A stretch of 64,000 nucleotides of DNA, from assembly GCA_002256395.1 (NCBI GenBank), contig NKJG01000005.1, forward strand, positions 124,001 to 188,000, read 5' to 3'. The notes below the pieces were generated by a model. It did not search any database. It had not been told where the DNA came from and worked only from the letters and a program-made list of their open reading frames with translations. Source of the DNA: Bacteroidetes bacterium B1(2017). GTDB taxonomy: Bacteria > Bacteroidota > Bacteroidia > UKL13-3. Position 1 is the stretch's first letter; every line of letters starts with the position of its first letter. The position numbers and the translations under genes were made by a program. Of the stretch, positions 1 to 64,000 are shown one piece after another.

Positions 1-1101
1 AATCAAAAGGTAGACTCATTAAGCAACAATTTAACCTACGACATTGGCATGCAAAAAGGCGGAGTTGCCTTTAAATATGTTAGTAAGAAAATAAATGGCT
101 CCATTGGAGGTAGAATATCTCACACAAATCTAACACAGGTAAACCAAACATTAGACACAACGTTTCACCAAGACTTTTTAAACCTTTTCCCTGCGGCAAG
201 ATTTAACTATAAAATTTCAAATTCTCGTTCCATTGCTGTAAGTTATAATGGCCAAACCCGACAACCTACACTACAACAAATTAACCCTATACAAGACATA
301 AGCAATCCATTAGTAATTTATAAAGGTAACCCAAATTTAGGGCAAAGTTTTGATAACGATATTAGTGTAAACTATAATAGCTATCAAGCTTTAACCAGTC
401 GAAGTTTATATTTAAGCTTAAGCTATAGCCATACCTTTAATGATTTTGCCAATTACGATAAGGTTGATAATCTTGGACGAAGAGTTTACGAAACAGTAAA
501 TGTAAAAGCTAATCAAAGTATAAACAGCTATATGTATTATTACTTTGAAATTAAAAAACTGAACCTTGGCATTAACAATCAAGCAAGTGGATCGTATAAT
601 AAAAACATGAATTTCATTAATAGTTTGCCAAATACAAATAATAATTACAACCTTAGCTACAACCTAAATTTATCGTATGATATAGAAGAGAAACTTGATA
701 TAAACATTGGATCAGGAATAGAGTATAACAACAGTAAATCAAGCCTAAGACCAGATGTGGTTACCTCCTATTTCACTTACTCACCAAATGCCTATGTGAA
801 CGTATTTCTCCCAAAACATTTTGAATGGTTAATAGATGGCACCTACAATATTAGGCAGCAAACGGCCGTATTTAGTAAAAACAATAATACCTTAATTATA
901 AATGCATCTGTTAGTCGCAAATTCTTAAAATCTGAAAACTTAATTGCAAAAATTGGAGTGGATGATATATTGAACCAAAACATTGGGTTTTACAGAAATG
1001 CAAGCAGCAATTATATAAATGAAAATACCTATTTGGTGCTTAAGAGGTATTTTATGTTTAGCCTTACCTACAATTTTACAAAAGCACCTGGAAGCAAATA
1101 A
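1..1101 (+). CDS. Outer membrane beta-barrel protein, C-terminal part (partial)
   Basis: The reading frame is open from the first base of the window, so the N-terminus lies upstream; about 366 residues are visible. They consist of alternating polar/aromatic strands rich in Tyr, Asn and Ser, ending in a strand with MFSLTYNF, as in outer membrane barrels. The segment with NPLVIYKGNPNLG followed by a strand pair is typical of the OMP_b-brl_3 barrels related to TonB-dependent receptors; the carboxypeptidase-like and plug regions would be in the missing part. It probably sits in the outer membrane. The GLPGLI gene starts only seven bases after the stop codon, a common pairing in Bacteroidota, so the two are probably cotranscribed. 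The ligand cannot be inferred. Confidence 0.75.
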   Translation, partial: NQKVDSLSNNLTYDIGMQKGGVAFKYVSKKINGSIGGRISHTNLTQVNQTLDTTFHQDFLNLFPAARFNYKISNSRSIAVSYNGQTRQPTLQQINPIQDISNPLVIYKGNPNLGQSFDNDISVNYNSYQALTSRSLYLSLSYSHTFNDFANYDKVDNLGRRVYETVNVKANQSINSYMYYYFEIKKLNLGINNQASGSYNKNMNFINSLPNTNNNYNLSYNLNLSYDIEEKLDINIGSGIEYNNSKSSLRPDVVTSYFTYSPNAYVNVFLPKHFEWLIDGTYNIRQQTAVFSKNNNTLIINASVSRKFLKSENLIAKIGVDDILNQNIGFYRNASSNYINENTYLVLKRYFMFSLTYNFTKAPGSK

Positions 1102-1108
1102 TACCCTC

Positions 1109-1855
1109 ATGAAAACGCAATTAAAACCTATTCTATTTCTTTTTGCTTTTGTTTGTAATAGCCTGCTTGGCTTGTCGCAAAACCTAGGCTTAAGCGGCGT
1201 AATTAGTTTCGAACGCAAAGAAAATATGCACAAACTTTTTGAAGATAATGATAATAGCTGGTCGGAAGAAAGAATTAAGCATATGCCAAAATATAAAACA
1301 GACCAATTTCAATTAAGCTTTAACACGCACCAAACACTTTACAAAGTAGTACTGGAAGATGAAAACCCAATGTTTCAATGGGTACGTGTAGCGGCGGCAA
1401 ACACCGTAAAAATTGACCTCGACAACAAACATTTAAGTGCCGAAAAAACAATTTACGAAGGCAATTATAGAATTGATGATAGCATACCAACTTACCAATG
1501 GAAAATGATGGGAGAATTTAGAACCATTGCCGGATACACCTGTAGAAAAGCGAGCACCATTCTTATGGATTCTATTTATGTGATAGCTTTTTACACCGAT
1601 GAAATTCCAGTAAGCAGTGGACCCGAATCGTTTACAGGTTTACCAGGAATGATATTAGGAATAGTTTTGCCAAGGTTAAACATGACCTATTTTGCTACTA
1701 AGGTTGAAACACAAACACTCCCAGAAACAGCCTTTGAAATGCCTAAATCTAAATCAAAGAAAACTAATTTAAGTAGCTTCAATACCGAAATAAAGAAGGC
1801 TCTCAAAGATTGGGGTGAATATGGTACGAGAGTTATTTGGAAAGCAAATTTTTAA
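1109..1855 (+). CDS. GLPGLI family exported protein
   Basis: A 248-residue protein beginning with a signal peptide (MKTQLKPILFLFAFVCNSLL) and carrying the family-defining motif as GLPGMILGI in the C-terminal half, preceded by a region ending TGLPG. GLPGLI (Porph_ging) proteins are Bacteroidota-specific, exported and of unknown biochemical function, and usually follow an outer membrane barrel gene, as here. A longer frame starts at 1019 inside the barrel gene, but the ATG at 1109 gives a clean signal peptide and a 7-base gap, so I chose it. Family assignment is firm; role is not known. Confidence 0.85.
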   Translation: MKTQLKPILFLFAFVCNSLLGLSQNLGLSGVISFERKENMHKLFEDNDNSWSEERIKHMPKYKTDQFQLSFNTHQTLYKVVLEDENPMFQWVRVAAANTVKIDLDNKHLSAEKTIYEGNYRIDDSIPTYQWKMMGEFRTIAGYTCRKASTILMDSIYVIAFYTDEIPVSSGPESFTGLPGMILGIVLPRLNMTYFATKVETQTLPETAFEMPKSKSKKTNLSSFNTEIKKALKDWGEYGTRVIWKANF

Positions 1856-1870
1856 GCCCTGGGGACCTTT

Positions 1871-1901
1871 GCCAACACTGCTGTGAAAGCAGCATTAAGG
1901 C
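1871..1901. other. Stem-loop downstream of the GLPGLI gene
   Basis: TGCTG (1879-1883) pairs with CAGCA (1890-1894) around a 6-base loop, with outer GCC/GGC at 1871-1873 and 1899-1901. It lies between two convergent genes, so it may stop transcription, but no T-run follows it, hence low confidence. Confidence 0.3.
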
Positions 1902-1937
1902 AAAAGTGTATCCCAGTTTTATATACCCCACGTATAT

Positions 1938-3569
1938 TTATATTTTAAGTAGAAGCTTATGTTGGCTTCTAGAATTGGTGTGCAAAACAGTTAAAAAATA
2001 GATTCCCTTTGGAATATCTTGAGTTTGTATTGTAGCCTGTTTTATTGCTCCAATTTGAGTGGCAACTACTTGGCCAAACTCATTTATTAACTCCAATTTC
2101 TCTATCTCAAACTCACTCTCAATAGTTATTAAATCTGTAAACGGATTAGGATAAACCAAGCTCTTTTCTTTTACCTCCTGCCCTTGGGTCAGGCCATTTA
2201 ATACATTTCCATTTGCATCTAAACGAATGGCAAAAAAATCTCTACTCAAATTTTGCGAATCATTTATATAATTATGCGTATACCCAACACCAACAACACT
2301 TCCATCGCTTAGGGGAGTTATACTTAACAAGGAAACATTTTGATTATTGAAATATCGTTTACTTTTTATTAAACCCAGATCTTTACTAATCCAAGCAAAA
2401 AACAAGGTGTCGGCTTTTGGCACCGGTGGGAAATTAAACTCTTCATTTTTTTGGTCTATCATTCCTGCAAAAACCATACTCCCATTATTAAATCTATCTA
2501 AGCAGCGCAGATAGGCAGGGTAACAATGCCAATATGAATTTTCGAACCCAATTACCTTTTTATTTTCCACCCTATTTTCTGGTAAAAGGGTATCAGAGTT
2601 AAGCGTATTTAAGGCAACAAAAAACTGTTGAGTATGATTCGGATCTTTAAATCTAACACCTGCAACATAAAAACTTGATGAATCGCCAAGTATAGGTAAA
2701 ACAGTATTGTATGGCCCAAGAAACCGTGTATATGCAGGATTACAATTATTGTTATCATCTACAAAACAAGTAGGAGAAGGATAGTTTAAATCATTTAAAT
2801 CCTCATTTAATACTCTTGGTATTTCAAATCTAACACCAACCGTATGATAGTATAACCAATTATCAACCCTATACCCCATATACTTGGTTTCGCTTAATTG
2901 AGATAATTCTGTTGAATAAAAATCTAAATACAAAGAAAAAAGTGTATCCGAACGCCTTCCATACCAAAGGGTATCTAACCTAAAACTGTTCATTTTACTT
3001 TCAGAATCAAGGACAAAATACACATTCTGCCTTGGCGTTAGCCTATTTGGTGTAGCTAATAAATCAATGCCAATTGCTCCAAATAATTGTTGCTGCATAT
3101 TTATTTTGCCATGCATTCTATTAATGGTATAGGGCAAACTTATTGGCAAAACTTGTGAGCTTGAACCTAAATAGGTTAAGTTAAAAGAAAAGTACCAGCA
3201 ATACAATACAGGCTGAACCAATTTTAATTGAGAAGGTACAACTTTACCTGCAAACCCATACACTACAATTTTACCAGCTTGCAAAACTGAGCCTGCAATG
3301 GTAAAGGAAGAATCTTTTGATAATGGCAAGGAAATACTATCCATTTTACCTCCAGCATAGGTGGTTTTGGCAAGTAGTAAATACTGTAAACTATCAGCCT
3401 TTCGCTCTGCACTACCAATAAACACTAATTGGTTCAAGCCCAACTCATGGCAATCTACCCAATATTCACTCCAATTACGCGTATAGGTTTTGGGCATACC
3501 TTCATATACAACTTGAGCCTTGCAAAAATTGCATACTATAATTAACACAAAAAATAATCTTTGTTTCAT
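1938..3569 (-). CDS. T9SS-sorted secreted protein, function unknown
   Basis: A 543-residue protein with a signal peptide (MKQRLFFVLIIVCNF, then a CKAQ cleavage region) and a C-terminal Por/T9SS type A sorting domain: YPNPFTDLITIE at its start, a central LINEFGQVV strand and a terminal GIYFLTV...LLLKI. Such domains direct cargo through the type IX system to the cell surface. The body (about residues 25-455) has repeated FVLD- and DSSSFYVAGV-type strands and may be a beta-propeller-like or adhesin fold, but I recognise no enzymatic motif. I moved the start from 3593 to 3569, because the longer form adds eight residues before the signal peptide and overlaps the upstream gene. It follows the lipoprotein gene by four bases, so they form a two-gene operon. 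Confidence 0.8.
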   Translation of the reverse strand: MKQRLFFVLIIVCNFCKAQVVYEGMPKTYTRNWSEYWVDCHELGLNQLVFIGSAERKADSLQYLLLAKTTYAGGKMDSISLPLSKDSSFTIAGSVLQAGKIVVYGFAGKVVPSQLKLVQPVLYCWYFSFNLTYLGSSSQVLPISLPYTINRMHGKINMQQQLFGAIGIDLLATPNRLTPRQNVYFVLDSESKMNSFRLDTLWYGRRSDTLFSLYLDFYSTELSQLSETKYMGYRVDNWLYYHTVGVRFEIPRVLNEDLNDLNYPSPTCFVDDNNNCNPAYTRFLGPYNTVLPILGDSSSFYVAGVRFKDPNHTQQFFVALNTLNSDTLLPENRVENKKVIGFENSYWHCYPAYLRCLDRFNNGSMVFAGMIDQKNEEFNFPPVPKADTLFFAWISKDLGLIKSKRYFNNQNVSLLSITPLSDGSVVGVGYTHNYINDSQNLSRDFFAIRLDANGNVLNGLTQGQEVKEKSLVYPNPFTDLITIESEFEIEKLELINEFGQVVATQIGAIKQATIQTQDIPKGIYFLTVLHTNSRSQHKLLLKI

Positions 3570-3573
3570 AGTT

Positions 3574-4902
3574 TTACAAACCACTAAATGCATTTGGATC
3601 TGGAACTAAAACACGAGTAGCAAAAACAAATCGGTAGGTATATTTATACTTTAATTTGGTGCAGGTATCGGGGAAATAGGCTCCATCAAAAGGTGTAAAT
3701 AATTGCTCGGTATGACTAAACTCCAAAGTGCTTTTGCAAACACCCGAACAATTTGTTTCCCAATAATTATAAATAGGCACAATATCTAAACGTACAAATA
3801 CCTTATTACTAGGAACCGTATTTTTTGCTTGACTATAAATACTTGGTATTTGATTGAGGTAATAATTCAACTGAGTACTGTTTAAATTTACCACACTATA
3901 AACTCCATAACTAGGATTGGCTGGAACACTTAAATTGGTTAAGTATTCTGATCCATCGCAAAATTTAGAGAAAATAAGGGAAGGATATACTTGCGTAAAT
4001 CTATTGGTGAGTTGATTTGGATTATACCAAGGATTTCCTTTGGTAAACGTTCTTTTATAGTCCAAATCTTTAATATCTGTTGCACTTGATATAACAAACA
4101 CATATTTATATCCAGTAGGGGCACTAGATGGCCAACCATAAGTGGCAAAAATATTATTGTTACCATAGGTTTCCATAACCTTTGCTGCACCAGCAGGTTT
4201 TTGAGTACCTGTTGGCAAGGCCGAATTAATAGAACCTCCGTACCAAACATATTTCCCAAACATTTCATTTACTATCCCGTTTCCAGCCTGTCCAAGCGGC
4301 GGCACAGCCATTCTACCTCCCTCAACTTCTCCAGTTGCGGTTTGGAATTCATTGCCATAACCCATTCTATAAGTATCTGTTGAGGCAAAAGAATTTAAGG
4401 TACCAAGTGTACCTTTAAATAATGAAATTCTTTGTTTGCCAATAGTAACTCTTAGTTCCATTCCAGGTAAATTGGGCTTCCAATTGCTTTGAACCAAATA
4501 AATGCGGCAATTACTTGGTATACTCAATTGAAGGGAGAATTTTAACAAATTCACTTTCGAAGACAAATAAGCAAACGAATAAGCATTGCTTACTGGAGCA
4601 AGAAAAGGAATAGAAAATAAGCTATCCTCAAAATCAACTAGCAAAGTATCGTTATTGGCCATACTAGCATTTGCCAAACAATTAAAATAAAACTCTAAGC
4701 TATCTAAGCTTACTAAATCTGCAGCACTCTTTGTTAAACTATTCCCCTGCTTAGTTTGGGAAATATGTTTTTGTACAATTCCAGCCATAACTTTTTCGAG
4801 GTTTGGGCTAGATGAAACTTGATTAAATTCTGGAGTTTGCTTTCTGCAGGAAACCACCAGTAGCAAAATGCTAGCAAGAATAAATAAGGAATAGGTTTTC
4901 AT
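3574..4902 (-). CDS. Predicted lipoprotein, function unknown
   Basis: A 442-residue protein whose N-terminus is a lipoprotein signal: MKTYSLFILASILLLVVSC with the lipobox VVSC and then RKQ. No catalytic motif was recognised. The middle contains a Gly-rich stretch (MAVPPLGQAGNGIVNEMFG) and the C-terminal third has Cys pairs (CSGVC, CTKLK) that might form disulfides. The ATG at 4902 was chosen over the longer frame start at 4950 because it gives the lipoprotein signal directly. It is the first gene of an operon with the T9SS cargo gene four bases downstream. A surface or periplasmic partner for that cargo is possible but is only inference. Confidence 0.7.
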   Translation of the reverse strand: MKTYSLFILASILLLVVSCRKQTPEFNQVSSSPNLEKVMAGIVQKHISQTKQGNSLTKSAADLVSLDSLEFYFNCLANASMANNDTLLVDFEDSLFSIPFLAPVSNAYSFAYLSSKVNLLKFSLQLSIPSNCRIYLVQSNWKPNLPGMELRVTIGKQRISLFKGTLGTLNSFASTDTYRMGYGNEFQTATGEVEGGRMAVPPLGQAGNGIVNEMFGKYVWYGGSINSALPTGTQKPAGAAKVMETYGNNNIFATYGWPSSAPTGYKYVFVISSATDIKDLDYKRTFTKGNPWYNPNQLTNRFTQVYPSLIFSKFCDGSEYLTNLSVPANPSYGVYSVVNLNSTQLNYYLNQIPSIYSQAKNTVPSNKVFVRLDIVPIYNYWETNCSGVCKSTLEFSHTEQLFTPFDGAYFPDTCTKLKYKYTYRFVFATRVLVPDPNAFSGL

Positions 4903-4933
4903 GACTAAAAAAAAATAAGAAGTTGAAAATAAA

Positions 4934-4968
4934 TTGACATTAGGTAACAATTACTATCACCGTGTCAA
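4934..4968. promoter_or_regulatory. Inverted repeat between divergent genes
   Basis: TTGACA (4934-4939) and TGTCAA (4963-4968) form 6-base arms 23 bases apart, in the 137-base region between the lipoprotein gene (minus) and the XRE regulator gene (plus). It could be an operator for the regulator, but arms this short are only suggestive. Confidence 0.25.
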
Positions 4969-5039
4969 AATTAAAACTTTCTTTTTAATAATTAATACTA
5001 CCATTTATTTTTAGTACTTTCACTATACAATACATCAAA

Positions 5040-5435
5040 ATGACAATCCCCAATTGTACAAATTGCATCATGCATTTAGGCCTAAAAATAAAACTACTCA
5101 GAATTAGCAAGGGTTTAACCCAAGAAGACCTTGCCGACAAGGTAAATAAAACCCGTCCACTCATTTCTTCCATTGAGCAAACGGGCAAAATAAGTCCGCA
5201 TACCCTTAAAAAAATATGCGAGGTGTTAGAGGTAGAGGAGTCAGAATTTGACAATATGGTAAACGAGCCTTTATCTGTTTATAAAGCCACTCCAAACCCT
5301 GCCTTTGAAGAAAAAATGCAAGTTTTACAAAAGGAAATAGACCATTTAAATAGGCTCGTTTCCATGCAGCAAGATTTAATAGAAGCCCTAAAAGATAAAA
5401 TAGAAAGCTTAGCGCCAAAGGCTAAGAAGAATTGA
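5040..5435 (+). CDS. XRE-family helix-turn-helix transcriptional regulator
   Basis: A 131-residue DNA-binding protein. The HTH_3 (Cro/C1) domain spans about residues 13-66: LGLKIKLLRISKGLTQEDLA, then the recognition helix region TRPLISSIEQTG, then LKKICEVLEV. The C-terminal part (about 85-125) is a predicted coiled coil (KEIDHLNRLVSMQQDLIEALKDKI) likely used for dimerisation. Two ATGs are possible, 5040 and 5070; 5070 would start right before the domain and remove a CTNC segment, while 5040 has the A-rich upstream context typical here. It stands alone, divergent from the lipoprotein operon and just upstream of mtaB, so its target could be its own promoter region. Confidence 0.85.
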   Translation: MTIPNCTNCIMHLGLKIKLLRISKGLTQEDLADKVNKTRPLISSIEQTGKISPHTLKKICEVLEVEESEFDNMVNEPLSVYKATPNPAFEEKMQVLQKEIDHLNRLVSMQQDLIEALKDKIESLAPKAKKN

Positions 5436-5449
5436 CCCATATTTTTTCA

Positions 5450-5458
5450 TATCTTCGC
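5450..5458 (+). promoter_or_regulatory. Promoter -7 box for mtaB (TATCTTCGC)
   Basis: TATCTTCGC ends seven bases before the mtaB ATG and is a variant of the Bacteroidota -7 box TAnnTTTG. The identical word precedes the S46 peptidase gene at 16503. If used, the mRNA would have almost no leader. Confidence 0.45.
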
Positions 5459-5465
5459 GGCCCAT

Positions 5466-6770
5466 ATGCAGAAATCGGTTGCCTTTTATACGCTGGGTTG
5501 TAAACTCAATTTTTCTGAAACCTCCACCATTGGTCGTAACCTAGCCCAACATGGGTATAAGAAAGTGGAGTTTCATGAAGGCGCAGACGTGTATGTAATA
5601 AATACCTGCTCTGTTACAGACCATGCGGATAGACGTTGCAAGAAAATTGTTAAAGAAGCATTAAGGCACAATCCCAACGCATTTGTAACTATTATTGGAT
5701 GCTATGCCCAATTAAAACCTCAAGAAATTGCAAGCATTGAAGGGGTTGATTTAGTGTTAGGGGCTGCCGAAAAATTTAATATACAAGACTATATTGGAAA
5801 TGGCGCTAAAAAGGAAATTGCCGAAGTTAAAGAAGGTAAAATAAAGGAAGTTTTAGATTACCATGCCTCCTACTCTATTGGCGACAGAACTCGCACCTTT
5901 TTAAAAGTTCAAGATGGATGCGATTACTTTTGTTCCTTCTGCACCATTCCATTAGCGAGAGGCAAAAGCCGCAGCGACACCATTGCAAATGTGATTAAAC
6001 AAGCAAATGAAGTAGTGGCAAAAGGCATTAAAGAAATAGTTTTAACAGGTGTAAATACAGGCGATTTTGGGATTGGTTCAGACGAAAACTTCTACCTATT
6101 ATTAAAAGCCTTAGATGAAGTAAAAGGTTTAGAACGCTTGCGCATCAGCAGTATTGAACCGAACCTATTGAGCGATGAAATAATAGAATTTGTAGCGCAA
6201 AGCAAAACCATTGTCCCTCATTTTCATATCCCACTACAATCTGGTTCAGATGAAATGCTCAAGAGCATGCGTCGCAAATACCTTACGGCATTATATACTT
6301 CTAGAGTAGAAAAAATTAAGAAACTGATGCCGCATTGCTGTATTGGAGTAGATGTAATTATTGGTTACCCGGGCGAAACGCATGAGCATTTTCTTGAAAC
6401 CTATAACTACCTCAATGAGCTAGACATTTCGTATTTACATGTATTTACGTATAGCGAACGCGAGAATACCACAGCATACAAATTACCAGGTAAAGTTACC
6501 CTTCGCACGCGTAATGAGCGTAGTAAAATGCTTCATATTTTATCTGATAAAAAGCGCAGATTTTTCTACGAACAAAATCTTGGTAAAACATACCCTGTGC
6601 TGTGGGAAATAGAAAATGATGGCGATACCATGCATGGCTTTACCTCTAATTACGTGAAGGTAAAAACAGCTTACGACCCATCTTTAGTAAATGAAATTTT
6701 AGACTATAAACTAGAAGAAATTGACGAAGACATGGTGGTTAAAGGTAAGCTTATGGCTTTGTCGGTTTGA
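5466..6770 (+). CDS. mtaB: tRNA (t6A37) C2-methylthiotransferase MtaB
   Basis: A 434-residue radical SAM enzyme that adds a methylthio group to N6-threonylcarbamoyladenosine at position 37 of ANN-decoding tRNAs, giving ms2t6A. The N-terminal UPF0004 domain has its three Cys (TLGCKLN, NTCSVT, IIGCYAQ); the radical SAM cluster is Cys152-xxx-Cys156-xx-Cys159 (GCDYFCSFC), followed by RGKSRS. The length and the TLGCKLN start fit MtaB rather than MiaB or RimO. The substrate modification t6A needs a Sua5/TsaC enzyme, encoded here at 11355. The MobA-like gene follows after 13 bases, so they may share a transcript. Confidence 0.93.
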   Translation: MQKSVAFYTLGCKLNFSETSTIGRNLAQHGYKKVEFHEGADVYVINTCSVTDHADRRCKKIVKEALRHNPNAFVTIIGCYAQLKPQEIASIEGVDLVLGAAEKFNIQDYIGNGAKKEIAEVKEGKIKEVLDYHASYSIGDRTRTFLKVQDGCDYFCSFCTIPLARGKSRSDTIANVIKQANEVVAKGIKEIVLTGVNTGDFGIGSDENFYLLLKALDEVKGLERLRISSIEPNLLSDEIIEFVAQSKTIVPHFHIPLQSGSDEMLKSMRRKYLTALYTSRVEKIKKLMPHCCIGVDVIIGYPGETHEHFLETYNYLNELDISYLHVFTYSERENTTAYKLPGKVTLRTRNERSKMLHILSDKKRRFFYEQNLGKTYPVLWEIENDGDTMHGFTSNYVKVKTAYDPSLVNEILDYKLEEIDEDMVVKGKLMALSV

Positions 6771-6783
6771 ACCAACTAACGTA

Positions 6784-7383
6784 ATGGATACAGCCAAAAA
6801 CAGAGTGGCAATTATTTTGTGTGGCGGACAAAGCACGCGCATGCAAAATCCAAAATCGCATTTAGTGTATCATTTTCAAGAACAATACTTACATTTAATA
6901 CAACTTTGTGTAGAAGCAGGTTTAGAAACTTATGTTTCCTGCACGTTTGACCAAGCATACACATTTAAAGAAAACACTAAACTAATCCTTGATTTAAGCC
7001 TCTATACTAATGCTGGCCCCATTTCTGGTTTATTAAGTGCCATAGAAAAACATCCAACAAAAGCTATTTTAGTAATAGGCTGCGACTACCCATTATTTGG
7101 CAAGTTTGAGCTGAACCAATTGCTGGATACCTTTGAATTAAACAAGCAAACAGTTTGCTTTTATAATGAAATTAGCCAGATGGAGGAACCACTTCTTGCT
7201 ATATATCATCCAAACGATTTTAGTAGAATAAAATCAAACTTTCTTGCAGGTAAGCAATCCTTAAGAAATTTCCTTGCCGCATCAAATCCAATTAGGATCA
7301 AACCGAAATCAATTGATGTATTGAAAAGTTTTGATACTCCCGAAGAGTTTAGCAATTTTACTGCACCACCAAACGCTTTGTAA
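6784..7383 (+). CDS. mobA: MobA-like NTP transferase (molybdenum cofactor guanylyltransferase type)
   Basis: A 199-residue nucleotidyltransferase-fold protein. The nucleotide-binding signature appears as ILCGGQSTRMQNPKSHL near the N-terminus, and the metal-binding region as VIGCDYPLF around residue 98; GPISGLLSAI fits the MobA family. MobA attaches GMP to molybdopterin, but no other cofactor gene is in the window, so the exact substrate is not proven. The ATG at 6784 was chosen; the longer frame from 6721 runs inside mtaB. The 3' end overlaps the convergent protease gene by 26 bases. Confidence 0.75.
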   Translation: MDTAKNRVAIILCGGQSTRMQNPKSHLVYHFQEQYLHLIQLCVEAGLETYVSCTFDQAYTFKENTKLILDLSLYTNAGPISGLLSAIEKHPTKAILVIGCDYPLFGKFELNQLLDTFELNKQTVCFYNEISQMEEPLLAIYHPNDFSRIKSNFLAGKQSLRNFLAASNPIRIKPKSIDVLKSFDTPEEFSNFTAPPNAL

Positions 7384-8746
7384 GGCTACCTTGAGCGTTT
7401 TTGAACACCACAAAATACATACCTGCAACAGGAAGGTCTATTGAAATTTCAGATTGAAAATTAGCTTCCAATTTGGCAACTAGTTTACCCATTGAAGAAT
7501 AAACGTGCACCTCTGTTTCACCATTTGTTTTAAAGTATACCTTTTGACCTAATGAAACGGGGTTTGGGTATAAGAAAGCCTCATTGGTTTTATACACTTG
7601 AGTTATTCCAGCAGGCAATTCACGGGTGGTAAAGGTATCAACTGCTCCAAAACTAGAGCACGTATTGGCAGCAGTAATGGCCTTCACGCGCCAAGCATAT
7701 GGCCAATGTCCAAACAAATCTACCACCACTGCCGTATCAAAAATTAACTGGTCGTAGTTTAAGTAATTCCAATCGCCAAAGCGCGCTATTTCTACATGGT
7801 AAGCAAAAGCACCAGGAACCGCTTTCCAACTCAATTCTACATAATCTGCATTTACACTAGTATCTCCAGGCACAGGATACAACTTTTGTGGAGGCGGCAA
7901 GTTGCTAATATCTGCGGAAGTTTTGGCAATACCTCTGCTGCTTAAATTGTTTTGCATAGCAAGCATTTGCTCATTGCTGAAACGCTTGTGGCATGCATCC
8001 AAGGCATAATTCATATATAGAGAACTATCCGGCTTAAATACCACATTGTTTGGGTCAACCAAATTTTTGCCTAATGGGCAATTCCATCTTTCACCAACAT
8101 AATCGGGTTTGGTATCGCAAAAACCATCGCCCGCACTGCGGCAATTTGTACCATCTATTTTTTCTATTTCTGTGGGTGTATTGCCACCCTCCCAGCCATA
8201 AAAGGTATGCATTAAACCAAAGAAATGGCCAAGCTCATGAGACAGAGTTGTAGCATTTGGCCCCTGACAAGAATTGCGAATATACACTACGTCAACTCCA
8301 CCAAAATATACCCCGCACCATACATCGCTAATGCCATGGAAAAACAAATTAACAGCTGTTGAAGATTTATAGGCCTCCGACTTTTCCCAGATAGCATTAT
8401 TATCACCAATATAAAGTTCTACATCATTAATATAATCTATTTCGCTTTCTAAGTAAAAATGAAAACCAGTGGGTATAAAACGCTCATTTAGTTCGCATAA
8501 GGTTTGCATTAAAAAGCTAACGGGGTAATATCCAACGCCCTTTTCATTGCCCACAATATGTACTTTTATGGGCACGTATTGCATAGCTTTTTTGCCCAAA
8601 TTAACCTGCCCGTTTTCTAATTGTTGTTGAAAAGCCTTTAAATTACTCTTTTGTTGCTCTGTAAAAACGCTTGGACACGAAAGATTTTGGGCCTGAGAAA
8701 ACAGGCTTAATAAGCTAAAAAACAGAACTATATATTTCTTCATCAT
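7358..8746 (-). CDS. PAPP-A-type zinc metalloprotease with T9SS sorting domain
   Basis: A 462-residue secreted protease. After a signal peptide (MMKKYIVLFFSLLSLFSQAQ) comes a metzincin domain with the zinc motif TLSHELGHFFGLMHTF, which matches HExxHxxGxxH of the pregnancy-associated plasma protein A (M43) family; FCDTKPDY and the MNY Met-turn region follow. A fibronectin-like segment (about 290-380, VELSWKAVPGAFAYHVEIAR) precedes the Por/T9SS sorting domain (LYPNPVSLGQKVYF ... MYFVVFKN). It should act outside the cell or on its surface. Two adjacent ATGs (8746 and 8743) are equivalent. The 3' end overlaps the convergent MobA-like gene. Confidence 0.85.
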   Translation of the reverse strand: MMKKYIVLFFSLLSLFSQAQNLSCPSVFTEQQKSNLKAFQQQLENGQVNLGKKAMQYVPIKVHIVGNEKGVGYYPVSFLMQTLCELNERFIPTGFHFYLESEIDYINDVELYIGDNNAIWEKSEAYKSSTAVNLFFHGISDVWCGVYFGGVDVVYIRNSCQGPNATTLSHELGHFFGLMHTFYGWEGGNTPTEIEKIDGTNCRSAGDGFCDTKPDYVGERWNCPLGKNLVDPNNVVFKPDSSLYMNYALDACHKRFSNEQMLAMQNNLSSRGIAKTSADISNLPPPQKLYPVPGDTSVNADYVELSWKAVPGAFAYHVEIARFGDWNYLNYDQLIFDTAVVVDLFGHWPYAWRVKAITAANTCSSFGAVDTFTTRELPAGITQVYKTNEAFLYPNPVSLGQKVYFKTNGETEVHVYSSMGKLVAKLEANFQSEISIDLPVAGMYFVVFKNAQGSLTKRLVVQ

Positions 8747-8754
8747 GGGTATTT

Positions 8755-8762
8755 CAAACATA
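8755..8762 (-). promoter_or_regulatory. Promoter -7 box for the metalloprotease gene
   Basis: On the minus strand the word is TATGTTTG, an exact TAnnTTTG box, eight bases before the start at 8746. No clear -33 element was seen. Confidence 0.4.
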
Positions 8763-8820
8763 GTATTTTCTTGTGAGTAAATTCATTTTAAAGAAAACTT
8801 TTTTATCTATTTAGCTTTTC

Positions 8821-8828
8821 TACATTTG
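8821..8828 (+). promoter_or_regulatory. Promoter -7 box for the 3-hydroxybutyryl-CoA dehydrogenase gene
   Basis: TACATTTG is an exact TAnnTTTG box and is followed by GC; a T-run at 8799-8804 lies about 17-20 bases upstream where a -33 element would be. The start codon is 21 bases downstream. Confidence 0.5.
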
Positions 8829-8849
8829 CGCTGAATTTTTATCAGAAAA

Positions 8850-9737
8850 ATGAAGAACATAACCGTAATAGGATCAGGAACCATGGGCAATGGAATTGCA
8901 CATGTATTTGCTCAAAACAACTATCAAGTAAACTTAATAGATGTAAATGAAGCACAATTAAAAAAGGCCATCGAAACCATTGGCAAAAACTTAGACAGAA
9001 TGGTAAGCAAAGGAAGCATTACTGAAGAAGTTAAAAACACAACTTTAGCTAATATTACAACTTTCACTAGCTTAAAAGATGCAAGTGCTAATGCCGATTT
9101 AATTGTTGAAGCAGCCAGCGAAAACATTAATATTAAATTAGATATTTTTAAGCAAATAGATGAGTATGCTCCTGCACATTGCATCTTGGCATCTAACACT
9201 TCTTCTATTTCAATCACTAAAATTGCTAGCGTTACTAAACGTCCAGAGCAAGTTATTGGAATGCACTTTATGAACCCAGTGCCTGTAATGAAATTGGTAG
9301 AAGTTATTAATGGATACAAAACTTCAAAAGAAGTTACTGCATCTGTAGTTGCCTTATCAAAAGCCATTGGCAAAATACCTGCCGAAGCAAATGATTACGC
9401 TGGTTTTATTGCCAACCGTATTTTAATGCCAATGATTAACGAAGCTATTATTTGCTTGCAAAGTGGCGTAGGTTCGGTAGAATCTATTGACACCGTTATG
9501 AAATTGGGTATGGCTCATCCAATGGGACCATTGCAATTAGCAGATTTTATTGGCTTAGACGTATGTTTAGCTATTATGAATGTATTGTATGATGGCTTAG
9601 GCGATACCAAGTATGCTCCTAGTCCATTATTAGTAAATATGGTAACTGCTGGCATCTTAGGCGTTAAATCTGGCGAAGGATTTTATGTATACACACCGGG
9701 TTCAAAAGAACTAGTTGTATCATCAAGATTTAACTAA
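8850..9737 (+). CDS. hbd: 3-hydroxybutyryl-CoA dehydrogenase
   Basis: A 295-residue NAD(P)-dependent dehydrogenase that interconverts 3-hydroxybutyryl-CoA and acetoacetyl-CoA. The N-terminal Rossmann domain starts with VIGSGTMGNGIAHVFAQ (residues 5-21). The catalytic region has SNTSSISIT and IGMHFMNPVPVMKLVEV, and the C-terminal helical domain has GFIANRILMPMINEA and MGPLQLADFIGLDV, all standard for the family; length is normal. A thiolase gene lies 3.7 kb away on the other strand and would supply acetoacetyl-CoA, though the two are not in one operon. A strong terminator follows. Confidence 0.92.
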   Translation: MKNITVIGSGTMGNGIAHVFAQNNYQVNLIDVNEAQLKKAIETIGKNLDRMVSKGSITEEVKNTTLANITTFTSLKDASANADLIVEAASENINIKLDIFKQIDEYAPAHCILASNTSSISITKIASVTKRPEQVIGMHFMNPVPVMKLVEVINGYKTSKEVTASVVALSKAIGKIPAEANDYAGFIANRILMPMINEAIICLQSGVGSVESIDTVMKLGMAHPMGPLQLADFIGLDVCLAIMNVLYDGLGDTKYAPSPLLVNMVTAGILGVKSGEGFYVYTPGSKELVVSSRFN

Positions 9738-9756
9738 AACCAATTTATTATAAACT

Positions 9757-9795
9757 AAAAAGCTTGTCTGAACCTAGGTTCGGACAAGCTTTTTT
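9757..9795. terminator. Bidirectional intrinsic terminator
   Basis: AAAAAGCTTGTCTGAACC pairs with GGTTCGGACAAGCTTTTT around a small centre, with A- and T-runs on both sides. It separates the dehydrogenase gene from the convergent barrel operon and can serve both. Confidence 0.9.
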
Positions 9796-9803
9796 TTATG
9801 CTT

Positions 9804-10574
9804 TTACTTTAACAAGTACGAAATAGAAACATATTGATATTGCATGGAGTGTTGAGATGAAAAAGGTAAGCTTAAAATAATTTCATTTGAAAAATTAAAA
9901 TTATCGTTAGCAGACGAACTGGAAGAAAAATTTCTCTCTGAAAAATAAACATTAAGAGATCCAAGTCCAATACCTGTTTCTAAAATCACTCTTGGCGAAA
10001 TCCAATAATACACATTAGCACTTAAGTAAACACCCAAACTTAAACTATATTGTTTTGATTTATTAAAGGAATACTGGCTTCCATCTGCCGTGTCTGCTAT
10101 ATATTTATCCTCATAAAAATTTAAACCCACATTTTTATTTAGCTCAATATTGGCTCCAAATTTAGGTTTAATTGGAAATATCCATTTGCTAGAATTTACA
10201 TAGGCAGCAGACACTCCATAATTTTTAGAAGTAGCATATTCTATTAATTTATTATCCTCTGTTAATGATTTTTGATTTTGCCTTGAACCATAATAATCAA
10301 TTCTAAATCCATTGCCTTTCATAAGCTTATCGCTTTTCATTTTATAAATTGAAGCAGCTAATCTGGTATTGTAAGTAATATAAAGATTTTCTTTTTTAAT
10401 GGCAGGCCCATCCGTAAGAGCCCAAAAGGGGTCGAGGTTACCAGTATTTGAATAGTTAACACCTGCAAAAACAGTTGCAAATTTTTGCCCTTTTACAAAC
10501 TGAGCCTTGGAGTAACTTGAAAGCAAAACTAGGTTTAGAACTAGTGCCAACACTTGAATGGTTAACTTTTTCAT
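9804..10574 (-). CDS. Outer membrane beta-barrel protein, function unknown
   Basis: A 256-residue protein with a signal peptide (MKKLTIQVLALVLNLVLLSS, then YSKAQ) and a run of amphipathic strands ending in an aromatic-rich terminal strand (MQYQYVSISYLL). No enzyme motif is visible. It overlaps the upstream gene by four bases (ATGA), so the two are translationally coupled. Both are small barrel-like exported proteins of similar design, perhaps from an old duplication, although their sequences are not obviously alike. Confidence 0.65.
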   Translation of the reverse strand: MKKLTIQVLALVLNLVLLSSYSKAQFVKGQKFATVFAGVNYSNTGNLDPFWALTDGPAIKKENLYITYNTRLAASIYKMKSDKLMKGNGFRIDYYGSRQNQKSLTEDNKLIEYATSKNYGVSAAYVNSSKWIFPIKPKFGANIELNKNVGLNFYEDKYIADTADGSQYSFNKSKQYSLSLGVYLSANVYYWISPRVILETGIGLGSLNVYFSERNFSSSSSANDNFNFSNEIILSLPFSSQHSMQYQYVSISYLLK

Positions 10575-11218
10575 TTCTTAAGGAGTAAATAGTTTAAACC
10601 AAAATTAAACGACAACAAATCAAGGCCTCTTGGCAGCACACCATTTATCTTAATTGAATGTCTTTCTAGAACCTTTTCATTATTTGGAACAGAGGCTTCG
10701 CTTTTTGCTCCTTGTATTTCCAAATCAAATACGTTAAAATTTGCCTGCAACATAAATTGATCAAATAGGAGCACATACATTCCCGGCGAAACAGAGGCAT
10801 TAAGTTTGTATAAGTTCACCGTGTAGCTTGCTTCTTTTTCTAGTTTGGCTCTTCCAAAAGTTCCAGATATTTCATTCGAAAGCATAAATCCCCATTTCTC
10901 ATCCATGGGAATCACATAAGTATAACCAAAGCCCAAACCTGCGGTATAATTATAATCGAGGTTTGAAAAATTAGAAGAGTTTATTGACCCTAACAGCAAC
11001 ACACTAAAGGCATTTTTATCACTCACAAACTTGCCAAACGACACTTGCGTTGGATTTAATCCAAATAAATTTGTCGTCTTACTAGATGTGCTATTCCCAT
11101 AAATTTGGGAGTAGGTTCGCATACCCGAACTTGCACCTATAAAATAAGTTCCAGCAGGAATTTGCGCAGCCAATAAACAGGGCATAAGTAAATAAAATAA
11201 GGCAAGTGTTTTTTTCAT
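10571..11218 (-). CDS. Outer membrane beta-barrel protein, function unknown
   Basis: A 215-residue exported protein: signal peptide MKKTLALFYLLMPCLLAAQ, then a strand-rich body with IGASSGMRTYSQIYG, AGLGFGYTY and a C-terminal LSFNFGLNYLL. This fits the OMP_b-brl type of small porin-like barrels in Bacteroidota. It is first of a two-gene operon whose second gene starts inside its stop codon. Nothing indicates a substrate. Confidence 0.65.
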   Translation of the reverse strand: MKKTLALFYLLMPCLLAAQIPAGTYFIGASSGMRTYSQIYGNSTSSKTTNLFGLNPTQVSFGKFVSDKNAFSVLLLGSINSSNFSNLDYNYTAGLGFGYTYVIPMDEKWGFMLSNEISGTFGRAKLEKEASYTVNLYKLNASVSPGMYVLLFDQFMLQANFNVFDLEIQGAKSEASVPNNEKVLERHSIKINGVLPRGLDLLSFNFGLNYLLLKK

Positions 11219-11354
11219 TTGGAGGCTTTAAAGGTTTACGCGTAAGTTTAAATAAAAAGTAGGTATGGCAAACTACTCAATAATTAAACCAAAATGTTTT
11301 TTTGATTAAATTATTTGCTCAATACCCTTAATTTGCTGCAAATTATTTGCACCC

Positions 11355-12311
11355 ATGATAATACACGATTACCATAATGCGGCGGCCATTTTAAACCAAG
11401 GTCAATTGGTTGCCATACCCACCGAAACCGTTTATGGATTAGCAGCTAATGGGTTTGATGGCAATGCCATTGCTCAAATATATGAAGTCAAAAATAGACC
11501 TCAATTTAACCCACTCATTCTTCATAGTAATTCATTAGAACGGTTTAAATCTTGGGGTATACACTTGCCAGATGAAGCACTTAAATTAGCGCAGGCATTT
11601 TCGCCCGGACCAATAACTTTTGTGGTGCCTAAATCAGACACCATTCCAGATATTGTTACAGCAGGCCATTCTTCTGTTGCTATACGTATTCCAAATCACC
11701 CAACAACCTTAAAGCTTTTGGCTATGCTTAATTTCCCCTTAGCAGCGCCAAGTGCCAATTTATCGGGAACCGTTAGTCCAACTACTGCCCAACATGTAAA
11801 CAATCAATTAGGCGAGCTAATAGGTGCTGTGTTAGAAGGAGGCGAATGCGAGATAGGATTAGAATCGACCATTATCTCTTTTGTAAATGAGCAACCTCAA
11901 TTATTACGCCTGGGAGGATTATCTATTGAGGCCATTGAAGAAGTGTTGGGCATGGCCTTAGATAAAAGTAAACTCATAAACAACGATAACCCCGAAGCAC
12001 CTGGAATGCTTAGCAAACATTATGCGCCAAACACTCCCTTGCGCATTGGCAAACCAGAAGACTTTATTGAATTTTGCGACTATACTCAAATGGCATATAT
12101 AGGTTTTAATAACCTGAACCCAAACCTTAAGGAAGAGCATCAATTAATATTATCGGAGCAAGGAAATTTAGAAGAAGCCGCACAAAAATTATTTGCCGCC
12201 ATACGCCAAGCAGATGCCCTAAACCTAAAATTAATTGTAGCCGATTATTTCCCTGATGAACACCTAGGAAGAGCGATTAATGATAGACTTGCACGTGCAG
12301 CGAAGAATTAG
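11355..12311 (+). CDS. sua5: L-threonylcarbamoyladenylate synthase (Sua5/YrdC type)
   Basis: A 318-residue enzyme that makes threonylcarbamoyl-AMP from threonine, bicarbonate and ATP, the first step of tRNA t6A37 synthesis. The YrdC domain covers about residues 8-190 with IPTETVYGLAANGF, KNRPQFNPLI, SPGPITFVVP and APSANLSGTVSPT. A C-terminal Sua5 domain follows, entered by PGMLSKHYAPNTPLRI, so this is the long form rather than TsaC alone. A TTATTTGC box lies four bases before the start, suggesting a very short leader. A simple-repeat island begins at the base after the stop. MtaB (5466) acts on the product of this pathway. Confidence 0.92.
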   Translation: MIIHDYHNAAAILNQGQLVAIPTETVYGLAANGFDGNAIAQIYEVKNRPQFNPLILHSNSLERFKSWGIHLPDEALKLAQAFSPGPITFVVPKSDTIPDIVTAGHSSVAIRIPNHPTTLKLLAMLNFPLAAPSANLSGTVSPTTAQHVNNQLGELIGAVLEGGECEIGLESTIISFVNEQPQLLRLGGLSIEAIEEVLGMALDKSKLINNDNPEAPGMLSKHYAPNTPLRIGKPEDFIEFCDYTQMAYIGFNNLNPNLKEEHQLILSEQGNLEEAAQKLFAAIRQADALNLKLIVADYFPDEHLGRAINDRLARAAKN

Positions 12312-12492
12312 CTTCTGGCTGCTGGCTTCTGGCTACTGGCAATTTTTTAGAAAAGGTTTTAGGATTCACAGCGAAGCTAGAAGCTAGAAGCTAGAAGCTA
12401 GAAGCTAGAAGCTAGAAGCTAGAAGCTAGAAGCTAGAAGCTAGAAGCTAGAAGCTAGAAGCTAGAAGCTAGAAGCTATAAGCTAGAAGCTAG
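12312..12492. repeat. Repeat island: degenerate GCTTCTGGC units and about 17 copies of AGAAGCT
   Basis: Directly after the sua5 stop there are degenerate GCTTCTGGC/GCTGGC/CTACTGGC units (12312-12341), then a 30-base spacer, then a nearly perfect 7-base tandem array of AGAAGCT from 12373 to 12492 with one broken unit near 12478. The first block is roughly the reverse complement of the second, so a long hairpin is possible. The array runs into the stop codon of the convergent gene at 12489. Confidence 0.95.
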
Positions 12493-13349
12493 TTTTCTAG
12501 AAACCCTTTTTGCTTCTCCCAATTTCCATTTTTCCAGAGCAGGTAATCAAAGCTACCATCGGGATAATAATGTTCTACAAAACCAGCGTTTGCGGGTTTA
12601 TCGGGAACGATATTTTCATAAATTAAGATCTTGCGTTTTTCATCGTAGCGCAAACCAATGGTGGCTTGGTTATTAAATTCAAACACCATGCGATGATATT
12701 TTGTCTTACGCTTTAAATCGAAAATAGGCGCACCAAAAACAGGAATACCCGATCTAAAATACAATACATCTGCTACCTTACGATTAGTTTCGGGCCCTGC
12801 CCCATCCCAACCTAATAAGGTATAATAATCTACTTTATTAAACGTAGTTTTTATAATTTTATAATAGGCTGCACCAAACCAATGGTTGGCATCTGTTTCC
12901 CGTATTAAAAAACTTTCTAAGCTATCGCTTCTATCAATTAATGGGTAAAAATTTTCGTAGAGTTGCTGCTTTTTATTTAGCTTTTTCAACTTATCGGGAT
13001 TCATTTGAATAACCCCAAAATACCTAAATTTTTCGTCGTTGGTGGCTACGTTCCAAGTAAATATTCTAAACAAACCATCAGGCGAATAGAGAATCATTAA
13101 ATTTTTAAGTGAATCAAACGGATAGTAATACGAGTTTTTAACTTTTAGTGCACGGCCCATTTGCCTGATAAAATTGCGCCCTGAAGTAATTCGAACCTCC
13201 TCATCAAAATTGCGCACCATATTATAACTAAGTCCACTTAAACGTATTTCAAAATCATGCAAGGAATCCATGGAAAGCGAATCTATTTTTTGTGCCTTCA
13301 CAAAAAACACACTTAACAAGAATGCAGTTAAAAATACAATCGGTTTCAT
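12489..13349 (-). CDS. Exported protein of unknown function
   Basis: A 286-residue protein with a signal peptide (MKPIVFLTAFLLSVFFVKAQ) and no recognised domain. The mature part begins KIDSLSMDSLHDFEIRL and contains VKNSYYYPFDSLKNLMILYS, LYENFYPLIDRSD and a C-terminal PDGSFDYLLWKNGNWEKQKG segment that resembles short WD/MORN-like strands. It is probably periplasmic and I know similar conserved hypothetical proteins in Bacteroidota, but no function. Its last codon and stop (TAG) come from the border of the AGAAGCT array, so copy-number change in the array could alter its C-terminus. Confidence 0.7.
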   Translation of the reverse strand: MKPIVFLTAFLLSVFFVKAQKIDSLSMDSLHDFEIRLSGLSYNMVRNFDEEVRITSGRNFIRQMGRALKVKNSYYYPFDSLKNLMILYSPDGLFRIFTWNVATNDEKFRYFGVIQMNPDKLKKLNKKQQLYENFYPLIDRSDSLESFLIRETDANHWFGAAYYKIIKTTFNKVDYYTLLGWDGAGPETNRKVADVLYFRSGIPVFGAPIFDLKRKTKYHRMVFEFNNQATIGLRYDEKRKILIYENIVPDKPANAGFVEHYYPDGSFDYLLWKNGNWEKQKGFLEN

Positions 13350-13415
13350 AATTACAAGTTTAAATGATTTGCTAATAAATATACCAAACGCAAAATTGGT
13401 TCAGACCTTATAAAA

Positions 13416-13457
13416 AAAGCAAGGAAGCAAACAAAATACTTGTTGCTTCCTTGCTTT
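13416..13457 (-). terminator. Intrinsic terminator of the thiolase gene
   Basis: On the minus strand AAAGCAAGGAAGCAA pairs with TTGCTTCCTTGCTTT and is followed by a T-run, 13 bases after the thiolase stop. Confidence 0.9.
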
Positions 13458-13469
13458 ATAGAGATTTAA

Positions 13470-14651
13470 TTACTTAACGTTTTCAATAACAATGGCTGAT
13501 GCGCCACCGCCACCATTGCAAATACCCGTTACACCATAACGGCCACCTTCGGCTTTTAATAAATGAGCCAAAGAAACAACAATACGTGAACCAGAACTTC
13601 CTAATGGATGCCCCAAAGCTACCGCGCCGCCGCGAGCATTTACTTTCTTAGCATCAATACCCAATAATTGAGTATTCACTAAACCAACCACAGAGAATGC
13701 TTCGTTTAATTCAAAGAAATCTACATCTTTAATATCTACTCCGGCCCATTTCAATGCTTTTGGAACAGCTAAAGCAGGCGCAGTTGTAAACCATTCAGGA
13801 GCTTGAGCAGCATCGGCAAAAGCAATAATTTTAGCCAATGGAGTTAGGCCTAATTCTTTTACTTTTTCTTCGCTCATTAAAACTAAAGCACTTGCACCAT
13901 CATTTAATTTTGAAGCGTTAGCAGCGGTAATAGTTCCTTCTTTTTCGAAAGCAGGCTTTAAGGTTTTTAATTTATCAAAATTTACTTTAGTATACTCTTC
14001 ATCTACACTCACAATAATTGGATCTTTACCTCTTACTGGAATTTCAACTGAAACCAATTCATTGGCAAATGCATTGTTTGCATAAGCGTTTTGAGCACGG
14101 GTATAACTTTCAATAGCAAATGCATCCTGATCTTCGCGAGTAAACTTATATTCTCTTGCACAAAGTTCGGCAGCATTACCCATGTGGTAATCATTGTAAA
14201 CATCCCATAAGCCATCTTTTACCATTCCATCTAAAATGGTACCATGACCCAAACGATAACCGTTTCTAGCCTTGTCTAAATAATACGGAATATTGCTCAT
14301 GCTTTCCATACCACCTGCAACAACCACATCATTAATGCCCAACATAATGGTTTGAGCAGCCATCATAATGGCTTTTGAACCAGAGGCACATACTTTGTTA
14401 ACCACGGTAGCAGGTACTGTATATGGAATTCCTGCGTAAATCATAGCTTGGGTGGCGGGTGCCTGACCCATACCTGCAGAAATTACATTTCCCATAAATA
14501 CCTCTTGAACCATTTCTGGAGCAATACCGGCCTGAGCCAAGGCTCCTTTAATGGCAACAGCTCCTAATTGAGGAGCACTAACAGCAGCTAAACTACCATT
14601 GAAAGCGCCAATGGGAGTGCGCACTGCAGAAACAATATAAACTGTTTTCAT
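13470..14651 (-). CDS. atoB: Acetyl-CoA C-acetyltransferase (thiolase)
   Basis: A 393-residue thiolase that condenses two acetyl-CoA to acetoacetyl-CoA or runs the reverse cleavage. It has the acyl-carrying Cys88 (NKVCASGSK), the general-base His348 (GHPLGSSGSR) and the second active-site Cys378 (CNGGGGAS); the start MKTVYIVSAVRTPIGAF and length are standard. Substrate range (acetoacetyl-CoA versus longer 3-ketoacyl-CoA) cannot be fixed from sequence, but the short-chain type is favoured. It is a single-gene unit with its own terminator. Together with the dehydrogenase at 8850 it gives two steps of C4-CoA metabolism. Confidence 0.92.
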   Translation of the reverse strand: MKTVYIVSAVRTPIGAFNGSLAAVSAPQLGAVAIKGALAQAGIAPEMVQEVFMGNVISAGMGQAPATQAMIYAGIPYTVPATVVNKVCASGSKAIMMAAQTIMLGINDVVVAGGMESMSNIPYYLDKARNGYRLGHGTILDGMVKDGLWDVYNDYHMGNAAELCAREYKFTREDQDAFAIESYTRAQNAYANNAFANELVSVEIPVRGKDPIIVSVDEEYTKVNFDKLKTLKPAFEKEGTITAANASKLNDGASALVLMSEEKVKELGLTPLAKIIAFADAAQAPEWFTTAPALAVPKALKWAGVDIKDVDFFELNEAFSVVGLVNTQLLGIDAKKVNARGGAVALGHPLGSSGSRIVVSLAHLLKAEGGRYGVTGICNGGGGASAIVIENVK

Positions 14652-14692
14652 ATGAAATTAAACTTTATTTTGGTGGGGCAAATGTAGGATTT

Positions 14693-14700
14693 TACCTTTA
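14693..14700 (+). promoter_or_regulatory. Promoter -7 box for the class IV aminotransferase gene
   Basis: TACCTTTA resembles TAnnTTTG and ends seven bases before the ATG at 14708. Confidence 0.35.
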
Positions 14701-14707
14701 CGAACAA

Positions 14708-15424
14708 ATGAATTTGATGGAAAGAGCATTTTTATATGGCGATTTACTGTTTGAAAGCATGCGCGTTGAATACGGCAGAATTCCTCATATAGCCCGTCAT
14801 TTCAAGCGTTTAGAGCAATCGGCGCAAACCCTAAAAATTGATTTATGTGGGTTAAATGAGGAAAAATTTAACAGGCTTTGTGAGCAAAAAATAGCAGAAT
14901 TTGAGGCTCAAAACCCCGATTCTAGCTTTTTACGCCTTAGAGCAGTTCTATACAGAGATTCGCAAGGAACTTATTTACCTCTCGAAAACAAGGGAAAACT
15001 TGAACTGCAAATTAGCGAAATCACCTATTTGGTTCAGCCCGAAATACTACGATTAGGAATTTATACCCCGCAACAAAAAGCACCTGGAATATTGGCCAAT
15101 TTAAAAACAGGCAATGCCTTAATATATGTAATGGCAAGTATTTGGGCACAAGAAAACAATTTGGATGGAGCCTTAATTTTAAACACTCAAAACGCTATCA
15201 TAGAATCTACCCACAGCAATATTTTTTGGCGCAAAGGAACAACTTGGTTCACTCCGCCTCTTGCAGATGGTTGCGTAGCAGGTATTGGTCGACAATTATT
15301 TATGGAAAGCCATACGGTAGAAGAAAAAAGTTGCCATACACAAGACCTTTTAAACGCTGATGAATGCCTATTAAGTAATGCCCTTAATGCACCCAGGAAT
15401 TTTAGGGTGATTGAATTGGGGTAG
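14708..15424 (+). CDS. Class IV aminotransferase / aminodeoxychorismate lyase-like PLP enzyme
   Basis: A 238-residue fold-type IV PLP enzyme. It has the N-terminal LYGDLLFESMRV segment, the Lys expected to bind PLP in LKTGNALIYVMA, and the phosphate-binding and substrate region NAIIESTHSNIFW, then TPPLADGCVAGIGRQL. These match the family of branched-chain aminotransferases, D-amino-acid aminotransferases and aminodeoxychorismate lyase (PabC). Its short length and the ADGCVAGI loop favour a PabC-like lyase releasing p-aminobenzoate, but no partner pabB is in the window. A second Met three codons in (14717) is an equally possible start. A repeat island begins at its stop codon. Confidence 0.75.
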   Translation: MNLMERAFLYGDLLFESMRVEYGRIPHIARHFKRLEQSAQTLKIDLCGLNEEKFNRLCEQKIAEFEAQNPDSSFLRLRAVLYRDSQGTYLPLENKGKLELQISEITYLVQPEILRLGIYTPQQKAPGILANLKTGNALIYVMASIWAQENNLDGALILNTQNAIIESTHSNIFWRKGTTWFTPPLADGCVAGIGRQLFMESHTVEEKSCHTQDLLNADECLLSNALNAPRNFRVIELG

Positions 15425-15514
15425 GGGAAAATGTCGCTGGTCGCTGGTCGCCGGTCATCCTGAACCTGTCGAAGGGTGGTCGCTCTTTCTCGTTCTCTTT
15501 CTCTTTCTCTTTCT
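15424..15514. repeat. Repeat island: GTCGCTG units plus pyrimidine-rich CTTTCT run
   Basis: Directly after the aminotransferase gene are tandem TCGCTGG/TCGCCGG units (about 15431-15450), then a CATCCTGAACCTGTCGAAGG segment (15449-15468) of a type I know as a widespread short intergenic repeat in bacteria, then a CTCGTTCTCTTTCTCTTTCT tract. The same units occur in reverse orientation at 18674-18748. Confidence 0.9.
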
Positions 15515-15516
15515 CA

Positions 15517-15634
15517 AATAAATAGCTCTGGCGTTTACGACAGAGGGAGAATTATGAATAGAAGGACATTGCAGGCCTTTAGGCCTTTAATATAAATCAA
15601 AGCTATTTATTAAAGGGAAAAGGCCTAAAGGCCT
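15517..15634. repeat. Nested inverted repeat
   Basis: AGGCCTTTAGGCCTTT (15573-15588) and AAAGGCCTAAAGGCCT (15619-15634) are a perfect 16-base inverted repeat with a 30-base spacer. Inside the spacer AGCTATTTATT (15601-15611) is the complement of AATAAATAGCT (15517-15527), so the arms are interleaved and two alternative stems are possible. No gene is seen in 15425-15699. Confidence 0.85.
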
Positions 15635-15699
15635 CCAAAAAAGCAATCAAATTCTTCAAAGAAATTTGTATTATCGTTAGTGAAAATTAATGGCCAATA

Positions 15700-16350
15700 A
15701 TGCAAAAAACCAAAAACGTAAACCTAGCATTTTCTTGCAAGCAAGATTTTGGCTCCATGAAGCCAACTAGTAAGGGTGCATTTTGCCAGCTATGCAAAAA
15801 GGAAGTAATTGATTTTAGAAATTTAAACGAAACAGAAATTACTGAACTTCTCACTACCCAAAACAAAGTTTGCGGCTTATTTACCACTCAACAAGCGAGT
15901 GTTAAAACTTCCAAAATAAATTGGTTCAAACACCTAGTGGCCAGCCTACTTTTATCTTTGGGCTTTAGTGCACTAACGAAAGACCTTTACGCACAAACCA
16001 CTATTGAACCCAGAAACACAGAAAGTAAACCCGATTCATTAAATTTTATTTTGGGTGAAATGTCAGGATACATGCCTGTATATAGTAAGGGCGGAAATGA
16101 AGGTTTGTATGAGTTTTTATCAAAAAACATAAACTATCCAAAGGAAAAAGTAAGCGGCAAGGTAATAGTAAGCTTTACGGTGGACACCTTTGGCAATGTA
16201 ATCCATGCCGAAATAGCCAAGGGCCTAAGTCCTGCAGCAAATGAGGAAACGCTCCGTGTGGTAAAATTATTAAAATTCACCCCCGGAACTGAATTCGGCA
16301 AAAAAGTAGAAGTAAAAATGATCCTACCAATACAATTTAAGCCAGAATAG
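15700..16350 (+). CDS. TonB C-terminal domain protein with N-terminal Cys motif
   Basis: A 216-residue predicted inner-membrane protein. The cytoplasmic N-terminus has Cys13 and a CQLC pair (Cys29, Cys32) that could bind metal, a short membrane segment follows (about 74-92, HLVASLLLSLGFSALTKDLY), and the C-terminal half (about 130-216) has the TonB_C pattern NYPKEKVSGKVIVSFTVD ... ETLRVVKLLKFTPG. TonB_C domains touch outer-membrane receptors and transmit energy, but short versions like this one often have structural or unknown roles. It has no ExbB/ExbD neighbours. The N-terminal Cys domain plus TonB_C layout recurs in Bacteroidota. Confidence 0.75.
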   Translation: MQKTKNVNLAFSCKQDFGSMKPTSKGAFCQLCKKEVIDFRNLNETEITELLTTQNKVCGLFTTQQASVKTSKINWFKHLVASLLLSLGFSALTKDLYAQTTIEPRNTESKPDSLNFILGEMSGYMPVYSKGGNEGLYEFLSKNINYPKEKVSGKVIVSFTVDTFGNVIHAEIAKGLSPAANEETLRVVKLLKFTPGTEFGKKVEVKMILPIQFKPE

Positions 16351-16502
16351 CAACCTACCTACAAATAAAATTCCTACGCAACTCACAACATTAGGCGAAG
16401 CCTGAGCTCGCAACTTACCTTCGCTAAAGCTATGGCAAGTAAAACCCGCAACGTTCTCGATGAAAGGAAAAATTCTCTTAACAAGCATTTCTCAGGAATA
16501 AT

Positions 16503-16510
16503 TATCTTCG
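16503..16510 (+). promoter_or_regulatory. Promoter -7 box for the S46 peptidase gene (TATCTTCG)
   Basis: TATCTTCG followed by C ends six bases before the ATG at 16517 and is identical to the box before mtaB. Confidence 0.45.
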
Positions 16511-16516
16511 CCCAGT

Positions 16517-18673
16517 ATGAAAAAAATTCTATTTACCATTTTACTTAGCACTTCTGCCCTATTATTTAGTAGTCATAAGGCTGATGAAGGAATGTTTCCG
16601 CTATCGGAAATGAAAAATATTGACCTTAAAAAAGCAGGTTTGCGCATACCCGCTTTAGATTTATACAACCCAAATGGAATTAGTTTGGTAGATGCCATTG
16701 TACGCGTGGGAGGCTGCACAGGTTCTTTTATTTCAAATGATGGTTTAATGGTTACCAACCACCATTGTGCCTTTGGTTTTGTAGCTGCCATGAGCACCGT
16801 TGAAAACAACTATATACGCGATGGCTATTTGGCTAAAGAACGCAGCCAAGAAGCGCAAGCAAAAGGTTTGGTTTGCAAAATTACTGCCAGTTATGCCGAT
16901 GTTTCGGATCAGGTATTAATGGGTACTCAAAGTACCAATAACCCTGTAACGCGTTTGCAAATTATTGCGGCTAATATTAAACAAATTACAGATGCCGAAA
17001 ACAAAGCAAACCCAAATTTGCAATGCGAAATATCTGAAATGTTTACGGGTAAAACCTATGTATTGTTTAGATATCAATTATTAAAAGATGTACGCTTAGT
17101 ATATGTTCCAGCGCGCAGCATTGGCGAGTATGGCGGCGAAAAAGATAATTGGGTTTGGCCTCGCCACAGTGGCGACTTTGCTTTCTTACGTGCCTATGTT
17201 GCACCCGATGGAAGTGCGGCAGAATATAATGTGAATAATGTTCCATTTAAACCAAAACGTTTCTTAAAAATTAATGTGCAAGGTATTGCCGAAAACGACT
17301 TTGTATGCATATTGGGTTACCCTGGTAGAACCTTTAGAAACCAACCTGCTGCCTTTTATAAATACCACGAAAACTATATGCTAAACTATGTAAGCGATTT
17401 ATACGATTGGCAAATAAACAAGATGGAAGAAATGGCTAAGGGTAATGATAGTTTGCAAATAAAATATGCTGGTAAAATTAAATCCTTGGCTAATACAACC
17501 AAAAACTATAAAGGCAAATTGCAAGGCTTTAGGCGTGTTGGCCTGACCCAAAAGAAATACCAAGAAGAAAAAGAAATGCAACAATTTATTGAGGCCGATG
17601 CCAACCTAAACAAACAGTTTGGAACCGTTGTGCCCGAGATAAATAAATTGTATGATGAAGTAATTGCCAATGCGCCTCGCAATTTGTTTTTTGACTATGC
17701 GTATTCTGTTGCACCAACCTTGCAAATGGCCGCGGCTATTGATAATTACAAGCTTAACTACTTATTATTAAGCAACAAAACAGATAAACAAAACTTCCTA
17801 CGCACGCAAGTGCCTAAGCTTAAAACTACCTTCCAACGTTTATATGGTCAGATGGATCCTGCCTTTGAAATTGCAGGTATATTAAAAGTGTTTGCCGATG
17901 CTCATAAACACGATGGAAACAATAAAGTGGAAGCCATTGAAGCTTTCTATAAAAAATATCCAACTGAAGAAGCGCGAGAAAAAGTTCTTACTAAATATTA
18001 TAGCAAAACTAAACTTAGCAATAAAACCTATATGCTAAAAGTATTAGCAGATAGCAGTTCCGATTTTTCTAAAATAAATGATGGATTGGTAGAGTTAAGT
18101 CATAGCATAAACCTAGAACTAAACTATTATGACGAAATAGATCGCAAACGCGAAGGCACCTTAAACGCTCTATTAGCGCGCTACGCCGATGCTAAGAGTG
18201 CTTTTAAACAAAAACAATTTATTCCAGATGCTAACTCAACTTTGCGTTTTACCTACGGATATGTGAGAGGATATTACCCTAACGATGCCGAGTATAATAA
18301 ACCTTTCACAACTCTTAAAGGAGTAATAGAAAAAGAAGATGGTGCTGATTACGAATTATTGCAAGTAATAAAAGACCTGTATGCAGCAAAAGATTTTGGA
18401 GTATTTATTCATCCTACTTTAAACGATTTACCGGTAAACTTTTTATACAATTTAGATACCACGGGAGGTAATAGCGGTAGTCCGGTTTTAGATGCAGATG
18501 GTAGCCTAGTTGGAGTAAACTTTGACCGTGCCTATACCGCAACCATAAACGATTATGCTTGGAACGAAGCATATAGTAGAAGTGTAGCTGTTGACATAAG
18601 ATATGTATTGTGGACACTTCAAAAAGTAGCACATGCGAATCAACTGTTATCTGAATTGAATATTGCTAATTAG
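16517..18673 (+). CDS. dpp11: S46 family dipeptidyl-peptidase, DPP11 type
   Basis: A 718-residue periplasmic serine peptidase that removes dipeptides from oligopeptide N-termini. After the signal peptide (MKKILFTILLSTSALLFSS) come the His motif NHHC (residues 81-84), the Asp in RHSGDFAF (Asp220) and the Ser in GNSGSPV (Ser653). In this family the residue 18 positions after the Ser sets specificity: Gly in DPP7, Arg in DPP11. Here it is Arg671 (VNFDR), predicting preference for Asp or Glu at P1. Length matches the family. Such enzymes feed amino-acid catabolism with dipeptides. A repeat island starts at the base after the stop. Confidence 0.9.
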   Translation: MKKILFTILLSTSALLFSSHKADEGMFPLSEMKNIDLKKAGLRIPALDLYNPNGISLVDAIVRVGGCTGSFISNDGLMVTNHHCAFGFVAAMSTVENNYIRDGYLAKERSQEAQAKGLVCKITASYADVSDQVLMGTQSTNNPVTRLQIIAANIKQITDAENKANPNLQCEISEMFTGKTYVLFRYQLLKDVRLVYVPARSIGEYGGEKDNWVWPRHSGDFAFLRAYVAPDGSAAEYNVNNVPFKPKRFLKINVQGIAENDFVCILGYPGRTFRNQPAAFYKYHENYMLNYVSDLYDWQINKMEEMAKGNDSLQIKYAGKIKSLANTTKNYKGKLQGFRRVGLTQKKYQEEKEMQQFIEADANLNKQFGTVVPEINKLYDEVIANAPRNLFFDYAYSVAPTLQMAAAIDNYKLNYLLLSNKTDKQNFLRTQVPKLKTTFQRLYGQMDPAFEIAGILKVFADAHKHDGNNKVEAIEAFYKKYPTEEAREKVLTKYYSKTKLSNKTYMLKVLADSSSDFSKINDGLVELSHSINLELNYYDEIDRKREGTLNALLARYADAKSAFKQKQFIPDANSTLRFTYGYVRGYYPNDAEYNKPFTTLKGVIEKEDGADYELLQVIKDLYAAKDFGVFIHPTLNDLPVNFLYNLDTTGGNSGSPVLDADGSLVGVNFDRAYTATINDYAWNEAYSRSVAVDIRYVLWTLQKVAHANQLLSELNIAN

Positions 18674-18748
18674 GGAAACGAGAGGATGAGAGGTTGGGAG
18701 GATGAGACAAATTTAAAAACCAGCGACCCGCGACTAGCGACCAGAAAA
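18674..18748. repeat. Repeat island: purine-rich GAGGATGAGAGG plus CAGCGACC units
   Basis: GAGAGGATGAGAGG and GGGAGGATGAGA (18680-18708) are followed by CCAGCGACCCGCGACTAGCG (18719-18738) and ACCAG. The reverse complement gives TCGCTGG-type units followed by a pyrimidine run, the same order as the island at 15424, so both belong to one family in opposite orientation. Confidence 0.85.
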
Positions 18749-18755
18749 CAAGAAC

Positions 18756-19670
18756 ATGAAAATAGTATTCCTAGGAACACCCGATTTTGCTGTAGCATCA
18801 TTGAGAGCTATTGTGGAAGCGGGATATAATGTGGTGGGTGTAATTACGGCACCAGATAAACCTGCTGGCAGGGGTATGCATATGCAACAGAGTGCGGTAA
18901 AGAAATATGCGCTTGAAAAAGGCCTGCACATAATGCAGCCAGAGAAATTGCGTAACCCTGAGTTTTTGGCTGAACTTAAAAGCTTGAAAGCCGATTTACA
19001 GGTAGTAATTGCTTTTAGAATGTTGCCCGAAGTGGTTTGGAATATGCCGCCTTTAGGTACAATCAATTTACATGCATCTTTATTACCCGATTACCGCGGT
19101 GCAGCGCCTATTAATTGGGCAATAATAAATGGCGAAACCAAAAGTGGAGTAAGTACATTTTTCTTAAAACATGAAATAGATACAGGTGATATTTTGCATA
19201 AAGCCGAATGCCCAATTGAGCCAACAACCAATGCAGGTGAATTGCATGATACCTTAATGGAATTAGGTGCCAAAGTAATGCTTGAATCCTTACATAAAAT
19301 TGAGCAAGGAAATACCAAAGGCATACCTCAAGGAAATGATTCGAGCAAAATTGCACCTAAAATATTTAAAGAACATTGCCTTATCCAATGGAATAAAACT
19401 GGACAAAGTATACTAAATTTAATACGAGGCATGAACCCCTACCCTGCTTCGCACACGGTATTTGAAGGTAAACAAATGAAAGTGTTTACTGCCCGTTTTG
19501 AACCAATAGAAAACCAGCAGCAAGTGTTTGGTTCGGCCCATACCGACCATAAAACGTATTTGAAAATTGCCTGCTTAGATGGATTTATACTTTTGCTGGA
19601 TGTACAACTAGAATCTAAGAAGCGCATGGATATTGAAACCTTTTTGCGTGGATACAAACCCAACTCATGA
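18756..19670 (+). CDS. fmt: Methionyl-tRNA formyltransferase
   Basis: A 304-residue enzyme that formylates the initiator Met-tRNA using 10-formyl-tetrahydrofolate. It begins MKIVFLGTPDFAVASL, has the LxApDKPAGRG segment as ITAPDKPAGRG, and the catalytic signature NLHASLLPDYRGAAPINWAI with the conserved Asn-His and downstream HEIDTGDIL Asp. The C-terminal anticodon-side domain (about 205-304) starts at QGNDSSKIAPKI. Normal length. It overlaps the next gene by four bases (ATGA), so the small exported protein downstream is probably coupled to it. Confidence 0.95.
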   Translation: MKIVFLGTPDFAVASLRAIVEAGYNVVGVITAPDKPAGRGMHMQQSAVKKYALEKGLHIMQPEKLRNPEFLAELKSLKADLQVVIAFRMLPEVVWNMPPLGTINLHASLLPDYRGAAPINWAIINGETKSGVSTFFLKHEIDTGDILHKAECPIEPTTNAGELHDTLMELGAKVMLESLHKIEQGNTKGIPQGNDSSKIAPKIFKEHCLIQWNKTGQSILNLIRGMNPYPASHTVFEGKQMKVFTARFEPIENQQQVFGSAHTDHKTYLKIACLDGFILLLDVQLESKKRMDIETFLRGYKPNS

Positions 19671-20212
19671 GACCCTTTTGGCTAATACTATGCTTGTTTC
19701 CCTTGCTTGTTTGTGCTCAAATGCACAACACAGAAAGGCAGTTTAGCTACCAAAAAGAATTAAAAGTAAACCTTTTATATGTGGGCGCTGGCATACTGCA
19801 AGTGCACTATGAAAAACACCTAAATCCAAATCAATCTACCGTAATTTGGGGGAGTTTAATTGATTTTGGATTTCAAGGAAACTTAATGGGTTTTGAAGTT
19901 GGCGCAGGCCAAAGGGCTTATTTTAATGGAACTAAACCAAACACTTATTTTGTTGAACCTAATGTGAGTTATTTATATATAGAAGATAGATATGTTTACT
20001 CGCATTATAACACTGTTGGCATTGGCATTTTACTTGGCAAAAAATGGGCATTAGGAAACAGACTAGGATTGGAACTTTATACAGGACCAACCATTAATTT
20101 TGGTTTTGTTAAAGAAGGCACTCTCCCTAATAAAAAAATAGATACTTGGGCCGGACCATTAAATGGAATATTTGGAAGATTTGGTTTAACCCTTAACTAC
20201 AGGTTCAACTAA
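19667..20212 (+). CDS. Small exported protein, possible outer membrane barrel
   Basis: A 181-residue protein with a signal peptide (MRPFWLILCLFPLLVCAQ) and strand-rich body: ELKVNLLYVGAGILQVHYEK, VGIGILLGKKWAL and a C-terminal FGLTLNYRF. This resembles small porin-like or DUF3575-type proteins, but I cannot assign a family. It overlaps fmt by four bases and is followed after one base by a second exported protein with a similar start, NVLSGFVGTLNISYEYRL, suggesting a pair of related genes. Confidence 0.6.
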   Translation: MRPFWLILCLFPLLVCAQMHNTERQFSYQKELKVNLLYVGAGILQVHYEKHLNPNQSTVIWGSLIDFGFQGNLMGFEVGAGQRAYFNGTKPNTYFVEPNVSYLYIEDRYVYSHYNTVGIGILLGKKWALGNRLGLELYTGPTINFGFVKEGTLPNKKIDTWAGPLNGIFGRFGLTLNYRFN

Positions 20213-20213
20213 T

Positions 20214-20846
20214 ATGAAACAGGTAGTTTATTTTATTCTTTTGCTTACGCTGCAATTCCAGGTTTTAGCTCAGCGAAAAATACGCATAGAAAATATAGCT
20301 CCTCCCTCCCATGCCTTAAAAATAAATGTATTGAGTGGTTTTGTAGGAACCCTAAACATAAGTTATGAGTATAGGTTGACCCAAAAATGGAGCATCCAAA
20401 ACGGCCTATGTTATACACAAATGATTATTAGCAGAGATCCAAGAAAACCATACTCTACCGAAGGTTTTCAATACCTTTTAGATGTTAGAAAATACACCCA
20501 TTCAAATGGTCTACTTAATGGAAGATACCATCAATATTTTTTGAGGTATAGTCAATTTATAAACAAAGATTATATTCAAGATTCACTCACAAAAAATAAG
20601 CCCATTGCGTATACAGAAAACTTACATGGTATTACACTAGGATGGGTTTATGGCTATCAAAAAACCTATCAAAATAAATACCTGATAGATGTGTTTTGTG
20701 GAATTGGAATAAGCGTTCCAACGTGTTTTAATTCGAGTCCTAGCAAAGATTTTTTAAAGCCCTACAAAGTAAGAAGCTTTGAAAGCAACCCTTATACAAA
20801 TGGCGTTAATTTAAGAATGGGGCTAAAGGTTGGGTATTTGTTTTGA
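20214..20846 (+). CDS. Small exported protein, possible outer membrane barrel
   Basis: A 210-residue protein with a signal peptide (MKQVVYFILLLTLQFQVLAQ). The strand LKINVLSGFVGTLNISYEYR parallels the KVNLLYVGAGILQVHYEK strand of the upstream gene, and the end (NLRMGLKVGYLF) is a typical terminal barrel strand. The two are therefore likely related, cotranscribed envelope proteins. No function is recognised. It ends 13 bases from the convergent toxin gene. Confidence 0.6.
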   Translation: MKQVVYFILLLTLQFQVLAQRKIRIENIAPPSHALKINVLSGFVGTLNISYEYRLTQKWSIQNGLCYTQMIISRDPRKPYSTEGFQYLLDVRKYTHSNGLLNGRYHQYFLRYSQFINKDYIQDSLTKNKPIAYTENLHGITLGWVYGYQKTYQNKYLIDVFCGIGISVPTCFNSSPSKDFLKPYKVRSFESNPYTNGVNLRMGLKVGYLF

Positions 20847-20858
20847 AAAATAACAAAA

Positions 20859-21167
20859 TCAATACAGAATTGGGTTTTGACTTGTATGCCTTATCCTAAG
20901 TATTAAAATTTGAGAATTGGTTACCCTATATGTAATTCTATAACTATAAACTGTTACAGCCCTATAAGTTCCATCGTTTCCAATTTTAAATCTATCTGCT
21001 TCATAAATCCCTGCATCCAATTTCAGAACAGAAACATGTTCAAGAATTGCCTTCTTTACAATATTTGCCCCTTGAGGTGATTCTTGCTTTATATATTGAA
21101 TAGCTTGTTTAAAATATAATTTGGCCTCAATATCCCAGTGTATGCTTCTCTTTTTCTTTTCTACCAT
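20859..21167 (-). CDS. RelE/ParE-family toxin
   Basis: A 102-residue protein of the ParE/RelE fold: an N-terminal helical hairpin (WDIEAKLYFKQAIQYIKQES, helices with KAILEHVSVLKL) and a C-terminal sheet with YRAVTVYSYRITYRV and LRIRHTSQNP, the typical R-H-T/S ending of ParE-like toxins. Members inhibit DNA gyrase (ParE) or cleave mRNA (RelE); sequence does not decide which. It starts inside the 3' end of the antitoxin gene (7-base overlap), the usual antitoxin-first order. Confidence 0.8.
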   Translation of the reverse strand: MVEKKKRSIHWDIEAKLYFKQAIQYIKQESPQGANIVKKAILEHVSVLKLDAGIYEADRFKIGNDGTYRAVTVYSYRITYRVTNSQILILRIRHTSQNPILY

Positions 21168-21385
21168 CCCTCGCTTTCAAGTTCAAGGTCATCATGATTA
21201 ATAAATTTTCCACTCTTTATTCTTGCCTCTGCAGCATCTAGCTCCTTATTATATTGAGCAATTGAAATAGTTTCAGGGGTATTTCCTGCCTTGTTAAAAA
21301 CACTCATAAGTTGATCCAAAATAGCCTCGTCTGTTGTACACATCAACCTGTTAATCAACTCAAATTTGGTTATTTCAATATTCAT
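21161..21385 (-). CDS. Antitoxin of the ParE-type toxin
   Basis: A 74-residue protein, helical in its N-terminal half (IEITKFELINRLMCTTDEAI) and ending in an acidic tail (HDDLELESEGW). It has the size and charge of antitoxins partnering ParE/RelE toxins; the segment SIAQYNKELDAAEARIKSGK looks like the toxin-wrapping helix. I chose ATG 21385 over the longer frame start at 21424, which adds 13 residues with no support. It precedes and overlaps the toxin gene by seven bases, so both are made from one mRNA. Confidence 0.75.
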   Translation of the reverse strand: MNIEITKFELINRLMCTTDEAILDQLMSVFNKAGNTPETISIAQYNKELDAAEARIKSGKFINHDDLELESEGW

Positions 21386-21490
21386 ACTTTGTTGGTTTAG
21401 ACAAATATATGGAATTTCAAACACAGTAAAACCAAGACCAATAAAACTTTTATCTAAACTTCTTAATACTACTAATAATAATGCTTAAAG

Positions 21491-22876
21491 CTACACCATC
21501 TTCATCTGTGTATACACCTTATAGCCTTTGCTTTTTTCGCCGCTTACCACTTGGGCTAAAACAGATTCCATTAAGCTATTTAATTTTAAAGGCGTGGCCA
21601 TTTCTTTAACCAAATCAAAATCTATTTGTTCTTTTAAGGAAACAAAAGTGTAGCCAATATATTTATCGGGCTCGTAAATTATTACGCTCTGCTCCTTATA
21701 GGTTCTGCCCTTGCCAACAATATAATAGGCCTTGCGTTCTGCTTCTAAGTGATCAAAAAATGCTTGCGCTTTGGCATTGTATTGCGCTACATTTTCTTGA
21801 GCCAAACAATACCCATCGCAAATATCATGGGTAACATGTATGCAATCGCCTTTGTTGGTTTGGCTATTACAAAGCTTCGGGCAAAGGCCGTATTGATCTA
21901 TTAAGGTTTGCAAATATTGCAGCGCAGCAGCATGGGTACTAAACGTTACTAATGCCCTTTGGTCTTTGCGCACCTTATCTATTCCAAATCGTATTTTGTT
22001 GTTTTGATCCAAATAATCGAACAAGCCATACACCGTTTGAATACGCTTTTGGGCTCTATTTTCATCTGGCCACAAACGGCGTATTTCGTGGCTTTCGAGC
22101 AATATTGCCAACAATTCGGTGCCGGTTGCGGTATGACTAAAGCCATGCACATCGCGCATAAAGTTTTGCTTTTGCTTTCCCTTTAAATCGCCACTAAAGT
22201 GGGAGCCAACTCTTGAACGAATGTTCTTTGCTTTACCTACATAAACGGCCAAGCCTTTATCGTTTACAAAAAAATAAACACCTGGTGATTTGGGCAATTT
22301 TTCAAAATCAGATTTGTTTACATTAGGAGGTAATACCTGTTCTTTTGAACCTCGCTTAAGCGAATCTTCAATATGCTTTTCTACATCATGCGAAATTAAA
22401 TAAGCAAACAGCTTAACAGTTGCCATAGCATCACCACCGGCACGGTGCCTATTTTCTAGCCTAATGCCAAGGGCAGCACAAATATTACCAAGGCTATAAC
22501 TTCTATGTCCTGGCACAATTTTTCGGCTGAGCCTAACAGTACAAAGTTTCTTAACCTGTAGGTCGAACCCACACTCTTGCAACTGATGTTTAATAAAACT
22601 ATGGTCGAAATTTACGTTGTGGGCAACGAAGATATTTCCTGAAAGGATATCATAAATTTGTTCTGCTACATCTGCAAAAACAGGGGCATGCTCAACCATT
22701 TCATTGCTTATACCTGTAAAAGCTTGGATATAGGTTGGTATGCTCATTTCGGGATGAATAAGCGTTTCGAAGTGGTTTACTACCTCCTTACCGTCAAAAA
22801 CAAAAATAGAAATTTCTGTAATGCGGTTTTGGGTAGCATGGCCTCCCGTGGTTTCTATATCTACAATGGCATACAC
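21491..22876 (-). CDS. DnaQ-type 3'-5' exonuclease fused to GIY-YIG (UvrC N-terminal) nuclease
   Basis: A 461-residue two-nuclease fusion. Residues 1-165 form a DEDDh exonuclease like the polymerase III epsilon subunit: VDIETTGG (Asp6, Glu8), HNVNFDHSFI and HRAGGDAMAT. Residues about 200-280 form a GIY-YIG domain like UvrC/Cho (LPKSPGVYFFVNDKGLAVYVGKAKNIRSRV in two pieces), and the rest is a UvrC-like Cys-containing extension (CPKLC, CIHV, CDGYC). A role in DNA repair is likely, but the exact reaction is not established. The start is GTG at 22876; the next in-frame ATG would delete the exonuclease motif. A TATTTTTG box sits four bases upstream. Confidence 0.85.
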   Translation of the reverse strand: MYAIVDIETTGGHATQNRITEISIFVFDGKEVVNHFETLIHPEMSIPTYIQAFTGISNEMVEHAPVFADVAEQIYDILSGNIFVAHNVNFDHSFIKHQLQECGFDLQVKKLCTVRLSRKIVPGHRSYSLGNICAALGIRLENRHRAGGDAMATVKLFAYLISHDVEKHIEDSLKRGSKEQVLPPNVNKSDFEKLPKSPGVYFFVNDKGLAVYVGKAKNIRSRVGSHFSGDLKGKQKQNFMRDVHGFSHTATGTELLAILLESHEIRRLWPDENRAQKRIQTVYGLFDYLDQNNKIRFGIDKVRKDQRALVTFSTHAAALQYLQTLIDQYGLCPKLCNSQTNKGDCIHVTHDICDGYCLAQENVAQYNAKAQAFFDHLEAERKAYYIVGKGRTYKEQSVIIYEPDKYIGYTFVSLKEQIDFDLVKEMATPLKLNSLMESVLAQVVSGEKSKGYKVYTQMKMV

Positions 22877-22880
22877 AGTG

Positions 22881-22888
22881 CAAAAATA
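22881..22888 (-). promoter_or_regulatory. Promoter -7 box for the DnaQ/GIY-YIG gene
   Basis: On the minus strand TATTTTTG followed by C is an exact TAnnTTTG box ending four bases before the GTG start, which implies a leaderless or nearly leaderless mRNA. Confidence 0.4.
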
Positions 22889-22957
22889 AAAGGATGCGCT
22901 TAATTAGCGAGGTTCATTTATACACTTAAACTAAAAATAATGTTATTAAGTAGACTA

Positions 22958-23827
22958 CTAAGCGCCAATAAATAGGCTTGTCATAGAAATAGAGCCCATA
23001 TCAATACTTTCATTAAAGAAATGGAGAGGCTCATTTTTGGTTTTAAGCGCTAAGGCATAGAGTAAAGGTAAGTAATGTTCATTGGTTGGAATGGCCAGTT
23101 TTGCTGACTTTCCAAGGTTTCTATAACCAACCAAAGAAACAAAATCGCCCTCTAAAATTTTCGTTTTAGCTAAGGCATCAAACTCAATAGCCCAATCAAA
23201 GGGGCCACCTTCCCAATTCAACATGCCAAGGTTATGAACCAGGTTACCACTTCCAACAATAAGAACACCTTTACTACGCAGCGATTGCAGCTGCATACCT
23301 ATTTGAAAATGTTGTTCGGGTGTTGCCAAGTAATCGAGGCTTAATTGAAATACAGGAATAGTTGCTTTAGGGAACATGGGTTTTAAAACGCTCCAACAGC
23401 CATGATCCAAGCCCCACTCTAGGTCTTTGGTAATATGAACCGCCTTAACCGCATCAATTGTTTTTTGAGCAAACAAGGGTGAACCAGGTGCGGGGTATTG
23501 AGCATCAAACAATGCCTTAGGAAATCCTCCAAAATCGTGAATGGTTTTTGGATGTTCCATAAACGTAACCTGAGTACCTCTGGTTTGCCAATGAGCCGAA
23601 ACACATAAGATGGCTTTGGGTGTGGCAATTTTCTCGCCTATTTCTTTCCATTTAGCGCTATAGGCATTTGGCATTATTGCGTTCATGGGGTTACCATGTC
23701 CTACAAACAAAACTGGCATTAAATCGCTTGATTCGTTTGAGCCAATTATCTCCGATTCAAAAGCATGTAAATCCATATTTATAAAGGGAAAAAGCAATCC
23801 CGATTGTAAAAACTTTTTGCGGTTCAT
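22958..23827 (-). CDS. ygiD: DODA-type extradiol aromatic ring-opening dioxygenase (YgiD-like)
   Basis: A 289-residue protein of the LigB/DODA dioxygenase family. Zinc/iron-site motifs are visible: FVGHGNPMNAI, VSAHW, DFGGFPKALF and LDHGCWSVL. Relatives such as E. coli YgiD cleave DOPA at the 4,5 position; the natural substrate here is unknown. Compared with cytosolic YgiD it has about 35 extra N-terminal residues starting MNRKKFLQSGLLF, which look like a degenerate Tat-type signal (RK instead of RR), so export is possible but doubtful. Its ATG overlaps the stop of the DsbA-like gene by one base. Confidence 0.8.
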   Translation of the reverse strand: MNRKKFLQSGLLFPFINMDLHAFESEIIGSNESSDLMPVLFVGHGNPMNAIMPNAYSAKWKEIGEKIATPKAILCVSAHWQTRGTQVTFMEHPKTIHDFGGFPKALFDAQYPAPGSPLFAQKTIDAVKAVHITKDLEWGLDHGCWSVLKPMFPKATIPVFQLSLDYLATPEQHFQIGMQLQSLRSKGVLIVGSGNLVHNLGMLNWEGGPFDWAIEFDALAKTKILEGDFVSLVGYRNLGKSAKLAIPTNEHYLPLLYALALKTKNEPLHFFNESIDMGSISMTSLFIGA

Positions 23828-24459
23828 TACAAGGATTTTAATTTTTCAAACACCTCCTTTAAATTTTGATAAGGAGTAAAACCATTGGCTAGCGAATAGT
23901 ATTTGCCATCGTGTATAGCCAAAACGGCTGGGTAACCGCTAACACCAAGGTGAGCCGATTGTTGAAATCCAGCGAATGCCAAATTCTTAAATTCTGTTGA
24001 GTGCAAGCGTTGCAAAAACTCCTCACCAGGTATTCCATAAGGTTTAATTAATCCAAGGTAAACTTCATCCTCACGTAAATCTTGGCCCATATAAAAATAA
24101 GCTCTTTGCATTTCGTGAGCAAAGTTAATAGCCATATCTGGGAAATAAGATTTAAAAACCTCTAGGGCTATTGAAGGCATTACAGAGGAAGAATACAATT
24201 CCTTTGTTCTAAGTTGAGCCAAATAAGGTTCACCAAAAGTTTGACCCGAATATTCTTCTACCCGTTTATAAGCGCCAAGAATATAATCAGCAAAATCGCC
24301 AATAGGACCTTCGCGTTCACCTACAACCATACCACCGCTTAGAATTTGAAAATCAAAATCGGATTGATATTCGGTGGCAGCTTGTTTTATTATTTCAGAA
24401 AACCCATAACACCACCCACACATAGGGTCGAACACATAAATAACTGTATCTTTTGCCAT
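23827..24459 (-). CDS. DsbA-family thioredoxin-fold protein
   Basis: A 210-residue protein without a signal peptide, so cytoplasmic. It has a CGWC active site at residues 14-17 (FDPMCGWCYGFSE), the inserted helical domain and a cis-Pro region (GVSGYPAVLAI), as in the DsbA/FrnE and 2-hydroxychromene isomerase-like group. CGWC with a cytoplasmic location points to FrnE-like thiol chemistry rather than disulfide formation in the periplasm. It is translationally coupled to the dioxygenase gene. Both could serve oxidative or electrophile stress, which is inference. Confidence 0.8.
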   Translation of the reverse strand: MAKDTVIYVFDPMCGWCYGFSEIIKQAATEYQSDFDFQILSGGMVVGEREGPIGDFADYILGAYKRVEEYSGQTFGEPYLAQLRTKELYSSSVMPSIALEVFKSYFPDMAINFAHEMQRAYFYMGQDLREDEVYLGLIKPYGIPGEEFLQRLHSTEFKNLAFAGFQQSAHLGVSGYPAVLAIHDGKYYSLANGFTPYQNLKEVFEKLKSL

Positions 24460-24507
24460 ATAAGTAGACTTCTACAAATTTGTTTCAATGCTAAAAAAGT
24501 ACCTGTT

Positions 24508-24909
24508 TTAATTGCTCTTTTTTATAATAAAGTACAAGCCAATAAGGGTAGCAAAAAAATGCATAGGCACTGTTAAAACGGCAAAGTTATGCGGTGCTGG
24601 ATTTCCATCGGCCATAGTTGTTTGAAAACTTGGGAAGATGCTCAGCACCGCAAAACCTATAGAAATTATAAGAAATAAAAGTCGCCCTTTTTGCAAATTC
24701 TTTGCTAAATACGCATATAAAAGTCCGCCTAAAAATATTGGCAAAATGCTAGAAATAACAACCGCTACAGGAAATCCCTGAGGTAAATCTTTTAGTCCAA
24801 TTGTAAACTCTAATACATACAGCCAAGCAATATTAACTCCTGCCGCAACCAATCCACCTTTTAAGGCAGCTTTTAAAACTTTAGCAACTTTTATTTCTTC
24901 TTTAATCAT
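24508..24909 (-). CDS. Four-helix membrane protein, DUF6069-like
   Basis: A 133-residue integral membrane protein with four hydrophobic segments at about 14-36, 46-68, 74-93 and 107-128. The first (GGLVAAGVNIAWLYVLEF) and the PVAVVISSILPIFLGGLLYA segment resemble DUF6069 proteins. No catalytic residue is evident. It overlaps the yceI stop/start by one base (24909) and lies 48 bases before the dsbA-like gene, so all four genes from yceI to ygiD may be one transcript. Confidence 0.65.
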   Translation of the reverse strand: MIKEEIKVAKVLKAALKGGLVAAGVNIAWLYVLEFTIGLKDLPQGFPVAVVISSILPIFLGGLLYAYLAKNLQKGRLLFLIISIGFAVLSIFPSFQTTMADGNPAPHNFAVLTVPMHFFATLIGLYFIIKKSN

Positions 24910-25436
24910 TAGGCAATTTTAGCCATTTGTATATTACAAACCAATTTCACTTCATCACTTACAACAATACCACCTGCTTCTGTTGTAGCTGTCCATTTAA
25001 GGTCGAAGTCTTTTCTGTTAATTTTACCTGTTACATCAAAACCAGCCTTTACATTGCCGTAGAAATCGGTCATTAAGCCATTAAATTCAACGTTTAGGCT
25101 AATGCTTTTAGTAACATCTCTGATAGTTAAATCACCAGTTAACACATAGGTTCCATCTGCATTTTTAGTAAAAGCAGTTGAAGAAAAGTTTAAGCTTGGA
25201 AATTTTTCAACGTTGAAAAAATCATCACTTTTTAAGTGACCATCTCTTTGATCGTTTCCAGTTGTAATGCTATTCACATCCGCACTAAAGTTAATGCTTG
25301 CATCTGTAAAATCATCTCCCGCTTCTGCTTCAGCTTTGTAGCTAGTAAATTTTCCAGTTACAGTAGAAATCATTAAATGTTTAACCTTGAACTCTATATC
25401 AGAGTGCATAGGATCAATACTCCATTTGTTGCTCAT
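24909..25436 (-). CDS. yceI: YceI-family polyisoprenoid-binding-like protein
   Basis: A 175-residue lipocalin-like barrel of the YceI family: WSIDPMHSDIEFKVKHLMIS at the start, then DGHLKSDDFFNVEKFPSLNF, and LTIRDVTKSISLNVEF. Family members bind polyisoprenoid lipids such as quinones; this one has no signal peptide and probably stays in the cytoplasm. First gene of a likely four-gene unit (yceI, DUF6069, dsbA-like, ygiD-like). A good Bacteroidota promoter with a dyad between its elements lies directly upstream. Confidence 0.88.
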   Translation of the reverse strand: MSNKWSIDPMHSDIEFKVKHLMISTVTGKFTSYKAEAEAGDDFTDASINFSADVNSITTGNDQRDGHLKSDDFFNVEKFPSLNFSSTAFTKNADGTYVLTGDLTIRDVTKSISLNVEFNGLMTDFYGNVKAGFDVTGKINRKDFDLKWTATTEAGGIVVSDEVKLVCNIQMAKIA

Positions 25437-25464
25437 ATATTATTTTTTTATAGTAATTATAGCA

Positions 25465-25494
25465 CAAATGTACTTACATTATATGTATATACAA
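25465..25494 (-). promoter_or_regulatory. Bacteroidota-type promoter of yceI with internal dyad
   Basis: On the minus strand TTG (25494-25492) is followed after 19 bases by TACATTTG (25472-25465), which fits the -33/-7 layout of primary sigma promoters in this phylum. The region between also has TACTT...AAGTA arms (25471-25475 and 25493-25497 on the plus strand), a possible operator. Confidence 0.6.
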
Positions 25495-25540
25495 GTATTT
25501 TTTCAAAAAAAGAGCACAAACCTGCGCTACTATCTATTTA

Positions 25541-25948
25541 TCAATTAAATGCGTCGGCTAAAAGCTGTTTAATTTTCTCTGCATTTAGCGGTTTTGAGAT
25601 AAAACCTAATACTTTTTTGAAGGTTTTAGATTTCTCCAAATCCTTCATATCTATACTAGAGGTAAACATAAAAACTTTACAATCGCTTGTCAGGTCTGAA
25701 AACTCTTGTAAAAAATCCCAACCAGAATAATCAGGCATGTTTATATCTAGCAAAAGTATAGTTGGAGAAACTGGTTTATTAATTTTTAAAAAATCAATAG
25801 CTTCCTTACCGGATGCGAAGCTATCCACAATTAATTTTGGATCGTAATTGCTCAAAATCTTTTTACTCATAAAAATAGTTACCTTGTCATCGTCTATTAA
25901 AACAATGCGAATCGGGTCCCCCTGAGTATTTAAATGCAAGTTTTCCAT
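25541..25948 (-). CDS. Single-domain response regulator
   Basis: A 135-residue CheY-like receiver with no output domain. The acidic pair and preceding strand are IVLIDDDKVT, the phosphoacceptor is Asp68 (LLLDINMPDYSG), the switch Thr/Ser is in MFTSS and the conserved Lys in ISKPL. The ATG at 25948 is preferred to the frame start at 25972 because it leaves a short natural N-terminus. No kinase is adjacent; the hybrid kinase at 31433 is the only one in the window and need not be its partner. The role would be protein-protein signalling or phosphorelay. Confidence 0.88.
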   Translation of the reverse strand: MENLHLNTQGDPIRIVLIDDDKVTIFMSKKILSNYDPKLIVDSFASGKEAIDFLKINKPVSPTILLLDINMPDYSGWDFLQEFSDLTSDCKVFMFTSSIDMKDLEKSKTFKKVLGFISKPLNAEKIKQLLADAFN

Positions 25949-26116
25949 TAATTTGGTGGTACAATCATACAATTTGTTAAAAAATCAAAAAAGCAAAATT
26001 ATGGAGATATTTAAACAATCTACCGAAACAATCCATTTCATTGGGCAATTGCCATAATATAATTTATATCAGTATCCTTAATTGAAACAAATCGCACCTT
26101 CATTTGTACCTATTAC

Positions 26117-26614
26117 ATGAGCAAACCAAACATTCAGTCGATTCACGTAACAAATTTAACAGGGCAATTAGTTTCCTTGGCAGATTTTTCTGGAAAAGTA
26201 CTTTTAATAGTAAATACAGCTAGCGAATGTGGTTTTACGCCACAACTTAAAAATCTTGAAACCCTGTATCAAACGTATCACAAAAAAGGTTTTGAGGTTT
26301 TGGCTTTCCCTTCTAATGATTTTGGCAAACAGGAGCCACTTAATGGAGAATCCATCCAAGAATTTTGCAAGCTGCAATACCAAACTACCTTTCCAATTTT
26401 TGATAAAATAAAAGTAAAAGGAAAAGATGCGCATCCCCTTTATAAATTCCTATCTGAGAAAAGTTTGAATGGCGTTACAAGTATGTCGCCAAAATGGAAT
26501 TTCCAAAAATATCTACTTAATAAAAACGGCGAATACGTAGATTATTACTTAAGTATAACCGACCCATTGAATAAGAAAATAACGAACAAAATAGAAGAGC
26601 TTTTGAAAGCCTAA
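26117..26614 (+). CDS. gpx: Glutathione peroxidase family, Cys type
   Basis: A 165-residue peroxidase. Peroxidatic Cys38 lies in NTASECGFTPQ where animal enzymes have selenocysteine; the Gln, Trp and Asn partners are in FGKQEP and PKWNFQKYLL; Cys84 (QEFCKL) is at the position of the resolving Cys of thioredoxin-dependent members. It should reduce hydroperoxides with thioredoxin rather than glutathione. The Cys often found in the PCNQF motif is Ser here (PSNDFG). The 3' end overlaps the convergent mutS2 gene by four bases. Confidence 0.92.
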   Translation: MSKPNIQSIHVTNLTGQLVSLADFSGKVLLIVNTASECGFTPQLKNLETLYQTYHKKGFEVLAFPSNDFGKQEPLNGESIQEFCKLQYQTTFPIFDKIKVKGKDAHPLYKFLSEKSLNGVTSMSPKWNFQKYLLNKNGEYVDYYLSITDPLNKKITNKIEELLKA

Positions 26615-29016
26615 GTGTGTAAGGTTACAATCGTCACTCCATCACCACCCATTTCTACATGTTCATCCGCAAAATGAGCAATCATCTTATTTGCTTGTAA
26701 TTGCTCTCTAACCAATTTACGCAATATTCCGTAGCCTTTACCATGAACAATCCTTACTTGTTTTACTCCAAGTAAAATTGCTTCATCTAAATATTCGTTC
26801 AACTGTCTTACAGCATCCTCTCCCCTGGTACCAATTATATTTAGTTCGCCGCCAAAATGTTGCATTTTAGAATTCATATCTAATCCTTTTGGAGCACTTT
26901 GAACCGATTTTTTTATTTCCTTTTGGCTAATCTTTTCCAGCTTGTTAAGGGCAACCGTTGTTCTAATATCACCCAACGCCACAACGGCTTTGTTTTTTTG
27001 AATTTCTAAAATCTGCCCAATGGTTTGCTGTCCAGCCACTCTAATAGTATCTCCCACAACTAAGGTAGTTTGGTTCAAATCAACAACAACCTCTTCCAAT
27101 TCCTTTTCTTCTTCTTTAGCATTGGCATCCAAGTCTTTTTTTAGTGTACCAATTTGTTCCTTCACCATCGTTCTGGCTTTGCGTTGAACCTCGCTATCGG
27201 CTTGTTGTTCCTTTATTTCACGAATAGTGGCTTCTATTTTACTATTAGCTTCGGTAACTAAGGCAAGGGCCTCTTGTTTAGCTTGCTTAATAAATTGACG
27301 TTTGTTCTTCTCAATTTCTTCACTAAGCTTTTCATATTTAGCCTGAAGCTGTTCGGCCTTTTGCTCTCGTTCGGTAAATTTAGCACGCAAATCATTTACT
27401 TGTTTCTTTTCCTTTTCAAGCTCAACCAGTAAATCATCAACCTTACGTTGTTTATCGCCTACCTTATTTTTTGCATAGTTAATAATATGTTGGCTCAAAC
27501 CAGATTTACCAGCCAATTCAAAGGCATAACTACTACCCGGTTTACCAATTTCTAATTGGTAAAGAGGTTGCATTTTATCGTGGTCAAACAACATACTTGC
27601 ATTTTCTAAACCTGTATATTGAGAGGCAAAATTCTTTAAATTACTAAAATGGGTTGTAACAATTCCTTGGGCCTTTTTCTGAGCCAAATGGTGCAAAATT
27701 GCTTCTGCCAAAGGTCCTCCAAATTGAGGATCTGTACCTGTACCAAACTCATCAATTAAGAATAAGGTTTTTCCATCGGCAAAATCACAAAAATTCTTCA
27801 TGCTCAATAAATGCGAGCTATAGGTACTTAAGTCGTTCTCTATACTTTGTTCATCGCCAATATCAACCATTATTTCTTTATATACCCCCACCTCACTGTA
27901 CGATTCACAAGGAATTAACAAACCACATTGCAACATATATTGAAGTAGGCCAACCGTTTTTAAACAAACCGATTTACCGCCAGCATTTGGACCAGAAATA
28001 ACAACTATATGTTTATCTTTATTTAACTCAATAGAAAGAGGAATGGTAGTTTGTCCCACCTTATCATGACTCATTCGTAATAATGGATGATAGGCCTTTA
28101 CCATTTTAAGTCCGGGATGCTTCACTAAAATTGGTAAATCGGCCTTCATATCGAGTGCTAGGATAGCCTTTGCTCTTATAAAATCGAACAAACCCAAACG
28201 CTGAAGGTTCTTTTCTAATTCTGGAATTTCGGGTCTAATTTGATCTGTTATATCCAACAAAATTCGTTCACGCTCTCGTCGATAGGCTATTTGCAATTCG
28301 CGAAGCATATTATTTAAATCAAAGCAATCGGCCGGCTCAATATAAACCGTTTGTCCGGTATTCGATTCATCATGCACAAAACCTGGAACATGGCGTTTGT
28401 GTTCGGCCAAAACAGGCAGTACTAAACGTCCTTCACGAATAGTAATACCAATGGCATCTGTTAAATAACCTAAGTCGGTATTTTTATCAAATAAACGCTG
28501 AATACGTTTTCTAATTTCACCTTCTTTTTCATGAATCTTAGCTGAGATTTTGGCTAATTCTGGGGAAGCATTTGGCCGTAGATTTCCCTCTACATCTAAA
28601 ATACGATCAATTCTTCTAACCACTAAATCGTTAATGATAAGACCTTCTAAAAGCAATTCTAGTTCGGGATACTTCCCATTGCGTTCGCGCAAAAAACGAG
28701 TCACATTTAAGAATGCTTGAACTACCAATTTAATTTGATGTAACTCTTCTTCTAAAAGCCATACACCCTCTATTTTAGCCTTGTACAGCCATGGGCCAAC
28801 ATCAAAATAATGTTCATTTGGAAATGGAGTTTCTTCAACTAAAATGGTTTTAAATTCCTTGGTTTGTTGAAGCATTTTTGAGAGTAAATCGTGACGATTT
28901 GCAAAACGCATACGTTCTACATAGGAGATACCCATTGCGCTCAAACACCTAGTTTGAAGCAATTCTCTTACCTGATTAAAACCAAGTTTAGTTTCTATAT
29001 TTTTGGGGAAAGGCAA
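26611..29016 (-). CDS. mutS2: Endonuclease MutS2
   Basis: An 801-residue MutS-like ATPase without the mismatch-binding domain. It has Walker A ISGPNAGGKSVCLK, Walker B LFLIDEFGTGTDP, a long coiled-coil region (about 520-625) and a C-terminal Smr nuclease domain with HGKGYGILRK; the usual LDLRG of Smr is IIGTRG here. MutS2 proteins resolve recombination intermediates or act on collided ribosomes; which applies here is unknown. The start is TTG at 29016 (MPFPKNIETKLGF matches family N-termini and no in-frame ATG is nearby). It follows the DUF4296 gene by 10 bases. Confidence 0.93.
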   Translation of the reverse strand: MPFPKNIETKLGFNQVRELLQTRCLSAMGISYVERMRFANRHDLLSKMLQQTKEFKTILVEETPFPNEHYFDVGPWLYKAKIEGVWLLEEELHQIKLVVQAFLNVTRFLRERNGKYPELELLLEGLIINDLVVRRIDRILDVEGNLRPNASPELAKISAKIHEKEGEIRKRIQRLFDKNTDLGYLTDAIGITIREGRLVLPVLAEHKRHVPGFVHDESNTGQTVYIEPADCFDLNNMLRELQIAYRRERERILLDITDQIRPEIPELEKNLQRLGLFDFIRAKAILALDMKADLPILVKHPGLKMVKAYHPLLRMSHDKVGQTTIPLSIELNKDKHIVVISGPNAGGKSVCLKTVGLLQYMLQCGLLIPCESYSEVGVYKEIMVDIGDEQSIENDLSTYSSHLLSMKNFCDFADGKTLFLIDEFGTGTDPQFGGPLAEAILHHLAQKKAQGIVTTHFSNLKNFASQYTGLENASMLFDHDKMQPLYQLEIGKPGSSYAFELAGKSGLSQHIINYAKNKVGDKQRKVDDLLVELEKEKKQVNDLRAKFTEREQKAEQLQAKYEKLSEEIEKNKRQFIKQAKQEALALVTEANSKIEATIREIKEQQADSEVQRKARTMVKEQIGTLKKDLDANAKEEEKELEEVVVDLNQTTLVVGDTIRVAGQQTIGQILEIQKNKAVVALGDIRTTVALNKLEKISQKEIKKSVQSAPKGLDMNSKMQHFGGELNIIGTRGEDAVRQLNEYLDEAILLGVKQVRIVHGKGYGILRKLVREQLQANKMIAHFADEHVEMGGDGVTIVTLHT

Positions 29017-29026
29017 AGTTTAAAAA

Positions 29027-29434
29027 TTATTTGTTAACACTATCTTTTACACTAATTGGTTCAACCGAAATGCCGCGCGATTTAGCATCTTTGGTATTTA
29101 GCAAGTCTACAACCTGAATATATACTGAATCCATTTCCATGGGTATGGTTAAGTAATAATCGTAGCTCGCTTCAAATTCTTTAAGAGTGGTTTTATGTTT
29201 CTCAAAAATAAAATCATCGTAACCAGCGCTTGACCTTCTAAGTGAATCTGGACTTAAATTTCGTGCTTGTAAACCTGCATCTGCCAGGTGCATATCAGCT
29301 AAAATGCCAGCCATTTGTTCTCTACTTAGCATGTTTTTTGGCTTAGACACAGAAGGCAAGCCCGTATTGCTGCAAGAATTGATTAGCACAAATGCAGCAA
29401 TAAACAGATATTTGAAGATTATTTTTCTATCCAT
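29027..29434 (-). CDS. DUF4296 lipoprotein
   Basis: A 135-residue lipoprotein: signal MDRKIIFKYLFIAAFVLINS with lipobox NSC and then SNTG. The DUF4296 domain follows with MAGILADMHLADAGL and a helical region with YDDFIFEKHKTTLKEFEASYD. It is a Bacteroidota-specific family of unknown function. Its start codon overlaps that of the divergent yggS gene, so the regulatory signals of each must lie in the coding sequence of the other; AATATTTG on the minus strand at 29450-29443 is a candidate -7 box. Confidence 0.85.
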   Translation of the reverse strand: MDRKIIFKYLFIAAFVLINSCSNTGLPSVSKPKNMLSREQMAGILADMHLADAGLQARNLSPDSLRRSSAGYDDFIFEKHKTTLKEFEASYDYYLTIPMEMDSVYIQVVDLLNTKDAKSRGISVEPISVKDSVNK

Positions 29435-30092
29435 GATCGCTGCAAATATTCAAAAAATAAACCAAGAAACAGGACCTAAGGCAAGATTAATTGCTGTGAG
29501 CAAAACAAAACCCGTAGAAGCCCTTGCAGAAGCCTATGAAGCAGGACAAAGAATTTTTGGAGAAAACAAGGTTCAGGAAATGTGCAGCAAACAAAGTGTA
29601 TTGCCAATGGATATTGAATGGCATTTAATTGGACACTTACAAAGCAATAAAGTTAAATACATAGCCCCTTTTGTGGCTATGATTCATTCTGTTGATTCCT
29701 ATAAATTATTGGAAGTAATAAACAAAGAAGCCGAAAAAAACCAACGGGTTATTAATTGTTTATTACAGGTATTTATTGCCACAGAAGAAACCAAATTTGG
29801 GCTGAACCAACCCGAATTGATAGAACTTTTGGAAACCTTTAAAAAGAATCCCCTTCCAAATATCCAACTTTGTGGATTAATGGGCATGGCCAGTAATGTA
29901 GAGGACACCACCCAAATTAGAGCAGAATTTAAGGGCTTAAAAAATACCTTTACCCAAATTAAGAACACCTATTTTGCCAACGACGAAAAATTTAAGGAGC
30001 TTTCAATGGGCATGAGTAGCGATTATAAAATTGCCATAGAAGAAGGATCAACCTTAATTAGAGTTGGAAGCATCATTTTTGGTAGCAGATAA
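29433..30092 (+). CDS. yggS: YggS/PROSC-family PLP homeostasis protein
   Basis: A 219-residue PLP-binding barrel of alanine racemase fold. PLP Lys is in LIAVSKTKP; other landmarks are FGENKVQEM, WHLIGHLQSNKVKYI and LSMGMSSDYKIAIEEGSTLIRVGS. Members have no known catalysis and maintain vitamin B6 balance and free PLP. The ATG at 29433 was chosen because family proteins start just before this point; the frame is open further upstream but only within the divergent gene. The start codons of the two divergent genes share the sequence CATG. Confidence 0.92.
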   Translation: MIAANIQKINQETGPKARLIAVSKTKPVEALAEAYEAGQRIFGENKVQEMCSKQSVLPMDIEWHLIGHLQSNKVKYIAPFVAMIHSVDSYKLLEVINKEAEKNQRVINCLLQVFIATEETKFGLNQPELIELLETFKKNPLPNIQLCGLMGMASNVEDTTQIRAEFKGLKNTFTQIKNTYFANDEKFKELSMGMSSDYKIAIEEGSTLIRVGSIIFGSR

Positions 30093-30134
30093 AAAATTAG
30101 CTGCATTTTGTATCTTTTAGAAAAAGGATACTAA

Positions 30135-30494
30135 ATGGAAAAGAAATGCTGTGGGTTTTGCCATCAGAGTATAGTAGGCCGACCCGACAAAAAATTCTGT
30201 GACGACCAATGCAGAAGCGCTTTTAACAATAAAACCAACAGTGCGCTAAACAGCAAAATGCGTCACATTAATGGCGTATTAAAAAAGAATAGAAATATTT
30301 TAGAGCGGCTTTATATAGAAAAAAATAGAGCTCGGAAACACATTTATGAAAGAAAAATTCAGGAATTAGGATTTATTTTTAATTTCTATACCCATACGGA
30401 AGAATTGGAGGATGGAAAAATTTGCTATTACTGCTACGACTATGGCTATATTCCAATAAAACAGGGTGAACTTGCAGTTATTAAGGTGAAGTAG
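30135..30494 (+). CDS. Small zinc-ribbon protein of unknown function
   Basis: A 119-residue basic protein. The N-terminus has CCGFCHQ (Cys5, Cys6, Cys9) and KKFCDDQC (Cys22, Cys26), a treble-clef or DUF2116-type zinc site like those in nucleic-acid-binding proteins; a Lys/Arg-rich helical segment follows (LKKNRNILERLYIEKNRARK), and CYYCYDYGY near the end could be a second site. I recognise no named family. It sits 14 bases upstream of cvfB on the same strand, which encodes an RNA-binding protein, so a nucleic-acid role is reasonable but inferred. Confidence 0.65.
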   Translation: MEKKCCGFCHQSIVGRPDKKFCDDQCRSAFNNKTNSALNSKMRHINGVLKKNRNILERLYIEKNRARKHIYERKIQELGFIFNFYTHTEELEDGKICYYCYDYGYIPIKQGELAVIKVK

Positions 30495-30496
30495 AT

Positions 30497-30504
30497 TACC
30501 TTTG
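30497..30504 (+). promoter_or_regulatory. Promoter -7 box for cvfB
   Basis: TACCTTTG is an exact TAnnTTTG box ending four bases before the ATG at 30509; TTG at 30472-30474 is 22 bases upstream. It starts two bases after the previous stop codon. Confidence 0.4.
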
Positions 30505-30508
30505 AGCC

Positions 30509-31366
30509 ATGATTGCAATTGGCAAAAAACAGACATTAGAGGCAAGTAGAAATGCTGCAGCTGGGATGTACCTAGTTGATAAAAAAGGAAATGAGGTTTT
30601 ATTACCGAATAAATATGTTCCCAAATCCCTGCGTGTAGGGGAACTCTTAGAGGTTTTTATTTACAACGACTCTGAGGATAGGCCTGTTGCAACCACTATT
30701 GTACCACTAATAGAATTGGGAGGCTTTGCCTTTTTAAAGGTTAATCAGGTTAGCAGTTTTGGCGCCTTTATGGATTGGGGTATGGAAAAAGACCTTTTAG
30801 TTCCAAGTAAAGAACAGGACGACAAAATGGAGGAAGGACAATCTTACGTGGTACATATGTTTTTGGATGAAAGCACGAATAGATTGGTAGGTTCGAGCAA
30901 AATCAAAAAATACCTTGTTAATGAAAATATGACCCTTGAAGTTGGCAAACCAGCTTCGGCCATGATTTTTGATGACACCCCATTAGGCTATTTGGCTATT
31001 GTTAACAATGAACATAAAGGATTAATTTACCATAATGAAGTTTTTGGAAAATTAAGAATGGGAGAAATACTGACCGTTTATATTAAGAAAATTAAAGAAG
31101 GTGGAGAGATTGATTTGAGCCTACAAAAAATTGGATTTAAACATGTTGATGATCAAACCGAACGAATTTTAGAACTCCTAAAACACAACAAAGGCTTTTT
31201 AAATCTTTCAGACAACTCCTCTCCAGAAGAAATACAAAGTCGTTTGCAGGTGAGCAAGAAGGTTTTCAAAAAGGCAATTGGCATTCTCTACAAACAAAAG
31301 AAAGTAAGAATTGAAGAAGATGGAGTATATTTAATTAATCTAAATAGAGGACCAAGGAAATTTTAA
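30509..31366 (+). CDS. cvfB: S1-domain RNA-binding protein, CvfB family
   Basis: A 285-residue protein of the CvfB/YitL type: tandem S1-like OB folds (residues about 5-65, 70-140, 150-215; note FLKVNQVSSFGAFMDWGMEK and LAIVNNEHKGLIYHNEVF) and a C-terminal winged helix (about 220-285, LLKHNKGFLNLSDNSS ... KKVFKKAIGILYKQKKVRIE). Relatives in Staphylococcus bind RNA and influence virulence gene expression; here it is likely a general RNA-binding regulator. Length fits the family. Confidence 0.88.
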   Translation: MIAIGKKQTLEASRNAAAGMYLVDKKGNEVLLPNKYVPKSLRVGELLEVFIYNDSEDRPVATTIVPLIELGGFAFLKVNQVSSFGAFMDWGMEKDLLVPSKEQDDKMEEGQSYVVHMFLDESTNRLVGSSKIKKYLVNENMTLEVGKPASAMIFDDTPLGYLAIVNNEHKGLIYHNEVFGKLRMGEILTVYIKKIKEGGEIDLSLQKIGFKHVDDQTERILELLKHNKGFLNLSDNSSPEEIQSRLQVSKKVFKKAIGILYKQKKVRIEEDGVYLINLNRGPRKF

Positions 31367-31432
31367 TCCATTTTAGTGAAATTTGGTGAAAACAATTGTA
31401 AAATATTCTCTTTATTCGTTTGATTAATCACC

Positions 31433-33646
31433 ATGGATAAAGCTAAGTTTAAGCAACTTCACGTTCAAGATATTTTGGAGCAAGCTTATGCATGCCGTGG
31501 AAATGATATAAATGAGAGTGTAAGGCTTTCGGAATTAGCCCTAGAAACAGCCAATTTATTAAAGAATTCAGAATTAATTGCCCAATGTTTGAATAAGCTT
31601 TCCTTATTTCAAATGATTAAAGGAAACTTCAGGCATTCAAATGAATTGGCAGAAAGAGCGATTACTTATTTTGAAACAATTGGAAATGAATTAGGAATTG
31701 CTGACGCAAAATTTAATATCGCAAGCGGTCATTATAAAACAGACAATTTTCACTTAGGTTTAATTAACCTTATTGATTGCCTGCAAATTTATAAGAAGCA
31801 CAACGACCATCATAATATAGGTAGAGTTTACAAAGCTTTAGGAACCATTTACGAATATTTTGGCGATCAAAAAAATGCCATTATAGCCTATCAAGAAACC
31901 ATTTCACATGCCCAACAAGTAGGTGATCAAAGCTTGGAATCAAACGCCTACAATCCTCTTTCGGGAATTTATATTAAGAAAGGCGAATTAGAATTAGCCT
32001 TGCTTACCGCCGAAAAAGCCATGAAAATGAAGCTTGATTCTGGCGACCGTAGAGGTTACGCATTTGCCATTTATGCGAGAGCAAAAGTGTATGCTGCTTT
32101 AAACCGGGTAAACGACTCGGAATTAGATTATTTGGAATCGCTTAAGATTCATTTAGAATATAATGAACTTCTTGGCGCTGCCATGACGTATAGAAAATTG
32201 GGAGAACTTTATTTACTAAATAATCAGTTTGACCAAGCCATGGAAACGCTTCTTTTGGCGAGAGATTTTAGTTATAAAAATCAAATTGGAATTGTTAAAT
32301 ACAAATCTAATTTTCATTTATATCAACTCTATAAAAAACTCGACCATTCTAAAAAAGCACTTCAATATTTAGAAGAATATTTAAAGCAAAAAGAACTCGT
32401 AGTAAACAACCAAACCCTTACTATTATTGATAATTTTGAACTTCTAAATAAAGTAGAAGTTATGAAGCGCGAATCTGAATTACAGAAAGAGCGCGCTGAA
32501 ATGTTGGAGAAGAAAAATAAAGCAGAAAATTTAGCTAATATTAAACAAGACTTTCTCTCTACCATGAGCCATGAGATAAGAACACCCTTAAATGCGGTTA
32601 TTACCATTGCCTCTTTACTAGACACTAACACCACTGATGAAAACAAAACATTAGTGAATTCACTTCAATTTGCGGCTAATAATTTACTCCTACTTATAAA
32701 TGACATACTCGATTTTACCAAATTAGACTCGGGTAAAATGGTACTTGAAAAAAATCATGTTAGATTAAAAACACTATTCGACAACCTACACAAAACCTAC
32801 TTGGGTTTGGCGGCCGAAAAAAAGTTGGAATTAACCTATGTGGTAGACTCAAACCTAGCTGATTTATATTTGGTAGACGAAACAAGGATTAGTCAGATAA
32901 TGGTTAATCTTATTGGCAATGCCATTAAATATACCGACAAAGGTAAAATAGAAATTGAAGTACGGGTTTTAGAATCGGGTTCTAAAACGGATAAAATTAG
33001 AATTTCTGTTGAAGACACTGGAATTGGCATTGCGCCAAACTTTAAAGATGAAATTTTTGAAAGCTTTTCTCAAATGCAAAACACTAGAACCAGAAAACAA
33101 GGCGGTACTGGTTTGGGTTTAGCTATTGTAAAAAAACTGGTAGAACTTCATGAAAGTGAAATTAATTTAATTTCACAAGTTGGCAAAGGAACCATTTTCT
33201 ATTTCGATTTAATTTTAGAACGTGGCGAAAAAATTCCTATAAAAGCAGTAGTTAATCCCGAGGCTTTATCTGGCAAATCAATATTGTTGGTGGAAGATAA
33301 TTCAATTAATGCCATGGTGGCTTCTAAATTATTATCTCGTTGGAATGTAAATACTGTTCATGCTTTAAATGGATTAATTGCTCTTGACATTGTAAAAAAA
33401 CAAAAGTTTGATGCCATTTTAATGGATATTCATATGCCCGAAATGGACGGATTTGAGACCAGTAAATGGATTAGAACCAATACTAATTTAAATCAAACAA
33501 CTCCTATACTTGCCTTAACAGCAGACATTACAGCCGAAAGCCACAAAGATGGAGGAGAATTTATTGAAACCTTTTTGCGCAAGCCTATCGAAACAGAAAA
33601 ACTATTGGATAAGCTATTGCAATTTATTCCTCAAGAATTTCATTAA
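31433..33646 (+). CDS. TPR-containing hybrid sensor histidine kinase
   Basis: A 737-residue signalling protein with no signal peptide or membrane segment, so cytoplasmic. Residues about 1-320 are tetratricopeptide repeats (AKFNIASGHYKTDNFHLGL, AYNPLSGIYIKKGELELAL), followed by a coiled coil (about 340-370). The kinase has His380 in the H-box (LSTMSHEIRTPLNAV), N-box NLIGNAIKYTDKG, and G-boxes EDTGIGI and GGTGLGLAI. A C-terminal receiver has phosphoacceptor Asp665 (LMDIHMPEMDG). The TPRs probably sense a protein or peptide partner. Output must go through another protein, as no DNA-binding domain is present. Confidence 0.92.
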   Translation: MDKAKFKQLHVQDILEQAYACRGNDINESVRLSELALETANLLKNSELIAQCLNKLSLFQMIKGNFRHSNELAERAITYFETIGNELGIADAKFNIASGHYKTDNFHLGLINLIDCLQIYKKHNDHHNIGRVYKALGTIYEYFGDQKNAIIAYQETISHAQQVGDQSLESNAYNPLSGIYIKKGELELALLTAEKAMKMKLDSGDRRGYAFAIYARAKVYAALNRVNDSELDYLESLKIHLEYNELLGAAMTYRKLGELYLLNNQFDQAMETLLLARDFSYKNQIGIVKYKSNFHLYQLYKKLDHSKKALQYLEEYLKQKELVVNNQTLTIIDNFELLNKVEVMKRESELQKERAEMLEKKNKAENLANIKQDFLSTMSHEIRTPLNAVITIASLLDTNTTDENKTLVNSLQFAANNLLLLINDILDFTKLDSGKMVLEKNHVRLKTLFDNLHKTYLGLAAEKKLELTYVVDSNLADLYLVDETRISQIMVNLIGNAIKYTDKGKIEIEVRVLESGSKTDKIRISVEDTGIGIAPNFKDEIFESFSQMQNTRTRKQGGTGLGLAIVKKLVELHESEINLISQVGKGTIFYFDLILERGEKIPIKAVVNPEALSGKSILLVEDNSINAMVASKLLSRWNVNTVHALNGLIALDIVKKQKFDAILMDIHMPEMDGFETSKWIRTNTNLNQTTPILALTADITAESHKDGGEFIETFLRKPIETEKLLDKLLQFIPQEFH

Positions 33647-33683
33647 CTCTTATCTTAAGCTTATTTTCGTATCCTAAAAAATC

Positions 33684-33702
33684 GCCCGGCACTCCACCGG
33701 GC
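33684..33702 (+). promoter_or_regulatory. GC-rich hairpin just upstream of mfd
   Basis: GCCCGG (33684-33689) and CCGGGC (33697-33702) enclose a 7-base loop; the ATG of mfd is 11 bases further on, and a TATTTTCG box lies at 33662-33669. It may be a leader structure in the mfd mRNA or a weak terminator for the kinase gene, since only a poor T-run follows. Confidence 0.5.
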
Positions 33703-33713
33703 TAAACTGTTTT

Positions 33714-36700
33714 ATGAAGTTAAAGGATATTTTTGATTTATACGAGCCAGGTGCAGAATTTTCTGATTTGAAAAGTGCTCTTGAAAATTCGAAAAATAAA
33801 GTGATTCATGCAAATGGCCTTTTGGGTTCATCTGCCTCTCTTTTTGCGGCAATGGTTTATGAGCAATTTGAAGCCACGCAAATATTAATTTGTAATACCG
33901 CCGAGGATGCTCGCTATCTTGCCTCCGACATCGAAAATTTGGTTCAGGGCAAAACCATAAATTACCTGCCCTCTTCTTATAAAAGAAGTTTCCAACCAGA
34001 AACCTTAAGCAACCAACTTGTTTTAGAAAGAGCAGAAGTTTTAAATAGACTGAACCAAAACCACACGCGACCAGAATGGGTTATTACCACGGCAGAGGCT
34101 ATGAGCGAATGGGTTATTAGCGAGCAAGACTTAAACCAAAATACCTACGAATTAAAAGTTGGAGATGCCTTTGATTTAGAATTTTTCATGGAGTTTTTAA
34201 CCGAACACCATTTTGAGCGCAGCGATTTTGTTTATGAAGCAGGGCAGTTTAGTATTAGAGGCGGAATAGTGGATGTGTATTCGTTTAGTAACGAAAAACC
34301 ATACCGCATAGAACTAAATGGAGATACCATTGAAGGCATCCGAATTTTTGAACCCTACGACCAATTATCCGTAAAAAAAGTAGATCGCTTTTTTATTATT
34401 CCGAATGTTCAAAAAGACATTCAAAAAAAACAACGATTCTTTGATTACCTGCCAGAAAACACCCTATTTTGGGTTCAAGATCTTGGGTTGGGAAGAGACC
34501 AAATTGCAAGAGGACTTGAGAAAGCCGCTAAATTTGATGTTAAAAATTATACTGGAAATGAAGAGCTAAATTTTGAAGGTGTTGAACAAACTTGGATGAG
34601 TGCAAACGATTGGAAAGTTGCCTTAGAAAAGTTTAAAATTATTGAATTTGGACCAAGAAAATATTTAAAAGCAAGTAGTTCAATTGGCTTTCAAATAAGC
34701 CTTCAACCGGTATTTCATAAGAACTTTAAATTACTAATTCAAAACCTAAAAGAAAATACGGCAAATGGATATCAGAATTTTATTTTTAGTGAAAGTAGTA
34801 GACAAATAGAACGCCTGTATACCATTTTTGAAGACTTAGATAAAGAGGTAAAGTTTGAACCGATTTATCATGGTTTGAGCAATGGATTTATTGACCATCA
34901 ATTAAAATGTGCCTTTTATACCGAGCACCAAATTTTTGATAGATTTTATAAGGGAAAAGTTAAAAGTGGATATACCGGAAGTAAAATAATTACCCTCAAA
35001 GAACTTAGAGAATTAAGGCCTGGAGATTATGTAACGCACATAGACCATGGCATTGGAAAATTTGCCGGACTTGAAAAATTAGAAATTAATGGTCAGCTCC
35101 AAGAAGCAGTACGTTTAGTTTATAGAGACAACGATTTGCTTTATGTTAGCATAAACTCTTTACACAAAATATCTAAGTATGTAGGTAAAGAAGGGGCTGA
35201 ACCAAGGATGAATAAATTGGGAAGCGATGCTTGGGAAAAACTAAAAAGCAATACCAAGAAAAAAGTTAAAGACATTGCCCGCGACTTAATAAAATTATAT
35301 GCCAAACGTAAGGCGCAACAAGGATTCGCTTTTTCGCCAGATAATTACATGCAAATAGAGTTGGAAGCCTCCTTTATGTATGAAGATACTCCCGATCAAA
35401 GTAAGGCAACCTTTGATGTAAAAAAGGATATGGAAAACCCACATCCTATGGACCGTTTAATATGTGGCGATGTTGGATTTGGTAAAACGGAAATTGCCAT
35501 TAGAGCAGCCTTTAAATCTATTTGCGATAGCAAGCAAGTGGCCATCTTGGTTCCAACAACCATTTTAGCTAATCAGCATTATAGAACCTTTAAAGAACGC
35601 TTAAAAGATTTCCCTTGTAACATTGATTATATAAACCGTTTTAAATCGGCAGCCGAACAAAAAGTAGTTCTTAAAAAATTAGCAGAGGGACAATTAGATT
35701 TGGTTATTGGTACCCATAGATTATTAAGCAAAGACACTAAATTTAAAGACCTTGGATTATTAATAATTGACGAAGAACAAAAGTTTGGAGTAGCTGCAAA
35801 AGAAAAACTAAAATCGTTTAAGACCAATGTTGATACACTTACCTTAACGGCTACGCCTATTCCAAGAACCTTGCATTTTTCATTGATGGGTGCAAGAGAT
35901 TTATCCATTATAAATACCCCACCAGCAAACAGGCAACCAGTAGAAACAACTTTATACAACTATAATGATGAAGTTATTAAAGAAGCTATTTTAAATGAAG
36001 TAGAAAGAGGTGGTCAGGTATTTTTTGTGCACCATAGAGTAAAAGATATTTATGATGTTGGATTGCATATTGAAAAAATTTGTCCTGGAGTAAAAGTTGC
36101 CGTAGCCCATGGGCAATTAGAAGGAGACCATTTGGAGGATGTAATGATGCGTTTTATTGAAGGAGAATATGATGTATTAGTTGCAACAACCATTATTGAG
36201 GCTGGCCTAGATATATCTAACGCAAATACAATTATTATAAATAATGCACACATGTTTGGCCTAAGCGATTTACACCAAATGCGTGGACGAGTGGGTAGAA
36301 GCAATAAAAAAGCATTTTGTTATTTATTGGTTCCTGCAATGACAGGTTTAAGCAATGATGCTCGAAAAAGATTACAAGCCATAGAAGAATTTAGCGACCT
36401 TGGAAGTGGTTTTAATGTAGCAATGCGCGATTTAGATATTCGTGGTGCAGGTAATTTACTTGGGGGCGAACAAAGTGGCTTTGTGGCAGAAATAGGCTTT
36501 GAAATGTATCATAAGATATTGGATGAGGCCATTCACGAATTAAAAGAAGATGAGTTTGCTGAACTTTTTAAAGACGAAAAACCTGTATCCAAATTAGAAT
36601 CGCGGGATTGCAATTTAGAAACAGACTTAGAAGCGCTTATTCCAGATAATTATGTTAGAAACATTGGTGAGCGATTGAGTTTATATAATTCCTTATCGGC

Positions 36701-37085
36701 CTTGACGAAGGAAGAGGATTTATTGAAATTTGGAAATGAGTTGAGGGATAGATTTGGCAAACTGCCGAAGGAAGTACTAGACCTAATTGACTTAATTGCG
36801 CTTAGGGAAATGGGGAAAAAATTAGGATTTGAAAAGTTAATCCTGAAAAGAAAACAGCTCCTTGCCTACTTTCCAGCAGAACAAAAGCAATTCTATTATC
36901 AATCGGAATTATTTACTGGGATTTTAAGTTATGTACAACAACATCCTAAGTTGTGTAAGCTAAAACAAAGCAATCAAAACCTGATCCTAATGATATTTGA
37001 AGTAAATACAATAAAGCAGGCGAGCTATTATTTAAATGAATTAGTAAAGCTTACCTCTTTACCCGACCATTCCGATCGTACTTAA
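33714..37085 (+). CDS. mfd: Transcription-repair coupling factor Mfd
   Basis: A 1123-residue DNA translocase that removes stalled RNA polymerase and recruits the UvrABC system. Visible parts: the UvrB-homology module at the N-terminus (about 1-330), a CarD-like RNA polymerase interaction domain (GDYVTHIDHGIGKFAGLEKL, about 440-500), helicase motor with Walker A GDVGFGKTEIAIRAAF, motif II IIDEEQKFGV, TATPIPRT and QMRGRVGRS, and the C-terminal TRCF domain. Length is typical. uvrB lies 2.2 kb downstream. The last 35 bases overlap a small convergent lipoprotein gene. Confidence 0.96.
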   Translation: MKLKDIFDLYEPGAEFSDLKSALENSKNKVIHANGLLGSSASLFAAMVYEQFEATQILICNTAEDARYLASDIENLVQGKTINYLPSSYKRSFQPETLSNQLVLERAEVLNRLNQNHTRPEWVITTAEAMSEWVISEQDLNQNTYELKVGDAFDLEFFMEFLTEHHFERSDFVYEAGQFSIRGGIVDVYSFSNEKPYRIELNGDTIEGIRIFEPYDQLSVKKVDRFFIIPNVQKDIQKKQRFFDYLPENTLFWVQDLGLGRDQIARGLEKAAKFDVKNYTGNEELNFEGVEQTWMSANDWKVALEKFKIIEFGPRKYLKASSSIGFQISLQPVFHKNFKLLIQNLKENTANGYQNFIFSESSRQIERLYTIFEDLDKEVKFEPIYHGLSNGFIDHQLKCAFYTEHQIFDRFYKGKVKSGYTGSKIITLKELRELRPGDYVTHIDHGIGKFAGLEKLEINGQLQEAVRLVYRDNDLLYVSINSLHKISKYVGKEGAEPRMNKLGSDAWEKLKSNTKKKVKDIARDLIKLYAKRKAQQGFAFSPDNYMQIELEASFMYEDTPDQSKATFDVKKDMENPHPMDRLICGDVGFGKTEIAIRAAFKSICDSKQVAILVPTTILANQHYRTFKERLKDFPCNIDYINRFKSAAEQKVVLKKLAEGQLDLVIGTHRLLSKDTKFKDLGLLIIDEEQKFGVAAKEKLKSFKTNVDTLTLTATPIPRTLHFSLMGARDLSIINTPPANRQPVETTLYNYNDEVIKEAILNEVERGGQVFFVHHRVKDIYDVGLHIEKICPGVKVAVAHGQLEGDHLEDVMMRFIEGEYDVLVATTIIEAGLDISNANTIIINNAHMFGLSDLHQMRGRVGRSNKKAFCYLLVPAMTGLSNDARKRLQAIEEFSDLGSGFNVAMRDLDIRGAGNLLGGEQSGFVAEIGFEMYHKILDEAIHELKEDEFAELFKDEKPVSKLESRDCNLETDLEALIPDNYVRNIGERLSLYNSLSALTKEEDLLKFGNELRDRFGKLPKEVLDLIDLIALREMGKKLGFEKLILKRKQLLAYFPAEQKQFYYQSELFTGILSYVQQHPKLCKLKQSNQNLILMIFEVNTIKQASYYLNELVKLTSLPDHSDRT

Positions 37086-37197
37086 GTTTATACTCTTTAT
37101 CTTGATTCTCGAAACTAGCACAACGTTTTGCCTTGCATGACATTCCTGCAAGAAAAAAAACTAAGAGTATCCAACAGATAGTATTACGCGATTTCAT
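37051..37197 (-). CDS. Small lipoprotein (48 residues) convergent to mfd
   Basis: Reading the minus strand from ATG 37197 gives MKSRNTICWILLVFFLAGMS and then Cys21, a standard lipoprotein signal and lipobox (GMSC), then a short polar tail KAKRCASFENQDKEYKLKYD and a basic end RNGRVKR before TAA at 37053-37051. Short lipoproteins of this kind are often missed by annotation. The 3' end overlaps the end of mfd by 35 bases. Function unknown. Support is the signal plus the tail's sensible amino-acid usage. Confidence 0.65.
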   Translation of the reverse strand: MKSRNTICWILLVFFLAGMSCKAKRCASFENQDKEYKLKYDRNGRVKR

Positions 37198-37243
37198 AGT
37201 TGATTAAATTGTTTAATAAGAAACTAATCGACTTCTATAAAAT

Positions 37244-37273
37244 AAAAAAGGTCTCACAGTGGAGACCTTTTTT
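37244..37273. terminator. Intrinsic terminator of the histone-like gene
   Basis: AAAAAAGGTCTC and GAGACCTTTTTT pair around ACAGTG. It lies 28 bases after the restored stop of the histone-like gene (37301) and works on the minus strand; its symmetry allows both directions. Confidence 0.9.
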
Positions 37274-37300
37274 ATTTTAATTCTTAAAACTAAGTTTTGA

Positions 37301-37485
37301 TTACTTAGCTGCTTTTTTAGGAGCAGCAGCTTTCTTAGTAGCAGCTTTCTTAGTAGCGGCTTTCTTAGGAGCAGCAGCTTTTTTAGTTGCAGCTTTCTTA
37401 GGAGCAGCAGCTTTCTTAGGGCAGCAGCTTTTTTAGTTGCAGCCTTCTTAGGTGCAGCTTTTTTAGTTTTTTTGGTTGTTGCCAT
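37301..37485 (-). pseudogene. Lysine/alanine-rich histone H1-like protein with one-base frameshift
   Basis: From ATG 37485 the frame reads MATTKKTKKAAPKKAATKKA, a histone H1/Hc1-like KKAA(T/P) repeat, then breaks. One A is missing between 37420 and 37421 compared with the neighbouring repeat copies (CTTAGGAGCAGC becomes CTTAGGGCAGC on the plus strand). Restoring it gives a 61-residue all-repeat protein ending at TAA 37303-37301, just before the terminator. Without it the frame becomes a Leu/Arg-rich string that reads through the terminator to 37213. Such proteins coat DNA. The lesion may be real, a slippage variant or a sequencing error in the repeat. Confidence 0.8.
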
Positions 37486-37640
37486 GTTTATAAAAATTTG
37501 ATTGATTACGATAACAAAGTTAAAAGTGTATTTAATATTTTCAAGTACCTACTGTATATCAGTACATAAAAATTACCACTTAAACATGTTGATAACTGCA
37601 CACACACACTGCGAACAATTGATTTTACTGACATCTTCAG

Positions 37641-37666
37641 TCACATATACTTTTTTTGATATGTGA
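37641..37666. repeat. Inverted repeat TCACATAT/ATATGTGA
   Basis: Perfect 8-base arms around a 10-base T-rich loop; no gene nearby other than the histone-like one, whose upstream side it lies on. Confidence 0.8.
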
Positions 37667-37760
37667 TTAAATACTTCATTTTTTTTTCAATCACCGATTA
37701 ATCAATCAAGTATGTTTTATTTAAAAATAAAATCATTATGCATACATTGAATGCACACAA

Positions 37761-37798
37761 CAGCTGAAGATAGTTGTATTTGCAGTTATCTTCAGCTG
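37761..37798. repeat. Inverted repeat CAGCTGAAGATA/TATCTTCAGCTG
   Basis: Perfect 12-base arms with a 14-base loop. No T-run follows on either side, so it is not a standard terminator; an operator, RNA hairpin or protein-binding cruciform are all possible. Confidence 0.85.
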
Positions 37799-37889
37799 CG
37801 CATTTAATTTCACTAGGACAAATTTCAAAAACAAAACGAGTAAAAATAAAAATCACTTCATTTTATTTTAAATGAATTTTCTCCTAAAA

Positions 37890-37905
37890 ACTCTTCTAGA
37901 AGAGT
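37890..37905. repeat. Perfect 16-base palindrome ACTCTTCTAGAAGAGT
   Basis: A palindrome with no loop, followed by an AT-rich run, 142 bases before cinA. It looks like a binding site for a dimeric regulator. Confidence 0.75.
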
Positions 37906-38047
37906 ATATTTTTTTATACAGTTTCTTATAAAAATTTATGTGAAGAGGAATTATTGTTTTAAAAAAAAATCACATCTATATTTTTTTCTATTGAGTTGTA
38001 ATCTTACCTTTAAACCAAACATAAATTTTAGAATTTATTTGAGGAGT

Positions 38048-39286
38048 ATGAAAGCAGAAATTATAACCATAGGTGATGAATTATTGTTAGGTCAAGTTAT
38101 TGATACCAACTCAGCGTGGCTTGGTCAAGAATTAAATAGAATTGGAGCACGCGTTCATCACAAATCAACTATAAGCGATAGCCGAGAGGCCATATTAATA
38201 GCCTTGCGCGAGGCATCGCATAGAAGTGATGTTATACTAATAACAGGTGGACTTGGTCCAACAAAGGATGATATTACTAAGGTAACACTTTGCGATTTTT
38301 TTGATACAAAATTGGTATTAAACCAAAAAGTTTTGGATTGGGTTCAATCTATTTTTAACAATAGAAATTTACCAATGCTTGAATCTAACAATCAACAAGC
38401 AATGGTTCCAGAAAATTGCGAAGTATTATGGAATAAAAATGGAACAGCTCCGGGTATGTGGTTTTATGAAAATGGAAAGGCATTTATTAGTATGCCTGGC
38501 GTTCCATTTGAAATGAAAACTATTTTTATAGAAGAGGCTATTCCTAAACTTAAACACCATTTTTCTTTTCCATCCATCTTACATCGTACCATACAAACCA
38601 TTGGAATTGGCGAGAGCTTTCTTGCTAAAAAAATAGCACATATAGAAGATGAATTGCCAGACCATATAAAGCTTGCTTACCTTCCTGCTGTTGGTTCGGT
38701 ACGTTTACGTTTTAGTGCTTATGGCCAGAATATACAGGCCTTGGAGGAAGAATTAAATCCAATAATTGCAAACTTATATTCTGAAATTGGACAACATATT
38801 TTTGGAGAAGGAGAAGATTCTATTTCAGAAATTGTAGGCAACTTGCTTAGAAAAAAGAACGCTACGTTAAGTACGGCTGAAAGTTGCACAGGTGGTTTTA
38901 TTGCTCATCAACTAACTTCTATACCCGGCAGCTCAGATTATTTTATTGGCAGCGTTATTAGTTATGATAACCGAATTAAAATAAATGAACTTGGTGTAGG
39001 TAAAAATATTATTGAAAAAGAAGGTGCAGTTAGCGAAGCATGTGTTATGGCAATGGCAGCAGGCATCAGATTAAAATATAACACCACCTATGCAATAGCA
39101 ACAAGTGGTATTGCTGGACCAGGTGGAGGTACAGAGGCAAAACCTGTTGGAACAGTTTGGATCAGCATTGCAACCCCAGATAATGTATTTGCAAGAGTTT
39201 ATCATATGGGTGATAATAGAGAACGAACCATTCAACGCACGGCCCTTACTGCCCTTGAAATGTTAAGGAAAGAATTACTTAATTAA
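38048..39286 (+). CDS. cinA: Competence/damage-inducible protein CinA
   Basis: A 412-residue two-domain protein. The N-terminal MoeA/COG1058 domain begins MKAEIITIGDELLLGQVIDT with TGGLGPTKDD, and the C-terminal nicotinamide mononucleotide deamidase domain has STAESCTGGFIAHQLTSIPG and ATSGIAGPGGGT. CinA acts in pyridine nucleotide recycling (NMN deamidation, ADP-ribose pyrophosphatase). The ATG at 38048 was chosen; the frame extends to 37940 but the extra 36 residues are not family-like. GAGGAG lies one base before the ATG, too close for normal pairing. uvrB starts 12 bases after the stop in the same frame. Confidence 0.92.
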   Translation: MKAEIITIGDELLLGQVIDTNSAWLGQELNRIGARVHHKSTISDSREAILIALREASHRSDVILITGGLGPTKDDITKVTLCDFFDTKLVLNQKVLDWVQSIFNNRNLPMLESNNQQAMVPENCEVLWNKNGTAPGMWFYENGKAFISMPGVPFEMKTIFIEEAIPKLKHHFSFPSILHRTIQTIGIGESFLAKKIAHIEDELPDHIKLAYLPAVGSVRLRFSAYGQNIQALEEELNPIIANLYSEIGQHIFGEGEDSISEIVGNLLRKKNATLSTAESCTGGFIAHQLTSIPGSSDYFIGSVISYDNRIKINELGVGKNIIEKEGAVSEACVMAMAAGIRLKYNTTYAIATSGIAGPGGGTEAKPVGTVWISIATPDNVFARVYHMGDNRERTIQRTALTALEMLRKELLN

Positions 39287-39298
39287 TTTTATTACACT

Positions 39299-41338
39299 TT
39301 GGACTTTAAATTAACTTCTCAATTCTTTCCAACGGGCGATCAACCACAGGCTATTAAAGGTTTGGTGGAAGGCATCAATCGTGGCGATAGAGCACAAGTA
39401 CTTTTGGGTGTTACTGGTTCTGGTAAAACATTTACCATGGCCAATGTAATTGCACAAGTAAAAAAACCAACTCTTATTATTAGTCATAACAAAACCTTAG
39501 TGGCCCAATTATATGGAGAGTTTAAACAGTTCTTTCCAGAGAATGCGGTTGAGTATTTTGTTTCTTACTATGATTACTACCAACCCGAAGCCTTTATTCC
39601 TTCGAGCAATACTTATATTGAAAAGGACTTACAAATAAATCAAGAAATTGAAAAGCTAAGATTAAAAACAACTTCCTCCTTGCTAAGTGGAAGAAGAGAT
39701 GTAATTGTATTGGCATCGGTGAGTTGTATTTATGGTGCAGGTAATCCAAAGGATTATGAGAACAGTATTATTAGGATAAATGTTGGAGATAAAATTTCAA
39801 GAAATACACTTTTGTATTCCTTGGTTGACTCACTATATAGTAGAACAACAGCCGATTTTCAAAGAGGAAATTTTAGGGTAAAAGGTGATGTGGTAGATGT
39901 ATTTCCAGCTTATGCCGATATCGCATTTCGCATTTCATTTTTTGGAGATGATATTGAAGAGCTAACTATTATTGACCCTGTTAGTGGCAAAAAAATTGAA
40001 AGCGTTTCGAACCTAGCCATCTTCCCAGCAAATATTTACATAACTCCAAAAGACCAGTTAAATGAGGCCATAAGAGACATTCAAGATGATTTAGTTTTAC
40101 AAATTGAATACTTTAAATCAATAGGAAAACCTTTAGAAGCAAAACGCCTTGAAGAGAGAACCAACTTTGATTTGGAAATGATGCGTGAACTTGGGTATTG
40201 CAGTGGTATTGAAAATTATAGCAGGTATATGGATAAGCGCAAACCTGGTGATAGACCTTTTTGCTTAATTGATTATTTCCCTGAAGACTTCCTGTTAATT
40301 GTAGACGAAAGTCATGCCACCATGCCACAGGTGCGAGCCATGTATGGGGGTGATAGAAGTAGAAAAGAAAACTTAGTAGAGTATGGATTTAGGCTGCCTT
40401 CGGCAATGGACAATAGACCTTTGAAGTTTAATGAATTTGAAACCTTAATTCCTCAAACAATTTTTGTTAGTGCTACTCCTTCTGATTATGAAATTAGAGA
40501 ATCGGAAGGAATTATTGTGGAGCAAATTATTAGGCCAACAGGCTTATTGGACCCAACCATTGAAGTGAGACCTTGCCTAAACCAAGTAGATGACTTACTG
40601 GATGAAATTGATGAGCGTATAAAAATGGGCGATCGTATTTTGGTTACAACACTAACAAAACGTATGGCCGAAGAGTTAAGTAAATACATGACTAAGCTTC
40701 ATATTAAATGTAGGTATATACATAGTGAAGTAAAAACAATTGACCGTGTAGAAATACTTAGAGACTTACGCTTAGGAAAATTTGATGTACTTATTGGTGT
40801 TAACTTATTACGAGAAGGTTTAGACTTACCAGAAGTAAGTTTAGTAGCCATTATGGATGCCGATAAGGAAGGATTTTTACGCAACGATAAATCACTAACA
40901 CAAACAATTGGTAGGGCTGCACGTAATGAAAGAGGTAAAGTTATTATGTATGCCGATAGAATTACAGACAGCATGCAACGCACCATGGATGAAAATTACA
41001 GGAAGCGAGAAATTCAAATTGCTTATAATTTAAAACATGGAATTACTCCAACTACAGTATTAAAAAGCATCCAAGAAATTATGCAACAAACAAGTGTTGC
41101 CGATTCACAAATAGCATCACATACTGCCGTTCCATATATAGAAAATGAATCTGTAAATATTGCTGCCGACCCTGTGTTGAATCACATGACAGAGGATCAA
41201 TTAAGTAAAGCTATTGAAGAAACGAAGAAACGAATGAATAAGGCCGCAAAAGATTTAGACTTTATGGAAGCCGCCAGATTAAGAGATGAAATGTTTGCCT
41301 TACAAGGAAAGTTAGCTAGTGATAAAAACTCCAACTAA
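39299..41338 (+). CDS. uvrB: Excinuclease ABC subunit UvrB
   Basis: A 679-residue helicase-like damage-recognition subunit of nucleotide excision repair. It starts FKLTSQFFPTGDQPQAI, has Walker A GVTGSGKTFTMAN, the beta-hairpin region with YYDYYQPEAF, motif II VDESH, QTIGRAARN and a C-terminal UVR domain (KRMNKAAKDLDFMEAARLRD). The start codon is TTG at 39299: the cinA stop (39284-39286) is in the same frame just upstream and no ATG precedes the conserved start. Cotranscription with cinA is likely. Works with Mfd encoded upstream. Confidence 0.95.
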   Translation: MDFKLTSQFFPTGDQPQAIKGLVEGINRGDRAQVLLGVTGSGKTFTMANVIAQVKKPTLIISHNKTLVAQLYGEFKQFFPENAVEYFVSYYDYYQPEAFIPSSNTYIEKDLQINQEIEKLRLKTTSSLLSGRRDVIVLASVSCIYGAGNPKDYENSIIRINVGDKISRNTLLYSLVDSLYSRTTADFQRGNFRVKGDVVDVFPAYADIAFRISFFGDDIEELTIIDPVSGKKIESVSNLAIFPANIYITPKDQLNEAIRDIQDDLVLQIEYFKSIGKPLEAKRLEERTNFDLEMMRELGYCSGIENYSRYMDKRKPGDRPFCLIDYFPEDFLLIVDESHATMPQVRAMYGGDRSRKENLVEYGFRLPSAMDNRPLKFNEFETLIPQTIFVSATPSDYEIRESEGIIVEQIIRPTGLLDPTIEVRPCLNQVDDLLDEIDERIKMGDRILVTTLTKRMAEELSKYMTKLHIKCRYIHSEVKTIDRVEILRDLRLGKFDVLIGVNLLREGLDLPEVSLVAIMDADKEGFLRNDKSLTQTIGRAARNERGKVIMYADRITDSMQRTMDENYRKREIQIAYNLKHGITPTTVLKSIQEIMQQTSVADSQIASHTAVPYIENESVNIAADPVLNHMTEDQLSKAIEETKKRMNKAAKDLDFMEAARLRDEMFALQGKLASDKNSN

Positions 41339-41346
41339 GCCCCATT

Positions 41347-42330
41347 ATGACAAGAGTACGAGATTTTCAAAAACGATTTAAATTTGACCGATATACAGGT
41401 TTTGGTTCAGGCTTAAACAACCAAGGAGATAGACTTTTGAACCGTGATGGAACCTTTAATGTAAGCCGCACCGGACAAGGATTTTGGGAACGAATAAGTC
41501 CGTTTCATCAATTAATTACCATGCCATGGACACATTTTATGACCATGATTATTTCGGCATTTCTTGCTTTAAATTTTCTTTTCACTTCCGGATATTACGT
41601 GATTGGATTAGATGAAATAACAGGAATTTACCACACAAAACCTATAAGCCGATTTATAGAAATTTTTGCCTTTAGCGCACAAACATTAACTACTGTTGGC
41701 TATGGCAGAGTTAGCCCCATAGGCGATTTTGCAAGCTTACTAGCATCTCTTGAAGCTTTGGTTGGGCTCTTAAGTTTTGCCTTAGTTACAGGTTTGTTAT
41801 ACGGTCGTTTTTCGAGACCTTTTGCTAGATTATTATATAGTGAAAACGCATTAATAGCGCCTTTCCAGGATAAAACTGCCTTGATGTTTAGAATAGCCAA
41901 TGCGCGCAAAAATCAATTGATAGAATGCGAAGCAACAGTATTATTTAACTACCACGATAAAGAAACCAACGCAAGAAGGTTTATTAATATTGAATTGGAA
42001 TATGCAAAGGTAAATGCACTGTCATTAAGCTGGACAATTGTTCATCCAATTGATGAAAAAAGTCCAATTTACGGTCTGAACCAAGCTGATTTAGAAGAAT
42101 TACAACCAGAAATTATTTTGATGTTTAAGGCATTTGACGACACCTATTCTCAGAATATTCATACCCGCTTAAGCTATAATTTCAAAGAAATTATTTGGGG
42201 AGCCAAATTTGACCCCATGTATAAACGCTCCGAAAGCGGATTTTCAACCGTATTGGAACTAAACAAAATCGGGCAGTACCAATTAATGGAACTGCCCGAT
42301 TTAACAAAAGAAAAAACAGAGGTCTATTAG
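41347..42330 (+). CDS. Inward-rectifier-type potassium channel (KirBac)
   Basis: A 327-residue membrane protein. It has an outer helix (about 63-88, MTMIISAFLALNFLF), a pore helix and selectivity filter TLTTVGYGRVSP, an inner helix (about 135-160, LVGLLSFALVTGLLYGRF) and a large C-terminal cytoplasmic immunoglobulin-like domain (about 175-315) with FRIANARKNQLIECEATVLF and WTIVHPIDEKSPIYG, all matching the Kir/IRK family. It should conduct K+ under control of the cytoplasmic domain, and probably works as a tetramer. It starts eight bases after uvrB. The 3' end overlaps the convergent lipoprotein gene by four bases. Confidence 0.92.
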   Translation: MTRVRDFQKRFKFDRYTGFGSGLNNQGDRLLNRDGTFNVSRTGQGFWERISPFHQLITMPWTHFMTMIISAFLALNFLFTSGYYVIGLDEITGIYHTKPISRFIEIFAFSAQTLTTVGYGRVSPIGDFASLLASLEALVGLLSFALVTGLLYGRFSRPFARLLYSENALIAPFQDKTALMFRIANARKNQLIECEATVLFNYHDKETNARRFINIELEYAKVNALSLSWTIVHPIDEKSPIYGLNQADLEELQPEIILMFKAFDDTYSQNIHTRLSYNFKEIIWGAKFDPMYKRSESGFSTVLELNKIGQYQLMELPDLTKEKTEVY

Positions 42331-42872
42331 TTTAAGAACTGAACCTTAAACTTTCCTTCTGTAATTTGAACGGTGGTAGTATTTTCTTCTAATTGCAAGG
42401 TACCATGAAAGGTTCCAGATGCATATTGATCTTTTGGAAGAATAATTTTATCAAACACAACGGTAAGACCTGTATTTGCAGAGGCGGGTGTAGCTTTACT
42501 CTTAAACAAAAGTTGAGCAACATTTTTATATTCAACAAAATTATCAAAGTCTTTTTCGTCTAACACATAGGTTAAGCCATCAACCCAACCCGACCCTTTA
42601 AAGTTTAAGGTAAAGGTTAAGGAAGGCAATTCTGTAGCACTTTTTTGCCCTACCAAGAACAACATTTGAGGATTATCGGCTACATCTTTAATTAACGTCA
42701 TTGCCTTGAAATCGGTAGCCACACCGTTTACTTTACACGTAAAATAATAGGTAGGAGTAGTGTTTCCGCCAGTATTGGTATTTGACCCACTTGTTGTGGG
42801 CGATTCCGTTTTACTGCATCCAGCTAAGCCAAGAAAGGCAAAAGCGAGGATGGCTAATTTTATTTTTTTCAT
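42327..42872 (-). CDS. Lipoprotein, DUF6252-like
   Basis: A 181-residue lipoprotein: signal MKKIKLAILAFAFLGLAGC with lipobox LAGC, then a Ser/Thr/Gly/Asn linker (SPTTSGSNTNTGGNTTPT) and a globular strand-rich domain with FTCKVNGVATDFKA and GTFHGTLQLEENTT. The C-terminal pattern resembles DUF6252-type proteins that recur in Bacteroidota, with no known function. It is anchored to a membrane by lipid, probably on the outer membrane. Single-gene unit. Confidence 0.7.
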   Translation of the reverse strand: MKKIKLAILAFAFLGLAGCSKTESPTTSGSNTNTGGNTTPTYYFTCKVNGVATDFKAMTLIKDVADNPQMLFLVGQKSATELPSLTFTLNFKGSGWVDGLTYVLDEKDFDNFVEYKNVAQLLFKSKATPASANTGLTVVFDKIILPKDQYASGTFHGTLQLEENTTTVQITEGKFKVQFLN

Positions 42873-42930
42873 ATGTTTCGGTAAACAAAAGTACCTAAAA
42901 CATGATTAAAATCAATGTTTCTTATAAAAA

Positions 42931-42964
42931 AACAAGGCCGCCTTTGTTGAAAAGCGGCCTTGTT
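42931..42964 (-). terminator. Intrinsic terminator of the ugd-uxs operon
   Basis: AACAAGGCCGC and GCGGCCTTGTT pair over a 12-base loop, followed on the minus strand by a T-run; it lies 20 bases after the uxs stop. Confidence 0.9.
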
Positions 42965-42984
42965 GGTATAGAAATTAGAACAAT

Positions 42985-43959
42985 TTAATCAAACCTATGT
43001 GCAGTTTTCATAAGTTCTTCGGTAGGTAAATTCTTAAAATACTCGTAGGTAATTTTTAATCCTTCTGCCCTACTTACTTTTGGTTCCCAGTTTAATATTT
43101 CTTTAGCCTTGGTAATATCTGGCTTACGTTGTTTTGGATCATCCTTAGGTAAAGGTTTAGAAATAAGCTTTTGGTTGGTACCCGTAAGTTTGATAATTTC
43201 TTCACCAAATTCACGAATGGTTATTTCATTTGGGTTACCAATGTTTACCGGATAAGCATAATCGCTCAAAAGCAATTTATAAATACCATCCACTAAATCG
43301 CTCACATAGCAGAAGCTACGTGTTTGACTTCCATCTCCAAACATGGTAAGATCTTCGCCGCGTAATGCCTGGCCAATAAAGGCAGGCAAAACTCTACCAT
43401 CATTTAGTCGCATACGAGGACCGTAGGTATTAAAAATACGAACGATACGAGTTTCTAAACCGTGAAAAGTATGGTAAGCCATGGTCATAGCTTCTTGAAA
43501 ACGCTTCGCTTCATCATACACTCCGCGAGGGCCAACAGGATTTACATTTCCCCAATATTCTTCTGTTTGAGGATGAACCATTGGATCGCCATATACCTCA
43601 CTTGTGGAAGCAATTAAAACTCTGGCATTTTTTACGCGAGCCAAACCCAAACAATTATGAATTCCTAAGGATCCAACTTTTAAGGTTTGGATAGGAATTT
43701 TTAAATAATCGATTGGACTAGCAGGTGAAGCAAAATGGAGGATATAATCTATTTTACCTGGTACATGAATGAACTTACTTACATCGTGGTTATAAAATTC
43801 AAACTCTTTTAATTTAAATAAGTGTTCGATATTTTTTAAATCACCTGTAATTAGGTTATCCATACCAACTACATCATAGCCCTCTGCTATAAAACGGTCG
43901 CATAGATGCGAACCAAGAAAGCCTGCGGCTCCCGTAATAAGTACTCTTCTATTTGCCAT
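42985..43959 (-). CDS. uxs: UDP-glucuronate decarboxylase (UDP-xylose synthase)
   Basis: A 324-residue short-chain dehydrogenase/epimerase that decarboxylates UDP-glucuronate to UDP-xylose with bound NAD. It has the Rossmann motif [23 protein letters not shown] and the Tyr-Lys pair [11 protein letters not shown] typical of Uxs, and [10 protein letters not shown]. The ATG at 43959 was chosen; it overlaps the ugd stop by one base (TAATG). A 43989 start would lie inside ugd. Together with ugd it forms a two-step route from UDP-glucose to UDP-xylose, presumably for a surface polysaccharide; no glycosyltransferases are adjacent. Confidence 0.88.
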
Positions 43960-45287
43960 TAGTTCTTTTGTGTATTTACTCCAATGCAATAATAGTCAAA
44001 GCCATGTTCTTCCATCTCTTCTTGATCGTAAATATTTCTACCATCAAAAATTACTTGACTCTTCATTAGCTTGCTCATTACCTTAAAGTTTGGTGTTCTA
44101 AACTCAGGCCATTCTGTAACAATTAATAATGCATCTGCATCTATTAACGCATCATTAGGGTCTTTGCTATATTCTATTTGCTCGCCTAAATCTTTTTTAG
44201 CCTCATGCATAGCTACTGGATCGTAGGCTCTAACATGTGCACCAGCATGCAATAACTTTTCAATAATAACCAAAGATGGAGCTTCACGCATATCATCTGT
44301 TTTTGGTTTGAAAGAAAGTCCCCACATAGCAAAGATTTTGCCTTTTAAATCGCCTTTAAAATGTGCGCTTATTTTATTAAACAATACGCTTTTTTGATCT
44401 TCATTTACATCTTCTACAGCTTGTAGAATACGCATTACATGACCATTTTCTTTAGCAGTTCTAATTAATGCTTTTACATCCTTAGGAAAACATGAACCAC
44501 CATATCCAATCCCAGGGTAAATAAAACGGTTTCCAATACGTGGGTCTGAACCAATACCTTTTCTTACCAAGTTTACATCTGCACCCATAATTTCACATAA
44601 ATTAGCAATGTCATTCATAAAGCTAATTTTTGTAGCAAGCATTGAGTTTGCAGCATATTTGGTCATTTCGGCGCTAGGAACATCCATAAAAATAATTGGA
44701 TGGCCATTTAACAAAAATGGTTTGTATAATTTACGCATTACATCTTCTGCCTTCTTAGATTCTACTCCAACAACAATTCTATCTGGCTTCAAGAAATCGT
44801 CAATAGCAGCACCTTCTTTTAAGAATTCAGGGTTAGAAGCTACGTCAAATTCAATATCTAACTTACGAGCATCTAATTCTTTTTTAACTGCTGCTCTAAC
44901 TTTTTGGGCGGTTCCTACTGGCACAGTACTCTTAGTAACAACAACAATATGGTTATTAATATGTGAACCAATTTCTTTGGCAACACCTAATACATATTTC
45001 AAATCTGCTGAACCATCTTCGCCTGGAGGTGTTCCCACAGCAATAAACGCAACATCTGCATCAGGAATGTTTTCTCCAAGATTGGTAGAAAAACTCAATC
45101 TTCCTTTTTCATAATTACGAATCACCATTTCTTCAAGACCTGGCTCATAAATTGGCATAATGCCTTTTTTTAGGTTTTCAATTTTCTTTGCATCAACATC
45201 GATACATACAACATCAATACCGACCTCAGCAAAACAGGTTCCTGTTACTAGGCCTACATAACCAGTTCCAATGACTACAATTTTCAT
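43959..45287 (-). CDS. ugd: UDP-glucose 6-dehydrogenase
   Basis: A 442-residue NAD-dependent enzyme oxidising UDP-glucose twice to UDP-glucuronate. The N-terminal Rossmann motif is [18 protein letters not shown], the catalytic Cys lies in [10 protein letters not shown], and the C-terminal domain has [14 protein letters not shown]. Standard length. Coupled to uxs by a one-base overlap, so its product is passed straight to the decarboxylase. Confidence 0.95.
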
Positions 45288-45469
45288 TTTATGTAATTTT
45301 TAAATAGTTTGAACTTAATGGGTATTTTGAATTAGATGCAACTAAAATAGAATTTCTACTACACTTACTCCAATTCTGATACTCGGAACGAAAATAGTAA
45401 AAGGATTTAGATTAAAATATGCTTTCCTTCCACGAGTGTATTTTTTTTTAGAATCAGGCTAAAAAAACT

Positions 45470-45477
45470 CATATTTG
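45470..45477 (+). promoter_or_regulatory. Possible -7 box for the barrel/waaA pair (CATATTTG)
   Basis: CATATTTG differs by one base from TAnnTTTG and ends seven bases before the ATG at 45485; a run of nine T (45441-45449) lies about 20 bases upstream. Confidence 0.3.
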
Positions 45478-45484
45478 TTACCAA

Positions 45485-46252
45485 ATGATAAAGAAAACTA
45501 GCCTCCTAAGGGGTCTTTTATTTTTACTACTATTCCCCTTCTGCCTACAGGCACAAGACAAATACATGTTTAGCAACAAAATTGCCAATATTCAAATCAT
45601 GTATAATTACCATATTCCTTCGGGAAATTTTGGCAAGCTTTATGGCAACTTTAACGCCATTGGATGTGGGGGATTGTTAAAAACTAAGAACAATTGGGTG
45701 GTATCGGCCGAGCTAAATTACCTTTTTGGGAAAGAAATTAAAGAATTATCGCTTTTAGATAACTTAACTACCAGTGGTGGCTACCTAAGTTCAGTTGGTG
45801 GAGCTCCCGGAAATTATTTAGTAAACATGAGGGGTATTTCTTCCTTTGTTAGGGCAGGAAGAGTCCTCGCTTGGAATAAACGAAATATGAATAGTGGCAT
45901 CTTAATTAAAGGTGGAATAGGAATTATTCAGCACCATATTAACCTTCAAGCTCAGGAAAGTGATATTCCTCAAATAGACTTAAACTATTCTAAAGGCTAT
46001 GATAGATATAGCACTGGAATTGCTTTTAACGAATTTATTGGGTATAGCTATCAAAGCAGCAATAGACTTATAAATTTTTATATTGGTGTTGATTTAATGC
46101 AGGCCCAAACGCAAAACCGACGTGGATATAATTATGATAAGATGGCCTACGACCTAGGGAAGAAAAACGACTTTTCAACTTCGTTTAGGTTTGGTTGGAT
46201 GATTCCAATTTATCTAAACACCAAAGAAGAAAACGAATTTCAATTTAGGTAG
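45485..46252 (+). CDS. Outer membrane beta-barrel protein next to waaA
   Basis: A 255-residue exported protein: signal MIKKTSLLRGLLFLLLFPFC, then LQAQ, and a barrel-like body with FGKLYGNFNAIGCGGLLKTK, SAELNYLFG, GIAFNEFIGYSYQ and a late FRFGWMIPIYLN strand. I know similar proteins beside the Kdo transferase gene in other Bacteroidota, but no function. It ends one base before waaA, so they form an operon and a link to lipopolysaccharide or envelope assembly is plausible by context only. Confidence 0.7.
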   Translation: MIKKTSLLRGLLFLLLFPFCLQAQDKYMFSNKIANIQIMYNYHIPSGNFGKLYGNFNAIGCGGLLKTKNNWVVSAELNYLFGKEIKELSLLDNLTTSGGYLSSVGGAPGNYLVNMRGISSFVRAGRVLAWNKRNMNSGILIKGGIGIIQHHINLQAQESDIPQIDLNYSKGYDRYSTGIAFNEFIGYSYQSSNRLINFYIGVDLMQAQTQNRRGYNYDKMAYDLGKKNDFSTSFRFGWMIPIYLNTKEENEFQFR

Positions 46253-46253
46253 C

Positions 46254-47510
46254 ATGCTAAACCTTGCTGGGTATTTTCTTTACATTATTAGCACCCAATG
46301 CTATTTTTTATTGGTTCGGTTAATTGCCCCAATAAATGGCCGAGCCAAGCTTTTGTGGCAAGGACAGGTGGGCTTATTGCAAAAGATAAAAGAAACAGAA
46401 TCTACCATTTCTGGAAAATCAATTTGGATTCACAGTTCTTCTTTAGGCGAATTTGAACAAGGTCGACCTGTTATTGAAGCGCTAAAAAAACGCTATCCTA
46501 GTCATCGCATAATCGCAACTTTCTTTTCTCCTTCAGGTTATGAGCATATGAAAAACGATACCTTTTGCGATGCGGTATATTACCTCCCATTTGAAAGCAA
46601 AAAAAATGCAAAAGAACTTGTCAAAGCACTTAAGCCTGAACTTGCTTTTTGGGTGAAATATGATTTTTGGTTTTTCTATTTAAGCGAATTAAGAAAACAA
46701 AACATCCCAGTATTTTTGTTAGCCGCACAGTTCCGACCAACACAGTTATTCTTTAAATGGTATGGAGTGTTTAAGCGCAATTTACTTAAACAATTCACCT
46801 ACATTTTTTGCCAAAACCAACACTCACAAGACCTACTTAATTCTATTCAAATAAATAATCATATTCTTACCGGAGATAATAGATACGATAGGGTATTGCA
46901 GAATATTCATCCCGAATTTGAATTACCTTTTATTGCAGATTTTAAAGGTTCAAGTTTTTTATTAATTGCTGGGAGTTCTTATAAAAACGAAGAGGAAATT
47001 ATTAAACAGGCCAAAGAGAATGTGGGTGATTTTAAAGTAATTTTTGCCCCGCATTTTATTGATGAACAAAGATTAATTTCAATTGAAAAACTATTCGGCG
47101 AAGGATGTATTAGATATTCAACAATCAACTCCATTGAAGACTTGCACAACAAAAATATCCTTATACTAGATAGCATTGGAAAACTCTCTCGAGTATACCG
47201 ATATGCCGATGCCGCTTTTATTGGTGGCGGCTATTGGGAGAATGGATTGCACAATTGTTTAGAGGCGGCAGCTTTTGGAATGCCCATTTGTTTTGGCCCA
47301 AAACTTCGACGATTTCCAGAGGCTCATGAATTGGTTCAGCAAACTATTGGAACACCAATTAACACTTCCCTTGAATTTATTTCATGGTTCAAGCATTTAT
47401 TAGATGACCCAAGTTACACTCAAAAAATATCTTTAAAATGTAGAGAATTTGTTGCCTCCAATAAAGGGGCAACAGAGAAAGTACTGCAAAAAATAACGGA
47501 ACTTGTTTAG
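46254..47510 (+). CDS. waaA: 3-deoxy-D-manno-octulosonic acid (Kdo) transferase WaaA
   Basis: A 418-residue GT-B glycosyltransferase that adds Kdo to lipid A. It has an N-terminal membrane anchor (about 4-24), the family motif HSSSLGEFEQGRPVIE with the catalytic Glu, FFSPSGYE, ACCEPTOR-side KYDFWFFYL, and the C-terminal donor site GGGYWENGLHNCLEAAAFG. Length is normal. This shows that the cell makes lipid A with Kdo. Confidence 0.93.
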   Translation: MLNLAGYFLYIISTQCYFLLVRLIAPINGRAKLLWQGQVGLLQKIKETESTISGKSIWIHSSSLGEFEQGRPVIEALKKRYPSHRIIATFFSPSGYEHMKNDTFCDAVYYLPFESKKNAKELVKALKPELAFWVKYDFWFFYLSELRKQNIPVFLLAAQFRPTQLFFKWYGVFKRNLLKQFTYIFCQNQHSQDLLNSIQINNHILTGDNRYDRVLQNIHPEFELPFIADFKGSSFLLIAGSSYKNEEEIIKQAKENVGDFKVIFAPHFIDEQRLISIEKLFGEGCIRYSTINSIEDLHNKNILILDSIGKLSRVYRYADAAFIGGGYWENGLHNCLEAAAFGMPICFGPKLRRFPEAHELVQQTIGTPINTSLEFISWFKHLLDDPSYTQKISLKCREFVASNKGATEKVLQKITELV

Positions 47511-47514
47511 GCTC

Positions 47515-47721
47515 TTATTCCTTACCTTGATTCTTCCTTCTAGCACGTTCCTCATCCAAATAATTCTTTAAGGAATCTGTTTGATGTTCACTTAAAGGCC
47601 TTGGCTGCTCAATAGTTTCAGCAGCTTTGGGTTCAGCCTTCTTTTTGCAAACATGGCACGAAAATAGGCTCAGCAAACTAATGCTGAACAACAAACTTAA
47701 ACGTAAATAAAACGCCTTCAT
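47515..47721 (-). CDS. Small lipoprotein of unknown function
   Basis: A 68-residue protein with a signal peptide and lipobox (LLSLFSC, Cys22), then HVCKKKAEPKAAETIEQPRP and a charged helical tail (LKNYLDEERARRKNQ). It starts 44 bases inside the 3' end of the T9SS gene, in another frame, and ends five bases from waaA. The charged tail resembles small envelope stress-type lipoproteins, but there is no clear family. Confidence 0.6.
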   Translation of the reverse strand: MKAFYLRLSLLFSISLLSLFSCHVCKKKAEPKAAETIEQPRPLSEHQTDSLKNYLDEERARRKNQGKE

Positions 47722-49537
47722 CAGTACTTAAATTTACAAAATACAATCCTTCTGGAATCTCTCTCGTATCGAGTTGTAATTGGTTTAAGCCAGCCTTAGC
47801 CCAATCTTTCGTTATTACCTCATGTAACTTTCCATCCATACTTGAAAGCTCTACGCGAAGCATTTTTTTCTGAGTTAACTCAAACTCAAAATGAAGTATC
47901 TCACTACTAGGATTTGGATATACTTTTATTGGTGCATGCTCACTTACACTCGCCTCCACCCCACTTAATGGGTCATTGGTTTGTACGCGTCCTATCCAGG
48001 TTCTATTCTGACTTCCAACTGTTCCCCAAGAGCCATTTAACCAAGCTACTCCAAGCTCATTGTATTTACGCTGTATGCCAGTATAATCGCCCCAACGCTC
48101 AACGGTATCGCCAATAACACGGATGTTACCTTCTCCCTTTTTCACAAATACTGGGCCTGATACATTGAAGTTTCTATCCACATACACCACAGTAGTTCCA
48201 GGGAATTGTTTTGACGAAACATGCGAAAAAGTAATCATGCTGCTATGATCTCCATTGGCACCCGAACCTACATAGGCTATACTTGGGTACCCAAAATCTA
48301 GGGTATCAGACGAAATAATTGTTCCTTCTAAACGTGGTGTAGCTGTCCAAATATTATGTATTCTACCAAAATAAATACTTGGGCTAAACAATGTAGGATC
48401 AATGGTATTACCGCAATAACTTATCACCCCATTTTCGTACATGGCACTTAATACTCGTGAATCATTTGTTTGTAATTTCATGCCATTGGGTTGGATGGCG
48501 TTTGGTTGCAAACCATAGTGAACAGGGTTTTTTAGGACACGCATTCCCAGGCTTGCCTTACCAGATTTTATGGTATTCGTTATATAATGAACAAAAACCG
48601 TATCATTATCTAAATCGGATGGGCGTTGTGATAAGAAATACATTTCGGGACCATATAATTTTGAGCCTCCTTTTGCCGGGCAAATGCTCCATACTGCTTT
48701 GCCATTGTATTTAATATTATTATATATCTTTTGAGGCAATGAATCGCCACTATACCCTTTGGTTTTATCTACTTGCCAGATATAGGATTCTAAGAAACCA
48801 TTCTTCCAAAAAGTATTATCTTTAAGTCTATTTACCGTAATAAATAATTCATCATTGCTCAAGGAAATAATTGGATAATCGCTCCAGCTGCTATCGCCAG
48901 TAATATTGCCTGGCAATTGGTATAAATTCCAGGTTTTACTAGGGTCATTGCTGGTTGAAAAAGCAACAATAATTCTTGTATCTACACTTGAGCTTCCTTG
49001 CAAAAACACCACAATAAACCTATCGGCAACAGGGTCGTATATAGTGCGCGGGTCGTAGGTTCTATTAAGTGTTCCTAAGGCCTGACCCAATACTTGCAAG
49101 GTTTTACCAGTAACCATTTTACCGGTATCGTTATAGATGTTTAGGTTGGTATTTACGCAACTAATCATCATACCATTATTACCAATACAAAAATCATTAT
49201 CGTTTGGAGTACCTTGGGTAACGTTGCCATTAAAACTACGTGTAACGCTTGGAGCAATGGCGGGTGCCTTTTTATTGAAAACGGCTCCTTTAGTTGCCAA
49301 AGCACGTTGTGCATCTAGTGCTTGTTTCTTTGCTTGAAAATCGTTGAGTGGCGAAGGCGCTGCTTTAATTGTAATAATATGAGCTTCGGGTAAGGAAGGC
49401 AATTCCATTAAATTTACGGTAGCACCTTTGGGACTAACAATTGTTTTTGCCTCATAACTTAAACCCGCATCCGATTTTTGTGCAAAGGCATACCCTATAC
49501 TTATTGATAATAGAACACCAAGGATTTGTTTTTTCAT
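47678..49537 (-). CDS. T9SS-sorted secreted protein, function unknown
   Basis: A 619-residue exported protein. The signal is MKKQILGVLLSISIGYAFAQ. The body has repeated beta-propeller-like strands (AFSTSNDPSKTWNLYQLPG, DPRTIYDPVADRFIVVFLQG) as in sialidase- or glycosidase-like propellers, with no catalytic residues recognised. The C-terminus is a Por/T9SS type A sorting domain (VYPNPSSEILHFEF to GLYFVNLSTDEG and KFVVQH). Start 49537 gives the signal peptide; the frame is open to 49558. Likely found outside the cell. Confidence 0.8.
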   Translation of the reverse strand: MKKQILGVLLSISIGYAFAQKSDAGLSYEAKTIVSPKGATVNLMELPSLPEAHIITIKAAPSPLNDFQAKKQALDAQRALATKGAVFNKKAPAIAPSVTRSFNGNVTQGTPNDNDFCIGNNGMMISCVNTNLNIYNDTGKMVTGKTLQVLGQALGTLNRTYDPRTIYDPVADRFIVVFLQGSSSVDTRIIVAFSTSNDPSKTWNLYQLPGNITGDSSWSDYPIISLSNDELFITVNRLKDNTFWKNGFLESYIWQVDKTKGYSGDSLPQKIYNNIKYNGKAVWSICPAKGGSKLYGPEMYFLSQRPSDLDNDTVFVHYITNTIKSGKASLGMRVLKNPVHYGLQPNAIQPNGMKLQTNDSRVLSAMYENGVISYCGNTIDPTLFSPSIYFGRIHNIWTATPRLEGTIISSDTLDFGYPSIAYVGSGANGDHSSMITFSHVSSKQFPGTTVVYVDRNFNVSGPVFVKKGEGNIRVIGDTVERWGDYTGIQRKYNELGVAWLNGSWGTVGSQNRTWIGRVQTNDPLSGVEASVSEHAPIKVYPNPSSEILHFEFELTQKKMLRVELSSMDGKLHEVITKDWAKAGLNQLQLDTREIPEGLYFVNLSTDEGVLFTFKFVVQH

Positions 49538-49594
49538 GTATGTAGAATTCTGAGGCAAGGTAAATAAAAGAGATGAGCTAAACCAAATTGTTGT

Positions 49595-50038
49595 TTATGG
49601 ATCAACACGCTTCCATGTTTCGCTGCGCCCAATCATAGAAATGCCTATGTATCCACGTATATCCAATTGGTTATTATCGGCACTAAGAGTCATTTTGCAG
49701 CTATAGGTCTTTCCATTTTTAGGGTCATAAATTTGCCCGTTTTGCCAAACTTTATCATCGGCATCAAAGGTAAAACCTGTAAGCATAAGCAAGCCTTGTA
49801 TTTTGCGTGTGCGCTTACTTACATCAGGGTTTTCCTTATCTAATTTAGGTTTCCCTTGGGCATCTAATGGTTGATCCAACCAAACTAAATTGCCATAGAA
49901 ATAATCGCCAGTTCTAAATATTTTTATTTTTCCTGTACCTTTTGGATTAATCCAAGTGCCAACAACATCATCGGCACTTTGTGCAAATAAAAAAGTTGCA
50001 AAACATAAAAAGCTAAATGCTAAAAGTATTTTTTTCAT
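49595..50038 (-). CDS. DUF2147 family exported protein
   Basis: A 147-residue protein with a signal peptide (MKKILLAFSFLCFATFLFAQ) and a DUF2147 lipocalin-like domain: DDVVGTWINPKGTGKIKIF, GLLMLTGFTFDADDKVWQNG, IYDPKNGKTYSCKMTLS and LDIRGYIGISMIGRSETW. The last motif is the family's most conserved part. The family is common in Bacteroidota and Proteobacteria; function unknown. It follows selD by 39 bases on the same strand. Confidence 0.88.
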   Translation of the reverse strand: MKKILLAFSFLCFATFLFAQSADDVVGTWINPKGTGKIKIFRTGDYFYGNLVWLDQPLDAQGKPKLDKENPDVSKRTRKIQGLLMLTGFTFDADDKVWQNGQIYDPKNGKTYSCKMTLSADNNQLDIRGYIGISMIGRSETWKRVDP

Positions 50039-50077
50039 GGGTTTGTTTTTGGTGTATTCGAAGAAACAAAATCTATC

Positions 50078-51109
50078 TTACTTTATCAATACTGTTTTCG
50101 ATTGCTTTGGCAAAATTGCACCAATAATCGCGGCATGGTTCAAACCATCGGCATTTAATAAGGCCATTACCTCATTTACTTTAGAAGGAGCAACTGAAAT
50201 TAAAAGTCCTCCACTTGTTTGTGGATCATTTAATACTTGAAAGGCTTTTAAATCTATTAAACCATCTACCTTTAACTCATGCGAGTTCCAGTTTCTAGTG
50301 GTATTATCGGGCATGATGTTAAGAGCCAAATACTCGTCCAAGAAAGGAAAGCTTGGCACCTGGCTCCATACAATTTCTGCCGAAACTTGGTTCGAACACA
50401 ACTCCATTAAATGCCCTAATAAACCAAAGCCGGTAACATCCGTTAAAGCATGTACTTCTGTAATTTGACTTAATGCAGCACCAACAGAATTTAATTTACA
50501 CATAGAATCTATGGCCGCTTTAGCATGTTCTTCTTTGGCCGCTTTACGTTTAATGGCGGTTCCCAAAATTCCAGTGCCCAATTGTTTTGTTAATATTAAA
50601 ACGTCACCTATTTCGGGTGTATTATTTCTCTTTAAGTTTTCGGTTCGAACCAAACCTGTAACGGTTAATCCAAATAGTGGTTCTTTACTATCTATGCTAT
50701 GGCCACCAGCTATAGGAATTCCTGCATCTTCGCAAATTTTACGCGCACCATCCATTACTTTACCAGCCAACTCTAATGGCAAAGTTTCCATAGGCCAACC
50801 TAGTAAAGCATTGGCAAATATGGGTTTGCCACCCATAGCATAAATATCGCTAATGGCATTTGCCGAGGCAATTCTACCAAAATCGTAGGCATCGTTTACA
50901 ATAGGCATAAAAAAATCAACCGTATTTATTACACTCATGCCGGTACCTAAATCCCAAACTGCCGCATCATCGTTGCTATTGTTTCCAACCAATAATTCTT
51001 TAAAAGAAGTACCACTTCTTTGGCTCAAAATTTTCTCCAAATCGGCAGGTGCAATTTTACATCCACAACCCGCCTTGTGCGAGTATTCGGTAAGTTTATA
51101 GTCGGTCAT
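50078..51109 (-). CDS. selD: Selenide, water dikinase SelD
   Basis: A 343-residue enzyme making selenophosphate from selenide and ATP for tRNA 2-selenouridine, selenocysteine or selenium cofactors. The N-terminal flexible segment has Cys15-Gly-Cys17-Lys (AGCGCK), the ATP site has NSNDDAAVWDLG, and GGHSIDSKEPLFGL and DPQTSGGLLI are conserved. It uses Cys at the usual Cys/Sec position. The window shows no selenoprotein and the peroxidase at 26117 is a Cys form, so the selenium may go to tRNA. Confidence 0.93.
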   Translation of the reverse strand: MTDYKLTEYSHKAGCGCKIAPADLEKILSQRSGTSFKELLVGNNSNDDAAVWDLGTGMSVINTVDFFMPIVNDAYDFGRIASANAISDIYAMGGKPIFANALLGWPMETLPLELAGKVMDGARKICEDAGIPIAGGHSIDSKEPLFGLTVTGLVRTENLKRNNTPEIGDVLILTKQLGTGILGTAIKRKAAKEEHAKAAIDSMCKLNSVGAALSQITEVHALTDVTGFGLLGHLMELCSNQVSAEIVWSQVPSFPFLDEYLALNIMPDNTTRNWNSHELKVDGLIDLKAFQVLNDPQTSGGLLISVAPSKVNEVMALLNADGLNHAAIIGAILPKQSKTVLIK

Positions 51110-51174
51110 AGTTCTTTCTTTTTTGAAAAAGCAAAGTAAGTACTATCTGTTATAAATGAGAATTATTATTTTAT

Positions 51175-51390
51175 AGAAGAAGAAGAAAGTGAAAGTGAAA
51201 GAGAAAGCCCATCCTTCTCGTTCTGTTTCTGTTTCTTCATCCATTCAAAGAAGAAGAAAGTGAAAGTGAAAGAGAAAGCCCATCCTTCTCGTTCTGTTTC
51301 TGTTTCTTCTTCTATTCAAAGTAGAAAGAAAGTGAAAGTGAAAGAGAAAGCCCCTCGTTCTTGTTCTGTTTCTGTTTCTTCTTCCCCTTA
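51175..51390. repeat. Three palindromic purine/pyrimidine repeat units (71-72 bases)
   Basis: Three copies about 71-72 bases apart (anchored at GAAAGT 51185, 51256 and 51328) each have a purine arm (AGAAAGTGAAAGTGAAAGAG) and a pyrimidine arm (CTTCTCGTTCTGTTTCTGTT) that are roughly complementary across an AAGCCCATCC spacer, so each unit can fold as a hairpin. The third copy is more degenerate. They fill much of the gap between selD and the four-helix-bundle gene; nothing else is seen in 51110-51475. Confidence 0.9.
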
Positions 51391-51475
51391 TCTTGTTTCT
51401 TGCATTTAATTTATTTTGGACTATTTAAAACATTTGAAAACGTATTTATTTTGTATTGTTAAAAAATCAATTAAA

Positions 51476-51823
51476 ATGTTCCCTTTTGAAAAGCTAGTAG
51501 TTTACAATAAGGCCTTTCTTTTGCAAGGAAGGGTAATGGATTTTCTGAAAAACAATAAAAGTTTGCCTGTTTATTTGAGAAATCAATATGGTAGAGCAAG
51601 TTTAAGTATAATGCTTAATCTGGCTGAAGGAAGCGGTCGATCAACAAATAAGGATCGAAAATTTTTCTTTGTTGTTGCTCGCGGTTCAGTATTTGAATGT
51701 GCTGCAATACTCGATCTACTATTAGCCCAAAAGGAGGTAAATCCAATTTTTCACAATGAAATAAAAACTTCTTATGAAGAAATTTCCCGCATGCTTTTTG
51801 CAATGATTAAAAATCTAGAATGA
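51476..51823 (+). CDS. Four-helix-bundle protein (23S rRNA IVS-like)
   Basis: A 115-residue all-helical protein matching the TIGR02436/23S-IVS-like family: FEKLVVYNKAF at the start, the hallmark LNLAEGSGR at residues 47-55, then KDRKFFFVVARGSVFECAAIL and an amphipathic last helix. Relatives are encoded in insertions of 23S rRNA genes, or serve as accessory proteins (Avd) of diversity-generating retroelements; neither an rRNA gene nor a retroelement is in this window, so it is an orphan. It is flanked on both sides by the same palindromic repeats. Start 51476 replaces the longer frame from 51416. Function unknown. Confidence 0.85.
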   Translation: MFPFEKLVVYNKAFLLQGRVMDFLKNNKSLPVYLRNQYGRASLSIMLNLAEGSGRSTNKDRKFFFVVARGSVFECAAILDLLLAQKEVNPIFHNEIKTSYEEISRMLFAMIKNLE

Positions 51824-51893
51824 GGAAGAAGAAGAAAGTGAAAGAGAAAGTGAAAGCCCCTCGTTCTCGTTTTGTTTCTGTTTTTACTTCTTA
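51823..51893. repeat. Fourth palindromic repeat unit, downstream flank
   Basis: A fourth copy of the unit (AGGAAGAAGAAGAAAGTGAA ... then CCCCTCGTTCTCGTTTTGTT) starts at the stop codon of the four-helix-bundle gene, so the gene is enclosed by the element on both sides. Confidence 0.85.
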
Positions 51894-51899
51894 ATTTGC

Positions 51900-52484
51900 T
51901 TATTCTGTGAAATTTAAATTGCTTGGTTCCTTTAATTTTTTGGTACAAACAATGCACTCTTTAGTTCCTAAAGGAACTATATCACCAATGATTTCAAATG
52001 TTATATCGGAGAACCAAATTTGCCCTTTGCCTACCAACAATGCTCCATAGGCTAGACCATCGGCTTTAAAAGGAACATCCAAAACAATTTCATATTTTTT
52101 CCAATCAGTAGTTTTCACAATTGGTCTATTTTGCATATTATCAAATGCCATAGCTCTATTGGTGGCATCATCATCTACTCTAAGCCAAAGTCCTGCCCAA
52201 CCTTTAACGTCTGTTGATTTTACATAGCCCGACATCTTAATTTTCTTACCCAAATATTTTTCTGCTAAACAACTTTGCATAAGCGTGCCAAAGCCTTTTA
52301 CTTTTTTACCGGCTGATTTAATAGTTGCAGCGTTTTTCCCCTCCGGGCCAACTCCTTTGTCTATACCCATTTCATAACATTCGGGATTACTACCTGCCTT
52401 AAACCAATTGTTTGGAAGGTCAAACGAAAGAAGTGTTCCTATTGCAATTACAAAAAATATAGATTTAATGATACTTAATTTCAT
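51900..52484 (-). CDS. Exported protein with a jelly-roll/CBM-like domain
   Basis: A 194-residue protein with signal MKLSIIKSIFFVIAIGTLLS and then a compact strand domain: WFKAGSNPECYEMGID, LMQSCLAEKYLGKKIKMSG, WAGLWLRVDDDATNRAMAFD, TTDWKKYEIVLDVP and a late GQIWFSDITFEIIGD. The pattern of aromatic strands resembles CBM4/9-type or Galactose-binding-like folds seen in regulatory or carbohydrate-linked proteins. The CIVC pair (about 178-181) lies close to the end. No enzyme residues identified. Function unknown; possibly periplasmic. Confidence 0.6.
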   Translation of the reverse strand: MKLSIIKSIFFVIAIGTLLSFDLPNNWFKAGSNPECYEMGIDKGVGPEGKNAATIKSAGKKVKGFGTLMQSCLAEKYLGKKIKMSGYVKSTDVKGWAGLWLRVDDDATNRAMAFDNMQNRPIVKTTDWKKYEIVLDVPFKADGLAYGALLVGKGQIWFSDITFEIIGDIVPLGTKECIVCTKKLKEPSNLNFTE

Positions 52485-52520
52485 GTTTATAGTGGATATT
52501 TTAAATTTTATTATTAATTT

Positions 52521-52982
52521 TTATCCTTCACATAACTCCTTCAACCTATCCAAAGCTTTTGGATAAGATTGGTTCATATACGTTTCAAAATCTTCGGTAA
52601 TATCAATGTCAACTGTTAGGTTTGTGGTTCCATTGCTGCCTGCCTCAAAAGTATAGTTTTCGAAACCATTTGCCCATTTTTCAACATCTGGTCCTTCGGT
52701 AATTTCCTTGTCGCCTTTAACAAGTCCATAATGTTGAATGGAAACAAATTGTTCAGGAATATTTTCCGCTATTCTAGAAACCATTCCACCCTTTTCTCCT
52801 TTTTCATCTACACCAATAAATAGAATTTTACTTCCCTTGTCCCAACTGCCTTCATAAGTAGAGGTAGGATTAAACAAGGCTGTCCATTGCTCATAGGTTG
52901 CTTTGCTAGAATTGCCAAGCATAAAATCATAGACCTTGGCTACAGGAGACTTTATGCTTATTTTATATTGTAGTTTTTTCAT
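52521..52982 (-). CDS. SRPBCC/START-fold protein (AHSA1-like)
   Basis: A 153-residue protein of the START/Bet v1 superfamily: KLQYKISIKSPVAKVYDFML at the start, then YEQWTALFNPTSTYEGSWDKG, a turn with IAENIPEQFVSIQHYGLV, and TTNLTVDIDITEDFETYMN. SRPBCC proteins bind hydrophobic ligands; AHSA1-like members in bacteria have no assigned reaction. It lies divergent to speD with 245 bases between. Confidence 0.75.
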   Translation of the reverse strand: MKKLQYKISIKSPVAKVYDFMLGNSSKATYEQWTALFNPTSTYEGSWDKGSKILFIGVDEKGEKGGMVSRIAENIPEQFVSIQHYGLVKGDKEITEGPDVEKWANGFENYTFEAGSNGTTNLTVDIDITEDFETYMNQSYPKALDRLKELCEG

Positions 52983-53187
52983 TCTAAATTAGGGTTTCTT
53001 AAATTTATGCTTATCAAATATGTTGAATAAAATAGTATTTAACAAATGCACTTATTGTTGAAGAAATATCATGAATTCCATACAAGCACTATTCATGCAA
53101 AGTTTAGGTTCCTTAAAGGGCAAGAAATAACCCATTCACCCTTACTAATTCTAATCGCATGAAAGCGAATCTTAAAAAAAAAGAGTG

Positions 53188-53216
53188 TTGTAAAGGTTAA
53201 AAGCTTTTCTTATAAT
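53188..53216 (+). promoter_or_regulatory. Possible sigma70-like promoter of the speD operon
   Basis: TTGTAA (53188-53193), a 17-base spacer and TATAAT (53211-53216) form an exact sigma70-type layout ending 11 bases before the ATG. Bacteroidota primary promoters normally use TAnnTTTG, so this is either coincidence or an alternative promoter. The rest of the 245-base gap shows no other convincing element. Confidence 0.35.
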
Positions 53217-53227
53217 TGATACAGCTT

Positions 53228-53581
53228 ATGGAATACAAAAAGGGATTACATATTGTTTGTGATTTGGAGGATGCAAGTGAGGATGCACTCTGCAATATGG
53301 ATGGATTTAAAACTTTAGTGGAGGGTTTAATTTTAAAACATCAACTACAATCAACAGGTTCAGTTTATCATCATTTCGAGCTTAAAGGATATACTGCTGT
53401 TGTTGGCTTAACAGAATCGCATCTTTCTGTGCATACTTGGCCTGAGTTTGGAAGAGTAACCTATGATATTTTTCTTTCAAATTTTTTGCAGGTAAATGAT
53501 AGCGTATGTGAACATATTTCAAAAGAAATACAAACGTTTTTCGGAGGCAAGGTTTCTCAAATTCATAAACTATCCCGATGA
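53228..53581 (+). CDS. speD: SpeD-family pyruvoyl-dependent decarboxylase, divergent
   Basis: A 117-residue homologue of bacterial S-adenosylmethionine decarboxylase proenzyme (class 1b). The self-cleavage site ESHLSVHTWPE is intact (Glu63-Ser64, with His69), so a pyruvoyl group should form. At the position of the catalytic Cys (Cys83 in the Thermotoga enzyme, 20 residues after the cleavage Ser) there is Ser84: DIFLSN instead of DLFTCG. The GvSG loop before the site is also changed to KGYTA, with Thr56 replacing the Ser. The substrate may therefore not be AdoMet. I started at ATG 53228 rather than TTG 53216. It opens an operon ending at 60144. Confidence 0.85.
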   Translation: MEYKKGLHIVCDLEDASEDALCNMDGFKTLVEGLILKHQLQSTGSVYHHFELKGYTAVVGLTESHLSVHTWPEFGRVTYDIFLSNFLQVNDSVCEHISKEIQTFFGGKVSQIHKLSR

Positions 53582-54243
53582 ATCTTACCGTTATTCAACA
53601 AAAAGAAATTTGCCCTACTTGCAATCATTCAGTGGATGTAATTTGCCATGAAAGCAATGCAAGAGTGTGCTCATTTTGCCAGAGCATTCTATGGAATAGT
53701 TCCTTTGCTGAACCTTGGAAAAGCACTTCTGGCAATCCGCTTGAACTAATTTCACTACTAAAAATTGGGTCAAGCATACAATGCCCTCTAATAACAGGTA
53801 AGATTATTGGCTGCATAGAATGGCAATTAAAAAATGGCCCTGTAGTGTTTTGGAATATAGTAGATGAAGAAAACAAGCTCCACTATATGAGTGAAGATTC
53901 TGGTTCATTCTTTTTATACAAAAACGTAGCAAAAACGTATGTGCTGAACCAAAAATTCAATTCCCTAAAAAACGGAAAGCCTGCCGTGCTTATTATAAAT
54001 AATGATTACCACACCTATTTAGTAAGAAGCCTTTTTGTGTGTAATCGGTATGATGTTTTTGGGGAAGTTTATTACCCTGTAGATACAGAACCTTTAGTTA
54101 AGCACATTGTTGCTTATAATGAACATGGAAACAGTCTGCTAATTTTGCAATTTAACAAAGAAAAAAACCAAGTTTGGCAAGGTGAATTACTCCATTTAGA
54201 AGTTAATTTTATTACACATCCTAACTATACACTCATTGGATAA
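53578..54243 (+). CDS. DUF4178 protein with N-terminal zinc ribbon
   Basis: A 221-residue protein. The N-terminal zinc ribbon has CPTC (12-15) and CSFC (32-35); the DUF4178 domain follows (LLKIGSSIQCPLITG, CIEWQLKNGPVVFWNIVDEE), a small beta module with two tandem halves. No membrane segment is seen. DUF4178 proteins often accompany SpeD and spermidine-synthase-like genes; no biochemical role is known to me. ATGA overlap with speD shows translational coupling. Confidence 0.75.
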   Translation: MNLTVIQQKEICPTCNHSVDVICHESNARVCSFCQSILWNSSFAEPWKSTSGNPLELISLLKIGSSIQCPLITGKIIGCIEWQLKNGPVVFWNIVDEENKLHYMSEDSGSFFLYKNVAKTYVLNQKFNSLKNGKPAVLIINNDYHTYLVRSLFVCNRYDVFGEVYYPVDTEPLVKHIVAYNEHGNSLLILQFNKEKNQVWQGELLHLEVNFITHPNYTLIG

Positions 54244-55555
54244 CTCAGCTAAAATATGGCCCAATGCACCTAAAAAGGTTGAATGCCCAAGCTGTTCAAA
54301 AGGCAATCAATTATACCTTCACGATGCGGCAACACATTACGTTTGCGTGCATTGCAAGTTGTTTGTAAATGTTTCAGAAAAAAAGGCAGAAAAAATTTCA
54401 AGTAAATCCCAAAAGGTTGATTTCTTATGGCCTATTGGTAAAACAGGACAAATAAGAGGTATCACATACCAATTGACCGGAGCCGTATTAAGAAAAGAAA
54501 AAGGTGCGAGTTATACCTGGATGGAATATTGTTTATTTAATCCACTTCATGGCTATGTTTACCTCTCTGAATATACTGGAAACTGGATACTACTAAAGGA
54601 AACAAGTATTTACCCTCAAGTAAAAATTAACAACCATACCATTGAAGATGCAGAGGGTAATTCGTATCAACTATTTTTAAGGTATCAAACAGATTGCTTA
54701 AATGCTATAGGCGAATTTCCATACAATGCCGTTGACGAAAATGTAAAACTGATTAAGGAATACATTAACCCACCAGTAATGTATATGTTAAAGGAATACC
54801 CTAGCGAAACCATATGGTTTAAAGGTGAACATATTTCCTTTAAAGAAATAAAAGAGGCTTTTGGCGATAGCGAATTTGCTCCTCCTAAAATTGGGAAAGG
54901 AAGCATTGAACCTCAATTCTTGGGAATTGAATATAAGTCTTTTGCTATTTATGCAGCCCTCACAATTCTGATAATGGGTGTGTTTACTTTACTTTTTGAA
55001 AACAGCCTCGAACCAAAAAAAGTCTTCCATCAATCCTATTATTTTAATTGCAACGATTCTGCCAATAAGGTATATGTTGGCGAGGGATTTAAATTAGACA
55101 AAGGGATAAATAACCTTGAGCTTTTTTTCCATACCAAGCTAGAACAAAATTGGGTAGAGGCAGAAATAACACTAATTAATGACGACTTAGATGAGGAATA
55201 CACCTTGACTAAAGAATTGTATTATTATTCTGGGTACGACGATGAAGGTTCGTGGACAGATGGCACCAATGAAAGCAGTGAGATCTTCAATAATATTCCT
55301 GCTGGAAACTACCATATTCAAGTCATTCCATACTTAAGTCCTAATCCTATGAATGTTAGTTTGGATCTTGAAATTTATAGAGGCGTTGCCGTAAGAAGTA
55401 ATTTTTATTACCTTATTGGACTACTTATAATTTTGGTGTATTTGCAATATTTACGCTATATGTCATTTGAACGAAAAAGATGGTCGAATAGCAATTACTC
55501 AACCTACGACCATCGTTCATGGTTTGAAAGAAATTTAGGAGGATCTGATGAATAA
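54236..55555 (+). CDS. Membrane-anchored zinc-ribbon DUF4178 protein
   Basis: A 439-residue protein. It has a zinc ribbon (CPSC ... CVHC), a DUF4178 domain (residues about 60-170, DFLWPIGKTGQIRGITYQLT, WMEYCLFNPLHGYVYL), a membrane helix at about 237-256, a strand-rich extracytoplasmic domain (about 260-385) and a second helix near 390-410, with a short Arg-rich tail. The start is TTG at 54236; no ATG is available near the conserved start. It overlaps the previous gene by eight bases and the next by eight. It may bridge the cytoplasmic enzymes and the envelope. Confidence 0.75.
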   Translation: MDNSAKIWPNAPKKVECPSCSKGNQLYLHDAATHYVCVHCKLFVNVSEKKAEKISSKSQKVDFLWPIGKTGQIRGITYQLTGAVLRKEKGASYTWMEYCLFNPLHGYVYLSEYTGNWILLKETSIYPQVKINNHTIEDAEGNSYQLFLRYQTDCLNAIGEFPYNAVDENVKLIKEYINPPVMYMLKEYPSETIWFKGEHISFKEIKEAFGDSEFAPPKIGKGSIEPQFLGIEYKSFAIYAALTILIMGVFTLLFENSLEPKKVFHQSYYFNCNDSANKVYVGEGFKLDKGINNLELFFHTKLEQNWVEAEITLINDDLDEEYTLTKELYYYSGYDDEGSWTDGTNESSEIFNNIPAGNYHIQVIPYLSPNPMNVSLDLEIYRGVAVRSNFYYLIGLLIILVYLQYLRYMSFERKRWSNSNYSTYDHRSWFERNLGGSDE

Positions 55556-55712
55556 ATTAATAAAACTTGAGAAACATAGTTGGTTTTTTATAAGCATACT
55601 TGGACTTATAATGAGCGCCTATATATACCTTTCCTTTGATGGGTATAAATTGTTTAATGGAGCCAACACAAGTAAATACGACCCTAAAAAAGAACATCAT
55701 TATCACAAATAA
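55548..55712 (+). CDS. 54-residue membrane peptide
   Basis: A small open frame with a strong Shine-Dalgarno sequence (AGGAGG, seven bases before the ATG at 55548), rare in this genome. It starts within the last codons of the DUF4178 gene. It encodes MNKLIKLEKHSWFFISILGL, a single membrane helix (about 12-30), then a tail ending KKEHHYHK, a His-rich C-terminus. The gene order, the ribosome-binding site and the sequence all support translation. Function unknown. Confidence 0.7.
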   Translation: MNKLIKLEKHSWFFISILGLIMSAYIYLSFDGYKLFNGANTSKYDPKKEHHYHK

Positions 55713-55716
55713 AATT

Positions 55717-55935
55717 ATGGAAGAAATTATTAACATGAAGTATGTAGTTGGCTCTGTGCTCTACTCATTGATTGGCATTGCCATTTTAGTTGTTACCTTT
55801 TGGATTATAGAAAAAATTACTCCAGAGAATCTATGGAAAGAAATTTTAGTAAATAAAAACATGGCACTTGCTATAATGGCGGGTGCATTTATGATTGCTA
55901 TAGCAATTATTATTAGCTCAGCAATTCATGGTTAG
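55717..55935 (+). CDS. DUF350 membrane protein
   Basis: A 72-residue protein with two membrane helices (about 8-28 and 45-68) separated by EKITPENLWKEILVNKNMAL, matching one DUF350 repeat unit (YjfL-like). DUF350 proteins are found next to polyamine-related and envelope-stress genes in many bacteria, but their activity is unknown. ATG 55717 was chosen; the frame start at 55636 lies in the upstream gene. It overlaps the next gene by eight bases. Confidence 0.75.
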   Translation: MEEIINMKYVVGSVLYSLIGIAILVVTFWIIEKITPENLWKEILVNKNMALAIMAGAFMIAIAIIISSAIHG

Positions 55936-57442
55936 AAAGGTTTCTACCCCCAATCTGCTGCTGTTTTCGGTATTAGTTGTTGCTACGTGCGGATTAATTT
56001 ATGAGCTTATTGCAGGTACTCTTGCCAGTTACTTGCTTGGAGATTCTGTAACCCAATTTTCCATCATCATTGGGGTATATTTATTCTCCATGGGAATTGG
56101 CTCATGGCTTTCAAAATACTTTGAACGAAACCTACTTTCGTGGTTTATTCAAATTGAAATCCTTGTTGGCTTGGTTGGAGGTTTTAGTTCATCTGCCTTA
56201 TTTATCTTATTTGAATTTGCAGGCTCCTTTCAATTGGTCTTATATGGACTTGTAATGTTAACAGGCATATTGGTTGGATTGGAAATTCCACTAATCATGC
56301 GAATCCTAAAAGATGAGTTTGATTTTACCGACTTAGTTTCTCGCGTATTTACTTTTGATTACATAGGGGCACTTGTTGCCTCATTGGTTTTTCCTTTAGT
56401 TTTAGTTCCATTTTTAGGTTTAGTAAAAACGTCCTTTCTATTTGGCATCCTAAATGTTGGAGTGGCCATTGCTTTATGCATACAATTAAAACATTTAGGC
56501 AAATGGTTTTCGGTATTAAAACGAATTGGGTTTGCGGCGCTTATTATTCTTGTTGCAGGGTTTATTTTATCAGAAAAAATTGTACAGTTTAGCGAAAGTT
56601 TAAGCTATGCCGAACCTGTTATTTTCGCAAAATCATCGCCCTACCAAAGAATTGTTTTAACTCGTAATCGAAAAGAATTAAGGTTATATTTAAACGGCAA
56701 CCTACAATTTAGTTCAGCCGATGAATATCGCTACCACGAGGCTTTAGTGCATCCTGTTATGCAACAACTAAAAGATAGTTGTTCTGTATTAATTTTAGGA
56801 GGTGGAGATGGATTGGCTTTAAGAGAAATACTTCGTTATTCAAATGTAAAAAAGGTAGATTTGGTTGATTTAGATGAAGCCGTAACACACCTATTCAGTT
56901 CAAATAGTCTGCTAACAGATTTGAACCAAAACTCCTTATCAAATCCAAAAGTTAGTGTACATCATAAAGATGCTTTTCAATGGCTCAAAACAAACACAAA
57001 AGCATTTGACGCCATTATTATAGATTTTCCAGACCCAGGAAATTACAGCGTGGGAAAGCTATACACCCAAACATTTTACAAACTACTAAAAAAAAGCATG
57101 CAGCCCAAAACCCTTGTGGTGGTTCAATCTACCTCCCCATTGGTTGCACCTAAATCTTTTTGGTGTGTGAACCAAACCATGGAGTCGGTAGGATTGCAAA
57201 CACTCCCCTACCATGCCTTTGTACCCTCTTTTGGAGAATGGGGATTTATTCTTGCCTCCTTTGACAAGCCAAGCTTTGCTACAGAAAACATTAGCTTACC
57301 CATGCGCTTTCTTACAAATGAAACAATCAAAACCATGAGTTCATTTTCGGCAGATATGAGCAAACAAACAACAGAAGTAAACAAGTTAAACAATCAGATA
57401 CTGGTGCATTACTTTGAAAAAGAATGGGCAATTTATCAGTAA
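55928..57442 (+). CDS. Membrane-embedded spermidine-synthase-like aminopropyltransferase
   Basis: A 504-residue fusion of about seven N-terminal membrane helices (residues 8-215) and a C-terminal spermidine-synthase (SpeE-like) domain. The methyltransferase-type fold is recognised by SPYQRIVLT, DEYRYHEALVHP, the binding loop GGGDG at 291-295, VDLVDLDE and Asp366-Phe-Pro-Asp369-Pro. These Asp residues occupy the place of the SpeE DSSDP pair. Membrane-fused SpeE homologues are known in bacteria but their products are mostly unknown. Its place next to a SpeD homologue implies that an amine group is transferred to a lipid- or membrane-linked acceptor. Confidence 0.85.
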   Translation: MVRKVSTPNLLLFSVLVVATCGLIYELIAGTLASYLLGDSVTQFSIIIGVYLFSMGIGSWLSKYFERNLLSWFIQIEILVGLVGGFSSSALFILFEFAGSFQLVLYGLVMLTGILVGLEIPLIMRILKDEFDFTDLVSRVFTFDYIGALVASLVFPLVLVPFLGLVKTSFLFGILNVGVAIALCIQLKHLGKWFSVLKRIGFAALIILVAGFILSEKIVQFSESLSYAEPVIFAKSSPYQRIVLTRNRKELRLYLNGNLQFSSADEYRYHEALVHPVMQQLKDSCSVLILGGGDGLALREILRYSNVKKVDLVDLDEAVTHLFSSNSLLTDLNQNSLSNPKVSVHHKDAFQWLKTNTKAFDAIIIDFPDPGNYSVGKLYTQTFYKLLKKSMQPKTLVVVQSTSPLVAPKSFWCVNQTMESVGLQTLPYHAFVPSFGEWGFILASFDKPSFATENISLPMRFLTNETIKTMSSFSADMSKQTTEVNKLNNQILVHYFEKEWAIYQ

Positions 57443-57448
57443 TGAAAC

Positions 57449-59068
57449 ATGGCATATATAAGTAGAAAACAATTCCTAAAATTTGGAGTAGCTGCACTTG
57501 CAGTTGCTGCTTCGGGTAAAATTTGGTTTCAAAAAAAGATATTGGCCATTCAAATGCAAGCCTCCAATGCAAACATTGGCCACCTGTTAAGAAACAAAAA
57601 GACCTCTTCAGAGTTACTCGCTAAGCACACCATAACGGATAGTACAGAAACACGTGTAGCTATTATTGGTGGTGGTATTTCTGGCTTGAGTGCTGCTAGG
57701 ATTCTAAAAAAAAATAATATCCCTTTTGTTTTACTTGAATTAAATAACCAACCTGGCGGAAATGCTATTAGTGGCAAAAATGAAGTTAGTGCCTATCCTT
57801 GGGGTGCTCATTACCTTCCCATTCCAAATCTTTATCAGCCAGAGTTAATTAACTTCCTTACTGAAACGGGTGTAATAACAGAAACGAATGAATTGGGGCT
57901 ACCTGTTTACAACGATTATTACTTGTGTTCTGCCCCAGAAGAGAGATTGTTTATACATCATTATTGGCAGGAAGGAATAATTCCTGAAACAGCCTTAAAA
58001 GAGCAAGACCATAGAGATATAAAAACATTCTTTGAATTAATATCCCATTACAAAAATGCAATTGGTTCAGACCAGAAAGAAGCCTTTTGCATACCCATAG
58101 AAAACTCCTCGCAAGATTTAGAATTTCTAAAACTCGACAAGCAAACGATGGCGGATTTTTTGCTACAACATGAGTTAAAAAGCACCTATTTACTTTGGTA
58201 CCTAAACTATTGTTGTAAAGATGATTTTGGCACCCCATTAAACAAAACCAGTGCTTGGGCAGGCATTCATTATTTTGCTTCTAGGAAAGGAATTGCCGCC
58301 AACGCAACAGCCGGAGACGTGCTTACTTGGCCAGAAGGAAACAACTTTTTGGTTCAAGGCTTAACTAAACCAATTAAACAAAACATTCTAGAAAATGCTT
58401 TGGTAGTAGATGTGAACCAAAAGCCAAACGAAATAGAAATACTTTATTTAAATCATGCTAAAAACACCTACCATAAGATAATTTGTAAGCAAGCAATTAT
58501 TGCAACACCACAATATATTAATAAGAAAATTATTAGAAATTATCCTTTAACACATCTCAATTTCGACTATTTCCCTTGGCTCGTTGCAAATATTACCACA
58601 CTTCCGCTGGCTCAGAATAAAGGAACAGAAATGAGCTGGGATAATGTTCTTTATACTAGTGAATCGCTTGGATATGTAAATGCTTGTCACCAGCATTTAG
58701 ACAGCAAAATCCCAAAATATGTTCTCACCTATTACCTTCCACTTTGCAAACTATCTGCTAAGGAAGAACGTAAATTGGCTTTCGAAAAAACACAAGAAGA
58801 GTGGGCCGAAATTGTATTAAAAGATCTTGAAAAAGCGCATCCCGATTTACGCCAACAAATTGAAAAAATAGATTTAAAAGTATGGGGTCATGCAATGATT
58901 AGCCCACAAACAGGTGTTATTTGGAACACAGAAAAAAAACAGTTTTTAAACAATTCTGAACCCATTTATTATGCGCACAGCGACCTAAGTGGAATCTCTA
59001 TTTTTGAAGAAGCCTTTTATCAAGGAACCAAGGCAGCCCAGCAAATTTGTAAACAACAAGTACTATGA
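57449..59068 (+). CDS. FAD-dependent amine-oxidase-like oxidoreductase
   Basis: A 539-residue flavoprotein. The N-terminus (MAYISRKQFLKFGVAALAVA) has an SRKxFLK motif and a hydrophobic stretch like a Tat signal, with Lys in place of the second Arg, so it may be exported or membrane-anchored. A dinucleotide-binding motif follows at GGGISG (74-79). The C-terminal DLSGISIFEEAFYQG resembles the FAD-closing motif of flavin-containing amine oxidases. It starts six bases after the SpeE-like gene and overlaps the next by four. A polyamine oxidase role would fit its neighbours but is not shown. Confidence 0.75.
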   Translation: MAYISRKQFLKFGVAALAVAASGKIWFQKKILAIQMQASNANIGHLLRNKKTSSELLAKHTITDSTETRVAIIGGGISGLSAARILKKNNIPFVLLELNNQPGGNAISGKNEVSAYPWGAHYLPIPNLYQPELINFLTETGVITETNELGLPVYNDYYLCSAPEERLFIHHYWQEGIIPETALKEQDHRDIKTFFELISHYKNAIGSDQKEAFCIPIENSSQDLEFLKLDKQTMADFLLQHELKSTYLLWYLNYCCKDDFGTPLNKTSAWAGIHYFASRKGIAANATAGDVLTWPEGNNFLVQGLTKPIKQNILENALVVDVNQKPNEIEILYLNHAKNTYHKIICKQAIIATPQYINKKIIRNYPLTHLNFDYFPWLVANITTLPLAQNKGTEMSWDNVLYTSESLGYVNACHQHLDSKIPKYVLTYYLPLCKLSAKEERKLAFEKTQEEWAEIVLKDLEKAHPDLRQQIEKIDLKVWGHAMISPQTGVIWNTEKKQFLNNSEPIYYAHSDLSGISIFEEAFYQGTKAAQQICKQQVL

Positions 59069-60144
59069 ATGAATCCAAATCAAATTCACCTTGGCTTGGA
59101 TTTAAAGGTTTAGAAATTGCCTTCATCTTATTGCCTGCACTTATATGTTGCCTATCTATTTTTATTTTTAAGGACTATTTTCAAACGCATACCGAAGTGA
59201 ATGCCATTTGGTGGTTGCTATTGGTTGTAGGAATTGATGTTTCGCATGTATACTCTACCTTGTTTCGAACCTATTTTAACTCAGAAGCTTTTAACAAGAA
59301 TCGCGATTTATTTACCTATACTCCAATTATTTGCCTGGTAGTAAGTATCCTTTTGTATGCCATACATCCAATGGCATTCTGGAGAGTTTTAGCGTACCTT
59401 GCCGTATTTCATTTTATGCGCCAACAATATGGAATTATGCGCTTGTACGAACGCAATGAAAATCTAAGTAACCTTTCAAAACAAATAAACTCACTGACCA
59501 TTTATTCGGCTGTTTTATACCCGATATTATTCTGGCATGTTGATGCTAATAGACAATTTAGTTGGTTTGTTGAAGGCGATTTTTTGGCCTTTGCATCCCC
59601 ATTTCTGAAACAAATTTTAGGCATATTATACGGCATAGTTTTACTCATGTATGTTGTTAATACAGGCTACACAAGTTTAAAAAACAAATCCTTTAATGTA
59701 CCCAAACATACATGGATAATGGGCACCATTCTATCTTGGTATTTAGGAATAGTGGCATTCAATGCCGATTTAATTTTTAGCGCCCTAAACATCCTTACGC
59801 ATGGCATTCCGTATATCGCCTTAATTTGGATTTATGGCAAAAAACAAGCTATAAAACAAGCCAACACAGGCTTTCTAAATAAACTCTTTTCCTTGCAAGG
59901 TGTGTTGGGGTTTATAATTATTTTACTAGCCTTTTCATATATAGAAGAAGGCCTTTGGGATGGCCTAATATGGAGAGACCATGAGCTTTGGTTCAAATGG
60001 TTTACAAATTTACCTCACCTAAGCGACCCAATTTTATTAAGCATACTTGTTCCAGTATTATCCTTACCTCAAATAACTCATTACGTATTAGACGCCTACA
60101 TCTGGAAAGTAAAGCAACCCCAAACCATGCCACACCTATTGTAG
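59065..60144 (+). CDS. Polytopic membrane protein with conserved His, Brp/Blh-like in outline
   Basis: A 359-residue protein with about nine membrane segments. Histidines sit at helix positions: DVSHVYST, VFHFMRQQYG, LTHGIPYIA and QITHYVLDAYIWK, a layout like metal-binding membrane enzymes such as the Brp/Blh carotenoid dioxygenases or fatty acid desaturases. I found no exact family motif, so enzymatic activity is only suspected. Last gene of the operon, coupled to the flavoprotein by an ATGA overlap. A terminator follows after nine bases. Confidence 0.65.
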   Translation: MNESKSNSPWLGFKGLEIAFILLPALICCLSIFIFKDYFQTHTEVNAIWWLLLVVGIDVSHVYSTLFRTYFNSEAFNKNRDLFTYTPIICLVVSILLYAIHPMAFWRVLAYLAVFHFMRQQYGIMRLYERNENLSNLSKQINSLTIYSAVLYPILFWHVDANRQFSWFVEGDFLAFASPFLKQILGILYGIVLLMYVVNTGYTSLKNKSFNVPKHTWIMGTILSWYLGIVAFNADLIFSALNILTHGIPYIALIWIYGKKQAIKQANTGFLNKLFSLQGVLGFIIILLAFSYIEEGLWDGLIWRDHELWFKWFTNLPHLSDPILLSILVPVLSLPQITHYVLDAYIWKVKQPQTMPHLL

Positions 60145-60153
60145 GAACAAAAA

Positions 60154-60187
60154 AAAACGGCCTTCATTTTTCAATGAAGGCCGTTTT
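60154..60187. terminator. Bidirectional intrinsic terminator
   Basis: AAAACGGCCTTCATT (60154-60168) pairs with AATGAAGGCCGTTTT (60173-60187) over a 4-base loop, with A- and T-rich flanks. It ends both the speD operon (plus) and rpoC (minus). Confidence 0.93.
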
Positions 60188-60206
60188 AAGTTTTTCAACT
60201 GTTAAC

Positions 60207-63200
60207 TTATTCTGCTTTAGAAGCCATTAACAAGTCGTATTCTTCACGTGAACCAACAACTAATTTTTCATAGTCGCGGTTACCTGTACCAGCTGGAATT
60301 AAGTGACCAACAATTACGTTTTCTTTCAAACCTAACATACGGTCTACTTTACCCGAGATAGCAGCTTCGTTTAATACTTTAGTAGTTTCCTGGAACGATG
60401 CAGCACTCATGAAACTATGGGTTCCTAAACTAGCTTTGGTAATACCCATAATAATTTGGGTTACAGTTGCCGATTGAGCATCTCTTACTTCTACTAATTT
60501 CAAATCCTTACGTTTCAATTGTGAGTTCTCGTCACGTAGTTTTCTAATACTGATAATCTGACCTGGTTTAACGTTTGCAGAATCACCTGCTTCCATCACC
60601 ACTTTTTTGTCGTAAATCCAATCATTGGCTTGTTTCAAATCCCAACGACTAACAAATTCACCTTCCAAGAAAGTAGTATCACCTGGATCTACAATTTCAA
60701 TATGTTTCATCATCTGGCGGATGATGGTTTCTACGTGTTTATCATTGATTTTTACACCTTGTAAACGATAAACCTCCATGATACCATTTAAGATATAACG
60801 TTGAACAGCCAAAGGACCTTCAATACGCAAGATATCTTGTGGTGAGATGGATCCATCAGAAAGTGATGAACCAGCTTTCACGAAATCGTTTTCTTGAACA
60901 AGAATGTGTTTAGACAATGGAACTAAGTATTTCTTTTGTTCGCCATCTTTTGAAGTAATCATAATCTCACGATTACCACGCTTAATGCCACCAAAAGTTA
61001 CTACACCATCAATCTCTGTTACAATAGCAGGGTTAGAAGGGTTACGTGCTTCAAATAATTCTGTTACACGTGGTAAACCTCCCGTGATATCCCTTGTTTT
61101 ACCAACTACACGAGGAATCTTAACTAAAATTTCTCCGGCCAAAATCTTATGACCATCTTCTACCATGATATGCGCTCCTACAGGTAAGTTGTACTCCTTA
61201 GTACCTTTATCCTTAGCCTCAGTTACTATTAACGATGGTATTTTAGTTTTATCTCTGCTCTCTACAATTACTTTTTCTTTGTGACCAGTTTGCTCGTCAC
61301 TTTCTTCTTTGTAGTTCACATTCTCGATAATATTTTCAAAGCTTACTTTACCAGAAAACTCAGAAATAATTACCGCATTGTATGGATCCCAAGTACAAAT
61401 AGAAGCTCCTTTTTCTACATGTTGACCATTCTTAACCTTTAGGTGTGCACCGTAAGGAATATTAATGGTAATAATAGGATTACGAGTCTTCTCATCTAAA
61501 ATTCTAATTTCACCTTGGCGACCAATGATTACGGTATCAAATTCACCTTCGTTATTTTTCAAATCAGTAGTTCTGATTTCTTCAAACTCAAGGATACCAC
61601 CAAACTTAGCTACCATTTGTGATTCAGAAGCAATGTTAGAAGCCGTACCACCCACGTGGAAAGTACGAAGTGTTAACTGTGTACCAGGCTCACCAATTGA
61701 TTGGGCAGCTATTACACCTACCGCATCACCAATTTGTGAATTTCTACCAGTACTCATACTTCTACCATAACATTTGCAACAAACACCATAACGGGTTTCG
61801 CACGTTAAGGCCGAACGAATCTCCACTATTTCTATTGGCGACTCTTCTATTTTTTGTGCAACGTCTTCAAAAATTTCTTCACCAGAATGGATGATTAAAT
61901 CACCACTAATTGGATCATAAATATCATGAACACTTGTTCTACCTAAAATACGTTCGTATAAAGTCTCTACAACCTCTTCATTATCTTTTAAAGCACTAAT
62001 TGGAATACCACGTAAAGTACCACAATCTGGCTCGCTTACTACAACATCTTGAGCAACATCATGCAACCTACGTGTTAAGTAACCCGCATCCGCAGTTTTC
62101 AAAGCTGTATCCGCCAAACCTTTACGAGCACCGTGGGTAGAGATAAAGTATTCAATTACCGAAAGACCTTCTTTAAAGTTAGAAAGAATTGGATTCTCGA
62201 TAATCTCACCTGTACCACCACTTAAGTTCTTTTGCGGTTTCGCCATCAATCCCCTCATACCACCTAACTGACGAATTTGCTCTTTAGAACCACGCGCTCC
62301 AGAATCCAACATCATATAAACTGGATTAAATCCTTGTTGGTCTTCTTTTAATTGCTTCAACAAAGTATCAGCCAAACGAGAGTTGATACGAGTCCAGATA
62401 TCAATTACCTGGTTGTAACGCTCATTATTGGTAATGAAACCATTGTTATAGTTATCCCAAATTTCATCTACCTCTGCCTGTGCTTGCTTAATAAATTTCT
62501 CTTTTTCATCCGGAATGTTCACGTATGACAAGTTGAAAGATAAACCACCACGGAAAGCGTATTGGAAACCTAAGTACTTAATATCATCTAAGAATGCAGC
62601 ACAAACATCTTGTCCAACTTCTTTGAACATTACACCAATGATATCACGTAATGATTTCTTAGTTAATAATTCATTGATGTATGGATGTTGAGCAGGTACA
62701 ACTTGGTTAAATAAGATTCTACCTAAAGTAGTATCAATTACACGACTAACCAACTCGCCGCCTTCCAACACATTTACTCTACATTTAACCCAAGCATGTA
62801 AATCTATTCTACCTTCATTGTAAGCAATAATTGCTTCTTCAGAAGAATAGAAACGTAATCCTTCACCCTTAATTGGATGCTCAGGAGTTGATTTACGTCC
62901 TTTAGTAATGTAGTATAAACCAAGAACCATGTCCTGAGAAGGAACCGTAATAGGCGCTCCATTGGCAGGGTTCAAGATATTGTTTGAAGCCAACATTAAT
63001 AATTGGGCTTCCAAAACAGCAGCGTTTCCAAGTGGAACGTGAACAGCCATCTGGTCACCGTCAAAATCCGCATTAAAACCTGTACACACCAAAGGATGCA
63101 ATTGGATTGCTTTTCCTTCAATTAATTTAGGTTGGAATGCTTGAATACCTAATCTATGGAGTGTAGGGGCACGATTCAGTAATACTGGATGGCCTTTTAA

Positions 63201-64000
63201 TATATTCTCTAAAATATCCCAAATGATAGGCTCTTTGCGATCAACTAATTTCTTAGCAGACTTAACCGTTTTTACGATACCACGCTCAAGAAGTTTACGG
63301 ATAATAAATGGCTTGAATAACTCAGCAGCCATGTTTTTTGGAATACCGCATTCGTGTAATTTAAGGTTTGGTCCAACCACAATTACCGAACGACCTGAAT
63401 AATCCACACGTTTACCTAATAAGTTTTGACGGAAACGACCTTGTTTACCTTTAAGCATATCACTTAAAGATTTCAACGGACGATTACCTTCAGTTTTTAC
63501 GGCACTTACTCTACGGGTATTATCAAACAATGAATCTACCGCTTCTTGTAACATACGTTTCTCGTTTCTTAGAATTACTTCTGGAGCTTTAATCTCCATT
63601 AAGCGCTTCAAACGATTGTTACGAATAATTACACGACGATATAAATCATTTAAATCTGACGTTGCAAAACGACCACCTTCCAATGGAACTAACGGACGTA
63701 ATTCTGGTGGAATAACTGGAAGAATCTTCACGACCATCCACTCAGGACGATTTTCGCCATGACGTTGAGAGTTACGGAATCCTTCAATTACTTTCAAACG
63801 CTTCAACGCTTCGTTCTTACGTTGTTGCGAAGTTTCTGTGCTAGCCTTAATACGTAAGTCGAAACTTAATGTATCTAAGTCTATTCTAGATAACATGAAC
63901 CAAAGAGCTTCACCACCCATTTTGGCGATGAATTTATTCGGATCAGTATCTTCTAAATGTTGATTATCTTTTGGTAAAGTATCTAAGATATCTAGGTACT
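60207..64000 (-). CDS. rpoC: RNA polymerase beta' subunit RpoC (5' end outside window)
   Basis: The frame stays open to the window end on the minus strand, so the first part of the gene (zinc-binding N-terminus) is missing; about 1263 residues are visible. The Mg2+-binding [14 protein letters not shown] motif, the second zinc site ([13 protein letters not shown]) and the bridge/trigger regions ([40 protein letters not shown]) identify it. It is the catalytic beta' subunit. Codon and sequence conservation are high. Its own terminator lies between it and the speD operon. Confidence 0.98.

Follow-up and report, generated by a model that had tools for sequence, protein, structure and literature searches.

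Gene clusters that combine an AdoMet decarboxylase (AdoMetDC), a membrane-SpdSyn fusion and DUF350 were reportedly described by Li et al. in 2019, who are said to have ascribed a polyamine-independent role to them. To our knowledge, the acceptor of the membrane-SpeE enzymes has been without an assignment since these were found not to make spermidine. The core of SpeD, membrane-SpeE, DUF350 and DUF4178 is already published as envelope-linked and apparently polyamine-independent, and a PspA/CesT-associated 7TM-SpeE operon (group two) with DUF350, DUF4178 and the Ctha_1186 lipoprotein has been described (PMC11237479). The pertinent part of PMC11107197 has nothing on membrane fusions.

The operon described here lies in a window (the whole stretch of DNA analyzed) of 64,000 nucleotides. 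It resembles the AdoMetDC/membrane-SpdSyn/DUF350 clusters in its class 1b SpeD, its membrane-SpeE fusion and the linkage to DUF350, and we define beyond that core a Lys-ended peptide, a flavoprotein, a polytopic protein and a predicted side of the membrane. With the PspA/CesT-associated operon it shares 7TM-SpeE, DUF350, DUF4178 and a small envelope protein, but none of its eight genes is a PspA/CesT gene and a single-TM peptide replaces the lipoprotein; what we presume, and only presume, to be counterparts of Ctha_1186 were seen here to end in Lys, and the published operon account, in the part that concerns these genes, makes no mention of the polytopic protein or of a C-terminal lysine (PMC11237479).

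Eight ORFs were confirmed on the forward strand at 53228-60144 (Table 1), with adjacent ORFs either overlapping by 4 or 8 bases or separated by gaps of 4 or 6 bases. These junctions, together with the hairpin 3' of the last gene, bear out the tightly packed operon with a single terminator that was claimed in the preliminary description. Since a scan gave 11 terminator-like sites compared to 5.6 expected, only this strong hairpin counts as meaningful; the convergent rpoC was identified by eye from its translation. The promoter-like pair is weak evidence because such sites were rarer than by chance (14 versus 28.5 in shuffles) and because Bacteroidota promoters differ. Of the two zinc-ribbon DUF4178 genes proposed earlier, the second was substantiated, whereas the first was assigned by our self-built profile only: it has no Pfam match over the cut-off, and its Novosphingobium counterpart is annotated as DUF4178. 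The zinc ribbons precede TM segments, and the domain between the two TM segments of the second protein was put in the periplasm by eye only.

Table 1. Features of the operon and its flanks, in window coordinates.
Feature	Position	Strand	Evidence
Promoter-like hexamer pair immediately 5' of operon	53188-53216	+	10/12 consensus matches
speD	53228-53581	+	PF02675 3.1e-19
Zinc-ribbon protein, distant DUF4178 relative	53578-54243	+	30 bits to self-built DUF4178 profile
Zinc ribbon + DUF4178 + two TM segments	54236-55555	+	PF13785 1.1e-8; hydrophobicity; TTG start as listed
54-aa single-TM peptide, proposed acceptor substrate	55548-55712	+	counterpart or fused tail in 79/79 loci
Codons of invariant C-terminal His-Lys	55704-55709	+	read from sequence
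DUF350, 2-TM (half-size) membrane protein	55717-55935	+	PF03994 5.6e-14; ATG start
Membrane-SpeE, seven TM + aminopropyltransferase domain	55928-57442	+	NF002956 4.1e-201; PF01564 5.4e-37
FAD amine-oxidase-fold protein, Tat-like N-terminus (SRKQFLK)	57449-59068	+	PF01593 2.1e-12
Ten-helix His-rich membrane protein, no named family	59065-60144	+	AlphaFold model; no Pfam/NCBIfam match
15-pair hairpin, bidirectional intrinsic-terminator-like, 3' of last gene	60154-60187	+	between operon and convergent rpoC

With the last gene as the anchor we obtained 88 loci, removed two duplicates and examined the other 86 by tblastn with the window's proteins. The module recurs in these 86 distinct loci, predominantly of Bacteroidota, with others in records titled Alphaproteobacteria, Leptospiraceae, Verrucomicrobia, and Melainabacteria, and the conserved gene order anticipated earlier was thereby upheld. 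The flavoprotein was found in 85 loci, membrane-SpeE in 81, DUF4178 in 79, DUF350 in 72 and speD in 70, while the first zinc-ribbon gene was detected in only 10, being fast-evolving and missed in many. All five loci lacking membrane-SpeE, and the single one lacking the flavoprotein, start at a contig end. The operon is not strictly complete everywhere, as speD was absent from the fetched stretch of 11 loci that hold membrane-SpeE. Apart from the operon's own genes, ORF clustering gave no family on the same strand that exceeded 18 of the 86 loci. In a sample of 395 genomes from the phylum, 29 had full-length membrane-SpeE genes, and membrane-SpeE also occurs in operons with neither the flavoprotein nor the polytopic protein.

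The otherwise variable tail of the 54-residue peptide ends in His-Lys-COOH in all 79 testable loci, the other seven, with DUF4178 or membrane-SpeE truncated or undetected, being set aside. In 78 of the testable loci the ending belongs to a separate ORF, and in the 79th (L041) to a tail joined to the DUF4178 protein. At L041, L109, and L174 the Lys end was revealed by three-frame translation, in a fused tail or a short ORF. The synonymous codons for both residues vary (CAT/CAC, AAA/AAG), as do the stop codons, and we therefore dropped an artefact of reading frame or ribosome site as the source of the ending. As background, 26 of 3594 hydrophobic ORFs end in -HK, and these 26 may include unclustered peptides. 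Of 17 membrane-SpeE operons that lack the last gene, 15 have a Lys-ended product (a small TM protein, a lipoprotein or a fused tail) and two a Gly-Gly end, both of the latter containing a glutathionylspermidine-synthetase-like (spermidine-ligase-like) gene. Plasmid records fetched after the Lys rule was formed had the Lys end in 12/12 intact loci from 6 genera; a thirteenth (L186) was truncated and excluded. Pooled, 27 of these 29 further operons have a Lys-ended small envelope protein, although both sets were screened for proteins ending K or GG and their counts are therefore less blind than the 79. By comparison, neighbors of peptide-spermidine ligases in 25 Bacteroidota ligase loci, picked by eye, had a Lys end in 0/18 cases. 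This C-terminal Lys rule appears to be new: full-text searches of the open literature did not find it, and the word "lysine" is absent from the main text of PMC11237479.

The half-size DUF350 protein likewise has a conserved C-terminus. A conserved C-terminus may also be a docking signal, which counts against reading the peptide as an acceptor.

The SpeE-like domain recognized earlier on the seven-helix protein was corroborated by its family match and intact motif set. Seven TM segments (residues 1-216), read from hydrophobic maxima, are fused to an aminopropyltransferase domain (about residues 230-480) that aligns with solved aminopropyltransferases; its catalytic columns are intact in 78-80 of 80 sequences, with D294, D316, D348, D366, D369, Q260, and Y239 in 80/80 and in 27-29 of 29 variants. 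Charge statistics for 109 sequences (80 + 29) gave a positive-inside alternation, from which the SpeE domain is predicted to lie in the periplasm, apparently a further new point. The peptide, N-in and tail-out by charge, would have its tail on that side, where the Tat-like flavoprotein would also be found. A periplasmic domain requires that dcAdoMet cross the membrane, and we know of no dcAdoMet exporter.

SpeD is a class 1b AdoMet decarboxylase homolog and the sole PF02675 match in the genome; its TIGR03330 score of 62.7 bits lies below the curated cut-off of 75.65. It keeps the Glu-Ser cleavage site and the active-site His, and Ser84 replaces the catalytic Cys, which we take to be Cys83 in T. 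maritima numbering. The divergence already suspected for this protein extends to most loci, with Ser in 64/70 and Cys in 6/70, while the cleavage Ser is present in all 70. The six non-Bacteroidota loci of this type in which speD was found all retain Cys, as do the SpeDs of variants and plasmids wherever the motif is readable, L107 excepted; AdoMet decarboxylation is therefore the likelier ancestral role. Donor supply is uncertain given both this replacement and the 11 membrane-SpeE loci without a nearby speD. We dropped ordinary spermidine synthesis, as the operon's SpeD is the only one in the genome and the nspC match was far below its cut-off. PF01564 has three genomic matches, membrane-SpeE (130 bits) and two weak ones (38 and 32 bits, one in a 222-aa frame) that are both above the Pfam threshold (22.9), and a soluble protein of the SpeE-like kind is thus possible.

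The identification of an FAD amine-oxidase-like protein withstood modeling: the flavoprotein has the flavin amine oxidase (PF01593) fold and an FAD motif, and its AlphaFold model (pLDDT 93.3) gave Foldseek matches to protoporphyrinogen, monoamine, putrescine, and spermidine oxidoreductases. A Tat-like RR/RK pattern, which is loose and without a control, was seen in 77/79 flavoproteins, R6 is invariant in 59 sequences, and the genome has a TatC gene. Typical flavin amine oxidases have a conserved Lys near flavin N5, whereas no Lys is invariant here (highest Lys fraction of any column, 0.79), so amine oxidation is not assured. Adjoining the flavoprotein in 85/86 loci is the polytopic protein, modeled as ten helices (pLDDT 93.1). 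Its histidines had been remarked upon before, and five prove invariant among 69 sequences, along with four acidic residues (D58, H61, H116, H158, H246, E294, E295, H339, D343). The pairing of this His-rich ten-helix product of the last gene with the flavoprotein appears to be a new point. No match was found in Pfam/NCBIfam, nor a PDB fold match at E <= 0.001. Similar order of intramembrane His and a weak viral Foldseek match (rank 2, E 0.48, TM 0.39-0.48) gave rise to the idea of a Brp/Blh beta-carotene dioxygenase (PF15461), which was rejected with hhalign probabilities of only 0.7% and 2.4%. Distant homologs adjoin unrelated genes in the eight loci read and so give no functional hint.

A tiny Lys-ended membrane protein, encoded with these enzymes at nearly every locus examined, suggests a cluster that modifies a small protein of its own instead of carrying out ordinary polyamine synthesis. 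We consider it nearly an even call that the operon is a membrane modification system acting on its own peptide, whose terminal Lys would be aminopropylated and the product then oxidized; the transfer to Lys, donor transport, and oxidation steps are those we infer. Cytosolic SpeD would supply decarboxylated AdoMet, DUF350 or the seven-helix domain may carry it across the membrane, and the SpeE domain, on its predicted periplasmic side, would move the aminopropyl group onto the epsilon-amine of the C-terminal Lys, the tail being predicted to lie there as well. Later tailoring of the aminopropyl-lysine, by oxidation or hydroxylation, could fall to the Tat-like flavoprotein and, in this version of the operon, to the His-rich polytopic protein; a zinc-ribbon protein, that with DUF4178, may link the complex to the cytosol. 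Of the earlier interpretation, the packed unit and the conserved order are supported, and amine chemistry at the membrane is probable. A peptide had been listed as one possible acceptor and was not connected with the 54-residue product; the invariant Lys, with the predicted periplasmic SpeE domain and flavoprotein, narrows that idea considerably.

A real contender, to which we give somewhat less credence, is that membrane-SpeE puts the aminopropyl group on a small molecule or lipid, as the preliminary description and PMC11237479 propose; the peptide would then be a subunit with a structural or regulatory part to play, and its Lys would do no more than mimic a polyamine or mark a docking site. 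Small amines are the usual substrates of SpeE-fold enzymes, docking is often signaled by C-terminal motifs, and ion-channel neighbors in two variants (L115, L119) fit polyamine gating. This leaves unexplained why Lys accompanies transferases and Gly-Gly or other ends accompany ligases; the genome has no second SpeD, and Li et al. are said to have found in 2019 that such clusters do not make spermidine. A passage in PMC11237479 does say that membrane stability is affected by polyamines, which favors a small-molecule or lipid acceptor. It is improbable that the operon is a sensor in which the Lys tail and periplasmic polyamines vie for the SpeE pocket and the flavoprotein and polytopic protein report redox to DUF4178, or in variants to PspA-type/band-7 partners: band-7 and ion-channel neighbors in variants, PspA in the published clusters as described in part of PMC11237479, and the placement of zinc ribbons before TM segments agree with it, but the fully conserved SpeE catalytic residues and the SpeD cleavage site (70/70) argue for turnover. 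Most improbable is a neofunctionalized SpeD, such as another amino acid decarboxylase, with a SpeE domain that uses another donor or merely binds AdoMet-like ligands, for although Ser replaces Cys in 64/70 loci and ornithine or arginine decarboxylase activity is known in SpeD homologs (PMC10407285, in the part on these homologs), the exceptions that keep Cys and the intact cleavage and dcAdoMet-binding motifs speak against it.

Returning to modification of the peptide, the invariant Lys offers a concrete single-residue hypothesis. If true, it would add a protein modification, shift aminopropyl chemistry to the periplasm, bring SpeE-type operons and the E. coli peptide-spermidine ligases within a common rule, and give a His-rich membrane family without a Pfam match its first suggested function. 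A little more tentatively, this may be a new and widespread extracytoplasmic modification in bacteria, in which membrane SpeE aminopropylates a terminal Lys and the flavoprotein and an unclassified ten-helix metal-type enzyme tailor it, a prokaryotic membrane-bound counterpart of hypusine. The wider family would comprise systems in which small envelope proteins receive polyamine units at their C-termini, on Lys where a transferase acts and on Gly-Gly where a ligase does.

The best reading of the product, by analogy, would be a hypusine-like modification. Hypusine on eIF5A is a polyamine-derived chain on one lysine that is then hydroxylated by a metal enzyme, but it is formed in the cytosol from the aminobutyl group of spermidine by enzymes unrelated to those of this operon. 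Aminopropyl units on lysine epsilon-amines are a known protein modification in diatom silaffins, which differ in being eukaryotic and silica-related and in their KXXK motifs (PMC4557024, which in its silaffin part names no enzyme). Among the eight genes GSP_synth is absent, and the genome has no PF03738 match, as a peptide-spermidine ligase would give. YgiB and YjfM of E. coli have a -GG end and are neighbors of annotated peptide-spermidine ligases; YjfC and YgiC are reportedly such ligases, as Pederick et al. are said to have found in 2023. The yjfIJKLMC/ygiBC operons are alike in placing an envelope protein, there with a -GG C-terminus, next to an enzyme linking peptides with polyamine chemistry, and DUF350 is also found in the yjf operon. 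The E. coli enzymes carry out ATP-grasp ligation to a carboxylate, whereas the reaction predicted here is aminopropyl transfer to a lysine amine.

The eight-gene, membrane-linked operon of polyamine-like character put forward in the preliminary description was borne out by Pfam and NCBIfam matches and by reading of the ORFs in the window, all eight being found as described. Its genes are tightly packed, as claimed, with + strand junctions that are 4- or 8-base overlaps or 4- or 6-base gaps, and a single terminator-like hairpin of 15 pairs lies between the polytopic gene and the convergent rpoC-like gene. The assignment of both zinc-ribbon genes to DUF4178 held for the second, which matches the Pfam family, and failed for the first, which is only a distant relative. 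Lack of a conserved gene order had been named as grounds for rejecting the operon; the order is largely kept across 86 loci, so the operon stands on this count. The assembly of the window's own genome has a listed contamination of 7.13% in 225 contigs, and gene presence or absence elsewhere in that genome is therefore uncertain.

Features of the operon in the window and observations at related loci
Sequence	Positions	Strand	Feature
Window	53228-60144	+	Eight-gene operon
Window	55548-55712	+	Single-TM peptide
Window	55717-55935	+	DUF350, in this operon type a 72-aa half-size form, with a likewise highly conserved C-terminus (AIHG/AIHS)
Window	55928-57442	+	Membrane-SpeE, seven TM segments fused to a SpeE-like domain
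Window	57449-59068	+	Flavoprotein with FAD amine-oxidase fold
Window	59065-60144	+	Polytopic gene
L029 (Solitalea agri contig)	about 3321-6800		Tandem duplication of the DUF4178, -HK peptide and DUF350 genes inside the operon; two peptide copies, each ending YYHK
L016 / G009:C257 (same-genus genome)	6053-6196		Stretch resembling speD, interrupted by two in-frame stops; apparently a degenerate copy
L131 / G441:C12	371045-371391		Polytopic gene reduced to fragments with several stops; apparent module loss

The 86 loci are the best 80 of 527 stretches in a genome collection that hold a relative of the polytopic gene, plus the window and seven relatives that were fetched (88), minus two duplicates. 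Record titles of the best 80 of the 527 are mostly Bacteroidota, the others being Alphaproteobacteria, Leptospiraceae, Verrucomicrobia, Melainabacteria, Omnitrophota, FCPU426 and Oligoflexia. The flavoprotein gene was found in 85 of the 86 loci, membrane-SpeE in 81, DUF4178 in 79, DUF350 in 72 and speD in 70. Contig ends are where the flavoprotein and membrane-SpeE go missing; speD was not seen within the fetched stretch in 11 loci holding membrane-SpeE, and five non-Bacteroidota loci have it directly downstream of the polytopic gene instead of first. In ORF clustering, no further family on the same strand exceeded 18 of the 86 loci. The polytopic gene is present in 8 of 64 genomes of the window's taxonomic order (its own included), and its profile matches 23 of 395 phylum genomes, as 11 strong matches (some running across a stop codon), one decayed fragment and 11 distant homologues. 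Membrane-SpeE lies within about 4 kb of the polytopic gene in all 11 strong genomes.

The peptide was analyzed in the 79 loci in which DUF4178 and membrane-SpeE were both located, the other seven being skipped. Between these two genes, a single-TM peptide ending His-Lys is encoded in 78 of the 79 loci, which are partly non-independent, with several Pedobacter and Mucilaginibacter among them; in the 79th (L041) the DUF4178 protein carries the peptide tail as a fusion, with -HHK as the end. The peptides are 46-111 residues long, counted as first-start ORFs. Tyr is commonest at position -3 (61/78) and Phe at -4 (46/78), and from -5 on every residue falls below half. The final pair is encoded by CAT or CAC plus AAA or AAG, and all three stop codons occur. 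As background, of 3594 hydrophobic ORFs at the same loci, 294 have a C-terminal Lys and 26 a C-terminal His-Lys, the latter not purged of unclustered peptides. Mean Lys plus Arg is 1.97 before the hydrophobic core versus 0.91 after it (more before in 58/78, equal in 15/78), a distribution that suggests an N-in, tail-out orientation.

The 395 phylum genomes hold 29 full-length membrane-SpeE genes, 11 of them with the polytopic gene; 17 of the 18 without it were examined as variants, G262 being left out. Fifteen of these 17 encode a Lys-ended small TM protein, lipoprotein or fused tail (-YHK, -HHK, -QHK, -SHK, -FGK, -GGK), a count that is not blind because most of them came from a screen for K or GG ends. 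The corresponding protein ends -SYGG in the remaining two, L112 and L113; L112 encodes a GSP_synth (glutathionylspermidine-synthetase-like) protein, and a PF03738 match occurs at that place in both genomes. After the Lys rule was formed, 13 plasmid records were fetched and, with the truncated L186 excluded, a Lys-ended protein was present in all 12 intact records (Novosphingobium 3, Burkholderia 3, Tritonibacter 2, Alteromonas 2, Ensifer 1, Gemmatirosa 1), the Burkholderia form being a short lipoprotein-like tail, ...LFSC...YGSHK. In 18 of 25 ligase loci the GSP_synth gene has a lipoprotein or DUF1190-like neighbor, chosen by eye (that of L158 was taken from L112, which belongs to the same genome, and that of L147 lies 339 bases away). 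The last residue of these neighbors is mostly Gly, Ser or Ala, with Leu once and Arg once; it is Lys in none of the 18 eye-picked proteins, a count that excludes further short overlapping ORFs, some of them K-ended.

Membrane-SpeE is alignable to solved aminopropyltransferases, and its catalytic and dcAdoMet-contact columns are kept across 80 family members and, for the most part, across 29 variants. Its hydrophobicity profile has nine overlapping maxima, which manual inspection resolved into seven segments, the number that the excerpts of PMC11237479 also give. Mean Lys plus Arg, for the N-terminus and then the loops, is 1.38 / 0 / 1.78 / 0 / 3.31 / 0.08 / 2.04, and the 29 variant sequences have the same alternation; these charge counts imply that the N-terminus is inside and the C-terminal SpeE domain periplasmic. 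The cleavage Ser and active-site His of SpeD are present in 70/70 sequences, and its Cys column holds Ser in 64 and Cys in six, all six from loci that are non-Bacteroidota by record title. Among variant and plasmid SpeDs with a readable motif, only that of L107 is Ser-type.

The flavoprotein is kept in four of the 17 variants (L105, L106, L107, L109) and absent from the fetched stretches of 13, while seven of the 13 plasmid records have it without the polytopic gene and six, including L186, have neither. Based on the distribution over loci, variants and plasmids, the polytopic protein accompanies the flavoprotein, and membrane-SpeE is seen in three settings: together with the two of them, together with the flavoprotein alone, or in the absence of either; we infer that this is the pattern expected of a pathway whose late steps are optional. 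L105, L111 and L177 have a band-7/SPFH gene flanking their membrane-SpeE operon, an ion-channel gene adjoins membrane-SpeE in L115 and L119, and a GSP_synth gene is present in L112 and L113, all in agreement with the excerpts of PMC11237479.

The best-matching folds for the flavoprotein model (pLDDT 93.3) are those of protoporphyrinogen oxidase, of monoamine and putrescine oxidases and of the spermidine dehydrogenase SpdH, with query-based TM scores of about 0.6-0.66. Its N-terminus has a loose RR or RK pattern in 77/79 sequences, and TatC is encoded in the window's genome. A lipobox-like Cys occurs in 43/79 and is absent from the window's flavoprotein; no Lys is invariant in the aligned flavoproteins. 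The polytopic protein model (pLDDT 93.1) had no PDB match with E <= 0.001. It has invariant intramembrane His and acidic residues, which suggest a putative metal or haem site, and D58, H61, H116, H246, H339 and D343 are kept in the eight distant homologues read. These distant phylum relatives (L123-L130; 355-436 aa in the loci read) form a second branch of the family in which the His and Asp motifs are kept and the neighbors are unrelated genes; a Pfam scan of two members (L123, L127) gave no match.

The most economical reading of these sequences is a candidate mechanism in which membrane-SpeE would aminopropylate the C-terminal Lys of the peptide in the periplasm, with oxidation as the following step. 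This mechanism would account for the predicted location of the flavoprotein, SpeE domain and peptide tail on one side, and for the pairing of a Lys-ended envelope protein with transferase operons and of other ends with ligase operons. Its weak points are the export of the donor, a SpeD of the Ser type and those loci in which no speD lies near.

The Lys rule and the predicted periplasmic placement had no mention in the open literature searched and are apparently new; nor did that literature mention the polytopic member or the Cys-to-Ser change, neither queried there by name. A linkage of SpeD, membrane-SpeE and DUF350 was reportedly described by Li et al. in 2019. According to the excerpts of PMC11237479, the SpeD-membrane-SpeE-DUF350-DUF4178 linkage is already known, as are PspA and band-7 variants, and one variant includes a polyamine oxidase. 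Escherichia coli YgiB and YjfM themselves end -SMGG and -HWGG, respectively, the next gene being annotated as peptide--spermidine ligase in each case, and diatom silaffins contain aminopropylated lysines (excerpts of PMC4557024).
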